Part shown: one piece after another, positions 1 through 64,000 of the stretch
Numbering within the stretch: position 1 is the first letter of the stretch
How the letters are laid out: every line of letters begins with the position of its first letter
NCBI RefSeq assembly: GCF_000512205.2
Contig: NZ_CP006644.1
Span: 2,598,520-2,662,519 of the forward strand
Length of the DNA stretch: 64,000 nt
Direction: 5' to 3'
Origin: Sphingomonas sanxanigenens DSM 19645 = NX02
Lineage (GTDB): Bacteria; Pseudomonadota; Alphaproteobacteria; Sphingomonadales; Sphingomonadaceae
Notes under the pieces: generated by a model
Told to the model about the DNA's origin: nothing
What the model saw: only the letters and a program-made list of their open reading frames with translations
Database searches by the model: none
Position numbers and translations under genes: made by a program

Positions 1-303
1 AAACTCGCGGTGGCGGCGATCCCGCTGCCCTGGATCGCGACGGAACTGGGATGGGTGGTCGCCGAACTGGGCCGCCAGCCCTGGGCGATCGAGGGCGTAC
101 TGCCCACCTTCCTCGCCAACAGCTCGCTCAGCCGCGCCGCGTTGTGGACGACGATCATCGGCTTCACCGCGCTCTACGGTGCGCTCGCCGTCATCGAGAT
201 CCGGCTGATCCTCGCCACCATCCGGCATGGGCCGGACGATGGCGAGCCGCAGCACGAGCCGGCGCCCGCGCCGCTTGCCCACCCCCTCCCCGCCGCTGCC
301 TGA
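1..303 (+). CDS. cydA: Cytochrome bd ubiquinol oxidase subunit I, C-terminal fragment
   Basis: Only the last 100 residues are in the window; the frame is open to the left edge. CydA is the haem-bearing, quinol-oxidising subunit of the high-affinity cytochrome bd terminal oxidase in the inner membrane. The fragment carries the conserved CydA C-terminal signature Gly-Arg-Gln-Pro-Trp followed by Gly-Val-Leu-Pro-Thr (about residues 24-35 of the fragment), then one hydrophobic helix and a short charged, proline-rich tail. cydB starts 16 bases downstream and cydX follows, so this is the end of a cydABX operon. The identification is firm despite truncation because the signature and the gene order agree. 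Confidence 0.93.
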   Translation, partial: KLAVAAIPLPWIATELGWVVAELGRQPWAIEGVLPTFLANSSLSRAALWTTIIGFTALYGALAVIEIRLILATIRHGPDDGEPQHEPAPAPLAHPLPAAA

Positions 304-319
304 CAGAAGGAACGGGACC

Positions 320-1459
320 ATGTTCGACTATGAAACCTTGCGCGTGATCTGGTGGGTGCTGCTGGGCGTGCTGCTCATCGGCTTCGCGCTCACCGACGGG
401 TTCGACCTTGGCGTCGGTGCCCTGCTCCCTTTCGTCGCAAAGGGCGATGAGGAGCGTCGCATGACGATCAACGCGATCGCCCCCACCTGGGAAGGCAACC
501 AGGTGTGGTTCATCCTCGGTGGCGGCGCGATCTTCGCCGCCTGGCCCTTCGTCTATGCGATCAGCTTCTCCGGCTTCTATCTCGCCATGTTCGTCGTGCT
601 GGCCGCGCTGATCTTGCGGCCGGTGGCGTTCAAATATCGCGCCAAGCATCCCGACGCCGCGTGGCGCAGCCGGTGGGACTGGGCGCTGTTCATCGGCGGT
701 TTCGTCCCGGCGCTGGTGTTCGGCGTCGCGGTCGGCAACGTGCTGCTGGGTGCGCCCTTCCGCATCGACAGCGATCTGCGCGCCTTTTACGAGGGCAGCT
801 TCCTTGGCCTGTTCAGCCCGTTCGCCCTGTTGTGCGGCCTGCTGTCCGTCGCGATGCTGGTGCTCCACGGCGCGGCCTGGCTGTCGATCAAGGTGGAGCA
901 TGGCCCGGTGCATGACCGCGCCCGCGCCTTCGGCAGCATCGCCGCCATCGCTTCCATCCTGCTGTTCGCCGGCGGCTTCCTGTTCGTCGCCTATGGCGAC
1001 ATCGGCTACCGGCTGGTCGGGCCGGTCGACCCGTTCGGTCCCTCCAATCCGCTGCGCTCCACCACCGAGGCGACCGCCGGCGGCTGGCTCGCCAATTACG
1101 GGCTCTATCCGTGGATGGCGATCGCGCCCGCGCTCGGCTTCCTGGGCGCCATCGCCGCCCTCATCGGCATCCGTCGCGGGTCCGAGCCGCTCGCTTTCGC
1201 GGGGTCTTCCGCGTCGGCGCTCGGCATCATCGCCACGGTCGGCTGCTCGATGTTCCCCTATATCCTGCCGTCCAGCATCGATCCGCATTCCAGCCTGACG
1301 GTGTGGAACGCCTCCTCGACGGAAAAGACGCTCGGGATCATGCTGTTCGTCACCGCCGTCCTGCTGCCGATCGTGCTCGTCTACACCGCCTGGGCGTTCA
1401 AGGTGATGTTCGGCCGCGTGACCATGCAGGATGTCCGCACCAACCCCGACTTCTACTGA
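320..1459 (+). CDS. cydB: Cytochrome bd ubiquinol oxidase subunit II
   Basis: The product is 379 residues, the usual CydB length, and is mostly hydrophobic helices. It is the second large subunit of cytochrome bd oxidase, which reduces oxygen to water with quinol electrons under low oxygen. The N-terminal motif Gly-Phe-Asp-Leu-Gly (about residues 27-31) is typical of CydB. The frame stays open upstream to 227, but that stretch lies inside cydA. The ATG at 320 follows an AGAAGGAA ribosome binding site and gives the canonical N-terminus beginning Met-Phe-Asp-Tyr-Glu. The gene sits between cydA and cydX in a tight operon. Confidence 0.95.
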   Translation: MFDYETLRVIWWVLLGVLLIGFALTDGFDLGVGALLPFVAKGDEERRMTINAIAPTWEGNQVWFILGGGAIFAAWPFVYAISFSGFYLAMFVVLAALILRPVAFKYRAKHPDAAWRSRWDWALFIGGFVPALVFGVAVGNVLLGAPFRIDSDLRAFYEGSFLGLFSPFALLCGLLSVAMLVLHGAAWLSIKVEHGPVHDRARAFGSIAAIASILLFAGGFLFVAYGDIGYRLVGPVDPFGPSNPLRSTTEATAGGWLANYGLYPWMAIAPALGFLGAIAALIGIRRGSEPLAFAGSSASALGIIATVGCSMFPYILPSSIDPHSSLTVWNASSTEKTLGIMLFVTAVLLPIVLVYTAWAFKVMFGRVTMQDVRTNPDFY

Positions 1460-1471
1460 GGAGCACGAGCC

Positions 1472-1588
1472 ATGTGGTATTTCACCTGGGTACTTGGCCT
1501 CGGCCTTGCCGTTGGCTTCGGGATCCTGAACGGGATCTGGCACGAATTCCATCTGCCGGTGGAGGATGACGCCCCGGCAGGCCGATAA
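1472..1588 (+). CDS. cydX: Cytochrome bd oxidase small subunit CydX
   Basis: This 38-residue gene is easily missed. It starts 12 bases after cydB behind a GAGGAGC ribosome binding site and ends in TAA. The product opens with Met-Trp-Tyr-Phe-Thr-Trp, has a single transmembrane helix (about residues 4-24), and then a Trp-His-Glu segment. This is the family pattern, in which a MWYF start is followed by a helix ending near Trp-Tyr/His-Glu. In other bacteria CydX is a single-pass subunit that stabilises the haems of cytochrome bd oxidase. Position and sequence both support the call. Confidence 0.92.
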   Translation: MWYFTWVLGLGLAVGFGILNGIWHEFHLPVEDDAPAGR

Positions 1589-1627
1589 TCCGCTCATTCA
1601 CGATGCAGACCTCTATCGGGGCCGGGT

Positions 1628-1672
1628 GCGATTTGCAGCCGGCCCTCAACCATAGGATAGGCGACAAATCGC
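1628..1672 (+). promoter_or_regulatory. Stem-loop in the leader of the fnrL-type gene
   Basis: GCGATTTG at 1628-1635 is matched perfectly by CAAATCGC at 1665-1672, an 8-bp stem with a 29-base loop. It lies between cydX and the preferred start of the regulator at 1696. It may be a leader hairpin between the cyd genes and the regulator. It does not match the TTGAT-N4-ATCAA Fnr box. A role is inference, and an 8-bp match at this distance can arise by chance. Confidence 0.3.
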
Positions 1673-1695
1673 TGCGCCGCGGCTATGCAGATGCC

Positions 1696-2406
1696 ATGGC
1701 CCTGAGCGACATCTGTGCCGACTGCGCGGTTCGCGACCACGCCCTGTGCGGCAGCCTGGACGATCGGGAGCTCGACGCGCTCAACAGCCTCGGGCAGAAG
1801 CGGCGGATCGCCCGCGGCGAAACCCTGATCTGGGCGGGCGACGACAATCTCATCTGCGCCAACCTGTTGAGCGGCGTCATGAAAATGGTGGCTTCCACCA
1901 GCGATGGCCGCGAACAGATCGTCGGCCTGCTCTATCCCGCGGACTTCGTCGGCCAGCCCTATCGCGAAGAAGCCGACTTCTCGATCACCGCGCTGACCGA
2001 CGCGGAGCTGTGCGTGTTCCCGCGCCTGCCCTTCCAGCGCGTGCTGGAAGATCATGTCCGCATGGAACGCTTGTTGCTGCAACGCACCCTCCAGACCCTC
2101 AACGAAGCACGCAACCGCATGCTGACGCTTGCGCGCAAATCCGCCTCCGAACGCGTCGCCGGCTTCCTGCTCGACATGGAGGTGCGCGCGGCGAGCGCCG
2201 GCTGCCGCGCCACGCCCACCGGCCCCGCCACCTTCGATCTTTCGCTGACCCGCGGCCAGATCGCCGACGTGCTCGGCCTCACCATCGAAACCGTCAGCCG
2301 CCAGTTGACCAAGCTGAAGGAAGCCGGGCTGATTCGCCTGCCCGGCGGCCGCGCGATCACGATCAGCAATCGCGATGCGCTGGAGCGGCGGGCCGAGGCG
2401 GCCTGA
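1696..2406 (+). CDS. fnrL: Crp/Fnr family regulator, FnrL-type oxygen sensor
   Basis: The product is 236 residues from the ATG at 1696. It has Cys7, Cys10 and Cys18 (a C-X2-C-X7-C arrangement) and Cys106. These are the four cysteines expected to hold an oxygen-labile iron-sulfur cluster, in the spacing seen in alphaproteobacterial FnrL. A cyclic-nucleotide-binding-like beta domain follows, then a dimer helix (about 115-145) and a winged helix-turn-helix (about 175-215). An in-frame ATG at 1603 would add 31 residues with no family match, while the 1696 start places the first cysteine about where FnrL has it. The location right after cydABX suggests control of low-oxygen respiration. Confidence 0.85.
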   Translation: MALSDICADCAVRDHALCGSLDDRELDALNSLGQKRRIARGETLIWAGDDNLICANLLSGVMKMVASTSDGREQIVGLLYPADFVGQPYREEADFSITALTDAELCVFPRLPFQRVLEDHVRMERLLLQRTLQTLNEARNRMLTLARKSASERVAGFLLDMEVRAASAGCRATPTGPATFDLSLTRGQIADVLGLTIETVSRQLTKLKEAGLIRLPGGRAITISNRDALERRAEAA

Positions 2407-2538
2407 ACCTTCCCGCCGGCCCCGGGGCCGGCTCTCGAATTACGCCACTTCCGGTCCCCCCGCATTCAAGCTATGTGCCCGCGCACAGAGCTCAACAGGC
2501 CAATTCCGGGTCGCGACACTCATTCCGCAGGAGTCGCG

Positions 2539-3807
2539 ATGCGCAACCCAATCACTTTCGTTCTGCTCGGCGGCGTAGCCGGGGCAGCCTCGATCACCGT
2601 TTCCGCATTCGGCCAGCAGGGCCAGACCGTCACCCCGCCCAAGGCGCGCTATGCGATGGACGTGGGGACCAGTTCGGGCTTCGGCGCCGGCGGCCGCGCA
2701 CCTTCGCTCGGCTCGATCCTGGGCGGCGGTGGTGGCGGCGGATCCGTCGTCCATGAACTTCGCCTTCGCCTCGGTTCAACGCTCCCGCCGGCGGGCGGCG
2801 CGGCAAAGGCCGATCATTTCTTCCAGCCCGCCGCCGGCCTCGGCCCCAGCGTGCCGTTGCACTGGGAACGGCAGGGAACGGCGCCCGGCGAGGCCGAATA
2901 TCAGCGCCCCAAGGGCAAGCTGCTGATCTATTGGGGCTGCGGTGAGCGCGCCGGCCCCGGCCAGCCGGTGGTGATCGATTTCGCCAGGATCGCAGCCGGC
3001 CAGGTCCCGCCCGGCCTGTTCAGCACCAATGTGCCCGTCGACCGCGGCCCGATGCCGACCAATTCGAAGACCTATGGTGAATGGCCCAACGTCACGTCGA
3101 GCAAGCAGGTCACCGCGCAGTCGAGCCTGATCGGCGAGCATCGCATCGCCGGCACCTACAGCCCGGAGATCAAGTTCGCGCTGACGCAGGATTATATGCC
3201 CGGGCTGTCCGCACGATCGGTGATCGCGCCGAGCGGTGCGGTCAACCTGTCGTGGAACGGCATCGCCAACGCCACCGGCTATTATGCGTGGGCGTTCGGC
3301 GCGAAGGGCATGGGTGAGCGCGCGCCCGAGGAAATGGTATGGTGGACGTCGTCCGCCGCCAAGGAGTTCGGCGGCGGGCTGTGGGATTGGCTGCCGCCCG
3401 AAACGGTTCGCCGGCTGATCGTCAGCAAGGTGGTGATGCCGCCTTCGCAGACGAGCTGCATTGTGCCCGCCGAGGTGCGGCAGGCGGCGCCCGAATTCAT
3501 GATGGGCAATTTGTTCGCCTATGGGCCGGAGGCGAATTTCGTCTATCCGCCGCGCCCGGCCAATCCGCGCACGCCGTGGAACCAGGAATGGACGGCGCGC
3601 GTGCGCTATCGGTCCAACACCAGCTTCCTGGTCGGCGGCCCCGATCTTTCGGGCCTGGGTGGCGACGAAGCGGCGAGCGCCGACAGCGGCAGCAGCGCGG
3701 AACCGCCGAAGAAGAAGTGCAAGAAGCGCGGACTCGGCGGACTGGGGGGCCTCGGCGGGCTCGGCGGCGCGATCGGTGGCGCGCTGGGCGGCAATAAATG
3801 CGAGTGA
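2539..3807 (+). CDS. Secreted protein of unknown function with glycine-rich ends
   Basis: I do not recognise this 422-residue protein. The ATG at 2539 follows a GCAGGAG ribosome binding site and gives a clear signal peptide (a basic residue, a hydrophobic stretch, then Ala-Phe-Gly-Gln), so export is likely. A poly-Gly run lies near residues 62-69. The middle (about 75-370) is rich in Trp, Pro and Gly and looks globular, possibly beta-sheet. The C-terminus has a Ser/Glu/Asp stretch, then Pro-Lys-Lys-Lys-Cys-Lys-Lys-Arg, then Gly-Leu-Gly repeats, and ends Asn-Lys-Cys-Glu. Cysteines are few and could form disulfides. Neighbours on both sides are unrelated. Confidence 0.75.
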   Translation: MRNPITFVLLGGVAGAASITVSAFGQQGQTVTPPKARYAMDVGTSSGFGAGGRAPSLGSILGGGGGGGSVVHELRLRLGSTLPPAGGAAKADHFFQPAAGLGPSVPLHWERQGTAPGEAEYQRPKGKLLIYWGCGERAGPGQPVVIDFARIAAGQVPPGLFSTNVPVDRGPMPTNSKTYGEWPNVTSSKQVTAQSSLIGEHRIAGTYSPEIKFALTQDYMPGLSARSVIAPSGAVNLSWNGIANATGYYAWAFGAKGMGERAPEEMVWWTSSAAKEFGGGLWDWLPPETVRRLIVSKVVMPPSQTSCIVPAEVRQAAPEFMMGNLFAYGPEANFVYPPRPANPRTPWNQEWTARVRYRSNTSFLVGGPDLSGLGGDEAASADSGSSAEPPKKKCKKRGLGGLGGLGGLGGAIGGALGGNKCE

Positions 3808-3820
3808 GGTGGTGAGCCAC

Positions 3821-3851
3821 GCGGCCGGACCCGATCAACGGGCCCGGCCGC
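3821..3851. terminator. Hairpin between convergent genes
   Basis: GCGGCCGGACCC (3821-3832) pairs with GGGCCCGGCCGC (3840-3851), with one mismatch in the stem and a 7-base loop. It sits between the convergent ends of the secreted-protein gene and cysQ, 12 bases past the cysQ stop, so it could terminate both. There is no T-run on either side, so it is not a classical intrinsic terminator. Confidence 0.4.
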
Positions 3852-3862
3852 GCCTCATCCGA

Positions 3863-4612
3863 TCAGTCGGCCAGCACCCCGCGATAGGCCGCCAGCACCG
3901 GCTCCGCATATTCCGGCCGGCAGATCAGCAGGTCGGGCAGATAGGTGTTCTCGCGATTGTAGACGAGCGGGCTGCCGTCCGCGCGGCTGACGTGCAGGCC
4001 ATAGGCCGCGGCAACCGCGGCCGGCGCGCAATTGTCCCACTCATATTGCCCGCCGGTGTGGAGGTAGATGTCCGCCTCGCCGCGGACCACCGCCATCGCC
4101 TTGGCGCCCGCCGATCCCATCGCCAGCAATTCGGCGCCGATCTGCTCGGCCACCGCCACCGCCTCGCGCGCCGGCCGCGTGCGGCTGACCAGCATGCGCG
4201 GCGGCCGGTTGCCGGGGGGCAGCGGCTGCGGCCGGTCGGATCGCAGCACGAGATCGAGCCCCGGCAGCGCCACCGCCCCCAGGGCTGCGACGCCGTCGAT
4301 CGCGAGGCCGACATGGACCGCCCAATCCGCCCGCTCCTCGCCATATTCGCGGGTGCCGTCGACCGGGTCGACGATCCACACGCGCGACCTGGCGAGTCGG
4401 TCTTCATTGTCCTTCTCTTCCTCGGAGAGCAGGCCATCCTCGGGGCGCTGCGCACGCAGCGCGTGGCAGAGGAACTGGTTGGCGGTCTGGTCCCCCGCCA
4501 CGCCCAGCGCCTTGCCCGGAAACAGCCCGCTGTCGCGCACCGCGAGCAGGATACGCCCCGCCGTCTCGGCGAGGTGCGCCGCGAGTTCGCCGTCGGTCAA
4601 CGCACCGCTCAT
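3863..4612 (-). CDS. cysQ: 3'(2'),5'-bisphosphate nucleotidase
   Basis: CysQ removes the 3'-phosphate from the adenosine bisphosphate (PAP) left after sulfate reduction from PAPS. The 249-residue product has the inositol-monophosphatase fold signatures: Ser-Glu-Glu-Glu (63-66), Asp-Pro-Val-Asp-Gly-Thr (82-87, metal binding) and Trp-Asp-Asn (192-194). Its ATG overlaps the stop of cysNC by four bases (ATGA), so the two are translationally coupled. This places PAP recycling in the same operon as PAPS synthesis. Confidence 0.9.
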
Positions 4613-6525
4613 GGGATCAGCCTCGCGATGATCAGGTCGGCCGCCTGCTCGGGCGTCATGTTGGTCGTGTCGATGCGGATCTCGGGATCCTCGGGCGGCT
4701 CATAGGGGCTGTCGATGCCGGTGAAGTTCTTGAGATCGCCGCGCCGCGCCTTGGCATAGAGCCCCTTCACGTCACGCGCCTCGGCATCCGCCAGCGACGT
4801 ATCGATGTGGATCTCGACGAACTCGCCCGGCGCCATCATCTTGCGGACCATGTCGCGCTCGGCCCGGAAGGGCGAGATGAACGCAGTGATCACGATCAGC
4901 CCGGCATCGGTCATCAGCTTGGCGACCTCGCCGACGCGGCGGATATTCTCCACGCGGTCGGCATCGGTGAAGCCGAGATCCTTGTTGAGGCCGTGGCGGA
5001 CATTGTCGCCATCGAGCAGGAAGGTATGGCGGTTCATCCGCGCCAGCTTCTTCTCGACGATGTTGGCGATCGTCGACTTGCCCGCGCCCGACAGGCCCGT
5101 GAACCACAGCACCGCCGGCTTCTGGTTCTTGATCGCGGCATGATGCTCGCGGCTCATGTCGGTCGGCTGCCAATGCACGTTCTGCGCACGCCGCAGCGAG
5201 AAGTGGAGCATGCCGGCGGCGACGGTGGCATTGGTGATCTTGTCGATCAGGATGAAGCCGCCGAGGCCGCGATTGTCGGCATAGGGCTCGAACACGAGGT
5301 TGCGGTCGGTCGAGAGGTTGGCGACGCCGATCGCGTTGAGTTCCAGCGTCTTCGCCGCCAGATGCTCCATCGTGTTGACGTTGACCTGATATTTGGGCGC
5401 CTGGATGTTGGCGGTCACCGTCTGCGTGCCCAGCTTCAGCCAATAGGGCCGGCCCGGCAGCATCTCCTCATCCGCCATCCAAACGATCGTCGCCTCGAAC
5501 TGGTCGGCGGCCTGCGGCGGCGCATCGGCGGCGGCGATCACGTCGCCGCGGCTGCAGTCGATCTCGTCGGCGAAGGTCAGGGTCACCGACTGGCCGGCGA
5601 CGCCCTGCTCCAGATCCCCGTCGAACGCGACGACGCGGGTGACCGTGCTGGTCTTGCCCGACGGCAGAACGCGCACCGCGTCGCCCGGCTTGACCGTGCC
5701 CGAACCGATCAACCCGGAAAAGCCGCGGAAGTCGAGATTGGGGCGGTTGACCCACTGCACCGGCATGCGGAACGGCCGCGCCTGATCGGAAACCTGGTCG
5801 AGTTCCACCGTCTCCAGATGCTCCATCAGCGCCGGGCCGCTGTACCACGGCGTGTTGGGCGAGAGGGTGGTGATGTTGTCGCCCTTGAAGCCCGAGATCG
5901 GCATCGGCACGAAACGCTCGATGCCGATCGAGTCCGCGAAGGCGCGATAATCGGCGACGATCGTGTCGAACACCGCCTGATCGTATCCGACCAGGTCCAT
6001 CTTGTTCACCGCGAGCACGATGTTGCGGATGCCGATGAGGTGGGCAAGGTAGGAATGGCGCCGCGTCTGCGTCAGCACCCCCTTGCGCGCATCGATCAGG
6101 ATCACCGCGAGGTCGGCGGTCGAGGCGCCGGTCACCATGTTGCGGGTGTACTGCTCATGCCCCGGCGTGTCGGCGACGATGAACTTGCGCTTCTCCGTCG
6201 AGAAGAAGCGATAGGCGACGTCGATGGTGATGCCCTGCTCGCGCTCGGCGGCGAGACCGTCCACGAGCAGCGCGAAGTCGATCTCCTGCCCCTGCGTGCC
6301 GACGCGCTTCGAATCCGCTTCCAGCGCCGCAAGCTGATCCTCGAAGATCATCTTGCTGTCGTAGAGCAGCCGGCCGATCAGCGTCGATTTTCCGTCATCC
6401 ACCGAACCGCAGGTGATGAAGCGCAACAGCGTCTTGTGCTGGTGCAGTTCCAGATAGGCGTCGATGTCTTCGGCGATCAGGGCATCGACCTGGTAGGCGC
6501 TTTCCTGTTCCAAGGTATCGCTCAT
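4609..6525 (-). CDS. cysNC: Bifunctional sulfate adenylyltransferase subunit 1 / APS kinase
   Basis: This 638-residue fusion combines CysN, the GTPase subunit of ATP sulfurylase, with CysC, the APS kinase. Together they convert sulfate to APS and then PAPS. The N-terminal GTPase has a P-loop in Gly-Ser-Val-Asp-Asp-Gly-Lys-Ser (about 40-47) and Asp-Thr-Pro-Gly-His (switch II). EF-Tu-like beta-barrel domains follow. The APS kinase begins near 475 with Gly-Leu-Ser-Gly-Ala-Gly-Lys-Ser-Thr (477-485) and later Asp-Gly-Asp-Asn-Val-Arg. The fusion is common in proteobacteria. Its start codon overlaps the cysD stop (TGATG) and its end overlaps cysQ. Confidence 0.95.
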
Positions 6526-7436
6526 CAGAAATACCCCTCCTGCTTCTTCTTCTCCATGCCGGCACCGCCGGCATCCTTGTCGATCGCGCGGCCCTGCCGT
6601 TCGGATGTGGTGGTCAGCAGCATTTCCTGGATCACTTCGGACAGGTTCGCCGCCTCGCTCTCCACCGCGCCGGTCAGCGGGTAGCAGCCCAGCGTGCGGA
6701 AGCGGATCGAGCGCTCGACGGGCACCTCGCCCGGTTTCAGCGGGAAGCGATCGTCATCGACCATCAGCAGCATGCCGTCGCGCTCCACGGTCGGGCGCTT
6801 CGCCGCGAAATAGAGCGGCACGATCGGCACGTCGTTGAGCTGGATATATTGCCAGATGTCGAGCTCGGTCCAGTTCGAGATCGGGAAGACGCGGATCGAT
6901 TCGCCCTTCGCCTTCCTGGCGTTGTAGAGATTCCACAGCTCCGGCCGCTGGTTCTTGGGATCCCAGCGATGATTGGCCGAGCGGAAGCTGAACACGCGCT
7001 CCTTGGCGCGGCTCTTCTCCTCGTCGCGCCGCGCGCCGCCGAACGCCGCGTCGAAGCCATAAAGGTCGAGCGCCTGCTTCAGCCCCTCGGTCTTCCACAT
7101 GTCGGTATGGAGCGCGCCATGATCGAACGGATTGATCCCGCGCGCCTGCGCCTCGGGGTTCTGGTAGACGAGCAGTTCCATGCCGCTTTCTCGCGCCATC
7201 CGGTCGCGCAGTTCGTACATCGCCTGGAACTTCCACGTCGTATCGACGTGCAGCAGCGGAAATGGCGGCGGCGACGGATAGAAGGCCTTGCGGGCCAGGT
7301 GAAGCATCACGGCGGAATCCTTGCCCACCGAATAGAGCATCACCGGCTTTTCGCATTCGGCGACCACTTCCCTCAGGATGTCGATGGATTCCGCCTCCAG
7401 CCGTTCGAGGTGGGTCAATGTCTTGGTAGCCAGCAT
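6525..7436 (-). CDS. cysD: Sulfate adenylyltransferase subunit 2
   Basis: CysD is the catalytic subunit of ATP sulfurylase and forms APS from ATP and sulfate together with CysN. The 303-residue product matches the family length. It has the PP-loop Ser-Val-Gly-Lys-Asp-Ser (36-41) of the PAPS reductase/ATP sulfurylase superfamily. The frame is open to 7505, but the ATG at 7436 gives the conserved start [10 protein letters not shown] and the normal length. It is the first gene of the cysD-cysNC-cysQ operon. Confidence 0.94.
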
Positions 7437-7496
7437 CAGCCATGTCCGTTGTTCTTGGCGCTCGCTGCTCCTCCTAGCGCCGTGACAATTCAACGA

Positions 7497-7514
7497 ACCT
7501 CCCATATGGGAGGT
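7497..7514. promoter_or_regulatory. 18-bp perfect palindrome over the RBS of the LuxR-type gene
   Basis: ACCTCCCATATGGGAGGT is a perfect 18-bp palindrome. Its right arm contains the Shine-Dalgarno GGGAGGT, and the ATG of the downstream gene is two bases further on. As DNA it has the size and the ACCT...AGGT edges of many lux boxes, so it could be an operator. As RNA it would fold into a 7-bp hairpin with an AUAU loop that hides the ribosome binding site. It lies in the 80-base divergent gap between cysD and the regulator. Confidence 0.6.
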
Positions 7515-7516
7515 AG

Positions 7517-8584
7517 ATGGCGCTCTCCCGCACCGACGAGAACGAACTGCTCACGGCGCTGCACGAGGGTATGCACGATCAGCCGCTCTGGCAGACCTTC
7601 CTCCTGCGCCTGCGCGCGCGCACGCGGGCCGACTATGCGTCGTTGATCTTCCGTCAGGGCGACGCGCCGATGCACCGCGCGACCCAGCTGTTCGCCGGCC
7701 GCGACGTCCGCGCCGAGGCCGAGCGGCTGGCCGAGCTCGCGACGCTCGACCCGATCCGCTACGATCGGCTTCGCCCGGGCCGGGTCTATTCGCCCGAGGA
7801 AATGATCGACCCCGCCGACATGCGGCACGATCGCTTCCGCCGCGAGTATATGGAGCGGATCGGTGTGCGTTACGGCCGCTTCATGCGCGTAACCGAGCCC
7901 GGCGGTTCGAGCCTGTGGGTGGTGATTTCCCGCCAGAAGGAGGATTTCGGCGCGGCGGACGCGGCGCTGGTCGGGTCGCTCGCGCCGCATCTCGGCATCG
8001 CACTGCGCAACTTCCTCGCGCTCGAACAGGCGCGTTTCCGTATCAACGTGGCCGAGGATGCGCTGCGCCGCGCCGGCATCGGCTGGCGCGCGCTCGATGG
8101 CGACGGCCGTGTGCTTGCGGGCTCGGGCGCCGAAGGCGTGGGCCGGCGCCTGCACGTCGGTTCGGTCGAGGCGGACCGTGCCGTCACCCGCGCCGCGCAC
8201 GCCTTCGCCGCGCATGCCGATCATCCGCCCGAAGCGATCGACCTCGACACCGACGACGGCGCGCGGATCATCGCGGTACCCGTCCCCGAACAGCCGCTCG
8301 CGGCACTGGCCCTCCCCGCGCTCGTCGCGCTGTCGCGCAGCCAGCCGCCGATCGGGCCGCATCACGTCCCGCTGCTGGCCAAGCTGCACGGGCTGGCGAT
8401 CGGCGAGGCACGGCTCGCGCTGCTGCTGGCGGATGGGCACAGCCTGGCCGAGGCGGCGCCGATGCTCGGCCTGACCATCGAGACCGCGCGCAACTATTCC
8501 AAACGGCTCTACGCCAAGACCGCCACACGCGGTCAGGCGGATCTGGTGCGGCTGGTGCTGACGAGCGTCGCGGTGCTCGGCTAG
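7517..8584 (+). CDS. LuxR-type helix-turn-helix transcriptional regulator
   Basis: The 355-residue product ends in a LuxR/GerE-like DNA-binding domain (about 285-350), with a helix pair around Glu-Ala-Arg-Leu-Ala-Leu-Leu-Leu-Ala and [10 protein letters not shown]. The N-terminal 200 residues look like a sensor region but carry no autoinducer-binding signature I recognise. This architecture recurs as LuxR-type regulators of unknown signal in sphingomonads. The start follows GGGAGGT with very short spacing, inside the palindrome at 7497-7514. It is divergent from the cys operon, but there is no direct evidence that it controls it. Confidence 0.75.
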
Positions 8585-8585
8585 C

Positions 8586-9524
8586 TCACAGATCGCGGAC
8601 GGTCGCCATCGGGCCGCCCGCGCGGGTCAGCGCGTCGGCCAAAGCGACGAGCGCCGGCCGCGCCAGATGCAATCCGTCGATCAGCACCGACGACGGCACC
8701 ATCCCGCGCGCCACGTCTGCCCTGTCCTGTTCCGATCCGTCCGCGAGCCCTTGCAGGATCGGCAGCGCATCGAACATGTGCACGTCGCCATAGCGTGCGA
8801 CGAGTTCGCGCCGCAGCGCGGCCATATCGTCCCTCACGCGCTCGGCGGATGCCTGACCGGGCGTGACGACCGAAGGAATGATCAGCCAGTTGCGCCGCGG
8901 CGCCTTGAGCCGGACGATCGCATCGACAACGCCCAGTTCCATGCCGATCGAGCCGAGCGTGCGGCCGACGGCGGCGCCATCCCAGATCAGCAGCGGATTG
9001 TCGCGCAGCCCCGCGGCATCGATCCGCGCGCCGATCTGGCTGAAACTCGAGCCGCTGACGGCGGTGTTGTAGACGGCTTCCCTGAGGTTGCTCTCAACGA
9101 ACCGGCCCAGATAGAGACCGTTGCCGCGGTACGCCATGTAGCTGTCGCCCTCCAGGTGCCATTTGATCAGCGTCGGCCCGGGCGTTGGCGTTGGTGTCGG
9201 CGTGGGTGCCGGCGTTGGCGTGGGGGTCGGAGCAGGTGTCGGCGTTGGCGTGGGGGTCGGTAAGGGCGTTGGCGTTGGGGTGGGTGTCGGTGCCGGCACG
9301 GGCGTCGGCGTCGGCGTTGGTATGGGCGTCGGTGTCGGGGTGGGCGCCGGCGTTGGGGTCGGCGTGGGAGTGGGCACCGGAACGGGTGCCGGCGTCGGCG
9401 TGGATCCCGGCGTGGGCGTGGGCGTCGGGGCGGATCCCCCTGAACCTCCCCCGCCACAGCCCGGTACCGCCAGCGCCGCAGTCGACAGCAGGCCGTTTCG
9501 TAACAGCGTACGACGTGTGATCAT
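8586..9524 (-). CDS. SGNH-like hydrolase, Tat-type lipoprotein with Pro/Thr linker
   Basis: The 312-residue product begins with a twin-arginine leader (Thr-Arg-Arg-Thr-Leu-Leu) ending in a lipobox with Cys23, so it is probably exported folded and lipid-anchored. Residues 33-118 are an almost pure Pro-Thr/Pro-Ala linker. The globular domain has Gly-Asp-Ser (126-128), a Ser-Gly-Ser-Ser segment, an Asp-Gly-Ala-Ala-Val-Gly segment and an Asp283-Gly-Leu-His286 pair. This matches the order of SGNH/GDSL blocks (nucleophile Ser, catalytic Asp/His), but the Asn block is not canonical. Substrate is unknown; ester removal from a polysaccharide is a guess from the neighbourhood. The ATG at 9524 is preferred over an upstream GTG at 9539. 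A paralogue lies directly upstream. Confidence 0.65.
9171..9428 (-). repeat. Pro/Thr-encoding hexanucleotide-type tandem repeat
   Basis: About 258 bases encode residues 33-118 of the SGNH-like lipoprotein, nearly all Pro-Thr pairs interrupted by Pro-Ala, Pro-Val, Pro-Ile and Pro-Leu. On the plus strand it reads as degenerate GGCGTT/GGCGTG/GGTGTC hexamers. Such low-complexity DNA is prone to slippage, so linker length probably varies between strains. Proline-threonine linkers usually act as extended spacers lifting a domain from the membrane. Confidence 0.9.
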
Positions 9525-9600
9525 CGATGTCCCCCGCACCTATGCGGCAGCGGGTGTCCAACAGATCGGGAAATCCCGCAAGCGGGTCGGCGCGATTCGA

Positions 9601-10320
9601 TTAGAGGTCGCGCACCGCGACCATCGGGCCGCCCGCGCGGGTCAGCGCGTTGACCACCGCCGCCAGCCCGGCGTCGCCGAGGTGACGGCCGTCGATCAGC
9701 ACCGACCCGGGCACGAGGCCGGCGCTGACGTCGGCACGGTCGCTTTCCGTGCCGTTTGCCAACCCCTGCAGGACCGGCAGCGCGTCGAAGACATGGATCG
9801 GACCATAGTCGGAGGCGAGCGCATCGCGCAGCGCTGCCATATCCTTGCAGACCTGAGCGGCGTTGGGCTGCTCGCGGGTCACCACCGACGGGATCAGCAG
9901 CCAATTCCTGTGGGGCGCCTTGAAGCGGACGATCTCGTCGACGACGCCCAGTTCCATGTCGATCGAGCCGAGCGTGCGGCCGACCGCGGCGCCATCCCAG
10001 ATCAGCAGCGGATTGGCCCGCAGGTCGGTCGCCGCGAGGATGCGATCGCCGATCTGGCGGAAGCTGGCGCCGCTGACCGCGCTGTTCTCCACCGTTTCAC
10101 CAAGCACCTGCTCGATGAAGTGGCCCAGGAAATGCGTCTTGCCGCGAGGGGCGACATAGCTGTCGCCTTCCAGATGCCATGCCGGCCTCGGTGCGGCCTG
10201 CGGCGTCGCCGTCTCACGCCGATCCGGCGCCGTACCCGGATCGCCACCGCCGCACGCAGGCAGGGCCAGCGCCGCCTGCAGCAACAGCCCGGTTCCCAAC
10301 AGCGTGCGACGGGTCAGCAT
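9601..10320 (-). CDS. SGNH-like hydrolase, Tat-type lipoprotein (short-linker paralogue)
   Basis: This 239-residue paralogue of the downstream gene has the same leader (Thr-Arg-Arg-Thr-Leu-Leu, lipobox Cys23) and the same catalytic blocks: Gly-Asp-Ser (52-54) and Asp210-Gly-Arg-His213. Its C-terminal segment is near-identical and ends Val-Arg-Asp-Leu. It lacks the Pro/Thr linker and has only about 25 residues between lipobox and domain. The ATG at 10320 follows GGGAGGA, which beats the upstream in-frame Met at 10347. The pair is a tandem duplication. A secreted esterase or deacetylase role is possible but unproven. Confidence 0.65.
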   Translation of the reverse strand: MLTRRTLLGTGLLLQAALALPACGGGDPGTAPDRRETATPQAAPRPAWHLEGDSYVAPRGKTHFLGHFIEQVLGETVENSAVSGASFRQIGDRILAATDLRANPLLIWDGAAVGRTLGSIDMELGVVDEIVRFKAPHRNWLLIPSVVTREQPNAAQVCKDMAALRDALASDYGPIHVFDALPVLQGLANGTESDRADVSAGLVPGSVLIDGRHLGDAGLAAVVNALTRAGGPMVAVRDL

Positions 10321-10742
10321 GGCATCCTCCCGGAAGCGTCGTCGCACACAGGTTCATGCAAAAGATCGCCGGAGACAAGAGCGGCGGCCGGCACCAGCGC
10401 CCGCGCGCATTCTTGTCGCCAGCCCCCTCGCGACTTTGACGCAGGCGCACGGAACCCGTTCTCCTGCGCGCCGGCGGCAATGCGCTCACCCGCCGTCCGC
10501 CCCGCACGATCGAAAGCGCCGGTCCCGGGGCGCCGCCAGCGGCCCGCGCAACAGAATCGTGCCACCTAGCAGCGGTTCATGACGGTTCCTTGGCACCGAC
10601 CGATCGCACCGCGGTCAATTTCTTATTCGCCGGGGCTCAAGACCCCTTACCCCTTCGCGGAACAGATTTGATGCAAGCGGTGACCAGAAAAATCAGACCG
10701 CAGCCGGAGAGGGCAAAGCAACAAATTTCCGGGGGGTCTTCC
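10321..10742. other. Divergent intergenic region, 422 bp, no gene seen
   Basis: This region lies between the start of the short SGNH-like gene (minus) and the start of the TonB-dependent receptor gene (plus), so it must hold promoters for both. The last 150 bases before the receptor are visibly more A/T-rich than the surroundings and end in GGGGGGTC, the likely ribosome binding site. Open frames here are short and arginine/proline-rich and look like G+C-driven noise. I see no tRNA, riboswitch or convincing operator. Confidence 0.5.
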
Positions 10743-13154
10743 ATGGCAAGACAGATTCATAAGAGCTGGTGCGTACTCGCTGCGGGCGTGTCGCTGCTCG
10801 CGTTCACCGCGGGAGCCGCCCGGGCAGAGGAGGCTGCACCGGCACCCGAGCCCGCCGCGGCCGCCGCCGAGCCGGGCGAACTGGCGGAGATCGTCGTCAC
10901 CGCAGAGCGCCGCGACGTCAACCTGCAGCAGGCGCCGCTCTCGGTCACCGCGATCACGGCGGATACGCTGAAGGCCGCCAACATCACCGACATCACCGGC
11001 CTCAACGGCACGGTGCCGGGCCTCGTCGTCGCGCGCAGCGGCGGCGGCGAGCGGATCATCTCGATCCGCGGCATCGGCTCGGAAACGCCGGAGAACACCA
11101 ACACCCAGCCGGGCGTCTCCTACCATGTCGACGGCGCCTATATCTTCAACTCGATCGCGGCGAGCGCGGCGTTCATCGACGTCGCCCAGGTCGAGGTGCT
11201 TCGCGGGCCGCAGGGCACCTTGTTCGGCCAGGGCTCGACCGGCGGCACGATCAACGTCGTCTCGGTCGCACCCTCGCCCGACGAACTGACCGGGAAGGCC
11301 AATATTGGTGCCGGCAATCATGGCTGGTTCGAGGGCGATGCGGCGGTCAACGTGCCAATCGGCGAGACCTTCGCGGTGCGCGGCGCGATCCAGTATATGA
11401 AGCATGACGGCTATGCCTATGCGACCGGCGTGCCCGGCTTCGACAAATATGAGCTGGACGATGCGGACGAGCTCGGCTGGCGCGTGGGTGCGATCTGGCA
11501 GCCGACCAGCGATTTCTCGATCACGCTCAACACCATCCAGTATGACAGCGACACGAACGGGCCGGCGCAGAAGAACATCCTCGATCCGGAGCCCGATCCG
11601 CGCATCCTGACGCAGGACTATACCGGCCGCTCGGAGGTGAAGACCGAACTCTACACCGCCACGCTCAAATGGAACCTGCCCTTCGCGGTGTTCAAGGCGA
11701 TCACCAGCTACCAGAAGCTGCACAGCGAGCAGGCCTGGGACGGCGACGGCCTGACCGCCGACCTGTTCTACGACCTGACCTACAGCCCGATCAGCTTCAC
11801 CGGCAACCGCTACGACCATGTCGCGCTGTGGCAGACCGACACCGAAAGCTGGACGCAGGAGGTCAACTTCTCCTCATCGGGCAACGGCCCGTTCCAGTGG
11901 GTCGCCGGCGCCGTCTATCTGCAGTCGACCAACGACCAGTACATCGTCGAGTATCGCGCCAACGACAGCAACATCCTGCGGCCGCCGCTGCCGATCGACA
12001 CGCCCTTCGACAGCCCCGAAGTCTCGACGCTGACCTTCGCCGAGCTCTCGCAGATCAAGCGCGAGCAGTGGGCGGCGTTCGGCCAGGCGACCTATGATTT
12101 CACCGACCAGCTCAAGCTGACCGCGGGCATCCGCTACAACCATGACCATGCCAAGGGGCTCTATTCGAGCGCCTCCGGCGGCAGCAGCAGCGCAACCTCG
12201 GGCAACTATCTGCAGCCCGCGCCGACCAGCCCGCGCTCCGCGGACGAATGGACCGGCAAGCTGGCGCTCGACTATCAGTTCACCCCGCAGAACATGGTCT
12301 ATGCAAGCTACACGCGCGGCTTCAAGCCCGGCGGCATCAACAGTTCCGCCTCGGCGGGCGACAGCGCCTATTACATCTTCGGCTGGACCGACGCGATCCA
12401 GCCGACCTACGAGGCGGAAACGGTCGACTCGTTCGAAATCGGCACGAAGAACCGCTTTTTCGGCAACAGCGTCCAGCTCAACGCCTCGGCCTTCCTCTAC
12501 AATTACAAGAATATGCAGTTCCTCGAAGAGGATCCGGTGCTGTTCGGCGAAGGCATTTCCAATGCGCCGAAGGCCCGCGTCTATGGCGTCGAGATGGAAG
12601 GCTCATGGCTCGCGACGGAGAACCTGCGCTTCGACGGCTCGGTGTCCTGGCTGGAGGGCGAGTTCACCTCCGACTATGACGCGCTCGATCCCGGCGCGGC
12701 GAACGCGGCGCAGATCGCCGCAGGCTATCCGGACTATCTGTTCTGGACCAACTTCTACGCCGCCTCGGTCGCCCGCGACGCCGCGCGCCGCAACATCAAC
12801 GGCAACCGCGTGCCCAAGCTGCCGCGCTGGCAGGGCAGCCTTGCCGCCACCTACACGGCGGAAGTCGGCCCCGGCCTGGCCACCGCCCGCGCGCAATACA
12901 TCTATCGCGGCAAATATCAGTACCGTCTGTTCAACGACTCCGGCATCGACATCACGCCCTCCTACAGCCAGGTCAACGTGATGCTCCGCTATGAGCTTGA
13001 AGAGCCCGGCGTGAACTTCACCTTCCGCGCCACCAACCTGTTCAACAAGGATGGCGTGAACTCGCGCTTCTCAGATCCGTATGGCAGCGCGCAGGTGATG
13101 GAGACCTTCATTCCGCCCCGCCAGCTGATCTTTTCGGTGGGTTACAAGTTCTAA
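10743..13154 (+). CDS. TonB-dependent outer-membrane receptor (arabinose locus)
   Basis: The 803-residue product has a signal peptide (about 1-28), an Ala/Pro/Glu-rich spacer and a TonB-box-like Glu-Ile-Val-Val-Thr-Ala stretch. A plug domain follows with Arg-Gly-Ile-Gly and Glu-Val-Leu-Arg-Gly-Pro-Gln-Gly-Thr-Leu, then a beta-barrel ending in aromatic Tyr-Lys-Phe, the usual outer-membrane terminus. Such receptors import large or scarce substrates using TonB energy. The frame is open to 10590, but the ATG at 10743 gives a proper signal peptide and follows a G-rich ribosome binding site. The arabinan-degrading genes next to it suggest arabino-oligosaccharides, which is inference. A strong terminator follows. 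Confidence 0.9.
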   Translation: MARQIHKSWCVLAAGVSLLAFTAGAARAEEAAPAPEPAAAAAEPGELAEIVVTAERRDVNLQQAPLSVTAITADTLKAANITDITGLNGTVPGLVVARSGGGERIISIRGIGSETPENTNTQPGVSYHVDGAYIFNSIAASAAFIDVAQVEVLRGPQGTLFGQGSTGGTINVVSVAPSPDELTGKANIGAGNHGWFEGDAAVNVPIGETFAVRGAIQYMKHDGYAYATGVPGFDKYELDDADELGWRVGAIWQPTSDFSITLNTIQYDSDTNGPAQKNILDPEPDPRILTQDYTGRSEVKTELYTATLKWNLPFAVFKAITSYQKLHSEQAWDGDGLTADLFYDLTYSPISFTGNRYDHVALWQTDTESWTQEVNFSSSGNGPFQWVAGAVYLQSTNDQYIVEYRANDSNILRPPLPIDTPFDSPEVSTLTFAELSQIKREQWAAFGQATYDFTDQLKLTAGIRYNHDHAKGLYSSASGGSSSATSGNYLQPAPTSPRSADEWTGKLALDYQFTPQNMVYASYTRGFKPGGINSSASAGDSAYYIFGWTDAIQPTYEAETVDSFEIGTKNRFFGNSVQLNASAFLYNYKNMQFLEEDPVLFGEGISNAPKARVYGVEMEGSWLATENLRFDGSVSWLEGEFTSDYDALDPGAANAAQIAAGYPDYLFWTNFYAASVARDAARRNINGNRVPKLPRWQGSLAATYTAEVGPGLATARAQYIYRGKYQYRLFNDSGIDITPSYSQVNVMLRYELEEPGVNFTFRATNLFNKDGVNSRFSDPYGSAQVMETFIPPRQLIFSVGYKF

Positions 13155-13172
13155 GGAGGCGGTGGGCCCGCG

Positions 13173-13210
13173 AGACCGGCCCCGGCGCATCGCCGGGGCC
13201 GGTCTTTTTT
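13173..13210 (+). terminator. Rho-independent terminator after the TonB receptor gene
   Basis: A perfect 15-bp stem runs from AGACCGGCCCCGGCG (13173-13187) to CGCCGGGGCCGGTCT (13191-13205), with a 3-base loop, and continues directly into a run of six T (13205-13210). It lies 19 bases after the receptor stop codon. This is the clearest intrinsic terminator in the window. Confidence 0.9.
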
Positions 13211-13304
13211 CCGCTGCCTCAGCCGCAACTGCCGCGCACGCCGCCGCGACGGCGCGAGCAGGATGGTCGCAAGATATGCGCCGGACGTGCAACACGGGCG
13301 AGGT

Positions 13305-14711
13305 TCAGTCGGCGCGCCAGCGTGCCGTGGCGTCGTTCCGCACCGTGACACCAAGCCCGTCCGCCGTGGGCGCCAGCGCACCGCCGCCGGCCCGCGACAG
13401 CCAGCGGACACTGCCATCGGGCGCGTTCTCCCTGATCAGCGCGGCGCGGCGGAGCACATCGGCGCTGCCGTCGTTGCGCACCAGCCCCACCTTGCGGTCG
13501 GCGCCGACTGCGACGACATGGTGCGGCTGCTCGATCGGCGAGAGCATCAGCGCGTCGCCCGCCTTCAGCGAGCGGAACTGCGTAGCGGGCAGCGCCGCCG
13601 CGCCGACGCTCAGCATGCCACCGACCTGAGCGAGGAACCGGCCGGGAGCGGCTGCCGGCGAAAAGCGTTCGGGCAGCGCGCCGTTGCCGACCGGAATCCC
13701 GAAATCCGGCGTGCCGTCCGCGCGATAATAGAGCCGCTGGACGCGGGTATGGCGGTTGGGATCGAACAGCGGATCGCCCTTGATCGCTTCATAGTCGCGA
13801 CCGTGATAGACGAGCACGTCCCTGCCCTGCTCGTCGACCGTGAAGCTGTTGTGGCCGGGGCCGTAGACGCTGGTCTCGCGCGAGGTGACGAAGACGGGGT
13901 CCGGAGACTTGGTCCACGCGCGCGGATCCATCAAATCGGCATCGTCCGGTGCGGTCAGCATGCCCAGGCAATAGCGCGCGTCGGTGGCGCTTGCCGAATA
14001 GGTCAGGAACAGCCGGCCGTTGCGGATCAGGGGGGCTGCACCTTCCGCAACCTTGAAGCCGCGGATCTCCCACGGCAGCGTCGGCACGGTCAGTCGCGTC
14101 GGCGCGCGTTTCAGCGTCGTCGGCGTCGCCAGCGGCGCCAGATAGAGGTTCGAGTTCGTCTCGACCCCCGGCTCCTTCTGCGCCCAGCAGATATAGCGGG
14201 TGCCGCGGTGGAGGAAGACGGTGGAATCGAGCGTGAACGTGTCCCACGGCGTCTCGAGCTGCCCCATCACCTCCCACGTGCCGGTGATGGCGTCGGCGCC
14301 CAGGCAGCGCAGCACATAGGTGCGGATGCGGAACGGCGCGCCGCCATCGCCGGCGGCGAAATACATATACCACCGCCCGTCGATGAAATGGAGTTCGGGC
14401 GCCCAGATATAGCCTGCCAGCCTGCCGCTCGCCGGGCGGCGCCACAGCACGGCTTCCTCCGCCGTCGACAGCCCGGCGATCGTCCTGGACCGGCGCAGGA
14501 TCAGCCGGTCATATTCGGGCACCGACGCGGTCATGTAGTAAAGACCGTCCGCGTGGCGGAAGATCTGCGCATCGGCGCGCTGGCGCACCAGCGGGTTTTC
14601 AGGCAGCGCGCCACGCTTCGCCGCCGGCTTCGCGGCCAGCACCCCGGCGGGGGTTGCGGTCACGGCAGCCGCGGCGCCCAGAAACAGCCGGCGGGAAAGA
14701 TCGAACGTCAT
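13305..14711 (-). CDS. GH43 family glycosidase (alpha-L-arabinofuranosidase-like), Tat-exported
   Basis: The 468-residue product starts with a Tat-like leader (Ser-Arg-Arg-Leu-Phe-Leu then Ala-rich). A five-bladed GH43 catalytic domain follows, with Arg-Ala-Asp47-Ala-Gln (general base), Asp162 in Leu-Asp-Ser-Thr (pKa modulator) and Glu223 in Ala-Glu-Gly-Ala-Ala (general acid). The last about 110 residues resemble an arabinose-binding AbfB/CBM42-type beta-trefoil, though weakly. With the GH51 arabinofuranosidase and arabinose dehydrogenase upstream, cleavage of arabinan or arabinoxylan side chains is likely. The start follows AAGGAG. It belongs to the leftward arabinose operon, with a 129-base gap after the GH51 gene. 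Confidence 0.82.
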   Translation of the reverse strand: MTFDLSRRLFLGAAAAVTATPAGVLAAKPAAKRGALPENPLVRQRADAQIFRHADGLYYMTASVPEYDRLILRRSRTIAGLSTAEEAVLWRRPASGRLAGYIWAPELHFIDGRWYMYFAAGDGGAPFRIRTYVLRCLGADAITGTWEVMGQLETPWDTFTLDSTVFLHRGTRYICWAQKEPGVETNSNLYLAPLATPTTLKRAPTRLTVPTLPWEIRGFKVAEGAAPLIRNGRLFLTYSASATDARYCLGMLTAPDDADLMDPRAWTKSPDPVFVTSRETSVYGPGHNSFTVDEQGRDVLVYHGRDYEAIKGDPLFDPNRHTRVQRLYYRADGTPDFGIPVGNGALPERFSPAAAPGRFLAQVGGMLSVGAAALPATQFRSLKAGDALMLSPIEQPHHVVAVGADRKVGLVRNDGSADVLRRAALIRENAPDGSVRWLSRAGGGALAPTADGLGVTVRNDATARWRAD

Positions 14712-14840
14712 GGCTGCGCTCCTTCGTGCGACCGGCGCGATCCGCCATGATCGATCGCTTCATCGCCGATCGGCCTTGGCACTTTATGTCTATCGGGTCG
14801 AGGGACGGGCGCGCGGCAGCGAACCGCACGCCCGTTATCG

Positions 14841-16406
14841 TCACTGCAGGTCGAGCATCACCACCGACTTCGCCGGCAAGGTCACGCTGAGCGTGCCGCC
14901 GTCGATCCGCGCACCGTTGAACGGCACCGGCTTCACCGTGTCCGGCGCGTCGAAGCTGTTGAGCGCGTTCATCGCGTTCGCGGTCAGCACCCGGCCGGTC
15001 ACGCCCGTCGCGGAGAGGCCTTGCAGCTTCACCGTGATCGTATGCGGCTTGTTGGGGTCCAAGTTGGAGAGGCCGACATGGACCTTGCCATCCTTCGCGC
15101 GCACCGCCGATCCGCTGACCGCCGGCATGTTCCACGCATCCTTGGCATACCAGGGCGAGTCGATCTCGATCGGCAGCACCGTCGCGTCCTGATAGGGCTT
15201 GTACATCTCGAAGACATGATAGGTGGGCGTCAGCACCATCTTCCGGCCGTCGGTCAGGATCATCGCCTGCAGCACGTTCACCATCTGCGCGATCGCCGTC
15301 ATCTTCACGCGATCGGCATGGCGCGCGAAGATGTCGAGGTTGATCGAGGTGACCAGCGCGTCGCGCAGCGTGTTCTGCTGGCGCAGGAAGCCGGGGTTGG
15401 TGCCGGGATCACCGGCGTACCAGGTGCCCCATTCGTCCACCGCGAGCCAGACGCGCTTCTGCGGATCATATTTGTCCATGACCGCGCTATGCCTGGAGAT
15501 CAGTTCCTCCATCTTGCGCGTGCCGGCGAGCGTCTCGGCCCAGCCGGCCTCGTCGAAGTCGACCGCGGAATGGCGCGGCGGCCAGCCGCCGGGGACGGTG
15601 TAATAGTGCAGCGACAAGGCATCGACCTTGTCGGCCGCCATCTTCATCATCGTCTCGGTCCAGGACACGTCGTCGCCGTTCGCGCCCGATGCGATCTTGA
15701 GGATCTTGGTGCCGGCCGGCGCCTTGATGAAGGTCGCATAGCGGCGGGTGACGTCCGCCGCATATTCGGCGCGCATATTGCCGCCGCAGCCCCACAATTC
15801 GTTGCCGATGCCGAAATAGGGCAGCGCCCAGGGCTCCTTGTGGCCGTTGCGCGCGCGCTCATCGGCCAGGCTGCCGGCGGGCGAGGTGATATATTCCACC
15901 CACTCCGCCATTTCCTGCGGGGTCCCGTTGCCGACATTGCCCGAGATATAGGCCTCCGAGCCCATCTGGCGGACCAGTTCCATGAACTCGTGCGTGCCGA
16001 CGGTGTTGGGTTCGGTCACGCCGCCCCAATGGGTGTTGATCTTCACCGGGCGCTTGGCGCGCGCGCCGACACCCTCCCGCCAATGATATTCGTCCGCGAA
16101 GCAACCGCCCGGCCAGCGCACCACCGGCACGGAGAGCTGCCTGAGCGCCGCGATCACGTCGTTGCGGAAACCGTTGGTGTTGGGGATCGCGCGGTCGTTG
16201 CCCACCCACAGCCCCTCATAGATGCCGTGCCCCAGATGCTCGGCGAACTGGGTGAAGATGCGGCGGTCATAGACCGGACCCGGCTTGTCCGCGCTGATCG
16301 TGGCGGTGGCGGCGTCCTCGGTGGCGGTCTGCGCCGTTGCCGGCGCCGCAAGTGCGGCGGTCGACAGCAGCAGCGCGGCGGTGGCGCGGCGCAAGGTGGC
16401 AATCAT
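14841..16406 (-). CDS. Alpha-L-arabinofuranosidase, GH51
   Basis: The 521-residue secreted enzyme has a signal peptide ending Ala-Thr-Ala-Gln (about 26) and a (beta/alpha)8 GH51 catalytic domain. The acid/base is Glu203 in Gly-Asn-Glu-Leu-Trp-Gly and the nucleophile is Glu325 in Val-Asp-Glu-Trp-Gly. Arg-Trp-Pro-Gly-Gly-Cys-Phe (97-103) is also a family motif. A C-terminal beta-sandwich ends the protein. GH51 enzymes release terminal L-arabinofuranose from arabinans and arabinoxylans. Export is notable because many GH51 enzymes are cytoplasmic. Its start follows GGGAGAGG, 19 bases after the dehydrogenase gene. Confidence 0.93.
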   Translation of the reverse strand: MIATLRRATAALLLSTAALAAPATAQTATEDAATATISADKPGPVYDRRIFTQFAEHLGHGIYEGLWVGNDRAIPNTNGFRNDVIAALRQLSVPVVRWPGGCFADEYHWREGVGARAKRPVKINTHWGGVTEPNTVGTHEFMELVRQMGSEAYISGNVGNGTPQEMAEWVEYITSPAGSLADERARNGHKEPWALPYFGIGNELWGCGGNMRAEYAADVTRRYATFIKAPAGTKILKIASGANGDDVSWTETMMKMAADKVDALSLHYYTVPGGWPPRHSAVDFDEAGWAETLAGTRKMEELISRHSAVMDKYDPQKRVWLAVDEWGTWYAGDPGTNPGFLRQQNTLRDALVTSINLDIFARHADRVKMTAIAQMVNVLQAMILTDGRKMVLTPTYHVFEMYKPYQDATVLPIEIDSPWYAKDAWNMPAVSGSAVRAKDGKVHVGLSNLDPNKPHTITVKLQGLSATGVTGRVLTANAMNALNSFDAPDTVKPVPFNGARIDGGTLSVTLPAKSVVMLDLQ

Positions 16407-16425
16407 TGTGTCCCTCTCCCTTGGT

Positions 16426-17352
16426 TCAGTCGTGAAAGGCTTGCGTCGTCAGGCGGCGGCCGCACAGGAAGGCGTCGGCCACGATGCGCAGCGGGTCGGT
16501 ATCGACATCGCTGCATCCGCCCCGGATCAGATTGGCGAAACGGCTGTAGAGCCCGGCATATTCGACGTCCTCGCCATGCTCGGTGCCGCTCGGCAGCGCG
16601 AGCACCGCGCCGCCCTGCGACAGCCGCAAGGTCCCGGCATCGGTCTCGACGATGATGTCCCAGAGCTGCGGCCCGGTCTGGCGCCAGTCGAAATCGACCG
16701 TGATCGGCGCGTCCGCGGTGTCGAGCAGGTGCAGTTCGGCGGCGATCGGCGCGGCGCGGTTTTCCGGCAGGGTCAGCGTCGCCGCCTTGAGGAAGATCGG
16801 CCGCGGCAGGATATGGGTGACGATCGAGAGCGCATTGATCCCCGGATCGAACACGCCGAGCCCGCCCGGCTCCCAGATCCAGGCCTGCCCGGGGTGCCAG
16901 ACGCGGACATCCTCGCGCCACGTGACCTGCACGCGATCGATGCGCCGCTCCGCCAGCCAGGCCCGCGCCGGCGCGACGCCGGCCGCAAAGCGCGCGTGCC
17001 AGGCGGCGAACAGCGATGCGCCCACCCTGTCGGCGCGCACCTGCAGCGCCGCGACCTCGCTCAAGGTCGCGCCCGGCGGCTTTTCCAGGAACACATGCAC
17101 GCCGCGCTTCAGGGCCGCGACCGCCAGGTCATGGCGGACCTGCGGCGGCGTGCACAGCGCGACGGCATCCACCGCCGGTCCTTCGGCAAGCAAGGCGTCG
17201 AGGCTGGCGAGATGCGGCACCCCCTCGATCGCATGATCGTGCGGGCTGACCGTCGCTGCGAGGCTGAACGTGCCGTTGCCCGCGATCGCCGGCAGATGCT
17301 GGTCCCGCGCGATCTTGCCGAGCCCGACCACCGCGATCCGGATCGGATCCAT
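16426..17352 (-). CDS. L-arabinose / D-galactose 1-dehydrogenase (Gfo/Idh/MocA family)
   Basis: The 308-residue product has an N-terminal Rossmann fold (Val-Gly-Leu-Gly-Lys-Ile-Ala near 9-15) and the Gfo/Idh/MocA motif Glu90-Lys-Pro-Pro. It closely resembles the Azospirillum L-arabinose 1-dehydrogenase, including the stretches Arg-Asp-Gln-His-Leu-Pro-Ala, Trp-His-Pro-Gly-Gln and Gly-Val-Phe-Asp-Pro-Gly-Ile-Asn-Ala-Leu-Ser. That enzyme oxidises L-arabinose (and D-galactose) to the lactone with NAD(P) in the non-phosphorylative pathway. It is three bases downstream of the AraD1-like gene and upstream of the GH51 gene, so released arabinose would be oxidised by it. Family certain; exact sugar inferred. 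Confidence 0.88.
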   Translation of the reverse strand: MDPIRIAVVGLGKIARDQHLPAIAGNGTFSLAATVSPHDHAIEGVPHLASLDALLAEGPAVDAVALCTPPQVRHDLAVAALKRGVHVFLEKPPGATLSEVAALQVRADRVGASLFAAWHARFAAGVAPARAWLAERRIDRVQVTWREDVRVWHPGQAWIWEPGGLGVFDPGINALSIVTHILPRPIFLKAATLTLPENRAAPIAAELHLLDTADAPITVDFDWRQTGPQLWDIIVETDAGTLRLSQGGAVLALPSGTEHGEDVEYAGLYSRFANLIRGGCSDVDTDPLRIVADAFLCGRRLTTQAFHD

Positions 17353-17355
17353 CGC

Positions 17356-18354
17356 TCAGAGCGCCTTGACGGCGACCGGAACGGCTTCCCCAGCGCTGCG
17401 GGCCAGCGGGTTGGCCAGCGGCAATGTGAAGGGCGCCGCCGCGATCTCGAACACGTCCCCCGGCTGCGTCTGGATGCCGTCGCTGAACGACAGGGTCGCC
17501 GTGCCGAAGAAATGGACGTGGACGTCGCCCGGCTTGCGGAACAACGCATATTTGAAGTGATGCGCCTCCAGATTGGCGAGCGTGTGCGACATGTTGGCCT
17601 CGCCCGAAAGGAAGGGCTTTTCCCACAGGATCTCGCCATCGCGCAGGATGCGGCTGGTGCCCTCGACACCCGCCGGCGGCGCACCGACCAGCAGCTCGGC
17701 GCCGATCGCCGCCTGGCGCAGCTTGGAATGGGCGAGCCACAGATAGTTGTGGCGCTCGGTGACATGGTCGCTGAACTCGTTGGCAAGGCACAGGCCAAGC
17801 CGGAACGGCGTGCCGTCAGGACCGATCACATAGATGCCGGCCAGTTCCGGCTCCTCGCCGCCATCCTTGGCGAAGGGCGGCATCGTCAGCGGCGCGCCGG
17901 GGCCGACGAGTTGCGAACCATCGCCCTTGTAGAACCATTCGGGCTGCTGGCCGAAGCTGCCGGCCGCGGGCTTGCCGCCCTCCAGCCCTTCCAGAAACAT
18001 CCGCATCGAGTCGGTCTTGGTGGCGGCGGCCGCCGCCTCGCGGTGCATCTTGTCGCGCCCCTCGGCGGAACCGAGATGGGTGAGGCCCGTGCCGGTCATC
18101 CACAGATGGGCGGGATCCTCATGGTCGATCGGGGCGAGCAGCCGGCCGGCCCGGGCCTCGGCGGCGATGTCGACGGCGGCGCCCTTGCCGCGCGCCGCGA
18201 CCGCATCGGCCAGCCCCTGCCCCGCCGCGATCGCCTCCAGCGCGAGCGCGCGGACGTTCTCGACGCCGAGCACGATCCAGGCGGCATCGCCCTCGGCGGC
18301 GATCACCGCGCGCGCACCGTCGGCACCGCGCTGCTGCAGCAAACGGAAAGCCAT
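17356..18354 (-). CDS. AraD1/GguC-like protein (FAH superfamily)
   Basis: The 332-residue product resembles the AraD1/GguC branch of the fumarylacetoacetate hydrolase superfamily, with the C-terminal run His-Asn-Tyr-Leu-Trp-Leu-Ala-His-Ser-Lys-Leu-Arg and Glu-Phe-Ser-Asp-His. Members sit in sugar-acid operons and are thought to act on 2-keto-3-deoxy sugar acids such as 2-keto-3-deoxy-L-arabonate; the precise reaction here is inferred. Two ATGs are available. The one at 18354 has AGGGGAG seven bases upstream, while the one at 18360 abuts it. It is the first gene of the leftward arabinose operon and is divergent from the GntR regulator. Confidence 0.75.
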   Translation of the reverse strand: MAFRLLQQRGADGARAVIAAEGDAAWIVLGVENVRALALEAIAAGQGLADAVAARGKGAAVDIAAEARAGRLLAPIDHEDPAHLWMTGTGLTHLGSAEGRDKMHREAAAAATKTDSMRMFLEGLEGGKPAAGSFGQQPEWFYKGDGSQLVGPGAPLTMPPFAKDGGEEPELAGIYVIGPDGTPFRLGLCLANEFSDHVTERHNYLWLAHSKLRQAAIGAELLVGAPPAGVEGTSRILRDGEILWEKPFLSGEANMSHTLANLEAHHFKYALFRKPGDVHVHFFGTATLSFSDGIQTQPGDVFEIAAAPFTLPLANPLARSAGEAVPVAVKAL

Positions 18355-18438
18355 CAACATTCTCCCCTTCAGGCGTCGGCCAAACGCGCGGTCCGCATGC
18401 CACGGCCACCGGCCTCCATCGCGCGTCGGCTTATTTAC

Positions 18439-18457
18439 TCCGACATATTAGAGCAAG
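18439..18457. promoter_or_regulatory. Candidate operator in the AraD1/GntR divergent promoter
   Basis: The sequence TCCGACATATTAGAGCAAG matches, with one gap and a short variable centre, the reverse complement of the palindromic site at 19310-19331 (shared core TCCGAC, TATT, CAAG). Both sites flank the GntR-family gene, one before the leftward arabinose operon and one before the aldose epimerase gene. A common site for the GntR regulator is a reasonable inference. Confidence 0.45.
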
Positions 18458-18527
18458 CGCGCATTGGCAATGTTTGTCGTTTCCCGGCTCCACCTTCGCT
18501 GTTAGGTGTGACGCGGGGAGGATGGCG

Positions 18528-19295
18528 ATGATCCCATCGAATGCGGCGGACGAGGACAAGGGCGAGACAGCAGGCGTACCCGCGCCGCGTCCAACCCGCG
18601 GCCCCGGTCGCCGCCTGCACGGCGCCGTCGCCCATAAGCTCGGCGTCGCCATCCTTTCGGGCGAATATGCGCCCGGCGATACGCTCTCGGGCGAAGTCGC
18701 CTTCGCCGAGGAACTCGAAGTATCGCGCAGTGCCTATCGGGAGGCGGTGCAGGTGCTGACGGCGAAGGGACTGGTCGAGAGCCGTCCGAAGGCCGGCACG
18801 CGGGTGCTGCCGCGCAACCGCTGGAACCTGCTCGATCCCGATGTGCTCGCCTGGGCGTTCGCCGGTGAGCCGGACATCGATTTCGTGCGAAACCTGTTCG
18901 AATTGCGCGCCATCGTCGAGCCCGCCGCGGCGCGGCTGGCGGCCGAACGGCGCGACCGCGCCGACCTGAAGGCGATGAAGGATGCGCTGGCGGCGATGCG
19001 GCGCTTCACATTGGCGACCGATGCCGGCCGCGCCGCCGATCGCGATTTCCACAACGCCATATTGCAGGCGACGCACAACGACGCACTGATGGCGCTGACC
19101 GCAAGCATCGGCGCCGCAGTCAACTGGACGACGCAGTTCAAGCAGCGGTCGCGCGCGCTGCCGCGCAATCCGATCCCCGATCATGCCCGCGTCTACGACG
19201 CGATCGCCGTCGGTGACGCGGATGCGGCGGCAACCGCGATGCGCACGCTTGTGGACCTCGCACTCGAGGATACGCGCAGCTCGATGGAGCGCTGA
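18528..19295 (+). CDS. GntR family (FadR subfamily) transcriptional regulator
   Basis: The 255-residue product has an N-terminal winged helix (about 30-95, with Gly-Glu-Val-Ala-Phe-Ala-Glu-Glu-Leu-Glu-Val-Ser-Arg) and a C-terminal all-helical FCD ligand-binding domain (about 110-245) with Asp and His positions suited to a metal/acid ligand. FadR-type regulators commonly sense sugar acids. The ATG at 18528 is chosen because GGGGAGG ends seven bases before it; the ATG six bases earlier is too close. Placed between the arabinose operon and the aldose epimerase gene, it probably represses both through the paired motif described separately. Confidence 0.85.
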   Translation: MIPSNAADEDKGETAGVPAPRPTRGPGRRLHGAVAHKLGVAILSGEYAPGDTLSGEVAFAEELEVSRSAYREAVQVLTAKGLVESRPKAGTRVLPRNRWNLLDPDVLAWAFAGEPDIDFVRNLFELRAIVEPAAARLAAERRDRADLKAMKDALAAMRRFTLATDAGRAADRDFHNAILQATHNDALMALTASIGAAVNWTTQFKQRSRALPRNPIPDHARVYDAIAVGDADAAATAMRTLVDLALEDTRSSMER

Positions 19296-19309
19296 GCGCC
19301 CGACTTGCG

Positions 19310-19331
19310 CTTGTCAGAATAGTCGGACAAG
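19310..19331. promoter_or_regulatory. Palindromic candidate operator upstream of the aldose epimerase gene
   Basis: CTTGTC (19310-19315) and GACAAG (19326-19331) form a perfect inverted repeat around a 10-base spacer. The site lies in the 83-base gap between the GntR gene and the epimerase gene. It shares a core with the site at 18439-18457 on the other side of the regulator. Confidence 0.5.
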
Positions 19332-19378
19332 AGAGGCGCCAAGCCGCGGCGACGGGCGCCAGCGACGGGGAGAAGGCA

Positions 19379-20518
19379 ATGCGGAAGGTGAGCAGGCTGT
19401 TGGGCGCGGTGGCGTTTCTGGCCGCGGTGCAACTGGCGAACGGAGCGGCGATCGCGGGCGAAGCCAGCCGGGCGCCGGCGGGCAAGCTGGCGGACGGCAC
19501 CGCGATCGAAGCGATCACCCTCAAGAACAGCCATGGCGTCTCGGCGACGATCCTCACCTATGGCGCGACGTTGCAGACGATGGTTGCGCCCGACCGGGCC
19601 GGCAAGCCCACCGACATCCTGCTCGGCTATGACAAGCTCGACGGCTATGTCGAGCAGCCCAATTATTTCGGTGTCACCGTCGGGCGCTATGCGAACCGCA
19701 TCTCCGGCGGCCGCTTCACGCTCGACGGCAAGGCCTACCAACTGCCGCTGAACGACAAGGTCAACTCGCTGCATGGCGGTGAAAAGGGCTTCGACAAGGT
19801 TGCCTGGTCGGTGCGCTCTCTGAAGAGCGGCCCCTCGGCCAGCGTCGTACTCAGCTACAAGAGTGCGGACGGCGAGCAAGGCTATCCGGGCGCGCTCGAC
19901 GTGACTGTCACCTATGCGCTGGACGAACAAGGCGCGCTGACGATCAGCTTCGACGCGACCACCGACAAGCCAACGGTCGTCAACATGACCAATCATGCGC
20001 TGTTCAATCTGGCGGGCGGCGGTACCGCCGAGAACCATGTGCTGACGATCCCGGCGAAGGCCTACACGCCGGTCAACGACAAGCTGATCCCGACCGGCGA
20101 GCTGCGCGCGGTCGAGGGCACGGTGTTCGACTTCCGGGCGCCCCACGCGCTCGTTCCTGGCATCCGCGACGGCCGCGACGAACAGATCCGCTTCGGCCAC
20201 GGCTATGATCACAACTATGCGCTCGACAAGGGTGCGACCGCCAAGCCCGAACTGGCCGCGCGGCTGGAAGATCCGGCGTCGGGCCGCGTGCTGGAGGTGC
20301 TGACCACCGAGCCCGGCGTGCAGTTCTACACCGGCAACTTCCTCGACGGCACCTATGTCGGCAAGGGCGGCGCGCTCTACCGCATGGGGGACGGCATCGC
20401 ACTGGAACCGCAGAAGTTTCCCGATGCGCCGAACCAGCCGAAATTTCTCTCGGCGCGGGTCGATCCAGGCAAGCCCTACCATCATGTGATGGTCTACAAG
20501 GTGTCGGTCGCGAAGTAG
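19379..20518 (+). CDS. galM: Aldose 1-epimerase (galactose mutarotase), exported
   Basis: The enzyme interconverts alpha and beta anomers of aldoses. The 379-residue product has the GalM beta-sandwich motifs: Leu-His132-Gly-Gly, Thr-Asn-His206 (acid) and Glu343 in Leu-Glu-Pro-Gln-Lys-Phe (base). Unlike cytoplasmic GalM it carries an N-terminal signal sequence, so it probably works in the periplasm on imported sugars. The start follows GGGGAGAAGG. It follows the GntR gene and ends in a hairpin shared with the convergent flavoprotein gene. It would supply the correct anomer to the sugar 1-dehydrogenase of the locus. Confidence 0.92.
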   Translation: MRKVSRLLGAVAFLAAVQLANGAAIAGEASRAPAGKLADGTAIEAITLKNSHGVSATILTYGATLQTMVAPDRAGKPTDILLGYDKLDGYVEQPNYFGVTVGRYANRISGGRFTLDGKAYQLPLNDKVNSLHGGEKGFDKVAWSVRSLKSGPSASVVLSYKSADGEQGYPGALDVTVTYALDEQGALTISFDATTDKPTVVNMTNHALFNLAGGGTAENHVLTIPAKAYTPVNDKLIPTGELRAVEGTVFDFRAPHALVPGIRDGRDEQIRFGHGYDHNYALDKGATAKPELAARLEDPASGRVLEVLTTEPGVQFYTGNFLDGTYVGKGGALYRMGDGIALEPQKFPDAPNQPKFLSARVDPGKPYHHVMVYKVSVAK

Positions 20519-20528
20519 CGCCGACCGG

Positions 20529-20553
20529 GTGGCGGCCTGGGTCAGGCCGCCAC
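20529..20553. terminator. Hairpin at the convergent end of the epimerase and flavoprotein genes
   Basis: GTGGCGGCCT (20529-20538) pairs perfectly with AGGCCGCCAC (20544-20553) around a 5-base loop, 11 bases after the epimerase stop. The loop and right arm overlap the last codons of the convergent flavoprotein gene. No T-run follows, so termination is possible but not proven. Confidence 0.4.
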
Positions 20554-22029
20554 GATCTCCTCGCGCACGACCGCGCGTGCCGCAACCGCCGCCGCCTGCC
20601 CCGCCTTGCGGCCGAAGAAGGTGCAATCCGCAAGGCTCATCCCCGAGCTGTAGCCATGCCCCGAGCGCGGCAGGCCGGATGTCGCGCGGCCTGCGGCGAA
20701 CAGGCCGCTGACCGGCACGCCGGCGCGATCGAGCACTTCGCCGCTGGGTGCGGTCGACAGGCCGCCCAGGGTGAAGAACGAGAAATAGCTGCCGGGAAAG
20801 CCGAGTTCGAGCGCGGCGTAGGGCGGTTCGTCCAGCACCTTCAGCCATTTTGCAGCCTTGCGGCAGACCGGATCATGCCCTTCCGCCGCATAGCGATTGA
20901 AGGTGCGGACCGTGGCGGAGAGCGTGTCTTCGGGCAGGCCGAGGTCGCGCTCCACCTCCTCCCAGGTCTCCCCGACTGAGGCGATGTCGATCCGCGCCAG
21001 GTCGATCGGGCGCGCGAAGATCGCATTGTCGACGAGCAGCCACACGCGATCGCCCGGCTGGTCGATCATCGTCCGGCTCACCCGGCCATGATAGCAATCC
21101 TCGTTGATGAAGCGCTGGCCGCGGCTATTGACGAAGATGCCCTTCACCAGGCTTTCGGGCATGATCCAGGGACAGGTGGTGAAGAACTCGTCCATGTGGA
21201 TCGCATCGCCGCCCGCGCTCATCCCCATCAGGATGCCCGAGCCATTGTCGTTCTCGCCGATCGGATCGGTGAGCTTGAGCGCGCCGGGGGCATAGCGCCG
21301 CAGCATGTCGGTGTTCATGCAGAAACCGCCGGTGCAGATCACCACCGCGCCCGCGCGGACATGGACCAGCCGGTTGTCGATGCGGACGACCAGGCCCGCC
21401 ACGCGCGCGCCGTCTGCGATCAGCGAGAGCACGCGCGCATCGGTGCGCACGTCGACGCCCGCCTCGCGGACATTGCGTTCGAGGATATCGACCAGCTTGC
21501 GGCCGCCGCCCCATCCCTCCCACTGGATGACATGGCCGCGCGGCGCCGGCGCGGCGGCTTCGCTATAGGGCCAGGCCTCTTCGCTGCCCGACCAGATCAA
21601 GGTGTCGTCGGTCGCGGGCTCGATGATCTTGCCGGGCACGAACGTACCCTTGTAGGGCACGCCCTGCGCCTTCAGCCACTCGAAATGATCGAGGCTCTGA
21701 GCGGCATAGAGGTCGCATTTGGCGACATCGGCGTCCGGCCCGCCCGCCAGCTTGAGATAGGTAGCCAGAGCCTCGATGCTGTCGTCGAACCCCGCGGCGC
21801 GCTGCACGTCGGTGCCGCCGCCGATATAGATCTCCCCGCCCGACAAGGCCGAGGCCCCGCCGCTGCCCGAAGCCATCTCGAACAGCGTCACCCGCGCGCC
21901 GCCGCGCGCCGCCTCCAGCGCGGCGCAGGCCCCCGACGCGCCGAAGCCGATCACCGCGACGTCGGTCTCGATGTCCCAGCCCGGCACCGCGTCCACCGGC
22001 AACGGCCGGTGCAGCGAGCCCTCGCTCAC
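20542..22029 (-). CDS. FAD-dependent dehydrogenase, KstD/fumarate-reductase-like
   Basis: The 495-residue product has an N-terminal FAD Rossmann motif (Gly-Phe-Gly-Ala-Ser-Gly-Ala, about 29-35) and a C-terminal Gly-Leu-Phe-Ala-Ala-Gly-Arg flavin motif followed by His-Gly-Tyr-Ser-Ser-Gly. These place it in the FAD_binding_2 family with 3-ketosteroid-delta-1-dehydrogenases and soluble fumarate reductases. It starts with GTG overlapping the aldolase stop (GTGA) and is the last gene of the leftward catabolic operon. A desaturation step on a cyclic ketone is the best guess. A second, longer homologue lies in the rightward arm. Confidence 0.78.
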
Positions 22030-23066
22030 GCCGCCGCCTCGCGCGCCTTCACCATGTCGAGCGCGACGTCGACGATCATGTCCTCCTGCCCGCCGACCAT
22101 CCGGCGGCGGCCGAGCTCGACGAGGATCGTGCGGGTGTCGAGGCCATGATCCGCGGCCGCCTTTTCCGCGTGGCGGAGGAAGCTCGAATAGACCCCGGCA
22201 TAGCCGAGCGCGAGCGTCTCGCGATCGACGCGCACCGGCCGGTCCTGCAGCGGGCGGACGAGATCCTCGGCGGCGTCCATCAGCTTCATCACGTCGGTGC
22301 CATGGTTCCAGCCCTTGCGGTCGGCGGCGGCAGCGAACACCTCCAGCGGCGCATTGCCCGCACCGGCACCCATGCCGGCAAGGCTGGCATCGATGCGCAC
22401 CGCGCCTTCCTGCGCCGCGACGATCGAATTGGCGACGCCCAGCGAGAGATTGTGGTGCGCATGCATGCCGCGCTGCGTCTCGGGCTTGAGCACGCGGTCA
22501 TAGGCGCGGAAGCGATCGCGCACGCCGTCCATGTCGAGTGCGCCGCCGCTGTCGGTCACATAGACGCAATGCGCGCCATAGGATTCCATCAGCACCGCCT
22601 GTGCGGCGAGCGCGTCGGGCTCGATCATGTGGCTCATCATCAGGAAGCCGGCGACGTCCATGCCGAGGTCGCGGGCGATGCCGATATGCTGCTTCGAGAC
22701 ATCCGCCTCGGTGCAATGCGTCGCGACGCGCACCGATCGCACCCCCAGATCATAGGCGCGGCGCAGCTCGTCCACCGTGCCGACACCGGGCAGGATCAAG
22801 GTGGTCAGCACCGAATGCTCGAGCACCTCGGCGACCGCTTCCAGCCATTCCCAGTCGGTATGCGCGCCGAAGCCATAGTTGAAGCTGGCGCCGTTGAGCC
22901 CGTCGCCATGCGCCACCTCGATCGCGTCCACGCCCGCTTCGTCGAGCGCCTTCGCGATGCTGCGGACGTGATCGATGCCATACATGTGGCGGATCGCGTG
23001 CATGCCGTCACGCAAGGTCACATCCTGGATGTAAAGCTTGTCGGTCTCGACGTCGAACCCGCTCAT
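22026..23066 (-). CDS. 4-hydroxy-2-oxovalerate aldolase
   Basis: This class II pyruvate aldolase of the HsaF/BphI/DmpG type splits 4-hydroxy-2-oxovalerate (or a homologue) into pyruvate and an aldehyde. The 346-residue product starts at the ATG at 23066, overlapping the dehydrogenase stop by four bases (ATGA); the longer open frame upstream is spurious. It shows Arg19-Asp20 and His23 in Thr-Leu-Arg-Asp-Gly-Met-His, and the metal ligands His202 and His204 in His-Ala-His-His. Aldolase and dehydrogenase form a channelling complex in known systems, consistent with the overlap. Confidence 0.93.
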
Positions 23067-24007
23067 GCCGCCACCTTCCGCTTCTCGAGGATCTTCTGCG
23101 CGAGCAGTTCGCCGGTCGCCTTGGCGGCGGCAGTCATGATATCGAGATTGCCCGAATAGCTGGGAAGATAGTCGCCCGCGCCTTCCACTTCGAGGAAGAT
23201 CGAGGTCTTGACCCCGGTAAACTCGCCGCGGCCCGGGATCCTGAGCCGGTTGTTGTCGCCGAAGCGCTCGAACTGCACTTCCTGCTTCAGCCGATAGCCC
23301 GGCACATAGGCCTGCACCGCCTCCACCATCGCCTTCACCGACGCGCGGATGGTCTCCTCGTCCGCGCCTTCGGACAAGGTGAACACCGTGTCGCGCATGA
23401 TCATCGGCGGCTCGGCCGGGTTGAGGATGATGATCGCCTTGCCCTGCGCCGCGCCGCCGACCTCCTCGATCGCGCGCGCGGTGGTGCGGGTGAACTCGTC
23501 GATATTGGCGCGGGTGCCGGGCCCGGCCGAGCGCGACGAGACCGAGGCGACGATCTCCGCATAGTGGACGGTCGCCACGCGGCTGACCGCGGCCACCATC
23601 GGGATCGTCGCCTGCCCCCCACACGTTACCATATTGACGTTCGGCTGATCGAGATGCGCATCCATGTTGACCGTCGGCACGGTGAACGGGCCGATCGCCG
23701 CCGGCGTCAGATCCACGACCTGCTTGCCGTCGGCGCGCAACGCGGCGTCGTGCGCCTTGTGCGCATAGGCGGAGGTCGCATCGAAGACGATGCCGATGTC
23801 CTCATAGCCGGGCAGCGCGCGCAGCCCCTCGATCCCCTCGTGCGTGGTCGCGACGCCGCGTTCGCGCGCCATGGCGAGTCCTTCCGACGCGGGATCGATG
23901 CCGACCACCGCCGCCAGCTCCATGTTCTGCGGATATTTGAGCATCTTGATCATCAGGTCGGTGCCGATGTTGCCCGATCCGATGATCGCCGCCTTCACGC
24001 GTGCCAC
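23063..24007 (-). CDS. Acetaldehyde dehydrogenase (acylating)
   Basis: This enzyme of the HsaG/BphJ/DmpF type oxidises the aldehyde from the aldolase to acyl-CoA with NAD and CoA. The 314-residue product begins Val-Ala-Arg-Val-Lys-Ala-Ala-Ile-Ile from a GTG at 24007, behind GAGGGAGA. A nearby ATG at 24012 is in another frame and stops after five codons. The Rossmann motif Gly-Ser-Gly-Asn-Ile-Gly is at about 10-15 and the catalytic Cys129 lies in Thr-Cys-Gly-Gly-Gln. It lies 11 bases after the hydratase gene and overlaps the aldolase gene. Confidence 0.93.
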
Positions 24008-24018
24008 TGCATTCTCCC

Positions 24019-24798
24019 TCAGACGAAGCGGGCGGCTGCGCGCCCGACGCCGTGCAATTCCATTTCGAAGACATCGCCCGCGCTGGCCGGCGCCAGCGGC
24101 ACGAGGCTGCCCGACAGGATGACGTCCCCGGCATCGAGCGTGACGCCATAGGCACCGAGCGTGTTGGCAAGCCACGCGACCGCCTCGGCCGGCGATCCCT
24201 GCACCGCCGAGCCATAGCCTTCGGACAGCGGCTCGCCATTCTTGGTGACCGTCACGTGCAGCGCCGGCAGGTCGTGCGCCGCCGCGGAGGCGCGTGCTTC
24301 GCCGATCACGAAGACCCCGCACGATGCATTGTCCGCCACGGTGTCGACGATGCCGATCTTCCAGTCGGCGATGCGGCTGTCGACGATCTCGAAGCAGGGC
24401 GCGATGCTTGCGGTGGCGGCGATCACCTGCTCGGCGGTCACCCCCGGTCCCTTGAGCGCATCCTTCAGGATGAAGGCGATCTCGGCCTCGGCCCGCGGCT
24501 GGATCAGGCCGTGCGCGGCGATGTCGATCGTCTCGCCATCGATCCACATCCGGTCGGTGAGAAAGCCGAAATCGGGCTGGTGGACACCGAGCATGTCCTG
24601 GACCGCCTTCGACGTCACCCCGATCTTCTTGCCCACCACCCGCTCGCCATCGGCCTTGCGCCGTTCGAGGGTAGCGAGGGAGATCGCGTAAGCGTCATCG
24701 ATGGTCAGCGCGGCGTCCTGGCCGCTCAGCGGCGGCACGGTCGCGCGGTCACGCAACGCGCGATAGAGCGCGTCCGCCCATTTCTCGCGGTCAGCCAT
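24019..24798 (-). CDS. 2-keto-4-pentenoate hydratase-type enzyme
   Basis: The 259-residue product belongs to the HsaE/BphH/MhpD branch of the FAH superfamily, which adds water to 2-hydroxypenta-2,4-dienoates to give 4-hydroxy-2-oxo acids. Family features include Lys-Lys-Ile-Gly-Val-Thr-Ser, the acidic metal-binding region with Pro-Arg-Ala-Glu-Ala-Glu-Ile-Ala-Phe, and a C-terminal [12 protein letters not shown]. Its ATG overlaps the end of the hydrolase gene by eight bases. The order hydrolase, hydratase, dehydrogenase, aldolase is the standard lower meta-cleavage order. Confidence 0.92.
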
Positions 24799-25606
24799 TG
24801 AGGAACGCCAGCGTGTAGCGGTTGAACTCGGCGGCGCGTTCCACCTGCACCCAGTGCCCGACGCCGTTGAACGTCATGAAGCGCGCGTCGGGGCAGGCTT
24901 CGAGGAAGCGCTGCGCACCCGAGGCCGGGCAGAAATCGTCCTGCAGCCCCCAGAAGCCGAGGATCGGCATGGTCAGCTCGCCGAGCCGCGGCGCGAGATT
25001 GGGCGTGCGCATCCGCGCCAGCACATCCTTGGACTGGGTCCGCGCGACCGCATAGCGTTCGGCCACCAGCTCATCGGTGACCATCGACGCGTCGTAGACG
25101 AGGTTGGTGATCAGCGCGCGCTGGTCTTCCAGCGAGAATTCGGGGCTGCCGAAGCTGGACTTCATCTTGGCGATGCCGGGCATCGCGAAATAGACCGGCA
25201 ACTCCTCGACACAGCCCGGCGCCATCATCACCAGCTTCTCGACGAAGCCGGGATGGTCGAACGCCATCTGCATCGCCACGCCGCCGCCCAGCGAATTGCC
25301 GATCAACACCGCCGAGGTGACGCCCGCCTGGACCAGCGCATCATGCACGCTGTCGGTGAACAGCTGCAGCGTATAGTCGATGCCTTCGGGCTTTGACGAC
25401 GCGCCATAGCCGATCATGTCGGGCAGCAGCACCCGATAGCCTGCCGCGACGAACGCGTCCGCATTCAGCCGGAAGTTCGACGCTCCCGACGCACCCGGCC
25501 CGCTGCCGTGCAGGAACACCACCGGCCGGCCGCTGCCGGCCTCGGCCACGCTGATCTCATATCCCCCCGCCACCTGGTAGGCGGTTCGCGTCAATCCCGC
25601 GGTCAT
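24791..25606 (-). CDS. Alpha/beta hydrolase, meta-cleavage C-C bond hydrolase type
   Basis: The 271-residue product resembles HsaD/BphD-type hydrolases, which break a C-C bond in 2-hydroxy-6-oxo-dienoates made by extradiol ring cleavage. It has the oxyanion motif His-Gly-Ser-Gly-Pro-Gly (33-38), nucleophile Ser105 in Gly-Asn-Ser-Leu-Gly-Gly, an acid in Gln-Asp-Asp (223-224) and His251 in Gly-His-Trp. HGSGPGASG is characteristic of this subfamily rather than general esterases. It starts behind GGAGAGGGAG, 35 bases after the HsaA-like gene. The true substrate is unknown because no ring-cleavage dioxygenase is nearby. Confidence 0.87.
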   Translation of the reverse strand: MTAGLTRTAYQVAGGYEISVAEAGSGRPVVFLHGSGPGASGASNFRLNADAFVAAGYRVLLPDMIGYGASSKPEGIDYTLQLFTDSVHDALVQAGVTSAVLIGNSLGGGVAMQMAFDHPGFVEKLVMMAPGCVEELPVYFAMPGIAKMKSSFGSPEFSLEDQRALITNLVYDASMVTDELVAERYAVARTQSKDVLARMRTPNLAPRLGELTMPILGFWGLQDDFCPASGAQRFLEACPDARFMTFNGVGHWVQVERAAEFNRYTLAFLNG

Positions 25607-25641
25607 TGCCGCTCCCTCTCCATTGTTTTCATCTCGCGCGA

Positions 25642-26847
25642 TCAGAGGAACAGGAAGGATGGTGGCTCCCTGTTCAGCGTGCTCACCAGATCGGCGGCCA
25701 TATTGTTGGGATCGTTGGCGACATGCGCCCGCGCGGCATTGATATCGAGCCAGGGCTGAACGATGGCGCTCGACATGTAGATCGCCCGGCCGCCGAGCAG
25801 CGGCATGATCTCATCGACGAGATCGGCACACCGACGAACCACGGTTGACGACTGGTAGCGGTTGACCGCGCGTTCCTGCATCGACATCGGCTCGCCGCGC
25901 TCGGCCTTGGCGAGCGCCGCGTCGAAGCTCGCGCCCAGCGTCGCTTCCATCTCGCTGAGCTGGGCATAGGCGCGCGCAATCGCCGCCATCAGCATCGGAT
26001 CGGTCTTGGAGGCCTTGCCGGTGTTGGTCGATACACGATCCTTCGCGATCTGGATCGCCGCGTTGATCGCCGCCCGCGTCCCTCCCAGCGCCGCCGACGA
26101 GACCGAGCGGACGAAGATCTGCGCCCACGGCAGGCTGAACAGCGGGCCGCTATTCTCGCGCTGCCCCGGATTGGTGCAGAGGAAGCCGTCTGCCGCGCGA
26201 TGGGTGCGGTAATCGGGCACGAACGCGCGCTCGATGACGATGTCGTGGCTGCCAGTGCCCTGCAGGCCGAACGTGTCCCAGGTCTCGTCGATGCGATAGT
26301 CGCTGCGCGGCACCAGGAAGGTGCGCATGTCGGGCGCCTCGCCCTCGGCCTTGGGCGGCACCAGCGCGCCGAGCAGCACCCAGTCGCAATGCTGCGACCC
26401 TGAGGAGAAGCCCCACCGGCCGGAGAGGTAGAAGCCCCCGTCGGTATGCTCGACCTTGCCGACCGGCTGGTAGGAGGAAGAGACGAGCACGCTGGTGTCC
26501 TCACCCCAGACCTCGGTCTGCGCACGATCGGAAAACAGCGCCAGTTCATAAGGGTGGCAGCCGACCACGCCATAGACCCAGCCCGTCGACATGCAGCCTT
26601 CCGCGATCAGCTTCAGGACGTCGAAGAAGACGTTGGGGTGCATCTCGTAGCCGCCCCAGCGTTTGGGCTGGAGCACGCGGAAGAAGCCCGCTTCCTGCAT
26701 CTCGGCGATCGTCTCATCGGGCACCTTGCGGTCCGCGATCGCCCGGCGCGCCCGCGCCCGTAGCGTCGGGATCATCGCCCGCGCACGCTCGACCAGCTCT
26801 TCAGGGCTGGGGATATCCGCCGCATCCATCTTGAACGCCGTTGCCAT
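25642..26847 (-). CDS. HsaA-like flavin-dependent monooxygenase, oxygenase component
   Basis: The 401-residue product has the acyl-CoA dehydrogenase fold of two-component flavin monooxygenases. It resembles HsaA, the 3-hydroxy-9,10-secoandrostatriene-dione 4-hydroxylase, with Gly-Phe-Phe-Arg-Val-Leu-Gln-Pro, Gly-Arg-Trp-Gly-Phe-Ser-Ser-Gly and Leu-Gln-Gly-Thr-Gly-Ser-His. These enzymes hydroxylate phenols to catechols with reduced flavin from a partner reductase. No reductase gene is in the window. The ATG at 26847 behind GGAGG is preferred over one 15 bases upstream. It is the first gene of the leftward catabolic operon. Confidence 0.85.
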   Translation of the reverse strand: MATAFKMDAADIPSPEELVERARAMIPTLRARARRAIADRKVPDETIAEMQEAGFFRVLQPKRWGGYEMHPNVFFDVLKLIAEGCMSTGWVYGVVGCHPYELALFSDRAQTEVWGEDTSVLVSSSYQPVGKVEHTDGGFYLSGRWGFSSGSQHCDWVLLGALVPPKAEGEAPDMRTFLVPRSDYRIDETWDTFGLQGTGSHDIVIERAFVPDYRTHRAADGFLCTNPGQRENSGPLFSLPWAQIFVRSVSSAALGGTRAAINAAIQIAKDRVSTNTGKASKTDPMLMAAIARAYAQLSEMEATLGASFDAALAKAERGEPMSMQERAVNRYQSSTVVRRCADLVDEIMPLLGGRAIYMSSAIVQPWLDINAARAHVANDPNNMAADLVSTLNREPPSFLFL

Positions 26848-26887
26848 AGCTGCCTCCTGCACGCCTCTCTACATTGCACATCACCAG

Positions 26888-26902
26888 CATTCGTAATGAA
26901 TG
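26888..26902. promoter_or_regulatory. Inverted repeat in the catabolic divergent promoter (site 1)
   Basis: CATTC-GTAAT-GAATG is a perfect inverted repeat with 5-bp arms, 41 bases upstream of the HsaA-like start codon. It is a candidate operator for a regulator of the catabolic cluster; the binding protein is not known. Confidence 0.4.
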
Positions 26903-26934
26903 GCTAGTGATTTCTACGCAAAACGTCAACTCCG

Positions 26935-26958
26935 TCGACTCATTATCGCAAGAGTCGA
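26935..26958. promoter_or_regulatory. Inverted repeat in the catabolic divergent promoter (site 2)
   Basis: TCGACTC (26935-26941) and GAGTCGA (26952-26958) are perfect 7-bp inverted arms around a 10-base A/T-rich spacer. The site lies midway in the 195-base gap between the divergent HsaA-like and TonB receptor genes, which suits an operator controlling both arms. The two Lrp/AsnC genes at the end of the rightward arm are the obvious candidates to bind it. Confidence 0.5.
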
Positions 26959-27042
26959 TCTAGCATAGTCGAACCGCCCATGATACGCATCCTCGCATCG
27001 TGTCGGCGCAAGATCGGCATCTTGAGTAAGGGAGAGGACGAA

Positions 27043-29259
27043 ATGCAACGCATGGCTCGGCCCGCGTCGGTGGCCGGTTTTGCCCTTGGCGTCATGCTGA
27101 CAGGCGCCGCCTCCGCGCAGGTCGCCGAGGAGCCGAACGGCCTGGCCGACATCGTCGTCACCGCGACCCGCATGGGCGAGACCGAACTGCAATCCACGCC
27201 GATCGCCGTCACCGCGCTCAGCGCCGAGCAGCTCGACGATCGCGGCGTGCGCGACGTGCAGGACTTGAAGGCCTATGTGCCGTCGCTGCAGGTGTCCGAC
27301 CTGTCCGGCTACACCCAGCTCTTCATCCGCGGCATCGGTTCGAACATCGTCTTCATCGGCTCCGATCCGAGCACGACGATCCACACCGACGGCATCTATC
27401 TCGCCCGCCCGCTCAGCTATTTGCAGGACTTCCTGGACGTGGAGCGGGTCGAGGTCCTGCGTGGCCCGCAGGGCACGCTCTATGGCCGCAATTCGGTGGG
27501 CGGCACGATCAACATCGTCTCGCGCAAACCATCGGCCGAACTCGAGGGGCAGGTGCAGGCCGCCTACGGCACCTTCGATCGCTACGCGGTGCAAGCCTAT
27601 ATCTCGGGCCCTGTCGCCGGCGGCGTCCGCGCGAGCCTTGCCGCCGATCTCTCCGGCCATGACGCGTTCCGCGAGAATGTCTCGACCGGCAACGACGCGG
27701 AGGATCTGAAATCGCGCGGCGTGCGCGGCCAGATCCTGATTCCCATCGGCGCGTCGGGCGAATGGACCGTGCGCGCGGACTGGTCGCGCCAGTCGGGTGC
27801 GTTCGGCGCCTATCCCAAGCTGATCCGGCCGACGGGCAATCCCACCGATGATGCGATCCTCGGCGATTTCGACAAGGTTTCGATGAACCGGGACAATTTC
27901 ACCGTCCTCGAGAATTACGGGGTCTCCAGCGACCTGATCCTGCCACTGACCGACGGCATCAAGCTGCGCGCGCTGACCGGCTACCGCGTCTTCCGCGGCA
28001 AGATCATCGCCGACGCCGACGCGAGCGCGGCCGATGTGCTCCTCAACCAGCTCCGCCCGATCCGCCAGCACCAGTTCAGCCAGGAACTGAGCCTGCTGGG
28101 CGAGAGCGAGAAACTGAGCTGGGTGCTCGGCGCCTATTATTTCGACGAGCGCAACCGCGAGCCGCTGACCTTGACGCTCTTCCCGTTCGGCGCCTCGCAC
28201 ATCCAGCGGCCGCTGCTGCAGGCGCGCTCGATCGCGTTCTTCGGACAGGGCGAATATCGCCTGTCGGATCAACTCTCGGTGATCGCCGGCCTGCGCTACA
28301 CCCGCGAGCGTAAGCGCTACGCGATCGACGATTATTTTACCGCGTCGACGGACACCGATCCGTCGGTGGCCGAGCGGGGCTTCGTCCTCGCCGGCATACC
28401 GGGGCTGCCCGACCCCTTCTCGATCGACACGAAGCGGCACGACGACGCGTTCACGCCGAAGTTCGGCATCAACTTCACGCCCGGCGAGCGCGTGCTGATC
28501 TATGCGTCGGCGACGCGCGGCTTCAAGAGCGGCGGCTATGACTATGGCGCCAACAACGCGGTGGACGCGGCCGCCGGCTATGGCCCCGAAAAGCTCTGGT
28601 CCTATGAGCTCGGCCTCAAGAGCGACTGGTTCGACCGGCGGCTGCGCCTCAACCTGACCGGCTTCTATTACGACTATACCGACCTGCAGGTGCAGAGCTA
28701 CGTCCAGATCGGCGCCTCGCTCGGCGCGCGGACGCAGAATGCCGCAACCGCGCGGGTGAAGGGCATCGAGGCGGAGGTCGTCGCCCGCCCCGTCCGCCCG
28801 CTCGAACTGACCGCGAACATCGCCTGGCTCGATGCCAAATATCGCGACTATCCGGATGCGTTCGTCACGACCTTCGGCAATTTCGACGCCTCGGGGAACC
28901 GGCTCAACAATGCGCCGCGCTGGTCGGCGACCTTCGGCGCGGCCTATACGGTCGAACTGGCGGATGCCGGCAAGATCGTGCTCGGCGCCGACGCGCATGT
29001 CCAGAGCCGGATCTATTTCACCGCCGCCAACGACGGCCTCGGTGCGGTGACCGACTATGCCGAGAAGCAGGACGGCTATGGCATCGTCAACGCGCGGATC
29101 GGCTGGACCAGCGACGACGACCGCATCAAGGCGCAACTGATCGCGACCAACCTGTTCGACCGCGACTATATCGTCGGCACCGCCAACTACACCGCCGCCA
29201 TCGCCGCGCGCCAGGGCCGCCCGCGCGAGGTGCTGGGCCAGGTCGCGTACCGCTTCTGA
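27043..29259 (+). CDS. TonB-dependent outer-membrane receptor (catabolic cluster)
   Basis: The 738-residue product has a signal peptide ending Ala-Ser-Ala-Gln (about 26), a TonB-box-like Asp-Ile-Val-Val-Thr-Ala-Thr, and a plug domain with Arg-Gly-Ile-Gly and Glu-Val-Leu-Arg-Gly-Pro-Gln-Gly-Thr-Leu-Tyr-Gly. The beta-barrel ends Val-Ala-Tyr-Arg-Phe. The ATG at 27043 follows GGGAGAGG; an upstream in-frame ATG at 26980 would spoil the signal peptide. Its stop overlaps the start of the next flavoprotein gene (TGATG), so import is genetically tied to the first catabolic step. The substrate is probably a hydrophobic cyclic compound, by inference from the cluster. Confidence 0.9.
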   Translation: MQRMARPASVAGFALGVMLTGAASAQVAEEPNGLADIVVTATRMGETELQSTPIAVTALSAEQLDDRGVRDVQDLKAYVPSLQVSDLSGYTQLFIRGIGSNIVFIGSDPSTTIHTDGIYLARPLSYLQDFLDVERVEVLRGPQGTLYGRNSVGGTINIVSRKPSAELEGQVQAAYGTFDRYAVQAYISGPVAGGVRASLAADLSGHDAFRENVSTGNDAEDLKSRGVRGQILIPIGASGEWTVRADWSRQSGAFGAYPKLIRPTGNPTDDAILGDFDKVSMNRDNFTVLENYGVSSDLILPLTDGIKLRALTGYRVFRGKIIADADASAADVLLNQLRPIRQHQFSQELSLLGESEKLSWVLGAYYFDERNREPLTLTLFPFGASHIQRPLLQARSIAFFGQGEYRLSDQLSVIAGLRYTRERKRYAIDDYFTASTDTDPSVAERGFVLAGIPGLPDPFSIDTKRHDDAFTPKFGINFTPGERVLIYASATRGFKSGGYDYGANNAVDAAAGYGPEKLWSYELGLKSDWFDRRLRLNLTGFYYDYTDLQVQSYVQIGASLGARTQNAATARVKGIEAEVVARPVRPLELTANIAWLDAKYRDYPDAFVTTFGNFDASGNRLNNAPRWSATFGAAYTVELADAGKIVLGADAHVQSRIYFTAANDGLGAVTDYAEKQDGYGIVNARIGWTSDDDRIKAQLIATNLFDRDYIVGTANYTAAIAARQGRPREVLGQVAYRF

Positions 29260-30971
29260 TGAACGCGCCCTTCTCCCCCGCCACCGATGTCGGCGTCGCG
29301 GTCGACGCCCCCCTGATCGTCGACGATGCCGGCGACGTCGCATGGACCGCGACCGCCGATCTCGTCGTCGTCGGACTGGGCGGCGCCGGCGTTGCGGCGG
29401 CGCTGGAGGGCCTCGAACGCGGCCTCTCGGTCACCGCGGTCGATCGCTATGCCTGCGGCGGATCGACCGCAGCCAATGGGGGCGTCTTCTACGCCGGCGG
29501 CGGCACCGCGATCCAGCGGCAGGAGGGCGAGGAGGACGATCCGCAGGCGATGCTCGACTATCTGCGGATCGAGGCCGGCCATGTCGTGTCGGATGCCACC
29601 TTGCGCCGCTTCGTCGAGGAAAGCCCGGGCACGATCGACTGGATCCTCAAACATGGCGGCAAGCTGGCGGGCGGGGTGTGGCGCAAGAAGGCGTCCTACC
29701 CGCCGCTCGACCGCTTCCTCTATCACCCCGACAATTCGCTGGTCGCCAGCTACCGCGCCCGCGCCAAACCCGCCGCACGCGGCCACCGTGCGTTCGGGAA
29801 AGACGGCAAGAAGGCCTGGGGACTGGGCAAGTTCATCACCGAGCCGATGACCCGCTCCGCGCTCGGCCTCGGCCTCACCTACCATCGCTTCGCCGAGGCG
29901 CGACAGTTGGTCCAGGATCGCAGCGGCCGGGTGATCGGCGTACGCGTGCTGCAGATCCCGGAGAGCTCGGCCGACGCACAGCGCTTCACCCGCTACATCG
30001 CCCGCGCCAACACCTTGCTCGCGGCGCTGCCGCCCAGCATCCCGCTCGCCTCCGTCACCATCGGGCTCGGCAATCACTATCTCCGCAAGGCAGCCGCGAT
30101 CGAGGCGCATGGCCGCACCGAGCGGCTGATCCGCGCGCGCGAAGGCGTGCTGCTGAGCGCCGGCGGCTTCATCATGAACCCGCGCATGGTGGAGCGCTAC
30201 GCCCCCACCTACGCCCGGGGCATGCCCAACGGCACGCTGGGCGATCAGGGATCGGGCATATTGCTCGGCATGAGCGCGGGCGGCGCCACCGCGCTGATGG
30301 ACAAGATCAGCGCGTGGCGCTTCATCAACCCGCCCAAGGCCTGGTCGGACGCGATCGTCGTCAACCGCGCCGGCGAGCGTTTCGTCGACGAGACCGTCTA
30401 TGGTGCCACGCTTGGCGAGCATATCGGCGATCATCAGGGCGGCATCGCCTGGCTGATCTACGACAAGACGCTGCGCAAGGCCGCGTTCGCGCAGGCGCGC
30501 GATCCCGACCTCGTCCCCTTCCAGCGCGACGTGACATTGCTCAACCTGGCGTTCAACGCGAAGAAGGCGCCGAGCCTCGATGCGCTCGCCGGCAGGATCG
30601 GCGTCGATCCCGCCGGCCTCGCGCGCACCATCGCCGCCTACAACGCCGCGGCGTCGGGCGCCGCCGCCGACCCGTTCGGCAAGGAGCCGGCGGACATGCA
30701 GCCGATCGCCGAGGCCCCGTTCTATGCGATGGACATCTCGATCGAGAGCCGCTTCCTGCCGCTGCCGGTGATCAGCTTCGGCGGGCTCCGCGTCTCGGAA
30801 GAAAGCGGCCAGGTGCTCGACCGCATCGGCACGCCGATCCCCGGTCTCTACGCGGCGGGGCGCAGCGCGGTCGGCATCGCCTCGCAGACCTATGTCAGCG
30901 GCCTGTCGTTCGCCGACTGTTTCTTCTCCGGCCGCCGCGCCGCCCGCCATGCGGCGCGCGCCAATATCTGA
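29259..30971 (+). CDS. FAD-dependent dehydrogenase, KstD-like (second copy)
   Basis: The 570-residue product has a Gly-Leu-Gly-Gly-Ala-Gly FAD motif (about 35-40) and Ala-Ala-Asn-Gly-Gly-Val-Phe-Tyr-Ala-Gly-Gly-Gly. It ends with a flavin-binding Gly-Leu-Tyr-Ala-Ala-Gly-Arg followed by Gln-Thr-Tyr-Val-Ser-Gly. It is in the same FAD_binding_2 family as the gene at 20542 but is longer and clearly diverged. Such enzymes put double bonds into ring ketones (for example ketosteroid delta-1 dehydrogenases) or reduce enoates. Its start overlaps the TonB receptor stop. Specific substrate unknown. Confidence 0.78.
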   Translation: MNAPFSPATDVGVAVDAPLIVDDAGDVAWTATADLVVVGLGGAGVAAALEGLERGLSVTAVDRYACGGSTAANGGVFYAGGGTAIQRQEGEEDDPQAMLDYLRIEAGHVVSDATLRRFVEESPGTIDWILKHGGKLAGGVWRKKASYPPLDRFLYHPDNSLVASYRARAKPAARGHRAFGKDGKKAWGLGKFITEPMTRSALGLGLTYHRFAEARQLVQDRSGRVIGVRVLQIPESSADAQRFTRYIARANTLLAALPPSIPLASVTIGLGNHYLRKAAAIEAHGRTERLIRAREGVLLSAGGFIMNPRMVERYAPTYARGMPNGTLGDQGSGILLGMSAGGATALMDKISAWRFINPPKAWSDAIVVNRAGERFVDETVYGATLGEHIGDHQGGIAWLIYDKTLRKAAFAQARDPDLVPFQRDVTLLNLAFNAKKAPSLDALAGRIGVDPAGLARTIAAYNAAASGAAADPFGKEPADMQPIAEAPFYAMDISIESRFLPLPVISFGGLRVSEESGQVLDRIGTPIPGLYAAGRSAVGIASQTYVSGLSFADCFFSGRRAARHAARANI

Positions 30972-30984
30972 CGAAAGGATGCGA

Positions 30985-31740
30985 ATGGGGGATCTGGCCA
31001 ATCTGGATGGCAAGGTGGCAATCGTCACCGGCGGCACGCGCGGCATCGGCCTTGCGATTGCGCGACGGCTGGCGGCGGCGGGCGCGAAGGTCACCGTCTG
31101 CGGGCGCAGCGCGCAGGCGATCGACGGGCTGGAGGTGGTCGCGTGCGACGTGCGCGATCCGGACGCAGCGCGCGCGATGGTGGATGCGGTGGCGGCGAAG
31201 CATGGCCGGCTCGACATTCTCGTCAACAACGCCGGCGGCTCGCCCGAGGCGCCGCTCGCGACCAGTTCGCCCCGCCTCGCCGAGCGGGTGGTGGCGCTCA
31301 ACCTGATGGCGCCGATCTATCTGTCGCAGGCGGCGCATCCGCACATGCAGGCGACCGGCGGGTCGATCGTCAACATCGCCAGCGTCTCGGCGGAACGCCC
31401 CTCCCCCGGCACCGCCGCCTATTCGGCTGCGAAGGCCGGGCTGATCGCGCTCGGCCGCAGCCTCGCGCACGAATGGGGCCCGGCGATCAGGGTCAACGCG
31501 ATCGTCGTCGGCTATATCGAGACCGAGGCGACCGAGGCCACCTATGGCGACGCCGCCGCACAGGCCGCCATCGCCCGCAACATCGGCGCGCAGCGGCTGG
31601 GCCGTGCCGGGGAGATCGCCGAGGCGACGCTGTTCCTCGCCTCGCCCGCTTCATCCTACGTCACCGGCGCCGCGCTCGACGTGCATGGCGGCGGCGAGCG
31701 CCCCCCTTTCCTCGACATCCTCAAGGAGCATTCGGCATGA
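30985..31740 (+). CDS. Short-chain dehydrogenase/reductase
   Basis: The 251-residue product is a classical SDR: Thr-Gly-Gly-Thr-Arg-Gly-Ile-Gly cofactor motif (15-22), Asn-Asn-Ala-Gly, and a Tyr-Ser-Ala-Ala-Lys catalytic pair with an upstream Ser. It should oxidise or reduce a hydroxyl/keto group with NAD(P). The ATG at 30985 has AAAGGA about seven bases upstream; another ATG at 30979 is too close. It follows the KstD-like gene by 13 bases and overlaps the next SDR by four, so it is part of the rightward catabolic operon. Confidence 0.87.
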   Translation: MGDLANLDGKVAIVTGGTRGIGLAIARRLAAAGAKVTVCGRSAQAIDGLEVVACDVRDPDAARAMVDAVAAKHGRLDILVNNAGGSPEAPLATSSPRLAERVVALNLMAPIYLSQAAHPHMQATGGSIVNIASVSAERPSPGTAAYSAAKAGLIALGRSLAHEWGPAIRVNAIVVGYIETEATEATYGDAAAQAAIARNIGAQRLGRAGEIAEATLFLASPASSYVTGAALDVHGGGERPPFLDILKEHSA

Positions 31741-32600
31741 GCAATGACAATCGCAAGGTCGCCGTCGTCACCGGCGCCAGCCGCGGCGCGGGCGCGGGCA
31801 TCGCGCGGGCATTGGGCGCGGCGGGCTATGCCGTCTATGTCACCGGCCGCACCACCGTCGAAGGATCGGCGCCGCTGCCCGGCACGATCGGCGGCACCGC
31901 CCGCGCGATCGACGAAGCCGGCGGGCGTGGCATCGCCGTCGCGGTCGACCATCGCGACGACAGCGCGGTGAAGGCGCTGTTCGGCCAGATCGAGCGCGAC
32001 GAGGGCCGGCTCGACATTCTCGTCAACAATGCCGCGATCATCGACGATGCGCTGATCCAGCCCGGCGGCTTCTGGGAACGGCCGCTGAGCCTGGTCGACA
32101 TCCTCGATGTCGGGCTGCGCTCGGGCTATGTCGCCAGCTTCCACGCCGCGCCGCTGATGATCCGCACCGGCGGCGGGCTGATCGCCTTCACCTCCTCCTT
32201 CGGTTCGGCCTGCTACATGCACGGCCCCGCCTATGGCGCGCAAAAGGCCGGCGTCGACAAGTTCGCCGCCGACATGGGCGTCGACCTGAAGGAAGCGGAC
32301 GTGGCGGCGGTCTCGATCTGGATGGGGCCGCTCAAGACCGAGCGGACCGACAAGGCGATCGCCGAGCGCCCCGATCAATATGAGGCGATCATGGCCAATG
32401 CCGAGACGCCGGAATTCACCGGCCGGGTCATCGCCGCGATCCATGCCGATCCCGATCGCATGGCACTGACCGGGCAGACCTTGATCGGTGCCGAGATGGG
32501 CGAGCGTTACGGCATCGTCGATGCCGGCGACAAGCAGCCCCCCTCGTTCCGCGCGATGCTGGGCGAGCCCCGCATTCCCCACCCCGCGATTGTTCGCTAA
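31737..32600 (+). CDS. Short-chain dehydrogenase/reductase, second
   Basis: The 287-residue SDR starts at an ATGA overlap with the previous gene. It has Thr-Gly-Ala-Ser-Arg-Gly-Ala-Gly (12-19), Asn-Asn-Ala, and a Tyr-Gly-Ala-Gln-Lys catalytic motif. The last about 35 residues extend past the core fold and may contribute to specificity. It is only distantly similar to its neighbour, so the two probably act on different alcohols or ketones in the same pathway. Confidence 0.85.
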   Translation: MSNDNRKVAVVTGASRGAGAGIARALGAAGYAVYVTGRTTVEGSAPLPGTIGGTARAIDEAGGRGIAVAVDHRDDSAVKALFGQIERDEGRLDILVNNAAIIDDALIQPGGFWERPLSLVDILDVGLRSGYVASFHAAPLMIRTGGGLIAFTSSFGSACYMHGPAYGAQKAGVDKFAADMGVDLKEADVAAVSIWMGPLKTERTDKAIAERPDQYEAIMANAETPEFTGRVIAAIHADPDRMALTGQTLIGAEMGERYGIVDAGDKQPPSFRAMLGEPRIPHPAIVR

Positions 32601-32661
32601 GGAGATCGGCCGCGATCAGGCGGGGCTGTGGGGAAGCACAGAGACAGGAACGGAAAAAGAC

Positions 32662-33180
32662 GTGGCGATACGACGGACAAAGAAGACAGTGGAACCGGCG
32701 GCCACCCCGCAGCGCGTCTCCGCACCGCCCGCCGATCTCGAACCGATCGACGAAAAGATCATCGCCGCGCTGCGCCAGTCCGGCCGCATCGCCAACCGCG
32801 ACTTGGCGCGGCTGATCGATGTCAATGAAGCGACGGTGCGCACCCGGCTGCGCAAGCTGGAAGCCAATAATACCGTGCGCGTTGTGGCGATGCGCGACCT
32901 CACCGCGATGGGCTTCAACGCCATCGCCGCGGTGGGCGTGCAGGTGAAGGGCCGCTCCGCCGCGCAGGTCGGCGCCGAGCTCGCCCGGCTCGAAAATGTC
33001 ATCACCGTCAACGTGACGATCGGCATGTATGACCTGGAGGTCCAGGTCGTCGCCGCCGACATCGAGGAACTCGACCGGCTGCTCACCGACTCGATCGCGA
33101 ACGTCGAGGGCGTAGAGCGGCTGTTCCCCGGCCTTTCGATGAAGATCCTCAAATACAATCCCGAATGGGCGCCGCTATGA
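32662..33180 (+). CDS. Lrp/AsnC family transcriptional regulator
   Basis: The 172-residue product has a Lys/Arg/Pro-rich N-terminal extension of about 38 residues, an AsnC-type winged helix (about 40-90, with Asn-Arg-Asp-Leu-Ala-Arg-Leu-Ile-Asp-Val-Asn-Glu-Ala-Thr-Val) and a C-terminal RAM ligand/oligomer domain. It probably starts from a GTG at 32662 with GGAA upstream; the longer frame to 32488 lies inside the preceding SDR gene. It overlaps the next regulator by four bases. Two Lrp-type proteins made together may form mixed oligomers. It likely controls the divergent catabolic cluster. Confidence 0.82.
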   Translation: MAIRRTKKTVEPAATPQRVSAPPADLEPIDEKIIAALRQSGRIANRDLARLIDVNEATVRTRLRKLEANNTVRVVAMRDLTAMGFNAIAAVGVQVKGRSAAQVGAELARLENVITVNVTIGMYDLEVQVVAADIEELDRLLTDSIANVEGVERLFPGLSMKILKYNPEWAPL

Positions 33181-33644
33181 CCCGCATCCCGCTCGACGAG
33201 CTCGACCACAAGATCATCGACCGGCTGAGCCATGACGCCCGCGTCAGCAACCGCGAGATCGGCCGCGAATTCGGCCTGACCGAAGGCACGATCCGATCGC
33301 GCCTGAAGCGCCTGCTCGACAACAAGGTGATCCGCGTCGCGGCGGTGACCAACGCCAACCGCCTGAAGAACCCGTTCCTCGCCTATCTGTGGATCGAGGC
33401 GAACACCGCGGGCGACATCCACGCGCTGGCGGAACATCTCGCATCGCTGCCCGAGATCGGCTTCGTCTCCACCATGCTCGGCCGTGCCGACGTGCTGGCG
33501 ATGACGCTGGTGGAGGACGGCAACCAGCTCACCGAATTCCTCCACCAGACGATCGACAAGATCCCCGGCGTGCGGCGCGTGCGCTACAGCCTGGGGCAGA
33601 ACTTCATCAAGCACGACTTCCGCTACTGCGTATTGGTGGATTGA
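33177..33644 (+). CDS. Lrp/AsnC family transcriptional regulator, second
   Basis: The 155-residue product is a standard Lrp/AsnC protein with an N-terminal winged helix (Asn-Arg-Glu-Ile-Gly-Arg-Glu-Phe-Gly-Leu-Thr-Glu-Gly-Thr-Ile-Arg-Ser-Arg) and a C-terminal RAM domain. The ATG at 33177 overlaps the stop of the previous regulator (ATGA), indicating coupled translation in roughly equal amounts. It ends the rightward catabolic operon, followed by a long GC hairpin. The effector is unknown. Confidence 0.88.
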   Translation: MTRIPLDELDHKIIDRLSHDARVSNREIGREFGLTEGTIRSRLKRLLDNKVIRVAAVTNANRLKNPFLAYLWIEANTAGDIHALAEHLASLPEIGFVSTMLGRADVLAMTLVEDGNQLTEFLHQTIDKIPGVRRVRYSLGQNFIKHDFRYCVLVD

Positions 33645-33670
33645 GGGGCCGATCCCCTTGACCTGAATGT

Positions 33671-33700
33671 CCTCCGTTCGCCCCCCGGGGCGAACGGAGG
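33671..33700. terminator. GC-rich hairpin between convergent genes
   Basis: CCTCCGTTCGCCCC and GGGGCGAACGGAGG form a perfect 14-bp inverted repeat with only two bases between (about 13 bp of usable stem). It lies between the ends of the AsnC gene and the small membrane-protein gene. No T-run flanks it. It may act as a bidirectional transcription barrier. Confidence 0.45.
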
Positions 33701-33704
33701 GGCG

Positions 33705-33881
33705 TCAAATCCCGCCGCGCACCAGGCTGACGATGAAGAAACCCACCGCGAAGATCGCGACCCATGCGATCACCATCTTCAGCGTCTGCCCCATGGGCAG
33801 GCGTCGCGCGATCAGGCTGCTGCCGACGAGCACCAGCAACAGCAGCATATAGAGAAAATTGGCGGTCTGACCTTCGCTCAT
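33705..33881 (-). CDS. Small membrane protein, 58 residues, unknown function
   Basis: A short gene at the end of the metG-tatD operon encodes 58 residues beginning Met-Ser-Glu-Gly-Gln-Thr. It has two hydrophobic helices (about 9-24 and 36-54) separated by Arg-Arg-Leu-Pro-Met-Gly-Gln-Thr. Its ATG overlaps the stop of the metallo-hydrolase gene by four bases (ATGA), which strongly suggests real translation. It resembles the N-terminal membrane part of some alphaproteobacterial membrane-anchored proteases, but no further domain follows, so no function is assigned. Confidence 0.7.
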   Translation of the reverse strand: MSEGQTANFLYMLLLLVLVGSSLIARRLPMGQTLKMVIAWVAIFAVGFFIVSLVRGGI

Positions 33882-34651
33882 CGGACCTTGACAACCATCC
33901 CGTCATAACCCGGTTCCACGCCCGGCGGGAGCGTGGCGCACAATGTGCGATAATCCATCGACCAGTCCATATGCGTCAACACCGCGCGGCGCGGACCGGC
34001 CGCGGCGATGGCATCGAGCGTCAGTCCGAGGTGCGGATGCGTCGGATGCGGGCGGTGGCGCAGCGCATCGACGATCCAGATATCGACGTCTTGGAAGAGC
34101 CTGTTCATGGCCGGCGTGACGATGTGGAAGTCGGTGGAATAGCCGATCGCCACGCCGCCCGCCTCGAACCGGAACCCAGCCGAGGTGATCGAGCCGTGCG
34201 GCTGATCGACCACCTTGATGTCGATGTCGCCGATCCGCAGCGCGTCGGGCAGATCATGGCCTTGGACCGTTGGTGGATAGCCTTCCTTGCCGTCGAACGC
34301 ATAGCCGAAGCGCTGGCGCAGCGTTTCGAGCGTCGCGGCGCGGGCATAGGCCGTCACCGGCGCACCGCGGGCGTGGAAGAGCTGCCGCAGGTCGTCGATG
34401 CCATGGCAATGATCGGCATGGTCATGCGTCCACAGCACCGCATCGACATCGGCGACATCGGCCGAGAGCAACTGCTCGCGCATGTCGGGCGAGGTGTCGA
34501 CGAGGATCCGGGTGGTCGCGCTCTCGACCAGGATCGAAGCACGGCGGCGGCGGTTGCGCGGTTCAGTGGGGTCGCAATCGCCCCAGTCATTGCCGATGCG
34601 CGGCACGCCCGAGGAGGTGCCGCTGCCGAGGATCACCGCCCGCAGGCTCAA
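33878..34651 (-). CDS. MBL-fold metallo-hydrolase, PhnP-like
   Basis: The 257-residue product has Gly-Ser-Gly-Thr-Ser-Ser-Gly-Val-Pro-Arg-Ile-Gly near its N-terminus and the metal motif Thr-His-Asp-His-Ala-Asp-His. These are hallmarks of the PhnP/RNase Z-like branch of metallo-beta-lactamase-fold phosphodiesterases. No ATG fits; the start is a TTG at 34651 overlapping the tatD stop (TTGA), giving the conserved N-terminus. Such genes follow tatD in many alphaproteobacteria. A cyclic phosphodiester substrate is inferred from the family. Confidence 0.85.
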   Translation of the reverse strand: MSLRAVILGSGTSSGVPRIGNDWGDCDPTEPRNRRRRASILVESATTRILVDTSPDMREQLLSADVADVDAVLWTHDHADHCHGIDDLRQLFHARGAPVTAYARAATLETLRQRFGYAFDGKEGYPPTVQGHDLPDALRIGDIDIKVVDQPHGSITSAGFRFEAGGVAIGYSTDFHIVTPAMNRLFQDVDIWIVDALRHRPHPTHPHLGLTLDAIAAAGPRRAVLTHMDWSMDYRTLCATLPPGVEPGYDGMVVKVR

Positions 34652-35424
34652 GCGCGCGCCTTCGTGAACAGCCGGTAGAAATTGGCGGTGGTCGTTGCCG
34701 CCAGATCCTCGATGCGCTCGCCGCGCAGATTGGCGAGGAAGCGCGCGGTGTCCGCTACGAAGGCGGGCTCGCCGGGCTTGCCGCGATGCGGCACCGGCGA
34801 AAGGAAAGGCGCGTCGGTCTCGACGAGCAGCCGGTCGGCGGGCAGCCGTGCTGCGGTTTCCTGCAGCGCGGCGGCGTTCTTGAAGGTCACGATCCCCGAG
34901 ATCGAGATGAACAGGCCGAGGTCGAGCATCCTGTCCGCGAAACCACCGCTCGCGGTGAAGCAGTGGATCAGCGCCGGGAAGGCGCCCTTCCCCATCTCCT
35001 CGGCCAGGATCGCGGCAGTATCGTCCTCGGCGTCGCGGGTGTGGACGATCAGCGGCAGTCCGGTCTCGCGCGCGGCGGCGATGTGCGAGCGGAAGCTCGT
35101 CTTCTGCCGGTCGCGGTCGCTATGGTCGTAATAATAATCGAGCCCGGTCTCGCCGATGCCGATGACGCGCGGGTGCGCTGCGCGCGCGACCAGCTTGGCG
35201 GCGTCGATATCGGGATGCGCATCCGCCTCATGCGGGTGGATGCCGACCGACGCCCACACATCCGCCTCGCGCTCGGCGACCGCCAGCACATCGTCCCATT
35301 CGCGTTCGCGCGTCGAGATGTTGAGCATCGCCGAGACGCCCGCGCCGCGTGCGCGGTCGAGCGCCTCCTGCTGGTGCTCGGCGAGCCCCTTGTAGTTGAG
35401 GTGGCAGTGCGAATCGACGAGCAT
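34648..35424 (-). CDS. tatD: TatD family metal-dependent hydrolase (DNase)
   Basis: TatD proteins are amidohydrolase-fold 3'-5' exonucleases, implicated in DNA repair and quality control. The 258-residue product starts Met-Leu-Val-Asp-Ser-His-Cys-His-Leu and carries Gly-Glu-Thr-Gly-Leu-Asp-Tyr-Tyr, His-Thr-Arg and Glu-Thr-Asp-Ala-Pro, all metal or active-site motifs of the family. Its start overlaps the metG stop (TGATG) and its stop overlaps the next gene, so metG, tatD, the MBL hydrolase and the small membrane protein form one operon. Confidence 0.93.
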   Translation of the reverse strand: MLVDSHCHLNYKGLAEHQQEALDRARGAGVSAMLNISTREREWDDVLAVAEREADVWASVGIHPHEADAHPDIDAAKLVARAAHPRVIGIGETGLDYYYDHSDRDRQKTSFRSHIAAARETGLPLIVHTRDAEDDTAAILAEEMGKGAFPALIHCFTASGGFADRMLDLGLFISISGIVTFKNAAALQETAARLPADRLLVETDAPFLSPVPHRGKPGEPAFVADTARFLANLRGERIEDLAATTTANFYRLFTKARA

Positions 35425-36989
35425 CAGGCGGCGTCCGCGGCAGGCATTTCCAGTTGCGGAAAGATAGGTGTCGGCGGCGCCAGCTTGAAGCCCGACGCCT
35501 GCAGCGCCTGATACCAGCCCGCTTCGGCGATGCCCGCGATCGTCCGGTCCGCGGCGGGAATACCGAGCTGGTCGAGCAGCTTCGCCGCCGACGCCGGGAT
35601 CACCGGCTGGATCGCGATGGCGAGGTTGCGGATCGCCATCACCAAGGTCGCCAGCACGGTTTCCATCCGGGCGGGGTCGGTCTTGCGCAGCGCCCACGGC
35701 GCCTGCGCATCGACATATTGGTTGCCGGCCCACACCGCGCGCATCCACGCCTCGATCGCCTGCGAGATCGCCAGGTCCTCCCAGTGGCGCGGCATCTCGT
35801 CGAGCGTCGCCTGCGCCACCAGCATCGAGAATTCGGTGTCGGCGGGCTGCGGATCGTTGAGATCGGGCAGCCGGCCGTCGAGATTCTTGGCGATGAAGGA
35901 GAGCACACGCTGCGCGAGATTGCCGAAGCTCTTGGCGAGATCGGCATTGACGCGGGTGACGATCGCCTCGGGGCTGTAGCTGCCGTCGCTGCCGAAGGTC
36001 ACCTCACGCAGCAGGAAATAGCGCAGGCCATCGACGCCGAAGCGCTGCGCGAGATCGAGCGGATCGGTGACGTTGCCGACCGACTTGGATTCCTTCTGCC
36101 CGCGATTGAGCAGGAAGCCGTGGCCGAACACCTGCCGCGGCAGCGGCAGGTTTGCCGACATCAGGAAGGCCGGCCAGTAGACGGTGTGGAAGCGGACGAT
36201 ATCCTTGCCGATGATGTGGACGTCGGCCGGCCAGAACCGCGCCATCCGTTCCGTGTCGTCGGGATAGCCGGCGCCGGTCAGATAGTTGGTCAGCGCATCG
36301 ACCCAAACATACATCACATGGCCGTCCGCCCCCGGCACCTTCACGCCCCAGTCGAAGCTGGTGCGCGAGACCGACAGGTCCGAAAGCCCGCCCGAGACGA
36401 AGGCGATCATCTCGTTGCGGCGGCTCTCCGGCCGGATGAAATCGGGCTGGTCGTTGAACAGCGCCAGCAACTTGTCCTGATAGCGCGAAAGGCGGAAGAA
36501 CCAGCTTTCCTCGACCGTCCACTCGACGGGGGTGCCCTGCGGGCTCAGGCGGACGCCGCCCTCGCCCCCGACCAGTTCCTTCTCGTCGTAGAACGCCTCG
36601 TCGCGCACCGAGTACCAGCCCTCGTAGCGCCCGAGATAGAGATCGCCATTGGCTTCCATCGCGCGCCAGATCGCCTGGCTAGCGGCGTGGTGCGCGGGCT
36701 CGGTGGTGCGGATGAAACGATCATAGGAAATGTTGAGAGCGTCATCCATCTCACGGAAATAGCCGGACATTTCCGTCGCGAGATCGGCCACCTCCATGCC
36801 CTTGTCGCGCGCCGTCTGCGCCATCTTCAGGCCGTGCTCGTCGGTGCCGGTCATGAAGAACACGTCGCGCCCGGCGATGCGGCGCGAACGCGCGATCGCG
36901 TCGGTGGCGATCGCCTCATAGGCGTGGCCGATATGGGGGCGACCATTGGGATAGCTGATCGCGGTGGTGATATAGAATGGGTCGGACAT
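35424..36989 (-). CDS. metG: Methionyl-tRNA synthetase
   Basis: The 521-residue class I synthetase charges tRNA-Met. It has the HIGH motif in Pro-His-Ile-Gly-His (about 18-22), Gly-Thr-Asp-Glu-His-Gly, and the second catalytic loop as Lys-Glu-Ser-Lys-Ser in place of the usual Lys-Met-Ser-Lys-Ser. It is the shorter MetG2-like form without the C-terminal dimer domain. The Met-to-Glu change is worth checking but keeps both lysines. It begins the leftward metG-tatD operon. Confidence 0.94.
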   Translation of the reverse strand: MSDPFYITTAISYPNGRPHIGHAYEAIATDAIARSRRIAGRDVFFMTGTDEHGLKMAQTARDKGMEVADLATEMSGYFREMDDALNISYDRFIRTTEPAHHAASQAIWRAMEANGDLYLGRYEGWYSVRDEAFYDEKELVGGEGGVRLSPQGTPVEWTVEESWFFRLSRYQDKLLALFNDQPDFIRPESRRNEMIAFVSGGLSDLSVSRTSFDWGVKVPGADGHVMYVWVDALTNYLTGAGYPDDTERMARFWPADVHIIGKDIVRFHTVYWPAFLMSANLPLPRQVFGHGFLLNRGQKESKSVGNVTDPLDLAQRFGVDGLRYFLLREVTFGSDGSYSPEAIVTRVNADLAKSFGNLAQRVLSFIAKNLDGRLPDLNDPQPADTEFSMLVAQATLDEMPRHWEDLAISQAIEAWMRAVWAGNQYVDAQAPWALRKTDPARMETVLATLVMAIRNLAIAIQPVIPASAAKLLDQLGIPAADRTIAGIAEAGWYQALQASGFKLAPPTPIFPQLEMPAADAA

Positions 36990-37037
36990 GCCCCGCGCCT
37001 TATCGCCTCGCCGCGTCGCGGGGAAGGCTTGGCCTGC

Positions 37038-37946
37038 TCAAGATATCGGCGGATCCCAATAAGGCGGATTGCCGAAGCGGGCGCGGAGATGCTCGACGAT
37101 CGCGCGCAGCTTGGCCGAGGGGTTCCGCCCGGCCGGATGCGCCATGTAGATGAACTCGGCCGCGGGCTGGACGCCGATGTCGATCGCGACGAGGCTGCCC
37201 GCGCGCATGGCCTCGCCAACGATGAACCCCGGCAGCAGCGCGATGCCGAGCCCGGCGATCGCCGCGTCGCGCAGCATGTCGCCGTTGTTGGAGCGCAGTG
37301 CCACCTGCGCGCGGACGGAGACGCCGCCTTCCGGCGTCTCGAACAGCCAGTCGGCGATGCCGCGATAAGCGTAGGACATGCTGCGATGCGCTTCGAGATC
37401 CTCGAGCGTCTTCGGCACGCCATGGCGATCGAGATAGTCGGGCGCGGCGACGAGGTAGCGCCGGCTGGGCGCGAGCGTCCACACGACGAGGCGCGAATCG
37501 CTGATCGGGCCGTGGCGGATGATCGCATCATAGCCGCCCGAGGTCGCATCGACGCGGCGATCGTCGAGGTCGAGCGTCAGTTCGATCGCCGGGTGCTCCG
37601 CGAGGAAGGGATAGAGCGCCGGCCCGAGATGCATGCGCCCGAAGGTCACCGGTGCCGCGATGCGCAACGCGCCAGACAGGGTGCCGCGACGCTCGGCCAT
37701 GTCCGCCGCAGCCTCGGTCACTTCGTGGAGGATGTGGCGGGCGCGGTCGAGGAAGGCGCCGCCATCCTCGGTCAGGGTCAGCCGCCGCGTCGAGCGATGG
37801 ACGAGCGCGCCGCCGAGGCTGCGTTCGAGATCGGCGAGCCTTTCGCTGACCACCGACTTGGAGAGGCGCAGCCGCCGCGCCGCCTCGCTGATCGATCCGC
37901 CCTCCGCCACCGCGACGAACGCGGCCAATCCCTCGATCCTCAACAT
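37038..37946 (-). CDS. LysR family transcriptional regulator
   Basis: The 302-residue product has an N-terminal LysR winged helix (Gly-Ser-Ile-Ser-Glu-Ala-Ala-Arg-Arg-Leu-Arg-Leu-Ser-Lys-Ser-Val-Val-Ser, about 17-34) and a periplasmic-binding-protein-like effector domain (about 90-295). It is divergent from an SDR gene 121 bases away, the typical arrangement for a LysR protein and its target. Palindromic TTCGG/CCGAA elements directly abut its start codon, suggesting autoregulation. Confidence 0.9.
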   Translation of the reverse strand: MLRIEGLAAFVAVAEGGSISEAARRLRLSKSVVSERLADLERSLGGALVHRSTRRLTLTEDGGAFLDRARHILHEVTEAAADMAERRGTLSGALRIAAPVTFGRMHLGPALYPFLAEHPAIELTLDLDDRRVDATSGGYDAIIRHGPISDSRLVVWTLAPSRRYLVAAPDYLDRHGVPKTLEDLEAHRSMSYAYRGIADWLFETPEGGVSVRAQVALRSNNGDMLRDAAIAGLGIALLPGFIVGEAMRAGSLVAIDIGVQPAAEFIYMAHPAGRNPSAKLRAIVEHLRARFGNPPYWDPPIS

Positions 37947-37947
37947 C

Positions 37948-37977
37948 GTTCGGATTTCCGAAAACCAGTTCCCGAAC
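37948..37977. promoter_or_regulatory. Candidate LysR operator cluster
   Basis: TTCGG-ATTT-CCGAA (37949-37962) is followed within six bases by GTTC-CC-GAAC (37968-37977), and a further CCGAAC occurs just beyond at about 37990. All lie in the LysR/SDR divergent gap, beginning two bases from the LysR start codon. Repeated partly palindromic half-sites are typical for LysR proteins. Direct evidence of binding is lacking. Confidence 0.45.
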
Positions 37978-38067
37978 TAGGTCACTACTCCGAACGACGT
38001 GCGTACGCCATCTTCGCAATCATCGACGGAACGGCAAAGGGCCGCCCCGCCGTTCAGGAGACATCCC

Positions 38068-38832
38068 ATGGATCGGTTGAACAACAAGGTGGCGATCATC
38101 ACCGGCGCAAGCTCGGGCATCGGTCGCGAAACGGCGCGTCTGTTCGCGTCCGAAGGCGCGAAGGTGGTGGTCGCGGCGCGGCGCGGTGCCGAACTCGACA
38201 CGCTCGTCGCCGAGATCGAGGCGGCGGGTGGCGCGGCGATCGCGGTCGCCGGCGACGTGCGCTCGGAGGCGTTCCACGAAACGCTGGTGCGCACCGCGGT
38301 CGAGCAGTTCAGCCGCCTCGACATCGCCTTCAACAATGCCGGCACGCTCGGCGAGGGCGGCCCCTCGACTACCGTCAGCGAGGCGGGCTTCGCCGACACG
38401 GTGGCGATCAACCTCACCGCCGCCTTCCTCGCCGCCAAGCATCAGATCGCGCATATGGCGGCGCATGGCGGCGGATCGGTGATCTTCACCTCCACCTTCG
38501 TCGGCCACACCTTCGCCTTTCCGGGCGCCGCCGCCTATGCCGCGAGCAAATCCGGCCTGATCGGCCTCACCCAGGCGCTGGCCGCCGAGTTCGGCCCGCA
38601 GCAGGTGCGCGTCAACGCGATCCTGCCGGGCGCGGTCGACACAGATATGTATCGCGACATGAACGATACCGAGGAAAAGCGCGCCGCGCTGACCGCGATG
38701 CACGCGCTGAAGCGGGTCGGCACGCCCGAACAGATCGCCCGCTCGGTGCTGTATCTGGCGTCGGATGACGCGGCGTTCGTGACCGGCACGGCATCTCTGG
38801 TCGATGGCGGGATCTCGATCACGCGGAGTTGA
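38068..38832 (+). CDS. Short-chain dehydrogenase/reductase (LysR-linked)
   Basis: The 254-residue SDR has Thr-Gly-Ala-Ser-Ser-Gly-Ile-Gly (12-19), Asn-Asn-Ala-Gly, and a Tyr-Ala-Ala-Ser-Lys active site, with the substrate loop after Pro-Gly-Ala-Val-Asp-Thr. The ATG at 38068 follows AGGAGA; the open frame upstream to 37999 lies in the promoter. It is transcribed away from the LysR gene, which probably regulates it. Substrate unknown. Confidence 0.88.
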   Translation: MDRLNNKVAIITGASSGIGRETARLFASEGAKVVVAARRGAELDTLVAEIEAAGGAAIAVAGDVRSEAFHETLVRTAVEQFSRLDIAFNNAGTLGEGGPSTTVSEAGFADTVAINLTAAFLAAKHQIAHMAAHGGGSVIFTSTFVGHTFAFPGAAAYAASKSGLIGLTQALAAEFGPQQVRVNAILPGAVDTDMYRDMNDTEEKRAALTAMHALKRVGTPEQIARSVLYLASDDAAFVTGTASLVDGGISITRS

Positions 38833-38857
38833 ATGGCGCCGTTCTGCGATTATCGAT

Positions 38858-38890
38858 TTTTCCTCCCTGTGCTTTCCTCGGGGAGGAAAA
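38858..38890. terminator. Hairpin between convergent SDR and GH65-like genes
   Basis: TTTTCCTCCC (38858-38867) pairs with GGGAGGAAAA (38881-38890) around a 13-base loop, between the ends of two convergent genes. The T and A runs are within the stem rather than after it, so this is not a textbook intrinsic terminator. Confidence 0.3.
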
Positions 38891-38896
38891 TTCAGT

Positions 38897-41164
38897 TCAG
38901 GGCAGCGGCTCGATCCCCTCGGCCCGCACCACCCAGCCCTGCTTCGGAACCCCCGGAGCGGCGCCTTCGGCGCCTTCCCACCCCGCCGCCATCATCCCGA
39001 CGGCGAGCAGTAGCGAGCCGTTGGACGGGAAATAGGTATCCGCCATCCGCTTGTAGCCATCGCCATCGGGGCCGCCCCGCTCTTCCGGCGCCAGTTCCAC
39101 GCGCGGCGTCATGCCCGTCGCGCCCCAGCGATTGTTGGCGGCATCTTCGAACAACCAACGCACCGCCGCCTCGCGCTCACCCAGCCGCGCGGCGGTCATC
39201 GCGATCATGGGGAAGTCCCAGCCCCAGGTCTGGCGGATGTCCCAATGCTTGCGCACCGCGGCCAACGTATCGCGCATTACCGGCGGTGAAACGCGGGTGC
39301 CGCCGATCAGCCCATAGGCCATCAGGAAGGAGGGATGGTCGCGGTTGAGGCAAGGCGGCTTCACCGCATTGCCGCTGCACGCCGCCGACATCGTATCCGT
39401 CCAGAAACCGGGCGAAGTCTCGACCGGGAGGTAGAGACCGTCGCGCACCGCAGGCGCGGGCAGCCCGGCGATCACCCGGTCCCAAGCCGGCTTGCGCGGC
39501 AGCCCGCGCCGTTCGCGCCACGCCTGCGCGGTCGCCAGCCCCCAGCGGAAATATTCGAGCTCGAACGCCGGATTGGTCGTGGTGAGCGGCGGATGATTCT
39601 CCTGCACAGGTACGATCGGCGGGCCGAGTTGCAGCCTGCCCTTTTCGCTCAGCGGCCAGGACGCGAGCAGTTCCGCCGTGGCCTCGACCAGCGCGCCATA
39701 GCGATCGAGCGCGGCCCGGCCGCCCTCCGCGCGGTAAAGCATCTCGGCCAGATAGATCGGGTGCGGCTGCTGCCACATGATGAAGGGGTTGATCGGGCTC
39801 GGGCTCTCCTCCCCCGCCGGCCCGGCCATCTTGGGCCACCACGCGCCCTCGACGCCATGGCGCTTCGCCCTGTCCCGCGCCTGATCCAGATGCGCGACAT
39901 ACCAGCCCATCGAGCGCTCGAGCAGCCCGGCACGGCCCCATTGCGCGAAATGCGCGGCGTGCCAGCCATGCATTTCGAGGTGGAACTTGCCGTTCCAGCT
40001 GTTGGAGAACAGCCCCTCTTCCTGCGGCAGCACGTCGCCCGCCTCGTTGATCGCGGCGAGATATTGCGACAGCACGACGCGGCGTTCGAGTTCGGCGGCG
40101 CGCGGATCGGTGCTGCCGCTGAAATCGATCGCCCCTCCCTTCGACCAATAGTCGCGCCACGCCGCAGCAACGCGCGCTGCCGCGGCGTCGTTGTCAGGCG
40201 CCGGCAGGGCCGCGGCCGCGCGCTCGAAGCCGGCGACGACATCCAGCCGGTCCTTGCCCGGCGCCGAGGCGCGGAAGCGGTGCGGCGCCACTGCCGTCAC
40301 CCGCCCGCCCGGCGCCTGGATGCTCGCGCGATAGCGCGTGTCGTCGATCCGCCGGTCGATCTGCACCGCATCGCGCTGCTGCGCAACGACGGTGCTGATA
40401 TGCCCGGCGCCCGCCGACCAGTCCGACGGATCGGGGTTGAGCTGGCGCGACACCCCCGGATAGCGCACGTCGATCGCCACCCGCCCCGCCGCGACCAGCG
40501 GCGAGATCACGCGCACGCGGACCAGATCGCGATCGGCGTCGACGCGCGTCTCCACCGTCACCGCTTGCCCGTCGAAACGGAAGCGGCTGGTGAGCGTGCC
40601 GGTCCACAGGTCGAGCTTCTGCTCGGTGCCGCTGAGCGCCTCGATCCGTGCGGGCTGCCCCTTGGCATCGGTCAGCACCAGCGCGACCCGGCCCAGCGAG
40701 AAGCGATGCGGGTTCTCGCGCAGCCAGGCGAGCGCCGGCCGCTGCTCGATCTCGGCGAAATCGCGGATGTAGGAATAGGGCTGCTTGCCGCGCCCGGGCA
40801 CGTCGACCAGTTCCTCGCCGTCGCGGGCGGTATAGTCGCTGGGGTTGGCGAAGCTGTGCCACGCCCACTGCGCCATCGTCAGCAGCGGGGATTGCCTGGC
40901 ATAGGCCTCGGGAAAGGTCTGCAGCCCGGTGATGTCGGCGGTGAAGCCGAGCGATCCGTTGCCGAGCATCACCGGCGCATGCGGATCGACCCTGGTCTGG
41001 ATTACATCGTGGCGTGAAACGAGCGCGTGGCGATCGATCGGCGCGCCGGCGCCGCCCAGCAGGAACAGCGCTGCGGCAGCAAAGCAGGTTCCGGCGAGCG
41101 ATCGAATGATAACGCTATCTTGGCTCCGCCCGGTTGCGCCGCCGCTGTTGCTCAATCCGATCAT
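38897..41164 (-). CDS. GH65-like (alpha/alpha)6-barrel glycosidase, exported
   Basis: The product is about 755 residues with a hydrophobic N-terminal export signal. Conserved stretches include Leu-Gly-Asn-Gly-Ser-Leu-Gly-Phe-Thr near the N-terminus and His-Leu-Glu-Met-His-Gly-Trp-His. Another is Trp-Trp-Pro-Lys-Met-Ala-Gly-Pro followed by Glu-Ser-Pro-Ser-Pro and Trp-Gln-Gln-Pro-His-Pro-Ile-Tyr. These recall GH65-type kojibiose hydrolases and related enzymes rather than phosphorylases. An alpha-linked oligosaccharide substrate is inferred. The ATG at 41164 has GGGGAGAAGG just upstream; an ATG at 41176 is the alternative. It is divergent from the xylosidase-xylanase genes. Confidence 0.68.
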   Translation of the reverse strand: MIGLSNSGGATGRSQDSVIIRSLAGTCFAAAALFLLGGAGAPIDRHALVSRHDVIQTRVDPHAPVMLGNGSLGFTADITGLQTFPEAYARQSPLLTMAQWAWHSFANPSDYTARDGEELVDVPGRGKQPYSYIRDFAEIEQRPALAWLRENPHRFSLGRVALVLTDAKGQPARIEALSGTEQKLDLWTGTLTSRFRFDGQAVTVETRVDADRDLVRVRVISPLVAAGRVAIDVRYPGVSRQLNPDPSDWSAGAGHISTVVAQQRDAVQIDRRIDDTRYRASIQAPGGRVTAVAPHRFRASAPGKDRLDVVAGFERAAAALPAPDNDAAAARVAAAWRDYWSKGGAIDFSGSTDPRAAELERRVVLSQYLAAINEAGDVLPQEEGLFSNSWNGKFHLEMHGWHAAHFAQWGRAGLLERSMGWYVAHLDQARDRAKRHGVEGAWWPKMAGPAGEESPSPINPFIMWQQPHPIYLAEMLYRAEGGRAALDRYGALVEATAELLASWPLSEKGRLQLGPPIVPVQENHPPLTTTNPAFELEYFRWGLATAQAWRERRGLPRKPAWDRVIAGLPAPAVRDGLYLPVETSPGFWTDTMSAACSGNAVKPPCLNRDHPSFLMAYGLIGGTRVSPPVMRDTLAAVRKHWDIRQTWGWDFPMIAMTAARLGEREAAVRWLFEDAANNRWGATGMTPRVELAPEERGGPDGDGYKRMADTYFPSNGSLLLAVGMMAAGWEGAEGAAPGVPKQGWVVRAEGIEPLP

Positions 41165-41200
41165 CCTTCTCCCCATCTTCGCGCCCGGCCGATTCTTGAT

Positions 41201-41233
41201 TTGACGTCAACTGTCTCATCTAATAGCATATTA
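41201..41233. promoter_or_regulatory. Two palindromes in the glycosidase divergent promoter
   Basis: TTGACGTCAA (41201-41210) is a perfect 10-bp palindrome with a central CG, and TAATA-GCA-TATTA (41221-41233) is a perfect inverted repeat in an A/T-rich stretch. Both lie in the 135-base gap between the GH65-like gene and the GH43 gene. A LacI-type or similar sugar repressor would fit, but no such gene is adjacent. Confidence 0.45.
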
Positions 41234-41299
41234 TCCCACAAGTTGAGAAGATAAACCGACCCGGTTCGTGGGCACAACGCAAGAGGGGATTTTCGAGCG

Positions 41300-42907
41300 A
41301 TGCGCACCATCTTGTTCGCCACCGCACTGGCCGTGATCGCTACCATGGCACCCGCCGAGCCGCCCGCCGCCGCTGGCGCGCGCTACGCCAACCCGATCCT
41401 GTTCGCCGACTATTCGGATCCGGACGTGATCCGCGTCGGCGCGGATTATTATCTCGTCTCGTCGAGCTTCCACCTCTCGCCGGGCATCCCCGTGCTGCAT
41501 TCGCGTGACCTCGTGCACTGGCGGATCATCGGCCATGTGCTGCCGCGCCTGCCCTTCGGCCCGCTCTACGACATGCCGGGGCCACACACCCTCGACGACA
41601 GCATCTCCAAGCCGATCGGCGGCACCAAATATGCCAGCGGCGTATGGGCGCCCTCGATCCGCCACCATGACGGCCGCTTCTACGTCTATTGGGCGACGCC
41701 GGACGAGGGCGTGTTCATGGCGAGCGCAACCGACCCCGCCGGCCCGTGGACCGCGCCGGTGCAGGTGATCGCAGCGGCCGGGCTCGAAGACCCCTGCCCC
41801 TTCTGGGATGAGGACGGCACCGCATGGCTGGTCCATTCACGCGTCGGCGCGGGGCCGCTCATCCTCCACAGGATGAGCCCGGACGGCAAGACCGTGCTCG
41901 ATGCCGGCATGACCATCGTCGAGGACAAGGCCGCGCTGCCGGTGCTCGAAGGCCCCAAGGTCTACAAGCGCGACGGCTGGTATTATATCTGGGCGCCGAT
42001 CGGCGGCGTCTCGACCGGGCCGCAGGCGGTGATGCGCGCGCGGTCGATCCAGGGGCCCTACGAGCATCGCGTCGTGCTCAAGCCCGGCGGCCCGCTGAAC
42101 CTCGCCGGGCCGCATCAGGGCGGCTGGGTGGAGACACCGGACGGCCAGGGCTGGTTCGTCCATTTCAACTCGACGGGCGCCTTCGGCCGCATCGTGCATC
42201 TGCAACCGGTGCGCTGGAGCGCGGACGGCTGGCCGATCGTCGGCGAAGCGGCGGCGGGCGAAACCGCGGGCGTGCCGGTCGCCTCTGGGCCGATGCCGGC
42301 GACCGCCGACCCCGTTCGCATCCAGGATGGCGACGAATTCGCCGACCGCACGCTCGGGCTGCAATGGGCGTGGAACCACAATCCCGACAACGCCGCGTGG
42401 AGCCTTGCCGAACGGCCGGGCTATCTGCGGCTGAAGGCCGGCCATGCCGAACATCTCGTCACCACGCGCAACACGCTCACGCAGATGCTGCAGGGGCCGA
42501 ACATGCGTGTCACGGCGCGGATCGACGTGTCGGCGATGCGTGACGGCCAGCGCGGCGGGCTCGCGCTGTTCGGGGTGAAGCCGAGCTGGATCGGCGTGGT
42601 GCAGGCCGGCGGCAAGCGGCGCGTGACCCTGGCGTCGGAAGGTATCGAGACCCCCGCCGTGGCGCTGCCGGGCAAGACGATCGAATTGCGTGCCGAAGTC
42701 GGCACCGGGCAGCAGGTGCGCTACAGCTACAGCCTCGATGGCGGCCGCCGCTTCGTGCCGCTCGGCGATCCGATCCCGCTGGCCAAATTCTCCTGGTGGA
42801 AGGGATCGCGCCCGGCGCTGTTCAGCTTTACCCATGCGAAGGCGGGCAAGCGCGGCTGGATCGATGCCGACTGGTTCCGCGTCGAGGTGACGGAGGCGCG
42901 GCCATGA
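41300..42907 (+). CDS. GH43 family beta-xylosidase/arabinofuranosidase, exported
   Basis: The 535-residue product has a signal peptide (about 1-25) and a GH43 five-bladed propeller with Tyr-Ser-Asp-Pro-Asp (general base region) and Leu-Glu-Gly-Pro-Lys (general acid). A C-terminal beta-sandwich of about 200 residues follows, as in many beta-xylosidases. It shares an ATGA overlap with the GH10 xylanase gene, which points to xylo-oligosaccharides as substrate. It differs from the GH43 at 13305 in length and accessory domain, so the two are not recent duplicates. Confidence 0.9.
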   Translation: MRTILFATALAVIATMAPAEPPAAAGARYANPILFADYSDPDVIRVGADYYLVSSSFHLSPGIPVLHSRDLVHWRIIGHVLPRLPFGPLYDMPGPHTLDDSISKPIGGTKYASGVWAPSIRHHDGRFYVYWATPDEGVFMASATDPAGPWTAPVQVIAAAGLEDPCPFWDEDGTAWLVHSRVGAGPLILHRMSPDGKTVLDAGMTIVEDKAALPVLEGPKVYKRDGWYYIWAPIGGVSTGPQAVMRARSIQGPYEHRVVLKPGGPLNLAGPHQGGWVETPDGQGWFVHFNSTGAFGRIVHLQPVRWSADGWPIVGEAAAGETAGVPVASGPMPATADPVRIQDGDEFADRTLGLQWAWNHNPDNAAWSLAERPGYLRLKAGHAEHLVTTRNTLTQMLQGPNMRVTARIDVSAMRDGQRGGLALFGVKPSWIGVVQAGGKRRVTLASEGIETPAVALPGKTIELRAEVGTGQQVRYSYSLDGGRRFVPLGDPIPLAKFSWWKGSRPALFSFTHAKAGKRGWIDADWFRVEVTEARP

Positions 42908-44067
42908 TCCGGATCCGCCGCCGCGAGGCGATGTTGGGCGCCGGCGCGGTGCTCGCCGCCGGCGCCCTGCCCGCCTTCGCGCAGGACGAGGCCGCGGTCG
43001 CGCCGACGCCGGGGCTGCCGCTGGACGCGCTCGCGGTCGCCGCCGGCATGCGCTTCGGCTCGGCGATGGGCATCGGCAGCAGGAACGCGCCGCGCGGTTT
43101 CGGCGATGCGCGCTATCGTGCGGTGATGGCCGCCGAATGCGGCATCCTGACGCCCGAGAATGAGATGAAATGGTCGGTGATCCGCCGCAACGGGCCCGAC
43201 GCCTGGGATTTTTCCGGCGCCGACCAGCTGATCGCCTTCGCCGAGCGCAACGGCATGGCATTCCGCGGCCACACCTTGCTGTGGAACCACCCGGACTATG
43301 CGCCGAAATGGTGGGACGCGCATGATTATGGCCAGCGTCCCGCCAGCGAGGCGGAACGGCTGATGGTCGAGCATGTCGATCGCGTCTGCACCCGCTATGG
43401 CCAGCGGATCGCCAGCTATGACGTCGTCAACGAGGCGATCGACCATAAGACCGGGCTGCTGCGCGAGACCGCGCTGTCGCGGCCGGTCGGCGCGCAGCAA
43501 CTGATGGACATCGCCTTCCACGCCGCGCGCCGCGCGGCGCCGCATGCCGAGCTGGTCTACAACGACTATATGCTGTGGGAGCCGGGCGGCGAACTGCACC
43601 GCGCCAAGGTGCTCGACCTGCTGGAGGGGTTCCGCAAGCGCAACGTGCCGGTCGATGCGCTGGGCATCCAGGCGCATATCGGCGACCATGACCCGGACAA
43701 GGGCAGCGCCTTCGGCCTGCATGACGAGCACGCCTGGCGCGACTTCCTCGATCGCGTGACGGCGATGGGCTATAATCTGCTGATCACCGAGCTGGACGTC
43801 AGCGACAAGCGCCTGCCCGCCGACATCGAAACCCGCGACCGCGAAACGGCGCGCTACATGCGCGCCTTCCTCGACGCGTGCTTCGCCTATCCCCAGCTCA
43901 AGGATGTCATCGTCTGGGGGATGGCCGACGCCTATAGCTGGCATCAGGGCCTCACCCCGCGCGCCGACGGGCTGCGCAAGCGGCCCGGCCTCTATGACGA
44001 GGACTTCCGCCCGAAGCCGATGCGCGCCGCCCTGGCGGACGCGTTCAAGGCGCGCGCAACGCTGTAG
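42904..44067 (+). CDS. Endo-1,4-beta-xylanase, GH10
   Basis: The 387-residue product starts at an ATGA overlap with the GH43 gene. A leader of the Arg-Arg type (Arg-Ile-Arg-Arg-Arg-Glu-Ala-Met-Leu-Gly) with an Ala-rich core suggests Tat export. The GH10 barrel shows Glu-Asn-Glu-Met-Lys-Trp, Gly-His-Thr-Leu-Leu-Trp, acid/base Glu in Asp-Val-Val-Asn-Glu-Ala, and nucleophile Glu in Ile-Thr-Glu-Leu-Asp-Val. It cuts the xylan backbone. The paired GH43 would trim the products. Confidence 0.94.
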   Translation: MIRIRRREAMLGAGAVLAAGALPAFAQDEAAVAPTPGLPLDALAVAAGMRFGSAMGIGSRNAPRGFGDARYRAVMAAECGILTPENEMKWSVIRRNGPDAWDFSGADQLIAFAERNGMAFRGHTLLWNHPDYAPKWWDAHDYGQRPASEAERLMVEHVDRVCTRYGQRIASYDVVNEAIDHKTGLLRETALSRPVGAQQLMDIAFHAARRAAPHAELVYNDYMLWEPGGELHRAKVLDLLEGFRKRNVPVDALGIQAHIGDHDPDKGSAFGLHDEHAWRDFLDRVTAMGYNLLITELDVSDKRLPADIETRDRETARYMRAFLDACFAYPQLKDVIVWGMADAYSWHQGLTPRADGLRKRPGLYDEDFRPKPMRAALADAFKARATL

Positions 44068-44122
44068 CACCGCCCACGAGATTTCGTTGCGACCACGAAG
44101 CATTTCGTGCGTTGTCGGCGGC

Positions 44123-45022
44123 ATGAACCAACCCAGCCCGGTGCCCAAGCGCGCGATCCTTGTCGTCAACGCCAAGTCGCGCAAGGGCCGCGAGATGTTC
44201 CGCCACGCCGTCGTGCGGCTCCGCGAGTCCGGGATCGAGGTGATCAAGGCCTATCCCGTCCGCAAACCGTCGAAGCTGCAGCCGACGATCGAAGAAGCGG
44301 TAAATTCGGGTGCGCCGATGGTGATCGTGGGGGGTGGAGACGGGTCGCTTTCCAGCTCGGTGGACTATTTCGTCGGCAAGGATTGCGTGTTCGCGTTGCT
44401 GCCGCTGGGCACGGCCAACAGCTTCGCGCGCGGGCTCGGCATCCCGCTCGACGTCGACAGCGCGATCGATGTGATCGCCAACGGCCGCCGCCGCCGCATC
44501 GATCTCGGCATGATCGACGATGACTATTACGCCAATTGCGCCGCGATCGGCGTGTCGCCGCTGATCGCCGAGACGGTGCCGCACAAGCTGAAGCGCGCGC
44601 TCGGCCGCGTCGGCTATCTGATGTGGGCAACCTATCAGATGACGCGCTTCCGCCCCTTCAAGTTGACGGTCGGCGACGGCCCGGATGCCGAGACGATCGA
44701 CGCGTTGGAAGTCCGCATCGCCAACGGCCGCTACCATGGCGGCACCGAACTGGTGGAGGATGCCGAACTCGACAGCGGCGAGATCATCGTGCAGGCGGTG
44801 GTCGGCACCAAGAGCAGCACCCTGGCGTGGAGCTGGTTCACCAGCGTGGTGAAGATGCGCGCCCGCAAGAAAACCTATCGCGAATTCCGCGGCACCGCGA
44901 TGCGCATCACGACCGACCCGCCGTTGCCGATCTCGATCGACGGCGAGGTGCTGGCGCATACGCCGGTAATGGCGAAGGTGGCCAAGGGCGTGATCGAGGT
45001 GGTGGCGCCGGCGGACGCCTGA
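44123..45022 (+). CDS. Diacylglycerol kinase family lipid kinase
   Basis: The 299-residue product has the DAGK catalytic signature Gly-Gly-Gly-Asp-Gly-Ser (about 71-76) and Leu-Pro-Leu-Gly-Thr-Ala-Asn-Ser-Phe-Ala, with the YegS/DgkB-like two-domain fold. It should phosphorylate a lipid or sphingoid-type diol with ATP at the membrane; sphingolipid-related substrates are possible in sphingomonads but unproven. The ATG at 44123 gives the normal length. A small hairpin (CACGAA-GCAT-TTCGTG, 44094-44109) lies just upstream. It converges with the MATE gene. Confidence 0.88.
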   Translation: MNQPSPVPKRAILVVNAKSRKGREMFRHAVVRLRESGIEVIKAYPVRKPSKLQPTIEEAVNSGAPMVIVGGGDGSLSSSVDYFVGKDCVFALLPLGTANSFARGLGIPLDVDSAIDVIANGRRRRIDLGMIDDDYYANCAAIGVSPLIAETVPHKLKRALGRVGYLMWATYQMTRFRPFKLTVGDGPDAETIDALEVRIANGRYHGGTELVEDAELDSGEIIVQAVVGTKSSTLAWSWFTSVVKMRARKKTYREFRGTAMRITTDPPLPISIDGEVLAHTPVMAKVAKGVIEVVAPADA

Positions 45023-45034
45023 CTTGCGGGGAGC

Positions 45035-46507
45035 CTAACCGACCGGCGCGATCTTGCCCGCCGGTTCGGAGCAGGCCATCGCCTCCTCCTCCACTTCGAT
45101 ACGGCTCGGGGGCGGCAGCATCCGCGTCTCGCGCCAGCCGCCCCAGCGATAATAGGCCGCCATCACGCCCGCGGCGGCGATCGAGCCGACCCACATGCCC
45201 ACCCACAGACCATCGGTGCCGAACACCGGTCGCAGTCCCCAGGCGACACCGAAGCGGACCGGCAAGGTGGCGATGCCGAAGATGATCAGCGGCGCGATCA
45301 CCGCACCATTGGCGCGCACCGTGGCGCTCAGCACCATCGAGATGCCCATCAGCGTGAAGCTCCACACCACCATGCGGTTGATGTGGCTCGCCAGCGCGAT
45401 CGTGGCGCCGTCGGTGCCGAGGAACAGCCACAGCACATGACGATCGATGAACCAGACGATCGCGATCAAGGCGCCCGTCAGCGCGAGGTTGAGCATGATG
45501 CCGCCACGCGCGATCAGGCGCACGCGATCCCAGCGATCGGCGCCGATATTCTGCGCCGCCATCGCGCTCACCGCCGCACCCACCGACATCGCCGGCATCT
45601 GGATATAGGTCCACAACTGGCTGGCCGCGCCATAGGCCGCGGTCATCGCGCTGCCCTCGCGGTTGACCAGCCCGATCAGCGCGAGGCCGGATGAAGCGAA
45701 AACCAGCATCTGCACGCCGATGGCGAAGCCCTTCGCGAAGATCGCACCGAGCAAGGCGCGATCGGGGAGCAGATAGCGCAGTTCGCTGCCGCGCAGCCGG
45801 ATCATGCGATCACGGGCGTAGATCACATAGACCACGCCGATCAGGCTGACGATGTTGGCGACCAGCGTCGCGACCGCGCTGCCGGCGATGCCGAGCTGCG
45901 GCGCCGGGCCGAGCCCCAGGATGAACACAGGGTTGAGTGCCACGTCGATCACCACCGAGGCGGCAATCGCCCACAGTGGCGTGATCGCATCGCCGACGCC
46001 GCGCAGGCACATCGTCAGCAGCACGCTGACCAGCATCGGCGGCATGCCGAGGAAGATCACGCGCAGATAGGCGAGCGCCATCGGGAATACGTCGTCGGGC
46101 GTCGCGAGCAGCCGCAGCAGCGCGGGCGCGGACGTCCAGCCGACAAAGCCGATCAGCAGAGAAGCGGCACCGAACAGCCCCATCGTCGTGCCGAACACGC
46201 GGCGGACACCATCGACGTCCCGCCGGCCGACCGCCTGGCCGATCAGGATCGCGGCGGCCATGCCGAAGCCGAACACCGCAGAGAACATCAGGAACATGAC
46301 GAGATTGGCGTTGGTCGTCGCCGCTAGCGCGGTCTCGCCGAGAAACTGCCCGACCCAGATCGCATTGATCGAGCCGTTGAGCGACTGGAGGATCGACGAG
46401 CCCAAGGTCGGCAGCGCGAACAACAGCAGGGTGCTGTTGATCGGCCCCGACGTCAGGTCACGCGCGGATGACGGGGGCGCGCTACCTGCTTCGCCCCCGC
46501 CGTCCAT
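45035..46507 (-). CDS. MATE family efflux transporter
   Basis: The 490-residue inner-membrane protein has about twelve hydrophobic helices in two similar halves, each starting with the MATE-type pattern (for example Leu-Pro-Thr-Leu-Gly-Ser-Ser and Gln-Asn-Ile-Gly-Ala). MATE proteins export cationic drugs or metabolites against sodium or protons. Its start codon overlaps the valS stop (TGATG), so it is cotranscribed with valS. Substrate is unknown. Confidence 0.9.
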   Translation of the reverse strand: MDGGGEAGSAPPSSARDLTSGPINSTLLLFALPTLGSSILQSLNGSINAIWVGQFLGETALAATTNANLVMFLMFSAVFGFGMAAAILIGQAVGRRDVDGVRRVFGTTMGLFGAASLLIGFVGWTSAPALLRLLATPDDVFPMALAYLRVIFLGMPPMLVSVLLTMCLRGVGDAITPLWAIAASVVIDVALNPVFILGLGPAPQLGIAGSAVATLVANIVSLIGVVYVIYARDRMIRLRGSELRYLLPDRALLGAIFAKGFAIGVQMLVFASSGLALIGLVNREGSAMTAAYGAASQLWTYIQMPAMSVGAAVSAMAAQNIGADRWDRVRLIARGGIMLNLALTGALIAIVWFIDRHVLWLFLGTDGATIALASHINRMVVWSFTLMGISMVLSATVRANGAVIAPLIIFGIATLPVRFGVAWGLRPVFGTDGLWVGMWVGSIAAAGVMAAYYRWGGWRETRMLPPPSRIEVEEEAMACSEPAGKIAPVG

Positions 46508-49254
46508 CAGCCGAGCCGCGCCAGCGCGGCGCCCAGCCGTTCGGCCTCGGCGGTCTTGGCGGCATGATCCTCGCGCGCCTTGGCGACCGCTTCCGGCTTC
46601 GCCTTCTCGGCGAACGCGGGGTTGTTGAGACGACCGGCGAGCCCGTCGCGCTCCTTCTGCGCCGCGGCCAGCGCCTTGGCGAGGCGGGTGCGCTCGGCGC
46701 CCACGTCGATCACCCCTTCCAGCGGCAATACGTAGGTCGCCTCGTCGACGACGATCTGCGCGGCACCGCCGCCGGGCGGCGGATCGGCCGAGACGCTGTC
46801 GAGCCGCGCCATGCGCTGGAGCATCGGCAGCGACCGTTCCAGCCGCTCGCTGGTGAGTTGTGCACTATCTTGCACATGCGCCGCGAGCTTCGCGCCCGGC
46901 GGCACATTGAGTTCCGAACGCGCCGCGCGCACCTCGGTCACCAGCCGGATCAGCCAGTCGATCTCGGCCCGCGCGCCCGGGTCGATCGCGCGCGCATCGG
47001 CCATCGGCCATTTGGCGAGGATCAGGTCGTAGGGACGGTCGCCCATCGCGTGCCAGAGTTCCTCGGTGATGAACGGCATGAACGGGTGGAGCATCACCAG
47101 GATCTGGTCGAGCACCCAGCCGGCGACGGCCTTGGTCTCGTCGTCGATCTGGCCCTTGATCAGCTCCAGATACCAGTCGCAGAAGGTCGCCCAGACGAAC
47201 TGGTAGATGGTGTTGGCGCTCTCGTCGAAGCGCAGGTCGGCCAGCGCCAGATCGAGCTTCTGCACCGTTGCCACCGTCTCCGCGAGGATCCAGCGGTTGA
47301 CCGCGCGCGCGGCCGCCGGCGGCTCGATCGTCGCCGAGGCGCCGATGCCGTTGGCCTGGCAGAAGCGCGACGCGTTCCACAGCTTGGTCGCGAAGTTGCG
47401 ATAGCCCTCGACGCGCTTCTCATCGAGCTTGATGTCACGGCCCTGGCTCTCCATCGCGGCGAGCGTGAAGCGCAGCGCGTCCGCGCCGAAGCGGTCGACC
47501 AGCCCCAGCGGATCGACGGTGTTGCCCTTCGACTTGGACATCTTGGAACCGTCCGCTGCGCGGACAAGACCGTGCAGATACAATGTCTTCCAGGGCACTT
47601 CTTTCATGAAGTGCAAGCCTTGCATCGCCATCCGCGCATCCCAGAAGAACAGGATGTCGAAGCCGGAGATCAGCACATCGTTGGGATAATGCCGGCCGAG
47701 CGCGGTCGTCTGGTCCGGCCAGCCGAGCGTGCCGAACGGCCACAGCGCGGAGGAGAACCAAGTGTCGAGCACGTCGTCATCGCGCACAAGTTCGATCTTC
47801 GACAGCCTATCGAAAGAGGGCGCATCCGAAGTAAAGTGCGGAGTACCACGGTAAACGAGGAAATCCTTGCCCTCACCATAATACTCTCGTGCCTGCCTGA
47901 GCAAATCCGCCTCATTGATCGCAACAAACGCGATCGGGCGGACGGCGTTTTCGTCAGTCTCTTCGTCATCACGTGCGGGCCCATACCAGGCGGGGATCTG
48001 GTGGCCCCACCAGAGCTGGCGGCTGACGCACCAAGGCTGGATATTCTCCAGCCAGTTGTACCAGGTCTTCTTCCAGGTCTCGGGCACGACCCGGATGTCG
48101 CCGTTGCGCACCGCGTCCAGCGCGGGGCCGGCGAGCGTCTTGGCGTCGACATACCATTGATCGGTCAGCCACGGTTCGATGACGACGTTGGAGCGGTCGC
48201 CATAAGGCGTCTGGATCGTGCGATCCTCCACCTTCTCCAGCAGTCCCTCGGCCTCGATCAATGCGATCACGCGCTTGCGCGCCTCGAACCGGTCGAGCCC
48301 GAGCAGGTCGGCGGGGATCAGCCCGTCGGCGGTCTGGATGACGCGCGCCTCGGCATCGAGCATGTTGAGCATGTCCGCGGGCTTGATGCCCGCGCGACGG
48401 CCGACCTCGAAGTCGTTGAAGTCATGCCCCGGCGTGATCTTGACCGCGCCCGAGCCCAGTTCGGGATCGGCATGCTCGTCGGTGACGATCGGGATCAGCC
48501 GGCCGGTGATCGGCAGGCGGACCTTCTTGCCGACGAGTGCAGTATATCGCACATCCTCTGCATTCACCGCGACCGCCATGTCGGCGAGCATCGTTTCCGG
48601 CCGCGTCGTCGCGACCGAGATGAAGCCGCTGCCATCCTCCAGCGGATAGCGGAAATGCCAGAACTTGCTGGCGATTTCCTTGGTCTCGACCTCGAGATCC
48701 GAAATCGCGGTCTTGAGGCCGGGATCCCAGTTGACGAGGCGCTTGTCGCGATAGAGCAGGCCCTGCGCGTGGAGATCGACGAACACCTTGATGACGGCGC
48801 GGCTGAAGCCCTCGTCCATCGTGAAGCGCTCGTTCGCCCAGTCCATCGAGCAGCCGAGCCGGCGGAGCTGGCGGGTGATCGTGCCGCCGCTCTCTTCCTT
48901 CCATGCCCACACCTTCGCGACGAACTCCTCGCGGGTGAAGTCGGTGCGCTTCTGCTGCCGTTCGGCCATCTGCCGCTCGACAACCATCTGCGTCGCGATG
49001 CCAGCATGGTCGGTGCCGACCACCCACAGCGCATCCTTGCCCTGCAGGCGGGCATGGCGGACGAGGATATCCTGCAGCGTGTTGTCCAGCGCATGGCCGA
49101 TGTGCAGGCTGCCCGTCACATTGGGCGGCGGGTTGACGATGGTAAACGGCTGCGCCTCCGGCCGATCGGGGCGGAAACGCCCTTCCTGTTCCCAATGCGC
49201 ATACCAGCGCGCCTCGATGGCGGCGGGGTCGAAGGTCTTGGCGAGTTCGGTCAT
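46507..49254 (-). CDS. valS: Valyl-tRNA synthetase
   Basis: The 915-residue class I synthetase charges tRNA-Val and edits misactivated threonine. It carries Gly-Ser-Leu-His-Ile-Gly-His (HIGH motif, about 46-52), the Lys-Met-Ser-Lys-Ser motif in Ser-Lys-Met-Ser-Lys-Ser-Lys-Gly-Asn, a CP1 editing domain between them, an anticodon domain, and a C-terminal coiled coil rich in Lys/Ala/Glu. Length and motifs are standard. It is followed directly by a MATE gene. Confidence 0.97.
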
Positions 49255-49327
49255 GATGCGCCGGCCTTAGCGGCGCGCAGGCGCGGATGCCAAGCGGTTA
49301 TGGCGTGCCTGCATGCATCGCCGCGCC

Positions 49328-50533
49328 TCAAGGCGCGGGACGGGCGAGCGGGGCGGGACGCAACGCAACGACGATCAACGCCAGCACCACCATCGCCAGC
49401 GGCCCGGTCGATACCCACAGTACCATATCCCACCCGTAGAGGGTGAGCAGTTCGCCGGAGGTGAAGGACCCCACCGCCATCAGCCCGAAGATGATGAAGT
49501 CGTTGAGCGACTGCACCTGCGCCTTTTCTTCGGGCCGATGGCAGTCGAGCACCATCGTCGAGGCACCGACGAAGCTGAAGTTCCAGCCGATCCCCAGCAG
49601 GATGAGCGTGAGCCAGAAATCCGCCACCGCAATGCCGCGCAGGCCGGCGACCACGGCCATGCCGATCAGCGCGAATCCAACGATGGCAACACGTGCCGCG
49701 CCGAAGCGGGTGATGAGCCGGCCGGTGAAGAAGCTGGGGCCATACATCGCGATGATGTGCCATTGCAGGCCGAGGTTGGAGCTTGCCTGGCTATGCCCGC
49801 ACAGCCGCATCGCCAGCGGCGCCGCCGTCATCAGGAAATTCATCACCATGTAGGAGACCGCGCCGCACATCACCGCGACGGCAAAGCCGGGTTGCCGGAC
49901 GATCGCCGCGATCGGCCTGCCGCCCGCAATCTCCTCCGCGGTCGGCAACGGCAGGCGGACGCCGGCCAGCACCGCGGCGGACAGCAGCGCGACGATCGAC
50001 TGGGCGATGAAGGTCGCGGCGAACATGTGTGCAGGCCAAAGGTCCATCGTCAGCGTGACGAGCTGGGGGCCGAGGACGCCGGCGACGACCCCGCCCGCCA
50101 TCACGATCGACAGCGCCTGCGGGCGGCGGTCGGGCTCGACGCAATCGGCTGCCGCGAAGCGGAAGGACTGGACGACCGCCGCATAGGCACCGCCGAAGAA
50201 GGCACCAAGGCAGAGCAGCCAGAACGACCCCAGCATCACCGCCAGCATGGAAAGCAATCCCACCAGCACGCCGCAGACGGTGCCCAGCAGGAACGCGGTT
50301 CGCCGCCCATGCCGCCGTGCGACGGCGCCGGCCGGCAGGATGAACGCCGCCATGCCCACGACGAAGATGGAGATCGGCAATGTCGCCAGCGCCGGGCTCG
50401 GCGCCAGCTCATGCCCGAGGATGGCGCCGGTCGCGAAGAGGACGACTGAATTGGCGCCCGCCAGCGCCTGCGCGATCGCCAGCCGCGCGATATTGCTTCG
50501 CGCATAGCGGAGGTGCGGAGCGGCGATGCTCAC
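49328..50533 (-). CDS. Major facilitator superfamily transporter
   Basis: The 401-residue protein has twelve predicted transmembrane helices in two halves, with a basic Arg-Arg-His-Gly-Arg-Arg loop between helices 2 and 3 as in MFS carriers. It begins with GTG at 50533 (Val-Ser-Ile-Ala-Ala-Pro); the frame stays open upstream but that part is arginine-rich noise. Its substrate cannot be told from sequence; it resembles drug/sugar efflux-type MFS proteins. It is monocistronic between valS and a 282-base gap (50534-50815) in which I see no gene. Confidence 0.85.
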   Translation of the reverse strand: MSIAAPHLRYARSNIARLAIAQALAGANSVVLFATGAILGHELAPSPALATLPISIFVVGMAAFILPAGAVARRHGRRTAFLLGTVCGVLVGLLSMLAVMLGSFWLLCLGAFFGGAYAAVVQSFRFAAADCVEPDRRPQALSIVMAGGVVAGVLGPQLVTLTMDLWPAHMFAATFIAQSIVALLSAAVLAGVRLPLPTAEEIAGGRPIAAIVRQPGFAVAVMCGAVSYMVMNFLMTAAPLAMRLCGHSQASSNLGLQWHIIAMYGPSFFTGRLITRFGAARVAIVGFALIGMAVVAGLRGIAVADFWLTLILLGIGWNFSFVGASTMVLDCHRPEEKAQVQSLNDFIIFGLMAVGSFTSGELLTLYGWDMVLWVSTGPLAMVVLALIVVALRPAPLARPAP

Positions 50534-50815
50534 GCCCCGCGCTCTTGCGCGCGACCGATATCCGCGGGCGCGCCGGACAGCCCCTGCCCGCCTCCCCCTG
50601 CCTGCGAAACACGGATCCGCACGATCGTGCCGGTCATCATCATACTCATGCCGCGCCGATACCGCATGTCCCGGCGCTTGAGACCCGGCGGCGGCATAAG
50701 ATGCGATGACGCGCGGCATAAGCGGAGCGGCGCTCCGATGCGCTTTGCACCGGCACCCGAGTCAGGCGGCCGGTGTCATCGTGCCGGCTTCGAGCGCGCA
50801 TCGGCCGCCCGAACG

Positions 50816-51340
50816 CTATGGTCGACCGACCGGGGCCGGAACGCGCCGCAGCACATCATCATAGGGCACAAGATCGAGATATGCGGTGACCTCCACCGCC
50901 TTGCCGTCGCGCATGCGGAAGATCCAGACATAGCTGTTGCGGTAGGGCGCCCCATCCCGCGCGACGCCCTCACCCTCCCAGTTGGCGATGACATGGTCAC
51001 CGTCCGCCCAGATCCGTTTGGCGACGGGTCGCACCGGCGTCGACAGGCGGCTGACGAACGGCCGCACTGCGCGGGCAACGAAGGCCTCCCGGCCTTCGAA
51101 GCGGCCTGCGCTGGGGCCGGAGCCCTCGATCGTCCACACGACGTCGGCGGAGAGCAGTTCCTCGAAGATGTTGCTGCCGCTTGCCGCCCAGCGGTCGAAG
51201 GCGGCAGTGACAATCTGCTTGTTGCGCGCGGCTGTCGCCGACGGCACCGATGGCGCTTCCGCGACGACGGGTGCAGCGGCGGGAAGTGCTGCGGCGGCAA
51301 GCGCCACCGCCGCCAACCTTGTGATGCTTGCGATCATCAT
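50816..51340 (-). CDS. Exported NTF2-like (SnoaL-type) protein
   Basis: The 174-residue product has a signal peptide (about 1-28) and an NTF2-like cone domain (about 40-165) with Val-Val-Trp-Thr-Ile-Glu-Gly and Asn-Trp-Glu-Gly-Glu-Gly patterns. These domains bind small hydrophobic ligands or catalyse isomerisation/hydrolysis. The start lies one base from the stop of the aldo/keto reductase gene, so they are cotranscribed. The function is not known; a role with aldehydes or cyclic ketones would fit the neighbour. Confidence 0.75.
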   Translation of the reverse strand: MMIASITRLAAVALAAAALPAAAPVVAEAPSVPSATAARNKQIVTAAFDRWAASGSNIFEELLSADVVWTIEGSGPSAGRFEGREAFVARAVRPFVSRLSTPVRPVAKRIWADGDHVIANWEGEGVARDGAPYRNSYVWIFRMRDGKAVEVTAYLDLVPYDDVLRRVPAPVGRP

Positions 51341-51341
51341 C

Positions 51342-52412
51342 TCAACGCCGCCCGACGAGGCTCGACGTGCCGAAGATCAGTTGCTGCGCCATCGGCCGGC
51401 CGATGAAATTCTCCGGGAAGATCGGCGCCGGCGCGCTGGCGCGGTCCAGCCGGTCGAGCTGATCCTGCGAGAAGGTCACGCCCAGCGCGCCGAAATTGTC
51501 CTCCGCCTGCGCCAATGTCCGGGCGCCCATCACCGGCGCGGTCACCGCGCCGTTCTGCAATGTCCAGGCCAGCGCGACCTGCGAGCGCGAGGCGCCGATC
51601 TCCCCGGCAATCTCGCCCACCACGTCGGCGATGGCGAGCGCATGTTCGTTGAGATGGCCGGACGAGGCGATCACGCCCCTGCGCGTTGCCGAGACATCGG
51701 CGTCATTCTCGTCCGACAGGTCGGCCCGGCTATATTTGCCGGTGAGGATGCCGCCGCCCAGCGGGGACCATGGCAGCACGCCGAGCCCCATCGCCTCGGC
51801 CATCGGCATCAGCTCATGCTCCACCGTGCGCTCGACGAGGCTGTAGCCGATCTGGAGCGCGACGAAGGGAGACCAGCCGCGCAGATCGGCAATGGCCTGC
51901 ATCTGCGAGACCCGCCACGCCGGCGTGTTGCAGATGCCGAGATAGAGGATCTTGCCGTCGCGCACGAGATCGTCGAGCGCGCGCATCACCTCCTCGGGAC
52001 TAGTCGTGAAATCCCAGGCGTGGAGGTAGAACAGGTCGATCCGGTCGGTATCGAGCTGGCGGAGGCTGGCCTCCACCGATCGCACGAGGTTGTAGCGGTG
52101 GTTGCCGCCCGAATTGATGTTCGCCGGGTCGCGCGCCATCGTGAATTTGGTGGAAACGATGAAGCGGTCACGCTTGGCCTTGATCAGATCGCCCACCATC
52201 CGTTCGGACGCGCCGTTGGTGTAGTTGACGGCGGTGTCGATGAAATTGCCGCCGCGGTCGGCATAGGCGTCGAAGATGCGCCGGGCCTCGGCGGGATCGG
52301 CGCCCCAGCCCCATTCCTCTCCGAAGGTCATGGTGCCGAGGGCCAGCGGCGAAACGCGAAGGCCCGATCGTCCGAGCAGGCGATACTGGTCGAGGGATGT
52401 CGCTTGGGTCAC
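51342..52412 (-). CDS. Aldo/keto reductase
   Basis: The 356-residue NADPH-dependent reductase has the AKR catalytic tetrad Asp59, Tyr64, Lys89 and His131 in Phe-Ile-Asp-Thr-Ala-Val-Asn-Tyr, Ser-Thr-Lys and Tyr-Leu-His. It starts at a GTG. It is divergent from a YqhC-like AraC-family gene. In E. coli YqhC activates aldehyde reductases including an AKR, so a role in aldehyde detoxification is a good inference. The exported NTF2-like gene follows. Confidence 0.9.
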   Translation of the reverse strand: MTQATSLDQYRLLGRSGLRVSPLALGTMTFGEEWGWGADPAEARRIFDAYADRGGNFIDTAVNYTNGASERMVGDLIKAKRDRFIVSTKFTMARDPANINSGGNHRYNLVRSVEASLRQLDTDRIDLFYLHAWDFTTSPEEVMRALDDLVRDGKILYLGICNTPAWRVSQMQAIADLRGWSPFVALQIGYSLVERTVEHELMPMAEAMGLGVLPWSPLGGGILTGKYSRADLSDENDADVSATRRGVIASSGHLNEHALAIADVVGEIAGEIGASRSQVALAWTLQNGAVTAPVMGARTLAQAEDNFGALGVTFSQDQLDRLDRASAPAPIFPENFIGRPMAQQLIFGTSSLVGRR

Positions 52413-52563
52413 GGATAGGCTCCTGCACTGGTTTTCCGGTGCTCCTCACCTGCCCCGCGCCGCGCGGGCGACGGTAGACCGCTTGTCCGATATCCTTGCA
52501 CGATCGTCCGAACCGCTGCGGCCCGACCTTTCCGTCAGGACCGGCGATGCTACATTGTGGGCC

Positions 52564-53454
52564 ATGACCGGTCTGGAAACATTCGCGGCCGCCATCGCCC
52601 GCCACACCCCGCAGGATGGCATGTTCGGCTGCGCGCTGCCGGGCGTCACGCTCATCCGATGGTCGTCACCGACCTTGCCGATGCCGGTGATCTACGAGCC
52701 GACGGTCTGCTTCATCGCACAGGGACGCAAGCGCGCGGCGCTAGGCACCACCGCCTATGATTATGATCCGGCGCGCTTCCTGATCGCGTCGGTCGGCCTG
52801 CCGGTGATGGGCTCGGTGATCGAGGCGAGCCCCGCAGAACCGTATCTCAGCCTCCAGCTCGACCTCGATATCGCTGCACTCAGCGAACTCGCCATCCGCC
52901 ACCCGGCCGATCCCGGCGAGGAGCCCGCTATGCCCGCGGGGCTGACGCTCAACGCGATGACGCCGCCGCTGCTCGATGCGGTCATCCGGCTCGTCAGCCT
53001 GCTCGATACGCCGGCCGACATCGATGCGCTGGCGCCCCTCACGATCCGCGAAATCCTTTATCGCCTGCTGACCGGACCGCAGGGCGGCATCATCCGACAT
53101 ATGGCGCAGGCGGACAGCCGGTTGAGCCAGATTGCACGTGCGATCATCTGGATCCGCACGCAGTATCGCGATCCATGCCGCATCGACGAGGCGGCCGAGA
53201 TCGCGGGGATGAGTAGATCCTCCTTCCACCGGCATTTCAGGGCGATCACCGCGATGAGCCCGATCGAATTCCGCACCCAGTTGCGGATGCAGGAGGCCCG
53301 GCGGCTGATGGTGAGCGAGGCGATGGACGCCGCCAGCGCAGGCTTCCAGGTCGGCTATGGCAGCCCGTCCCAGTTCAGCCGAGACTATTCCCGCCTGTTC
53401 GGCGTCCCGCCCGCATCCGACGCGGCGCGGCTGCGCGCGGCGGTGGACGCCTGA
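52564..53454 (+). CDS. AraC family transcriptional regulator, YqhC-like
   Basis: The 296-residue product has an N-terminal AraC_N domain (about 10-165) with the typical Val-Cys-Phe-Ile-Ala-Gln-Gly-Arg-Lys and Ser-Val-Gly-Leu-Pro-Val segments. A C-terminal pair of AraC helix-turn-helices (about 190-285, with Arg-Ser-Ser-Phe-His-Arg-His-Phe and Gly-Tyr-Gly-Ser-Pro-Ser-Gln-Phe-Ser-Arg) follows. The AraC_N domain is shared with YqhC. The 151-base gap to the divergent aldo/keto reductase gene is the likely shared promoter. The ATG at 52564 is the only good start. Confidence 0.88.
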   Translation: MTGLETFAAAIARHTPQDGMFGCALPGVTLIRWSSPTLPMPVIYEPTVCFIAQGRKRAALGTTAYDYDPARFLIASVGLPVMGSVIEASPAEPYLSLQLDLDIAALSELAIRHPADPGEEPAMPAGLTLNAMTPPLLDAVIRLVSLLDTPADIDALAPLTIREILYRLLTGPQGGIIRHMAQADSRLSQIARAIIWIRTQYRDPCRIDEAAEIAGMSRSSFHRHFRAITAMSPIEFRTQLRMQEARRLMVSEAMDAASAGFQVGYGSPSQFSRDYSRLFGVPPASDAARLRAAVDA

Positions 53455-53500
53455 GGCGCGGGGCGCGCAATGACCCGCGCCCCGGGCCTTGGGTATATCC

Positions 53501-54415
53501 TCAGAAATCCCAGAATCCGGCGACCCAGCGGAAGGCATCGCCATCCACCGCCACACGGCCGACCGAGGGGAACGGCAGGTGCGTCGCAACCAGCAATTCA
53601 CCGGTCGCCGCGGCCTCGTTCAGCAGGCGGACGCGGACGCGGACCGACTCCTCGGGGTCATGCTCGAAACCGTTGAACCAGTCCGGATGGTCGAAGCCGA
53701 CCGGGAAGATCGCATCGCCGGCGAAGGTCAGCCGCTCACCGCCCGATGCAAGGCGGACGACGCTGTGCCCCGGCGTGTGCCCGCCGGTGCGCGAGACGGT
53801 GACGCCCGGCGCCACGTCAAAGTCCTGCTCGAAGGTCTGGATGCGATCCCGATAGGCCTCCACGAACTGCTGCGCGGTCTTGCGCAGCACGGGCGGCACC
53901 GGCGACGGCATCGCGGTGTGCGAGAAATCGGGCGTCGCCCAGAAATCGACCTCGGTGGCGCAGACATGCACGCGCAGGTCCGGTCGCAGCCGGCTCTTCA
54001 CCGCATCGACGAGCAGCCCGCCGACATGGTCCATATGCATGTGGGTGATGACAACGTCGGTCACTGAGCCGAGATCGATGCCTGCCGCTTCGAGCCGGTG
54101 CGGGAACTGCCCGGCACGGGGGAAGCCCGGGAACTGCCCGCCGAGACCGGCATCGACGAGAATGGTCTGGTCGCCGCTGCGCACCACCAGCACGTTCAAG
54201 GGCCAGTCGAACGCTTCGGGGGGCAGGAACATGTCTTCCAGCCATGCGGCGCGCACCGCCGGATCGGCGTTGGTCGCCAATGTTTCGGTCGGCAGCGGCA
54301 GCACACCGTCGCTGACGACCAGCACGTCGATCTCGCCGACCCGCAGCGCGTAGCGCGACGGCACCAGCTCCTCCGCGCCCGTCCCTGTAGGCTGCGCGAA
54401 AATGTCCAGCTTCAT
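53501..54415 (-). CDS. MBL-fold metallo-hydrolase (quorum-quenching-like family)
   Basis: The 304-residue product has the zinc motif Thr-His-Met-His-Met-Asp-His and later Gly-His-Thr-Pro-Gly-His and Gly-Asp-Ala metal sites of class B-type hydrolases. The Asp-Val-Val-Ile-Thr-His-Met-His pattern is shared by lactonases (AttM/AiiA-like) and related enzymes. It starts behind AGGAGG. Substrate is not known; it could hydrolyse lactones or thioesters. Its end converges with the AraC gene. Confidence 0.82.
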   Translation of the reverse strand: MKLDIFAQPTGTGAEELVPSRYALRVGEIDVLVVSDGVLPLPTETLATNADPAVRAAWLEDMFLPPEAFDWPLNVLVVRSGDQTILVDAGLGGQFPGFPRAGQFPHRLEAAGIDLGSVTDVVITHMHMDHVGGLLVDAVKSRLRPDLRVHVCATEVDFWATPDFSHTAMPSPVPPVLRKTAQQFVEAYRDRIQTFEQDFDVAPGVTVSRTGGHTPGHSVVRLASGGERLTFAGDAIFPVGFDHPDWFNGFEHDPEESVRVRVRLLNEAAATGELLVATHLPFPSVGRVAVDGDAFRWVAGFWDF

Positions 54416-54696
54416 GATTCGATCCTCCTGGTTGCCGCGTCTGACACGGCAGGGAGAAGGCTAGGCCGGGCCCGGCCAACGATCGATCGGGTCGAGGGAT
54501 TGGCTGTCCTGTGCGGCTGCACAGGTGGGGCTATGCCGATTGCGAAGCGCCGCGATACGCGGAGCCGATACCGGCCATCCCGGGGGCATCACGCCCTTAT
54601 CGGTTCCAGCTGATCCCGGTGAGGTCGGCCTGGCCCTCTGCCCCGGCATGACGGATCGCGACGGCTGCCGGATGCTCGTTCATGGCCATGCGCGGC
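54416..54696. other. Intergenic region, 281 bp, no convincing gene
   Basis: Both flanking genes are leftward, so this region is the promoter for the MBL gene and the 3' end of the VOC gene. A 30-codon open frame at 54597-54689 (minus) lies just after the VOC stop but has no ribosome binding site or homologue I recognise. Otherwise it is short, noisy frames. Confidence 0.4.
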
Positions 54697-55227
54697 TCAT
54701 GCCTGCGCGAAATCGATGACATGGATAGGGTTGCTGCCGTCCCATCCGCGCGTCGCGGCGATGCCGTCCGCAATGAGCTGGCGGGTCTGCCCGCTTTCGA
54801 TGAACTCGAAGAGGATGCCCGCTTCGCCGGGAGCCTCGAGATAGGCGACGCGGGTGCCGGGGCTGTGCGCCCGGAACACGGTGCGCAGCCCGTCCAACTC
54901 CGCACCGGCCACGGTGGCGTCGAGATCGTCGGTGAGCCACGCGAGATGGTGCAGGCCCGCCAGCGGCGTCCCGTCCGCGGCAAGATAGGGCGAGACCGCG
55001 CCATTGGTGACGTGGATCAGTTCGACCTGGGTGTCGCCCTGATAGGCAAGGCCGACGTCCATTCGCACTTCGGTATCGCGCCCGAGAAACCGGCCCTTGA
55101 GCGTCACGTTGCGGAACACCGTCCACGGGCCGACGCCCATCGTCGCGATCCAGCGGGCGATGCTGGCATCCAGATCGTCGGTAACCATGCCGATCTGCGC
55201 GATCGGTCCGTATTTCGCCTGACTCAT
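54697..55227 (-). CDS. VOC superfamily (glyoxalase-like) protein
   Basis: The 176-residue product starts at the ATG at 55227 and has one full VOC (betaalphabetabetabeta) repeat pair, with Asp-Asp-Leu-Asp at two places, His-His-Leu-Ala-Trp and Leu-Phe-Glu-Phe-Ile-Glu. VOC proteins use a metal held by His/Glu for isomerase, lyase or dioxygenase reactions. It is related to the methylmalonyl-CoA epimerase/glyoxalase side rather than to extradiol dioxygenases. It is divergent from an alpha/beta hydrolase gene. Confidence 0.78.
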   Translation of the reverse strand: MSQAKYGPIAQIGMVTDDLDASIARWIATMGVGPWTVFRNVTLKGRFLGRDTEVRMDVGLAYQGDTQVELIHVTNGAVSPYLAADGTPLAGLHHLAWLTDDLDATVAGAELDGLRTVFRAHSPGTRVAYLEAPGEAGILFEFIESGQTRQLIADGIAATRGWDGSNPIHVIDFAQA

Positions 55228-55362
55228 CCTCCCGGCCCTTTCGATGCGGGGCATATCTTGCGCCGTCGATGCCCGATGTGGGATAGGATGGCAACGAGCC
55301 CAGAGCCCCGAACAATGCCGATCACCACGGCATGAGCGCCGGGCCCCCATCGAGAGTTGATC

Positions 55363-56364
55363 ATGACCGACGACACGTCCGGCGTGAGGCTGGAGCCGCG
55401 CATCATTCCCTTCCCCGCCTCGATCAGCACGGAGGCGCGTGCCGCCCTCCAGCGGCTGGTACGCGACGACGGCGTGCCGCTGAACAGCCTCCATGCAATG
55501 CCCTCACCCGACGATCATGACGGCTGGATGCGGCTGAAGGCGGCGGTCGATGCGCAATATGCCGCGGGCATGACGGCGCTGGCCGGGCAGTTGCAATCGA
55601 GCGTCACGACGATCGAGATCGACGGCGCGACCGTCCATGTCGCCACACCGAAGGATCCGCTGCGCACCGACTGCGCCTATATCGATCTGCATGGCGGCGC
55701 GCTCGTCCTGGGCGGCGGCGGCGACGCCTGCCGCATCGCGGCGCAGGCACAGGCCGACCGGCACCGCGTGACCTGCTATGGCGTCGACTATCGCATGCCG
55801 CCCGAACATCCCTTTCCGGCGGCACTCGACGATTGCCTCGCAACCTATCGCCATCTGCTTGACCGTTATGGCGCGGCGAACATCGTCATCGGCGGGCGGT
55901 CCGCGGGCGGCAATCTCGCCGTCGCGATGCTGCTGCGCGCACGGGAGGAGGGGCTGCCCTTCCCCGCCGCTCTGGTGCTGCTCTCGCCGGAGGTCGATCT
56001 CACCGAATCCGGCGACAGTTTCCAGGTCAACCGTCTGGTCGACGTCGTGCTGCCGGGCTCGCTGATGGCGAACAACCTGCTCTATGCGAACGGCGCGGAT
56101 CTGGCGCATCCGTACCTGTCGCCGCTGTTCGGCGATTTCGGCGGATTTCCGCCGACCTTCCTGCAGAGCGGCACGCGAGACCTGTTCCTGTCGAACGCCG
56201 TCCGCATGCACCGCCTGTTGCGGCGCGCGGCGGTGCCGGTGGAGCTTCATGTCTTCGAGGCGATGCCGCACGGCGGCTTCATGGGCGGTACACCCGAGGA
56301 TCTGGAACTCGCGGCCGAGACGTCGCGCTTCGTCGCCGCGCACTGGCCGACCATATCCGGCTGA
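55363..56364 (+). CDS. Alpha/beta hydrolase, HSL-type esterase
   Basis: The 333-residue product has the oxyanion motif Leu-His-Gly-Gly-Ala, nucleophile Ser in Gly-Gly-Arg-Ser-Ala-Gly-Gly, an acid in Gly-Thr-Arg-Asp-Leu-Phe, and a catalytic His in Met-Pro-His-Gly-Gly-Phe. This places it with hormone-sensitive-lipase type carboxylesterases, probably acting on short esters. The ATG at 55363 is preferred over a TTG two codons upstream. It converges with a cupin gene 12 bases away. Confidence 0.87.
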   Translation: MTDDTSGVRLEPRIIPFPASISTEARAALQRLVRDDGVPLNSLHAMPSPDDHDGWMRLKAAVDAQYAAGMTALAGQLQSSVTTIEIDGATVHVATPKDPLRTDCAYIDLHGGALVLGGGGDACRIAAQAQADRHRVTCYGVDYRMPPEHPFPAALDDCLATYRHLLDRYGAANIVIGGRSAGGNLAVAMLLRAREEGLPFPAALVLLSPEVDLTESGDSFQVNRLVDVVLPGSLMANNLLYANGADLAHPYLSPLFGDFGGFPPTFLQSGTRDLFLSNAVRMHRLLRRAAVPVELHVFEAMPHGGFMGGTPEDLELAAETSRFVAAHWPTISG

Positions 56365-56375
56365 TCCCGGTCCGG

Positions 56376-56822
56376 TTAGATCGCGCTGCCATCCTTGCGG
56401 CGGAAGCCGAGCCCCGCGAACATGTGGAGATCGATATCCGGATAATGGCAATCGCTCAGCGCCGGCCGGCCGATGGCGATGAACACGCAGTCGGACGCAC
56501 TTTCGTTGATCAGCGTGTGAGCATTGCCGTCCCCCTTCGGGAACGCCGCGCAGTCGCCGGCCTTAAGCGGCGTGCGGCCATGGTCGTCGACCAGCATCGC
56601 CTCGCCCGAGAGGATCACGACGAACTCGTCCTCCTCCGCATGCCAGTGGCGCTGCGACGACCAGGCGCCGGGTTCGAGCCGCACATGGCTGACGCCGAAG
56701 TCGTCGAGCCCGCCGGGCGGGCCGAGCCGACGATACCAGCGCCGCTCGATCACGTCGCGATAGGGCGCGGGATAGCCGCTGGCGTTGGTTTCGGGGATGG
56801 CATCCAGATCGATCTTCGGCAT
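56376..56822 (-). CDS. Cupin-domain protein
   Basis: The 148-residue single-cupin protein has the first metal-binding motif Arg-His-Trp-His-Ala-Glu-Glu-Asp-Glu and a matching second motif with His at Gly-Asn-Ala-His. The ligand set His/His/Glu/His suggests a bound metal. Many such proteins are small-molecule binding or isomerase/dioxygenase-like; no specific function is assigned. It starts 45 bases from the divergent dapE. Confidence 0.8.
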   Translation of the reverse strand: MPKIDLDAIPETNASGYPAPYRDVIERRWYRRLGPPGGLDDFGVSHVRLEPGAWSSQRHWHAEEDEFVVILSGEAMLVDDHGRTPLKAGDCAAFPKGDGNAHTLINESASDCVFIAIGRPALSDCHYPDIDLHMFAGLGFRRKDGSAI

Positions 56823-56867
56823 GGCGCCAGTCTAGGCAAAGCCGGGCGGCGCCGCTAGGCGGTCGCG

Positions 56868-57992
56868 ATGATCGATCCCGTCACATTCGCCCGGACATTG
56901 ATGGCCGTACCCAGCGTGACGCCCGCCGGCGTCGCGATGATGGAGGTGCTCGCCGAACCATTGCGTGCGCTCGGCTTTGCCGTCGACATCTTCGAAGCCG
57001 GCGCGGCACCCGACGGGCCGGTCGCCAATCTGTTCGCGATCCGCGGCAACGGCGGCAAGCATTTCGCGTTCGCCGGCCATCTCGACGTCGTGCCGCCCGG
57101 CGAGGGCTGGACAAGCGCGCCCTTCGCGCCCGAGATCCGTGGCGGGCTGCTGCACGGGCGCGGTGCGGTCGACATGAAGGGCTCGATCGCCGCCTTCGTC
57201 GCCGCGCTGGCGACGGTGGGCGATCTCGACGGCACGATCAGCCTGATCATCACCGGTGACGAGGAAGGCCCGGCGCTGTTCGGCACGGTCGCGCTGATCG
57301 AGCATATGCGCGCACGCGGCATCTGCCCCGACCTGTGCCTGGTCGGCGAACCGACCTCTACCGTGCGGCTGGGCGACATGGTCAAGATCGGCCGGCGCGG
57401 CTCGGTCAACATGTGGATCGAGGTGCCCGGCACACAGGGCCATGTCGCCTACCCGCACCTCGCCGACAATCCGATCCCGCGCCTGGTGCGCATCCTCGCG
57501 CGGATCGAGGCAATCGTGCTGGATGAGGGCACCGACTGGTTCCAGCCCTCCAACATCGAGATCACAGATCTCGAGGTCGGCAACCCCGCGACCAATGTGA
57601 TCCCCGCGCTCGCGAAGGCGCGGATCAGCATCCGTTTCAATGATCGCCACAGCGGCGAGACACTGACCGCGATGATCCGCGCGATCGTCGAAGAGGAAGC
57701 ACCCGGCGCACGGCTGGTCTCGCGCATCTCGGGCGAAGCGTTCCTCACCCCGCCGGGCACGCTTTCGAGCCTGGTCGCCGAGGCGATCGCGCGGGTTACC
57801 GGCATCACCCCCGAGCTTTCGACCACCGGCGGCACCTCCGACGCGCGCTTCCTGTCGAAGCTGTGCCCGGTGGTCGAGTTCGGCCTGCCCAACGCAACGA
57901 TGCACAAGCTGGACGAAGCCGCGGCAGTGGAAGACATCCACGCGCTGACCGCGATCTATGCGGAGATCCTGCGGGCGGCGTTGCCGGGCTGA
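56868..57992 (+). CDS. dapE: Succinyl-diaminopimelate desuccinylase
   Basis: DapE hydrolyses N-succinyl-LL-diaminopimelate to succinate and LL-diaminopimelate, supplying lysine and peptidoglycan. The 374-residue M20-family product has zinc ligands His71 and Asp73 in His-Leu-Asp-Val, the catalytic Glu pair in Gly-Asp-Glu-Glu-Gly-Pro (about 134-139), and a DapE-type lid domain. The end has Ser-Thr-Thr-Gly-Gly-Thr-Ser-Asp-Ala-Arg, another family signature. A GC hairpin follows. Confidence 0.94.
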   Translation: MIDPVTFARTLMAVPSVTPAGVAMMEVLAEPLRALGFAVDIFEAGAAPDGPVANLFAIRGNGGKHFAFAGHLDVVPPGEGWTSAPFAPEIRGGLLHGRGAVDMKGSIAAFVAALATVGDLDGTISLIITGDEEGPALFGTVALIEHMRARGICPDLCLVGEPTSTVRLGDMVKIGRRGSVNMWIEVPGTQGHVAYPHLADNPIPRLVRILARIEAIVLDEGTDWFQPSNIEITDLEVGNPATNVIPALAKARISIRFNDRHSGETLTAMIRAIVEEEAPGARLVSRISGEAFLTPPGTLSSLVAEAIARVTGITPELSTTGGTSDARFLSKLCPVVEFGLPNATMHKLDEAAAVEDIHALTAIYAEILRAALPG

Positions 57993-58019
57993 GCGGTTCG
58001 CGGGCAGCCCCTCCCAGGC

Positions 58020-58039
58020 CCCTCCCGCAAGCGGGAGGG
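58020..58039. terminator. Convergent hairpin after dapE
   Basis: CCCTCCCG (58020-58027) pairs with CGGGAGGG (58032-58039) around a CAAG loop, between the ends of dapE and gspN. Similar CCCTCCCG/CGGGAGGG hairpins are frequent between genes in G+C-rich proteobacteria. It has no T-run but is well placed for bidirectional termination. Confidence 0.5.
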
Positions 58040-58048
58040 CAGCAGAGG

Positions 58049-58717
58049 TCAGAGCCGTCCCTGGATCGTTTGTGAGAAGCCCGGGCCATCGCCCTGGCGC
58101 ACGGCGATATCGGCGGTGAAGCGGCCGCCTTCGCGGATGCGCAGCATCACCTGCTCCATTCCCGATTCCCCCACCAGCGGCAGCAGCAGCGCCCCGCCCT
58201 CGCAGCGGGCATTGCCGGTGAGGCCACCGCCCAGCCGAACGCCGGCAAGCGCGCCTTCCAGATTGGCGCGCACGCGGCCGCTGGCACGCTGGCACTGGCC
58301 ATCGGCGTAGCGCACCGAAAGGTCGGTGAGATCGATCGTCGAGAGCGGCAGCGGCGCGAAGCTGCTGCCCGCCTGCAGCTTGGCGGTGACATCGTCGATG
58401 CCGAAGCTGTTGCGCGAAATCCCGACCGCGCCATGCACGCCATCCGGCCCTTCCCCATCGAGATCGACGCGTGCCCGGCCGACGAGCAGTTGCACCGGCG
58501 AGAGCGATGCGCCGACGTCACCCAGCGGGATCGTGCCGACGCGCGCCTCGGTCAGCCCCCCGAACCAGACGCTGCCGCGCACCTCGCGCGCGGAAAAGCC
58601 GCTGTCGTCGAGCCCGATCGCACCGAGCGCGAGGCGCATCGGGAAGGTGATGATCAGCGCGGCGACGAAGGCGGCGATCAGCAGCGCGCGGCGCCCCAGC
58701 GGAAGCTTCAACCGCAT
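58049..58717 (-). CDS. gspN: Type II secretion system protein N
   Basis: The 222-residue product begins with a short cytoplasmic segment and one membrane helix (about 10-33), followed by a periplasmic beta-rich domain typical of GspN, including Gly-Ser-Val-Trp-Phe-Gly-Gly. GspN is an auxiliary inner-membrane part of some type II secretion systems. It is the last gene of the leftward operon; its start overlaps the gspM stop (TGATG). Position and topology support the call more than sequence motifs do. Confidence 0.82.
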   Translation of the reverse strand: MRLKLPLGRRALLIAAFVAALIITFPMRLALGAIGLDDSGFSAREVRGSVWFGGLTEARVGTIPLGDVGASLSPVQLLVGRARVDLDGEGPDGVHGAVGISRNSFGIDDVTAKLQAGSSFAPLPLSTIDLTDLSVRYADGQCQRASGRVRANLEGALAGVRLGGGLTGNARCEGGALLLPLVGESGMEQVMLRIREGGRFTADIAVRQGDGPGFSQTIQGRL

Positions 58718-59196
58718 CAGCGCATCCTTCCCCTGAGCGCGAGCTCGACGTTGAGCGTCGGATCGGCGTTGTCACGCACCACCAGCCGTTCGACCAGCAC
58801 GCCGCGCCGTTCGAGCCCGGCGATCCAGCCGAACAGCGCCGCCGGCCGGGCATTGGCGATGGTCAGCGTCAGATGATCGGCGCTGTCGGCGTTGAGGCTG
58901 GCGAAGGTGAAACCGGCCTCCCCCGCGGTCTGCCGCACGATGGTTTCCAGCGGGCCGTCGAGCGGCGCCGGCGCGGCGCGGGTCAGTGCGCGCAGCGCGT
59001 CGCGCTTGGCGAGCACCTCGCCATAGCCGATCACTGCCTGCGCATGGCGCTCCCGCGCCAGCGACAGTCCATCGGTTACCGGGCGCAGGATACCGAGCCA
59101 GACGATGACGATGGCGAGCAATGCCGCCATCACCAGCAGCATCCGCTGCTCGCGGAGCGACCGACCGCCCCACCACAGGCGCAGGCGCGCGTTCAT
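58717..59196 (-). CDS. gspM: Type II secretion system protein M
   Basis: The 159-residue inner-membrane protein has an N-terminal cytoplasmic tail with Arg-Glu-Gln-Arg, one helix (about 20-38) and a periplasmic ferredoxin-like domain. GspM partners GspL and helps anchor the assembly platform. It overlaps gspL (ATGA) and gspN (TGATG), indicating coupled translation. Confidence 0.87.
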   Translation of the reverse strand: MNARLRLWWGGRSLREQRMLLVMAALLAIVIVWLGILRPVTDGLSLARERHAQAVIGYGEVLAKRDALRALTRAAPAPLDGPLETIVRQTAGEAGFTFASLNADSADHLTLTIANARPAALFGWIAGLERRGVLVERLVVRDNADPTLNVELALRGRMR

Positions 59197-60314
59197 CGCG
59201 GCGCCACCGTCAGGTCGCCATTGATCCGGTCACCAGACTGCTGGAATACGCTGGGCACGACGCGCAGGCCGAGCGCCTCCAGCCTTGCCTTCACCGCCTC
59301 CACCTCGGGGCCGGTGCCTGCCGAGAGCGTGAGCTTCATCGTGCCATCCCGTTCAAAGGTCATTGCGTTGAGATCGACCGCGGGCACGGCTTCGACCGCG
59401 GCGAATACCGCGCCCGCGGTTATCGAAAAGCCGTAGCCGCCGCCCCGCATCCCTGCGAGCCGTTCATCGAGCAGCGCCACCGCATTGCCCTGCCCTGCGC
59501 CGCCGGGCAGCGCCTCCGCAGCCGCGACCTCGGCACGCCGTTCGAGTCCGTCCGCAGCGAGCGTGTAGCGCAGGATCAGCGCCAGGCTGATCGCCAGGGT
59601 CGCGCCGGCGATGGCGACGCCGATGGTGATGAGGCGCCGCACCTGTTTCCAGTCGATCGCCCACCGCCGGCGGCGCGCAAACGCGCCTTGCCTGAGATCG
59701 AGTGGCGGATCGGCGACACCTGCGGCGATCGCCCGCTCCAGCGCCTCGCTATCAAGCGTGTCGGTCGGCGCATCGCCGATCAGCAGCGGCGCCAGCTGCG
59801 GATCCTCGACGAAGCCGCTGTCGCGGCCGCGGACCACGACCTCACCGCCCAGCGCGCCGCGCACGAAGCCGGTCTCGGGCCGCGGCAGCAGCAAGGCAGC
59901 CGGCACGATCGCATCGGGATCGAGCCCGCGCGCCTGCAGCGCCGCCAGCCACGCGCTCATCCGCGCCGCATCCAGCGTCGCCATCGGGCGGACGCCCGCC
60001 TCGGCCTTATCATCCGGCTCGCCCAGCGCGACGTGCAGCGCGTCGGCCGGCTGAATCGTGTTCTCGGACGCCAGCAGCTTCGCAGCCGCGCGCGCCTGCG
60101 CGGGCGCCAGCTTGGGCAGTTCCGCCCAGTCGAGCGTCATCGCGCCCGCCGGTGCCACCGCGACGACGCGCTCGATCTCGGCGCTGTCCGCCGATGTCGC
60201 CGGAATCGTCTCGGCGCCCTCGCCACGCCCCACCACCGCATCGCCGGCGAAACGCAGCCAGCGCCACACGCTCTCCGGGCGCTCGGGCAAGAACAGCACC
60301 AGCGCATTGCTCAT
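59193..60314 (-). CDS. gspL: Type II secretion system protein L
   Basis: The 373-residue product has a large N-terminal cytoplasmic actin-like domain (about 1-230), one transmembrane helix (about 240-262, after basic Arg-Arg-Arg-Trp) and a periplasmic ferredoxin-like domain. GspL connects the GspE ATPase to the inner-membrane platform. The ATG at 60314 overlaps the gspK stop (ATGA); an in-frame ATG at 60329 is less likely. Confidence 0.9.
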   Translation of the reverse strand: MSNALVLFLPERPESVWRWLRFAGDAVVGRGEGAETIPATSADSAEIERVVAVAPAGAMTLDWAELPKLAPAQARAAAKLLASENTIQPADALHVALGEPDDKAEAGVRPMATLDAARMSAWLAALQARGLDPDAIVPAALLLPRPETGFVRGALGGEVVVRGRDSGFVEDPQLAPLLIGDAPTDTLDSEALERAIAAGVADPPLDLRQGAFARRRRWAIDWKQVRRLITIGVAIAGATLAISLALILRYTLAADGLERRAEVAAAEALPGGAGQGNAVALLDERLAGMRGGGYGFSITAGAVFAAVEAVPAVDLNAMTFERDGTMKLTLSAGTGPEVEAVKARLEALGLRVVPSVFQQSGDRINGDLTVAPR

Positions 60315-61306
60315 GAAGGATCCCCCCATTGCCGCCGCACCAGCCGCGAGGGCGTGCGCGTGGCATCGATCAGCGCGGTCTCGCTCAGCTCGGCGCCGGC
60401 CAGCTCGACGCTGATGTTCAGATTGAAATATCGCGTCCGCACCTTGATCTGCTCAGCCGCCTGCATCGGCGGCACCAGCGCCTCCAGCGCCGGCAGCTTC
60501 CAGAAGGCGGCGGGGCTCGAAAAGCCGTTCGCCGGCCGCTCGAGCAGCATCTGGCGCGCGCGCTCGAGCGTCAGTTGCTGCGGGATCAGCATGGCGAAGA
60601 GCGGCGCCTGTTCGGGCGACAGCGTGTTGACGTTGATCGGTGACGGCTCATTGTTCGGCAATGCGCAGATCCAAGGCCTGAGGCGCGCGTAGACTTCGGG
60701 CGTGACGCCGGCAACCGCACGCAATTCGCTGGGATCCTGGATCAGCATGTTGGGAGGAAGATAGGGCTCGGCGAGCGCGGCGTAATAATTGTCCTCGGCG
60801 CCGCCGGACCCCGGCATGCTGTCGGTATCGATCCAGTCCGCTAGCGAGACCGCGATCGTCCGCGCCTCCTGCGGCGGGATCTCCAGCAAGGTCATCAGCG
60901 CTTCGAACTGCGAGATCCCATAGGGAGAGGCCTGCTTCTCCAGCCCCTGCGCGCCGCTGACGACGCTGTTGAGGTTGAAGCAATTGCCGCCGTCCGAGAC
61001 GGTCGCCGTGGCGAGGCCGCCGGGGATCGGCAGGCGCTGGCGGCGGCCGTTCCAATTGCCCTCCAGCGTCGTGCGCGCCGCATCGCGCTCCATGATGTCG
61101 TCGATACGACGCTGCGCCAGCGTTTCCGCGGCATAGGCATAGGCCCGCGCCTGATCCGTCGCATTGGCGTTCGCGGCCAACCGCGTCGAGATGCGCAACT
61201 TCTCCAGCGCGCCGGCGGCGAGCACCGAGATCACCGCGACGAGCAGCAGCACCGTCAGCAGCGCGGCACCGCGCTCTCCAGCGGAAACGGGCGGACGCGC
61301 GCGCAT
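60311..61306 (-). CDS. gspK: Type II secretion minor pseudopilin K
   Basis: The 331-residue product has a short leader, a cleavage site near Glu-Arg-Gly13-Ala, and a hydrophobic helix. As usual for GspK, the Glu at position 5 of the mature protein is absent. The large periplasmic region includes Ser-Leu-Ala-Asp-Trp-Ile-Asp-Thr-Asp and Ile-Asn-Val-Asn-Thr. GspK caps the pseudopilus tip with GspI and GspJ. Its start overlaps the gspJ stop (TGATG). Unlike G, H and J, its leader has no 33-bp repeat. Confidence 0.92.
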   Translation of the reverse strand: MRARPPVSAGERGAALLTVLLLVAVISVLAAGALEKLRISTRLAANANATDQARAYAYAAETLAQRRIDDIMERDAARTTLEGNWNGRRQRLPIPGGLATATVSDGGNCFNLNSVVSGAQGLEKQASPYGISQFEALMTLLEIPPQEARTIAVSLADWIDTDSMPGSGGAEDNYYAALAEPYLPPNMLIQDPSELRAVAGVTPEVYARLRPWICALPNNEPSPINVNTLSPEQAPLFAMLIPQQLTLERARQMLLERPANGFSSPAAFWKLPALEALVPPMQAAEQIKVRTRYFNLNISVELAGAELSETALIDATRTPSRLVRRQWGDPS

Positions 61307-62019
61307 CAGTAGCCCGTCCCGACGAGGAAGAGCTGCCGATACTCTACGCCATCGCGGCGGCGGATGGTCAACTCCATCGCGCGCGGCAATCCCTCGGCGC
61401 GCGTCGGCTGCCACGTGTCCATCCAGTCATTGTCGATGCGGTAGCGGACGCTGAGCCGGTCGACATCGTCGAGCAACACCGATCGCGTGATCGGCTCGGC
61501 CCCGTCGAGCATGGCGAAGGGCACGCGTTCGAGCCGGCCGTCGACGAACTGATACTCGACGCGCTGCAGGCTGGCGCGCGCCGCGCCTTCGGCATTGGTC
61601 CAGCCGGTCCGCACGAAGGACAGGAAGGGCTCGCCATTGCTGACGGCAAGGCCATCGAAGGCGGGCAGCGGATCACCTTCCCGGTTACGGGTCGAGCGCG
61701 GGATCACCTGCGCCATGTCCGCCGAGACGATCGCGCCGACGCGGCCGAGCCCGGCGATCTCGGTCAGACGATCGCTCGCCGCCGCCTGCGCGCGCACGCT
61801 GAAGGCAAGGATTGCGACGCCGGCGCTGGCGAGCAGCGCAAAGATGAACAGCGCGACCAGAAGCTCCACGAGCGTGAAGCCGTGTTCGGCGGAACGCCTC
61901 ACGGGCGTGAAGCCGTGTTCGGCGGAACGCCTCACGGGCGTGAAGCCGTGTTCGGCGGAACGCCTCACGGGCGTGAAGCCGTGTTCGGCGGAACGCCGCG
62001 AAGACAGGATCGAGGTCAT
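61306..62019 (-). CDS. gspJ: Type II secretion minor pseudopilin J with repeat-expanded leader
   Basis: The 237-residue product starts at 62019, overlapping the gspI stop (ATGA). The leader is 47 residues and contains the 11-residue unit Arg-Arg-Ser-Ala-Glu-His-Gly-Phe-Thr-Pro-Val three times before the true site His-Gly47-Phe-Thr-Leu-Val-Glu. Gly occurs at 14, 25, 36 and 47, each followed by Phe-Thr. Only the last has Glu at mature position 5. The mature helix and pseudopilin fold look normal. Typical leaders are 5-25 residues, so this one is unusual. Confidence 0.93.
   Translation of the reverse strand: MTSILSSRRSAEHGFTPVRRSAEHGFTPVRRSAEHGFTPVRRSAEHGFTLVELLVALFIFALLASAGVAILAFSVRAQAAASDRLTEIAGLGRVGAIVSADMAQVIPRSTRNREGDPLPAFDGLAVSNGEPFLSFVRTGWTNAEGAARASLQRVEYQFVDGRLERVPFAMLDGAEPITRSVLLDDVDRLSVRYRIDNDWMDTWQPTRAEGLPRAMELTIRRRDGVEYRQLFLVGTGY
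61872..61997 (-). repeat. 33-bp minisatellite in the gspJ leader (about 3.8 copies)
   Basis: Copies begin at 61872, 61905, 61938 and 61971, the first three 33 bases each and identical in sequence; the last is 27 bases before diverging. On the plus strand each starts GCGTGAAGCCGTGTTCGG. The length keeps the gspJ frame and encodes an 11-residue unit with a prepilin-peptidase-like site. Near-identity of copies suggests recent or ongoing expansion. Confidence 0.95.
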
Positions 62020-62390
62020 TCGCGCGGCCTTACGATGGTGAGGCGCGCAGCCTGCAGGCCGGCCGCATCGAACACGGCGATATCGACGCGGGCGATGCGC
62101 TGGTCGCCGGTCAGCGAGGTGCGGCGCTCCCACCGCCACTGGCGACCGCCATTCTCGGCCTTGCCGTCGCTCTTGCCAAGCGATGGCGCGAGCGGATCGC
62201 TCAGGGTCTCGACCGCGACGTTGCGCGCCACCATCTGCCCCACGGTCTGCGTCTCGAGATCGGCCGTGCTGCGGATGGTCGCGCCCTCCAGCCGCAGCAA
62301 CGCCAGCGCGGCGAGGCTGAACACGATCAGCGCGACGAGCATTTCGAGGAGGGTGAAGCCGGCTTCCCCCTCGGGTTCTCCCCTATCCAT
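62016..62390 (-). CDS. gspI: Type II secretion minor pseudopilin I
   Basis: The 124-residue product has a normal short leader: Gly-Glu-Ala-Gly11 then Phe-Thr-Leu-Leu-Glu (Glu5 present), a hydrophobic helix, and a small pseudopilin domain. It forms the tip complex with GspJ and GspK. It overlaps gspH by eight bases and gspJ by four. It is the one pseudopilin with a GFT site whose leader carries no 33-bp repeats, a useful internal control. Confidence 0.93.
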   Translation of the reverse strand: MDRGEPEGEAGFTLLEMLVALIVFSLAALALLRLEGATIRSTADLETQTVGQMVARNVAVETLSDPLAPSLGKSDGKAENGGRQWRWERRTSLTGDQRIARVDIAVFDAAGLQAARLTIVRPRE

Positions 62391-62937
62391 CGATCCGCAC
62401 CGTACCGTCGGTATCGATCACCACGATGCTCCGCACGCCCTCGCGCAACAGCGTGACTTCCATGCGCTGGCTGGCGAGGCCGGTGGAATCGAAGGTTACC
62501 CGGCTGCGGCCACCCGCGGCGACAGCGACGGTGCCGTCCGTCCATTCCTCGGGGCGGAAAGGCTTATCCGAGAGCGGTACCCAGCGGCCGGCGCGGCGCG
62601 CCTCGAAGCGATAGCCCTGGGCGGAAACGCTGAGGTTGATGCTGTGCGATTCCACGACCGCCGCATCGCGCGCTGCCTTGGCGCGCGCCGCGAAACGCTC
62701 GGCCTCATCGACCAGGCGGCCGCGCGGATCGGGCATCGCGAGCACCACCGCCGCCGACATCAACGCCACGATCGTGATCACGATCATCAGTTCGACAAGC
62801 GTGAAGCCGTGTTCGGCGGCACGCCTCAGGGACGTGAAGCCGTGCTCGGCGGAACGCCTGAGAGACGTGAAGCCGCGTTCGGCGGAACGCCGCAAGGGCG
62901 CGAAGCCCTGTGCCAGATCGCTCCGCCGCGAAGTCAT
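62383..62937 (-). CDS. gspH: Type II secretion minor pseudopilin H with repeat-expanded leader
   Basis: The 184-residue product starts at 62937. Its 44-residue leader has Gly at 11, 22, 33 and 44, each followed by Phe (Gly-Phe-Ala-Pro, Gly-Phe-Thr-Ser, Gly-Phe-Thr-Ser, then the true Gly44-Phe-Thr-Leu-Val-Glu). The units have diverged more than in gspJ. The mature protein is a normal GspH pseudopilin with an N-terminal helix and beta domain. It lies four bases after the gspG stop. Confidence 0.92.
   Translation of the reverse strand: MTSRRSDLAQGFAPLRRSAERGFTSLRRSAEHGFTSLRRAAEHGFTLVELMIVITIVALMSAAVVLAMPDPRGRLVDEAERFAARAKAARDAAVVESHSINLSVSAQGYRFEARRAGRWVPLSDKPFRPEEWTDGTVAVAAGGRSRVTFDSTGLASQRMEVTLLREGVRSIVVIDTDGTVRIDG
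62799..62920 (-). repeat. Diverged 33-bp minisatellite in the gspH leader
   Basis: Units begin at 62799, 62832, 62865 and (degenerate) 62898, each 33 bases. They share the GTGAAGCCG...TCGGCGGAACGC core of the gspJ units but differ at several bases, for example GACGTGAAG and AGACGTGAAG junctions. The array is in frame and codes for the repeated leader units. Divergence suggests it is older than the gspJ array. Confidence 0.92.
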
Positions 62938-62941
62938 CGGA

Positions 62942-63466
62942 TTACTGCCAGCTGCCGATATCGGCGTTGTCGTCCGTCCCGCCCTCGACGCCGTCGGCGC
63001 CATAGGACCAGATGTCGAACGGACCATTCCGGCCCGGCGCGCTATAATTGTACGGGCGGCCCCACGGATCGTCCGGCAGCTTCTTGATATAGCCGCCGCG
63101 CTGATAGCGTTGCGCGTTCTGCAGCGACGGCGGCGGGGTCAGCAGCGCCGAAAGACCATCCCCGGTCGACGGGTAGTTCAGGTTGTGCAGCCGGTACATC
63201 TCCAGCGCCTGCTCGATCGTGGCGATGTCCGCCTTGGCCTTGTCGACGCGGGCACGGTCCCCGGCGGGGATCACGTTGATCGCGACGATCGTGGCGAGCA
63301 GGCCGATGATCACGATCACGACCATCAACTCCACCAGCGTGAAGCCGTGTTCGGCGGAACGCCTCACGGGCGTGAAGCCGTCTTCGTCCGGCCGGCGTGC
63401 CGGCCCGGCCGCCAGGCGGCGGCGCAAGGAAGCAAGGATCGGGGAACTACGCATGAAAAACCTCAT
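62942..63466 (-). CDS. gspG: Type II secretion major pseudopilin G
   Basis: The 174-residue product starts at 63466, overlapping the gspF stop (ATGA). The leader is 41 residues, with Gly30-Phe-Thr-Pro and the true His-Gly41-Phe-Thr-Leu-Val-Glu. The mature protein has the GspG signature helix and the C-terminal Pro-Trp-Gly-Arg-Pro-Tyr-Asn-Tyr and an Asp-rich calcium site. It is the main component of the pseudopilus. The leader has one complete and one partial copy of the repeat found in gspH and gspJ. Confidence 0.95.
   Translation of the reverse strand: MRFFMRSSPILASLRRRLAAGPARRPDEDGFTPVRRSAEHGFTLVELMVVIVIIGLLATIVAINVIPAGDRARVDKAKADIATIEQALEMYRLHNLNYPSTGDGLSALLTPPPSLQNAQRYQRGGYIKKLPDDPWGRPYNYSAPGRNGPFDIWSYGADGVEGGTDDNADIGSWQ
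63337..63389 (-). repeat. 33-bp unit (one full and one partial) in the gspG leader
   Basis: The full unit is 63337-63369 and matches the gspJ consensus exactly over 33 bases; a second unit starts at 63370 and diverges after about 20 bases. It encodes the leader segment with Gly30 and Gly41. It links gspG to the expanded arrays in gspH and gspJ. Confidence 0.92.
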
Positions 63467-64000
63467 GATGCCGCCAGCGTTTCGAGCTGGAGGATAGGAA
63501 GCAGGATGGATAGCACGATCATGGCGACGATGCCGCCCATCAGCACGATGATCGCCGGCTCCAGCAGCGAGAGCGCCGCCGAGGTGAAGCCCTCGAACTC
63601 GCGTTCCAGATAGTCCGCCGCGCGTTCCAGCATCGTGTCCAATCGCCCCGACGCCTCGCCGGAAGCGGCGAGATAGACCAGCAGCGGCGGAAAGATGTCG
63701 GCGCGGCGCAGCGCCGCCGACAGACTGCCGCCGCCTCTGATGGCTTCGACGATCTCATCGGTCGCCGCCCGCAGTGCGCGATTGTGAACGGTCTGGCTGG
63801 TCAGCGCGAGGCCTTCCAGCAGCGGCAGGCGCGAGGCGATCATCGTCGAAAGCGTGCGCGCCATCTGCGCGGCATGGAGATCGCGGATCAGCCGGCCGAT
63901 GAACGGAATGCGCAGCAGCATGCGATCGAAGCGCAAGCGGATGCCGGGGTCCTTCAGCGCGCGCCAGCTGACGAACCCGATCAGGGCGATCGCCAGCAGC
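63463..64000 (-). CDS. gspF: Type II secretion inner-membrane protein F, C-terminal part
   Basis: The frame is open through the right edge, so only the C-terminal about 178 residues are seen. The sequence shows the GspF family helices and the pattern Arg-Leu-Pro-Leu-Leu-Glu-Gly-Leu plus Ala-Ala-Ser-Gly-Glu-Ala-Ser-Gly-Arg-Leu, ending in a long hydrophobic helix. GspF is the polytopic platform protein of type II secretion. Its stop overlaps the gspG start. gspC, gspD and gspE are expected beyond the window edge. Confidence 0.93.
   Translation of the reverse strand, partial: LLAIALIGFVSWRALKDPGIRLRFDRMLLRIPFIGRLIRDLHAAQMARTLSTMIASRLPLLEGLALTSQTVHNRALRAATDEIVEAIRGGGSLSAALRRADIFPPLLVYLAASGEASGRLDTMLERAADYLEREFEGFTSAALSLLEPAIIVLMGGIVAMIVLSILLPILQLETLAAS

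Follow-up and report, generated by a model that had tools for sequence, protein, structure and literature searches.

Pseudopilin leaders of the type II secretion system (T2SS) of Sphingomonas sanxanigenens NX02 carry a 33-bp sequence that is repeated in frame. We consider it probable, with some reservation, that this is a translated minisatellite in a length-tolerant, cleaved-off leader, and that its units are copied by slippage and by recombination from gene to gene. Prepilin leaders have been treated as short and uniform; those of sphingomonads appear to grow by tandem copies exchanged among four genes, which would leave leader length nearly free in the sphingomonad T2SS.

Repeats in the NX02 operon

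In the window (the whole 64,000-nucleotide stretch of NX02 DNA that was analyzed), the minus-strand gene gspJ starts with an ATG at 62019-62017 that overlaps the gspI stop codon as ATGA. The predicted GspJ begins MTSILSS-(RRSAEHGFTPV)x3-RRSAEHG|FTLVELL. Each unit of 11 codons (RRSAEHGFTPV) consists of a 21-bp core, CGTTCCGCCGAACACGGCTTC, encoding R-S-A-E-H-G-F, and a 12-bp linker. All units are alike except for the first codon of unit 1, which is CGG instead of AGG. Tandem Repeats Finder reports a 33-bp period with 4.0 copies and 98% matches at 61867-61997. This call and the minus-strand translation agree on the in-frame minisatellite that an earlier note had described in this leader, and the 47 leader residues with Gly at 14, 25, 36, and 47, also described there, can be read directly from the translation.

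The array is not a peculiarity of GspJ. The earlier note overlooked a second array in the gspH leader, scored as 3.4 copies by Tandem Repeats Finder (62800-62911) and preceded by an in-register, ancestral-type GF (AQGFAPL), and a single unit in the gspG leader (Table 1). Within the NX02 operon, gspI is the only class III precursor that lacks a unit, and GspI carries units in other species. Across the NX02 genome, the N-methylation motif of class III signal peptides was detected at a convincing score only in gspG, gspH, gspI, and gspJ, so three of the four recognizable precursors bear the unit. All four have the Gly|Phe junction, Glu5, hydrophobic helix, and family HMM match of class III proteins; GspG, GspI, and GspJ have Pfam/NCBIfam hits above cut-off, and GspH scores above that of Pfam. 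With gspF, gspE, and gspD lying upstream, outside the window, the T2SS operon from gspD to gspN looks complete. The genome has one gene of the prepilin peptidase family (Peptidase_A24), about 90 kb from the operon.

Table 1. Pseudopilin genes and repeat features of the T2SS operon in the window.
Feature	Position	Strand	Support
gspK, gspL, gspM, gspN, downstream of gspJ	58049..61309	-	
gspJ, minor pseudopilin, 237 aa, 47-aa leader	61306..62019	-	Pfam T2SSJ E 3.9e-37; TIGR01711 E 1.3e-31; N_methyl E 3e-8
gspJ leader array, three 33-bp units and terminal RRSAEHG	61879..61998	-	
gspJ full units	61998-61966, 61965-61933, 61932-61900	-	
gspJ terminal RRSAEHG	61899-61879	-	
gspJ cores	61975-61995, 61942-61962, 61909-61929, 61876-61896	-	
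gspI, minor pseudopilin, leader MDRGEPEGEAG	62016..62390	-	Pfam T2SSI E 1.6e-19
gspH, minor pseudopilin, leader about 44 aa	62383..62937	-	Pfam GspH E 2.1e-7; TIGR01708 E 5.9e-20, below cut-off 80
gspH leader array, three diverged units, cores 62869-62889, 62836-62856, 62803-62823	62800..62911	-	
gspG, major pseudopilin, 41-aa leader	62942..63466	-	Pfam T2SSG E 1.9e-38; TIGR01710 E 1.4e-50
gspG inserted 33-bp unit, core 63341-63361	63338..63370	-	Direct sequence reading

A search of the 6.58-Mb genome with a 25-bp version of the core, allowing up to 3 mismatches, returned eight matches, all in the operon and on a single strand, and none with the reversed sequence as control, which rules out a chance origin of the repeats. 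Elsewhere in the window, positions 9181-9428 hold GGCGTTGGCGT-type units in a long, imperfect tandem array with periods of 24 to 60 bp.

Distribution and turnover of copy number

In 84,980 prokaryote species, 64 stretches contain a tandem pair, as defined by a pattern of two AE[HN]GF units spaced 33 bp apart with synonymous sites left free. By title these belong to Sphingomonas, Sphingobium, Hephaestia, sphingomonad metagenome-assembled genomes (MAGs), two MAGs assigned only to Proteobacteria, one uncultured bacterium, and one Microvirga, the last being the only title that names a lineage outside the sphingomonads. That record, Microvirga sp. SRT01, contains a sphingomonad T2SS. The label is probably wrong, because its gspJ falls inside Sphingomonas (99% support). 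In a sample of the family, 23 of 398 genomes match the pair pattern and 30 match a single core. In these 30 the core is confined to the pseudopilin operon, bar four single weak or isolated matches. A plasmid search with the array recovered ordinary GspG proteins only.

Of the 385 distinct cores in the loci retrieved, 380 lie in frame upstream of a class III cleavage motif. The claim that frame is kept rests on this count; a tally of stop codons by frame is partly circular, as units were picked without in-frame stops. The gap between adjacent cores is exactly 33 bp in 222 of 224 cases (one is 30 bp). A unit of this size changes leader length and not reading frame, so the array is no on/off switch of the phase-variation kind. 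A dispersed REP or mobile repeat is likewise ruled out by the restriction of the unit to the operon in the NX02 genome, the family genomes, and the fetched loci.

Any of the gspG, gspH, gspI, and gspJ leaders of sphingomonads may hold from 0 to 9 units. The earlier note had allowed that the units might be a fixed part of every sphingomonad GspJ; this is excluded by the 38 of 89 gathered GspJ sequences that have none, a count biased towards carriers, as are all per-gene presence counts here, since the loci were gathered via the core pattern.

Copy number also varies between species, as the earlier note had anticipated for strains or cells; the sample holds one genome per species, and all comparisons are thus between species. 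Only 8 of 42 pairs of close relatives (mature genes identical at 88% or more of their nucleotides, a unit present in one or both members) have equal numbers of units. The gspJ leaders of Sphingobium abikonense and S. lactosutens have two and five units, respectively, upstream of mature genes that are 95% identical. Close relatives with near-identical mature proteins have anywhere from 0 to 7 copies, and the presence of two or more units requires at least 17 changes on a tree of mature GspJ.

A proposed route of unit gain

The gspG gene of NX02 appears to preserve a record of insertion. Its old cleavage codons, GGC TTC ACG (GGCTTCACG), lie at 63379-63371 after Asp-Glu-Asp, and the same 9 bp recur 33 bp further on, at 63346-63338, before CTG GTG GAG (FTLVE); relatives without a unit read NEDG|FTLVE. 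The gspG unit is thus an insertion at the cleavage codons, flanked by a 9-bp direct repeat, and the retention of the ancestral codons exactly 33 bp upstream suggests that units enter at this 9-bp sequence. More broadly, 63 of 140 leaders have a GF dipeptide at a distance of one unit on the upstream side of the array; at offset registers, only 2 of about 1,390 control positions do. Under a stricter filter, 31 of the 63 resemble ancestral sites more than decayed units.

Linker divergence is 0.215 for copies in one array, 0.333 for genes that share a locus, and 0.468 between loci, and identical linker 12-mers account for 46%, 24%, and 3% of comparisons at these levels. The 12-bp linkers are homogenized inside each array and, to a lesser degree, among the genes of a genome; part of the between-gene identity could reflect descent from old duplications. 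Most simply, judging from these products, the GGC-TTC-ACG of one leader may recombine with, or slip onto, the matching 9 bp at a unit border in another leader or in the same array. Each gain would place another 33 bp after the old Gly-Phe and ahead of the hydrophobic helix, without ever breaking the frame, and further slippage would lengthen and shorten the array. The leaders of gspH and gspJ in Sphingobium quisquiliarum share a longer, almost identical sequence (VPAFAGTRWGADERGFRLSGRSAEHGFTLSRRSAEHG and VPAFEGTRSGADERGFRLSGRSAEHGFTLSRRSAEHG), which looks like a copy of one leader placed in the other gene.

Nucleotide conservation of the core

The 21-bp core is kept across genera at the nucleotide level, synonymous sites included, against local codon preference. 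Where two sequences have the same residue, codon identity is 0.94 in the core versus 0.66 in the next 11 codons. CGT stands at 83-92% in the core versus 10% in mature parts, TCC 94-97% versus 16%, and GCC 97-99% versus 31%; GAA, at 40% in mature parts, falls within the same overall core range of 83-99%. With one vote per genome, GCC is the majority codon in 70 of 71 genomes and GAA in 69 of 71. The search pattern accepted any synonymous spelling of A, E, H, G, and F and did not include R and S, so it did not force the codon shares or the codon-identity comparison. An exact-codon pattern supplied about 30 later loci, but these contributed only three leaders. The copies are mutually related, and hence no formal p-values are given.

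Several sources of this identity were considered and set aside. Codon optimization does not explain it, as ribosomal genes use TCC at 13%, GCC at 37%, and GAA at 30%. Recent horizontal spread of whole units is unlikely, given that linkers of different loci differ by 47% and cores by 9%. Core divergence is nearly the same at every level (0.059 within an array, 0.081 between genes of a locus, 0.088 between loci), and linker divergence is not, so local homogenization is not the cause. Nor can the function of the leader as a protein account for conservation at the nucleotide level. Selection for stable RNA folding is not supported: the array folds better than dinucleotide shuffles (z -3.1), but synonymously randomized cores are at least as stable in 12.5% of units and 63% of arrays. 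An outer stem between core and linker is unconvincing (paired fraction 0.754 versus 0.737 in shuffles), and Rfam covariance models gave only a sub-threshold chance match outside the arrays. We think that the core is held either by a signal that acts in cis, as DNA or as mRNA, or by the need of the copying process for this site.

In a possible, if doubtful, alternative for the system as a whole, the core is primarily a nucleic acid signal, either an mRNA element or a protein-binding DNA site, selected in each pseudopilin gene, with the peptide as a by-product and copy number tuning the expression or stoichiometry of gspG, gspH, gspI, and gspJ. Strong synonymous conservation across genera speaks for it, as does a short inverted repeat, GCCG-AACA-CGGC, that nearly all copies retain. 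This repeat shows a paired double change to GCCC-AACA-GGGC (EH to QQ) in the gspH genes of several species of Sphingobium as well as in other genes or genera. However, the double change may represent one to three events, the randomized cores fold about equally well, Rfam holds no match, and the core is wholly absent from many relatives. An unlikely variant combines this signal with the copying process; the core would be a selected cis nucleic acid element doubling as signal-peptide code, homing between leaders via the cleavage codons, with its copy number tuning the amount of pseudopilin. If true, it would be a site-specific translated micro-element that lives in prepilin leaders only. The nucleotide-level conservation of the core lends itself to direct testing.

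Leader length and cleavage

Prepilin peptidase cuts after a membrane-adjacent Gly that precedes a hydrophobic stretch of 20-25 residues, and the leader, which remains on the cytosolic side, is cleaved off (PMC10191384). Published leader lengths are 6-26 aa, or about 15-30 aa for type IVb (PMC4471445). With the upstream ATGs as start codons, the leaders of NX02 (GspJ 47 aa, GspH about 44 aa, GspG 41 aa) would lie beyond this 6-30 aa range. The earlier note took every Gly-Phe of the GspJ array as a candidate cut site. The internal copies precede a linker and RRSAEH, with no hydrophobic helix; the last Gly-Phe alone precedes the membrane helix, which leaves the idea of four cut sites unsupported. 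From the sequence, cleavage should occur only at this last site.

In the translated-minisatellite reading, the leader would stay cytosolic and be removed by prepilin peptidase at the last Gly|Phe only, and with leader length nearly free the array would have little effect on the mature protein. In keeping with such tolerance, the leaders of close relatives are wholly different in length and sequence, and some contain in-frame inverted repeats of other kinds. Counting against a tolerant leader, the internal cores are conserved as well as the terminal ones, whereas decay of internal cores would be predicted if the leader were free to fill with junk. The range of lengths among sphingomonads forms a natural series that should be useful for studying the requirements of prepilin peptidase and SRP.

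The same internal conservation bears on an improbable alternative, that the repeats act as protein, the extra RRSAEHGF copies either strengthening binding to SRP, to the membrane, or to prepilin peptidase, or timing the processing. Internal copies do keep their residues, and they add positive charges to a part of the protein that has to remain in the cytosol. Yet synonymous sites are conserved equally to other sites, unit-free leaders are common, and copies range from 0 to 7 among close relatives with near-identical mature proteins. More improbable still is initiation of translation inside the array, where an in-frame GTG in each gspJ linker (its third codon) would give an eight-residue leader, MRRSAEHG, and leave most of the array untranslated. 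ATG, GTG, or TTG occupies that codon in 37% of linkers before the last unit, but 63% have no such codon, a start codon lies ahead of the array in 101 of 102 multi-unit leaders, frame is preserved in 380 of 385 cores, and no Shine-Dalgarno-like sequence precedes the gspJ GTGs.

An assembly artefact can be dismissed as exceedingly improbable: contigs of Sphingomonas laterariae do break in arrays, and two of them share identical bases with unequal copy numbers, but the pattern repeats in dozens of assemblies, including one labeled a complete genome (L100), and the 130-bp NX02 array is short and lies inside a 6.2-Mb contig. The two S. laterariae contigs (end of L082, start of L089) have 1,740 identical bases over gspG-J, and both break inside an array; gspG has four versus at least seven units and gspJ at least nine versus five. 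They may represent either an assembly fork through the common repeats or a real duplication via recombination between arrays. In a separate locus, the gspD frame (L174:9326-12535, minus strand) spans 1,069 codons and its N0 domain begins only at residue 339, consistent with either a far-upstream false start or an N-terminal extension or fusion.

Comparison with known systems

The open-access papers that we searched contain no description of tandem repeats in prepilin leaders, which does not prove that such repeats are new. The NX02 proteins share with class III GspG, GspH, GspI, and GspJ a hydrophilic leader ending in Gly, followed by Phe, Glu5, and a hydrophobic helix, and curated HMMs match them; they differ in leaders of 41-47 aa that contain tandem copies of the leader's own last residues. 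As in bacterial coding minisatellites and VNTRs, the 33-bp unit is tandem, in frame, and a multiple of 3 bp, with differences in copy number (here between close species). In contrast to these, it sits in a cleaved leader, is common to four paralogous genes of one operon, and has a core whose nucleotide sequence is conserved across genera.

Rickettsia palindromic elements are also short repeats with inverted symmetry that are translated in frame inside genes (PMC10969869). These, however, are about 150 bp long and dispersed in unrelated genes, whereas the 33-bp unit is restricted to a single gene family, strand, and site. Unlike REP/BIME-type palindromes, the unit is neither dispersed in the genome nor extragenic, but elements of that type do occur in frame in other leaders of relatives. 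Inverted repeats unrelated to the unit are read in frame in such leaders, among them HPGESRDP...DPGFRRDD in Sphingobium sp. 15-1 and the element VPAEAGTQ...WVPAFAGT. In pseudopilin leaders of other sphingomonads, different translated in-frame repeats, most of them inverted, were observed at L060:6393-6494, L061:5211-5303, L061:6287-6382, L018:1360-1464, and L021:168-233. The element in the gspJ leader of L018 / G032 is dispersed, with about 78 matches in its own genome and 64 in that of NX02.
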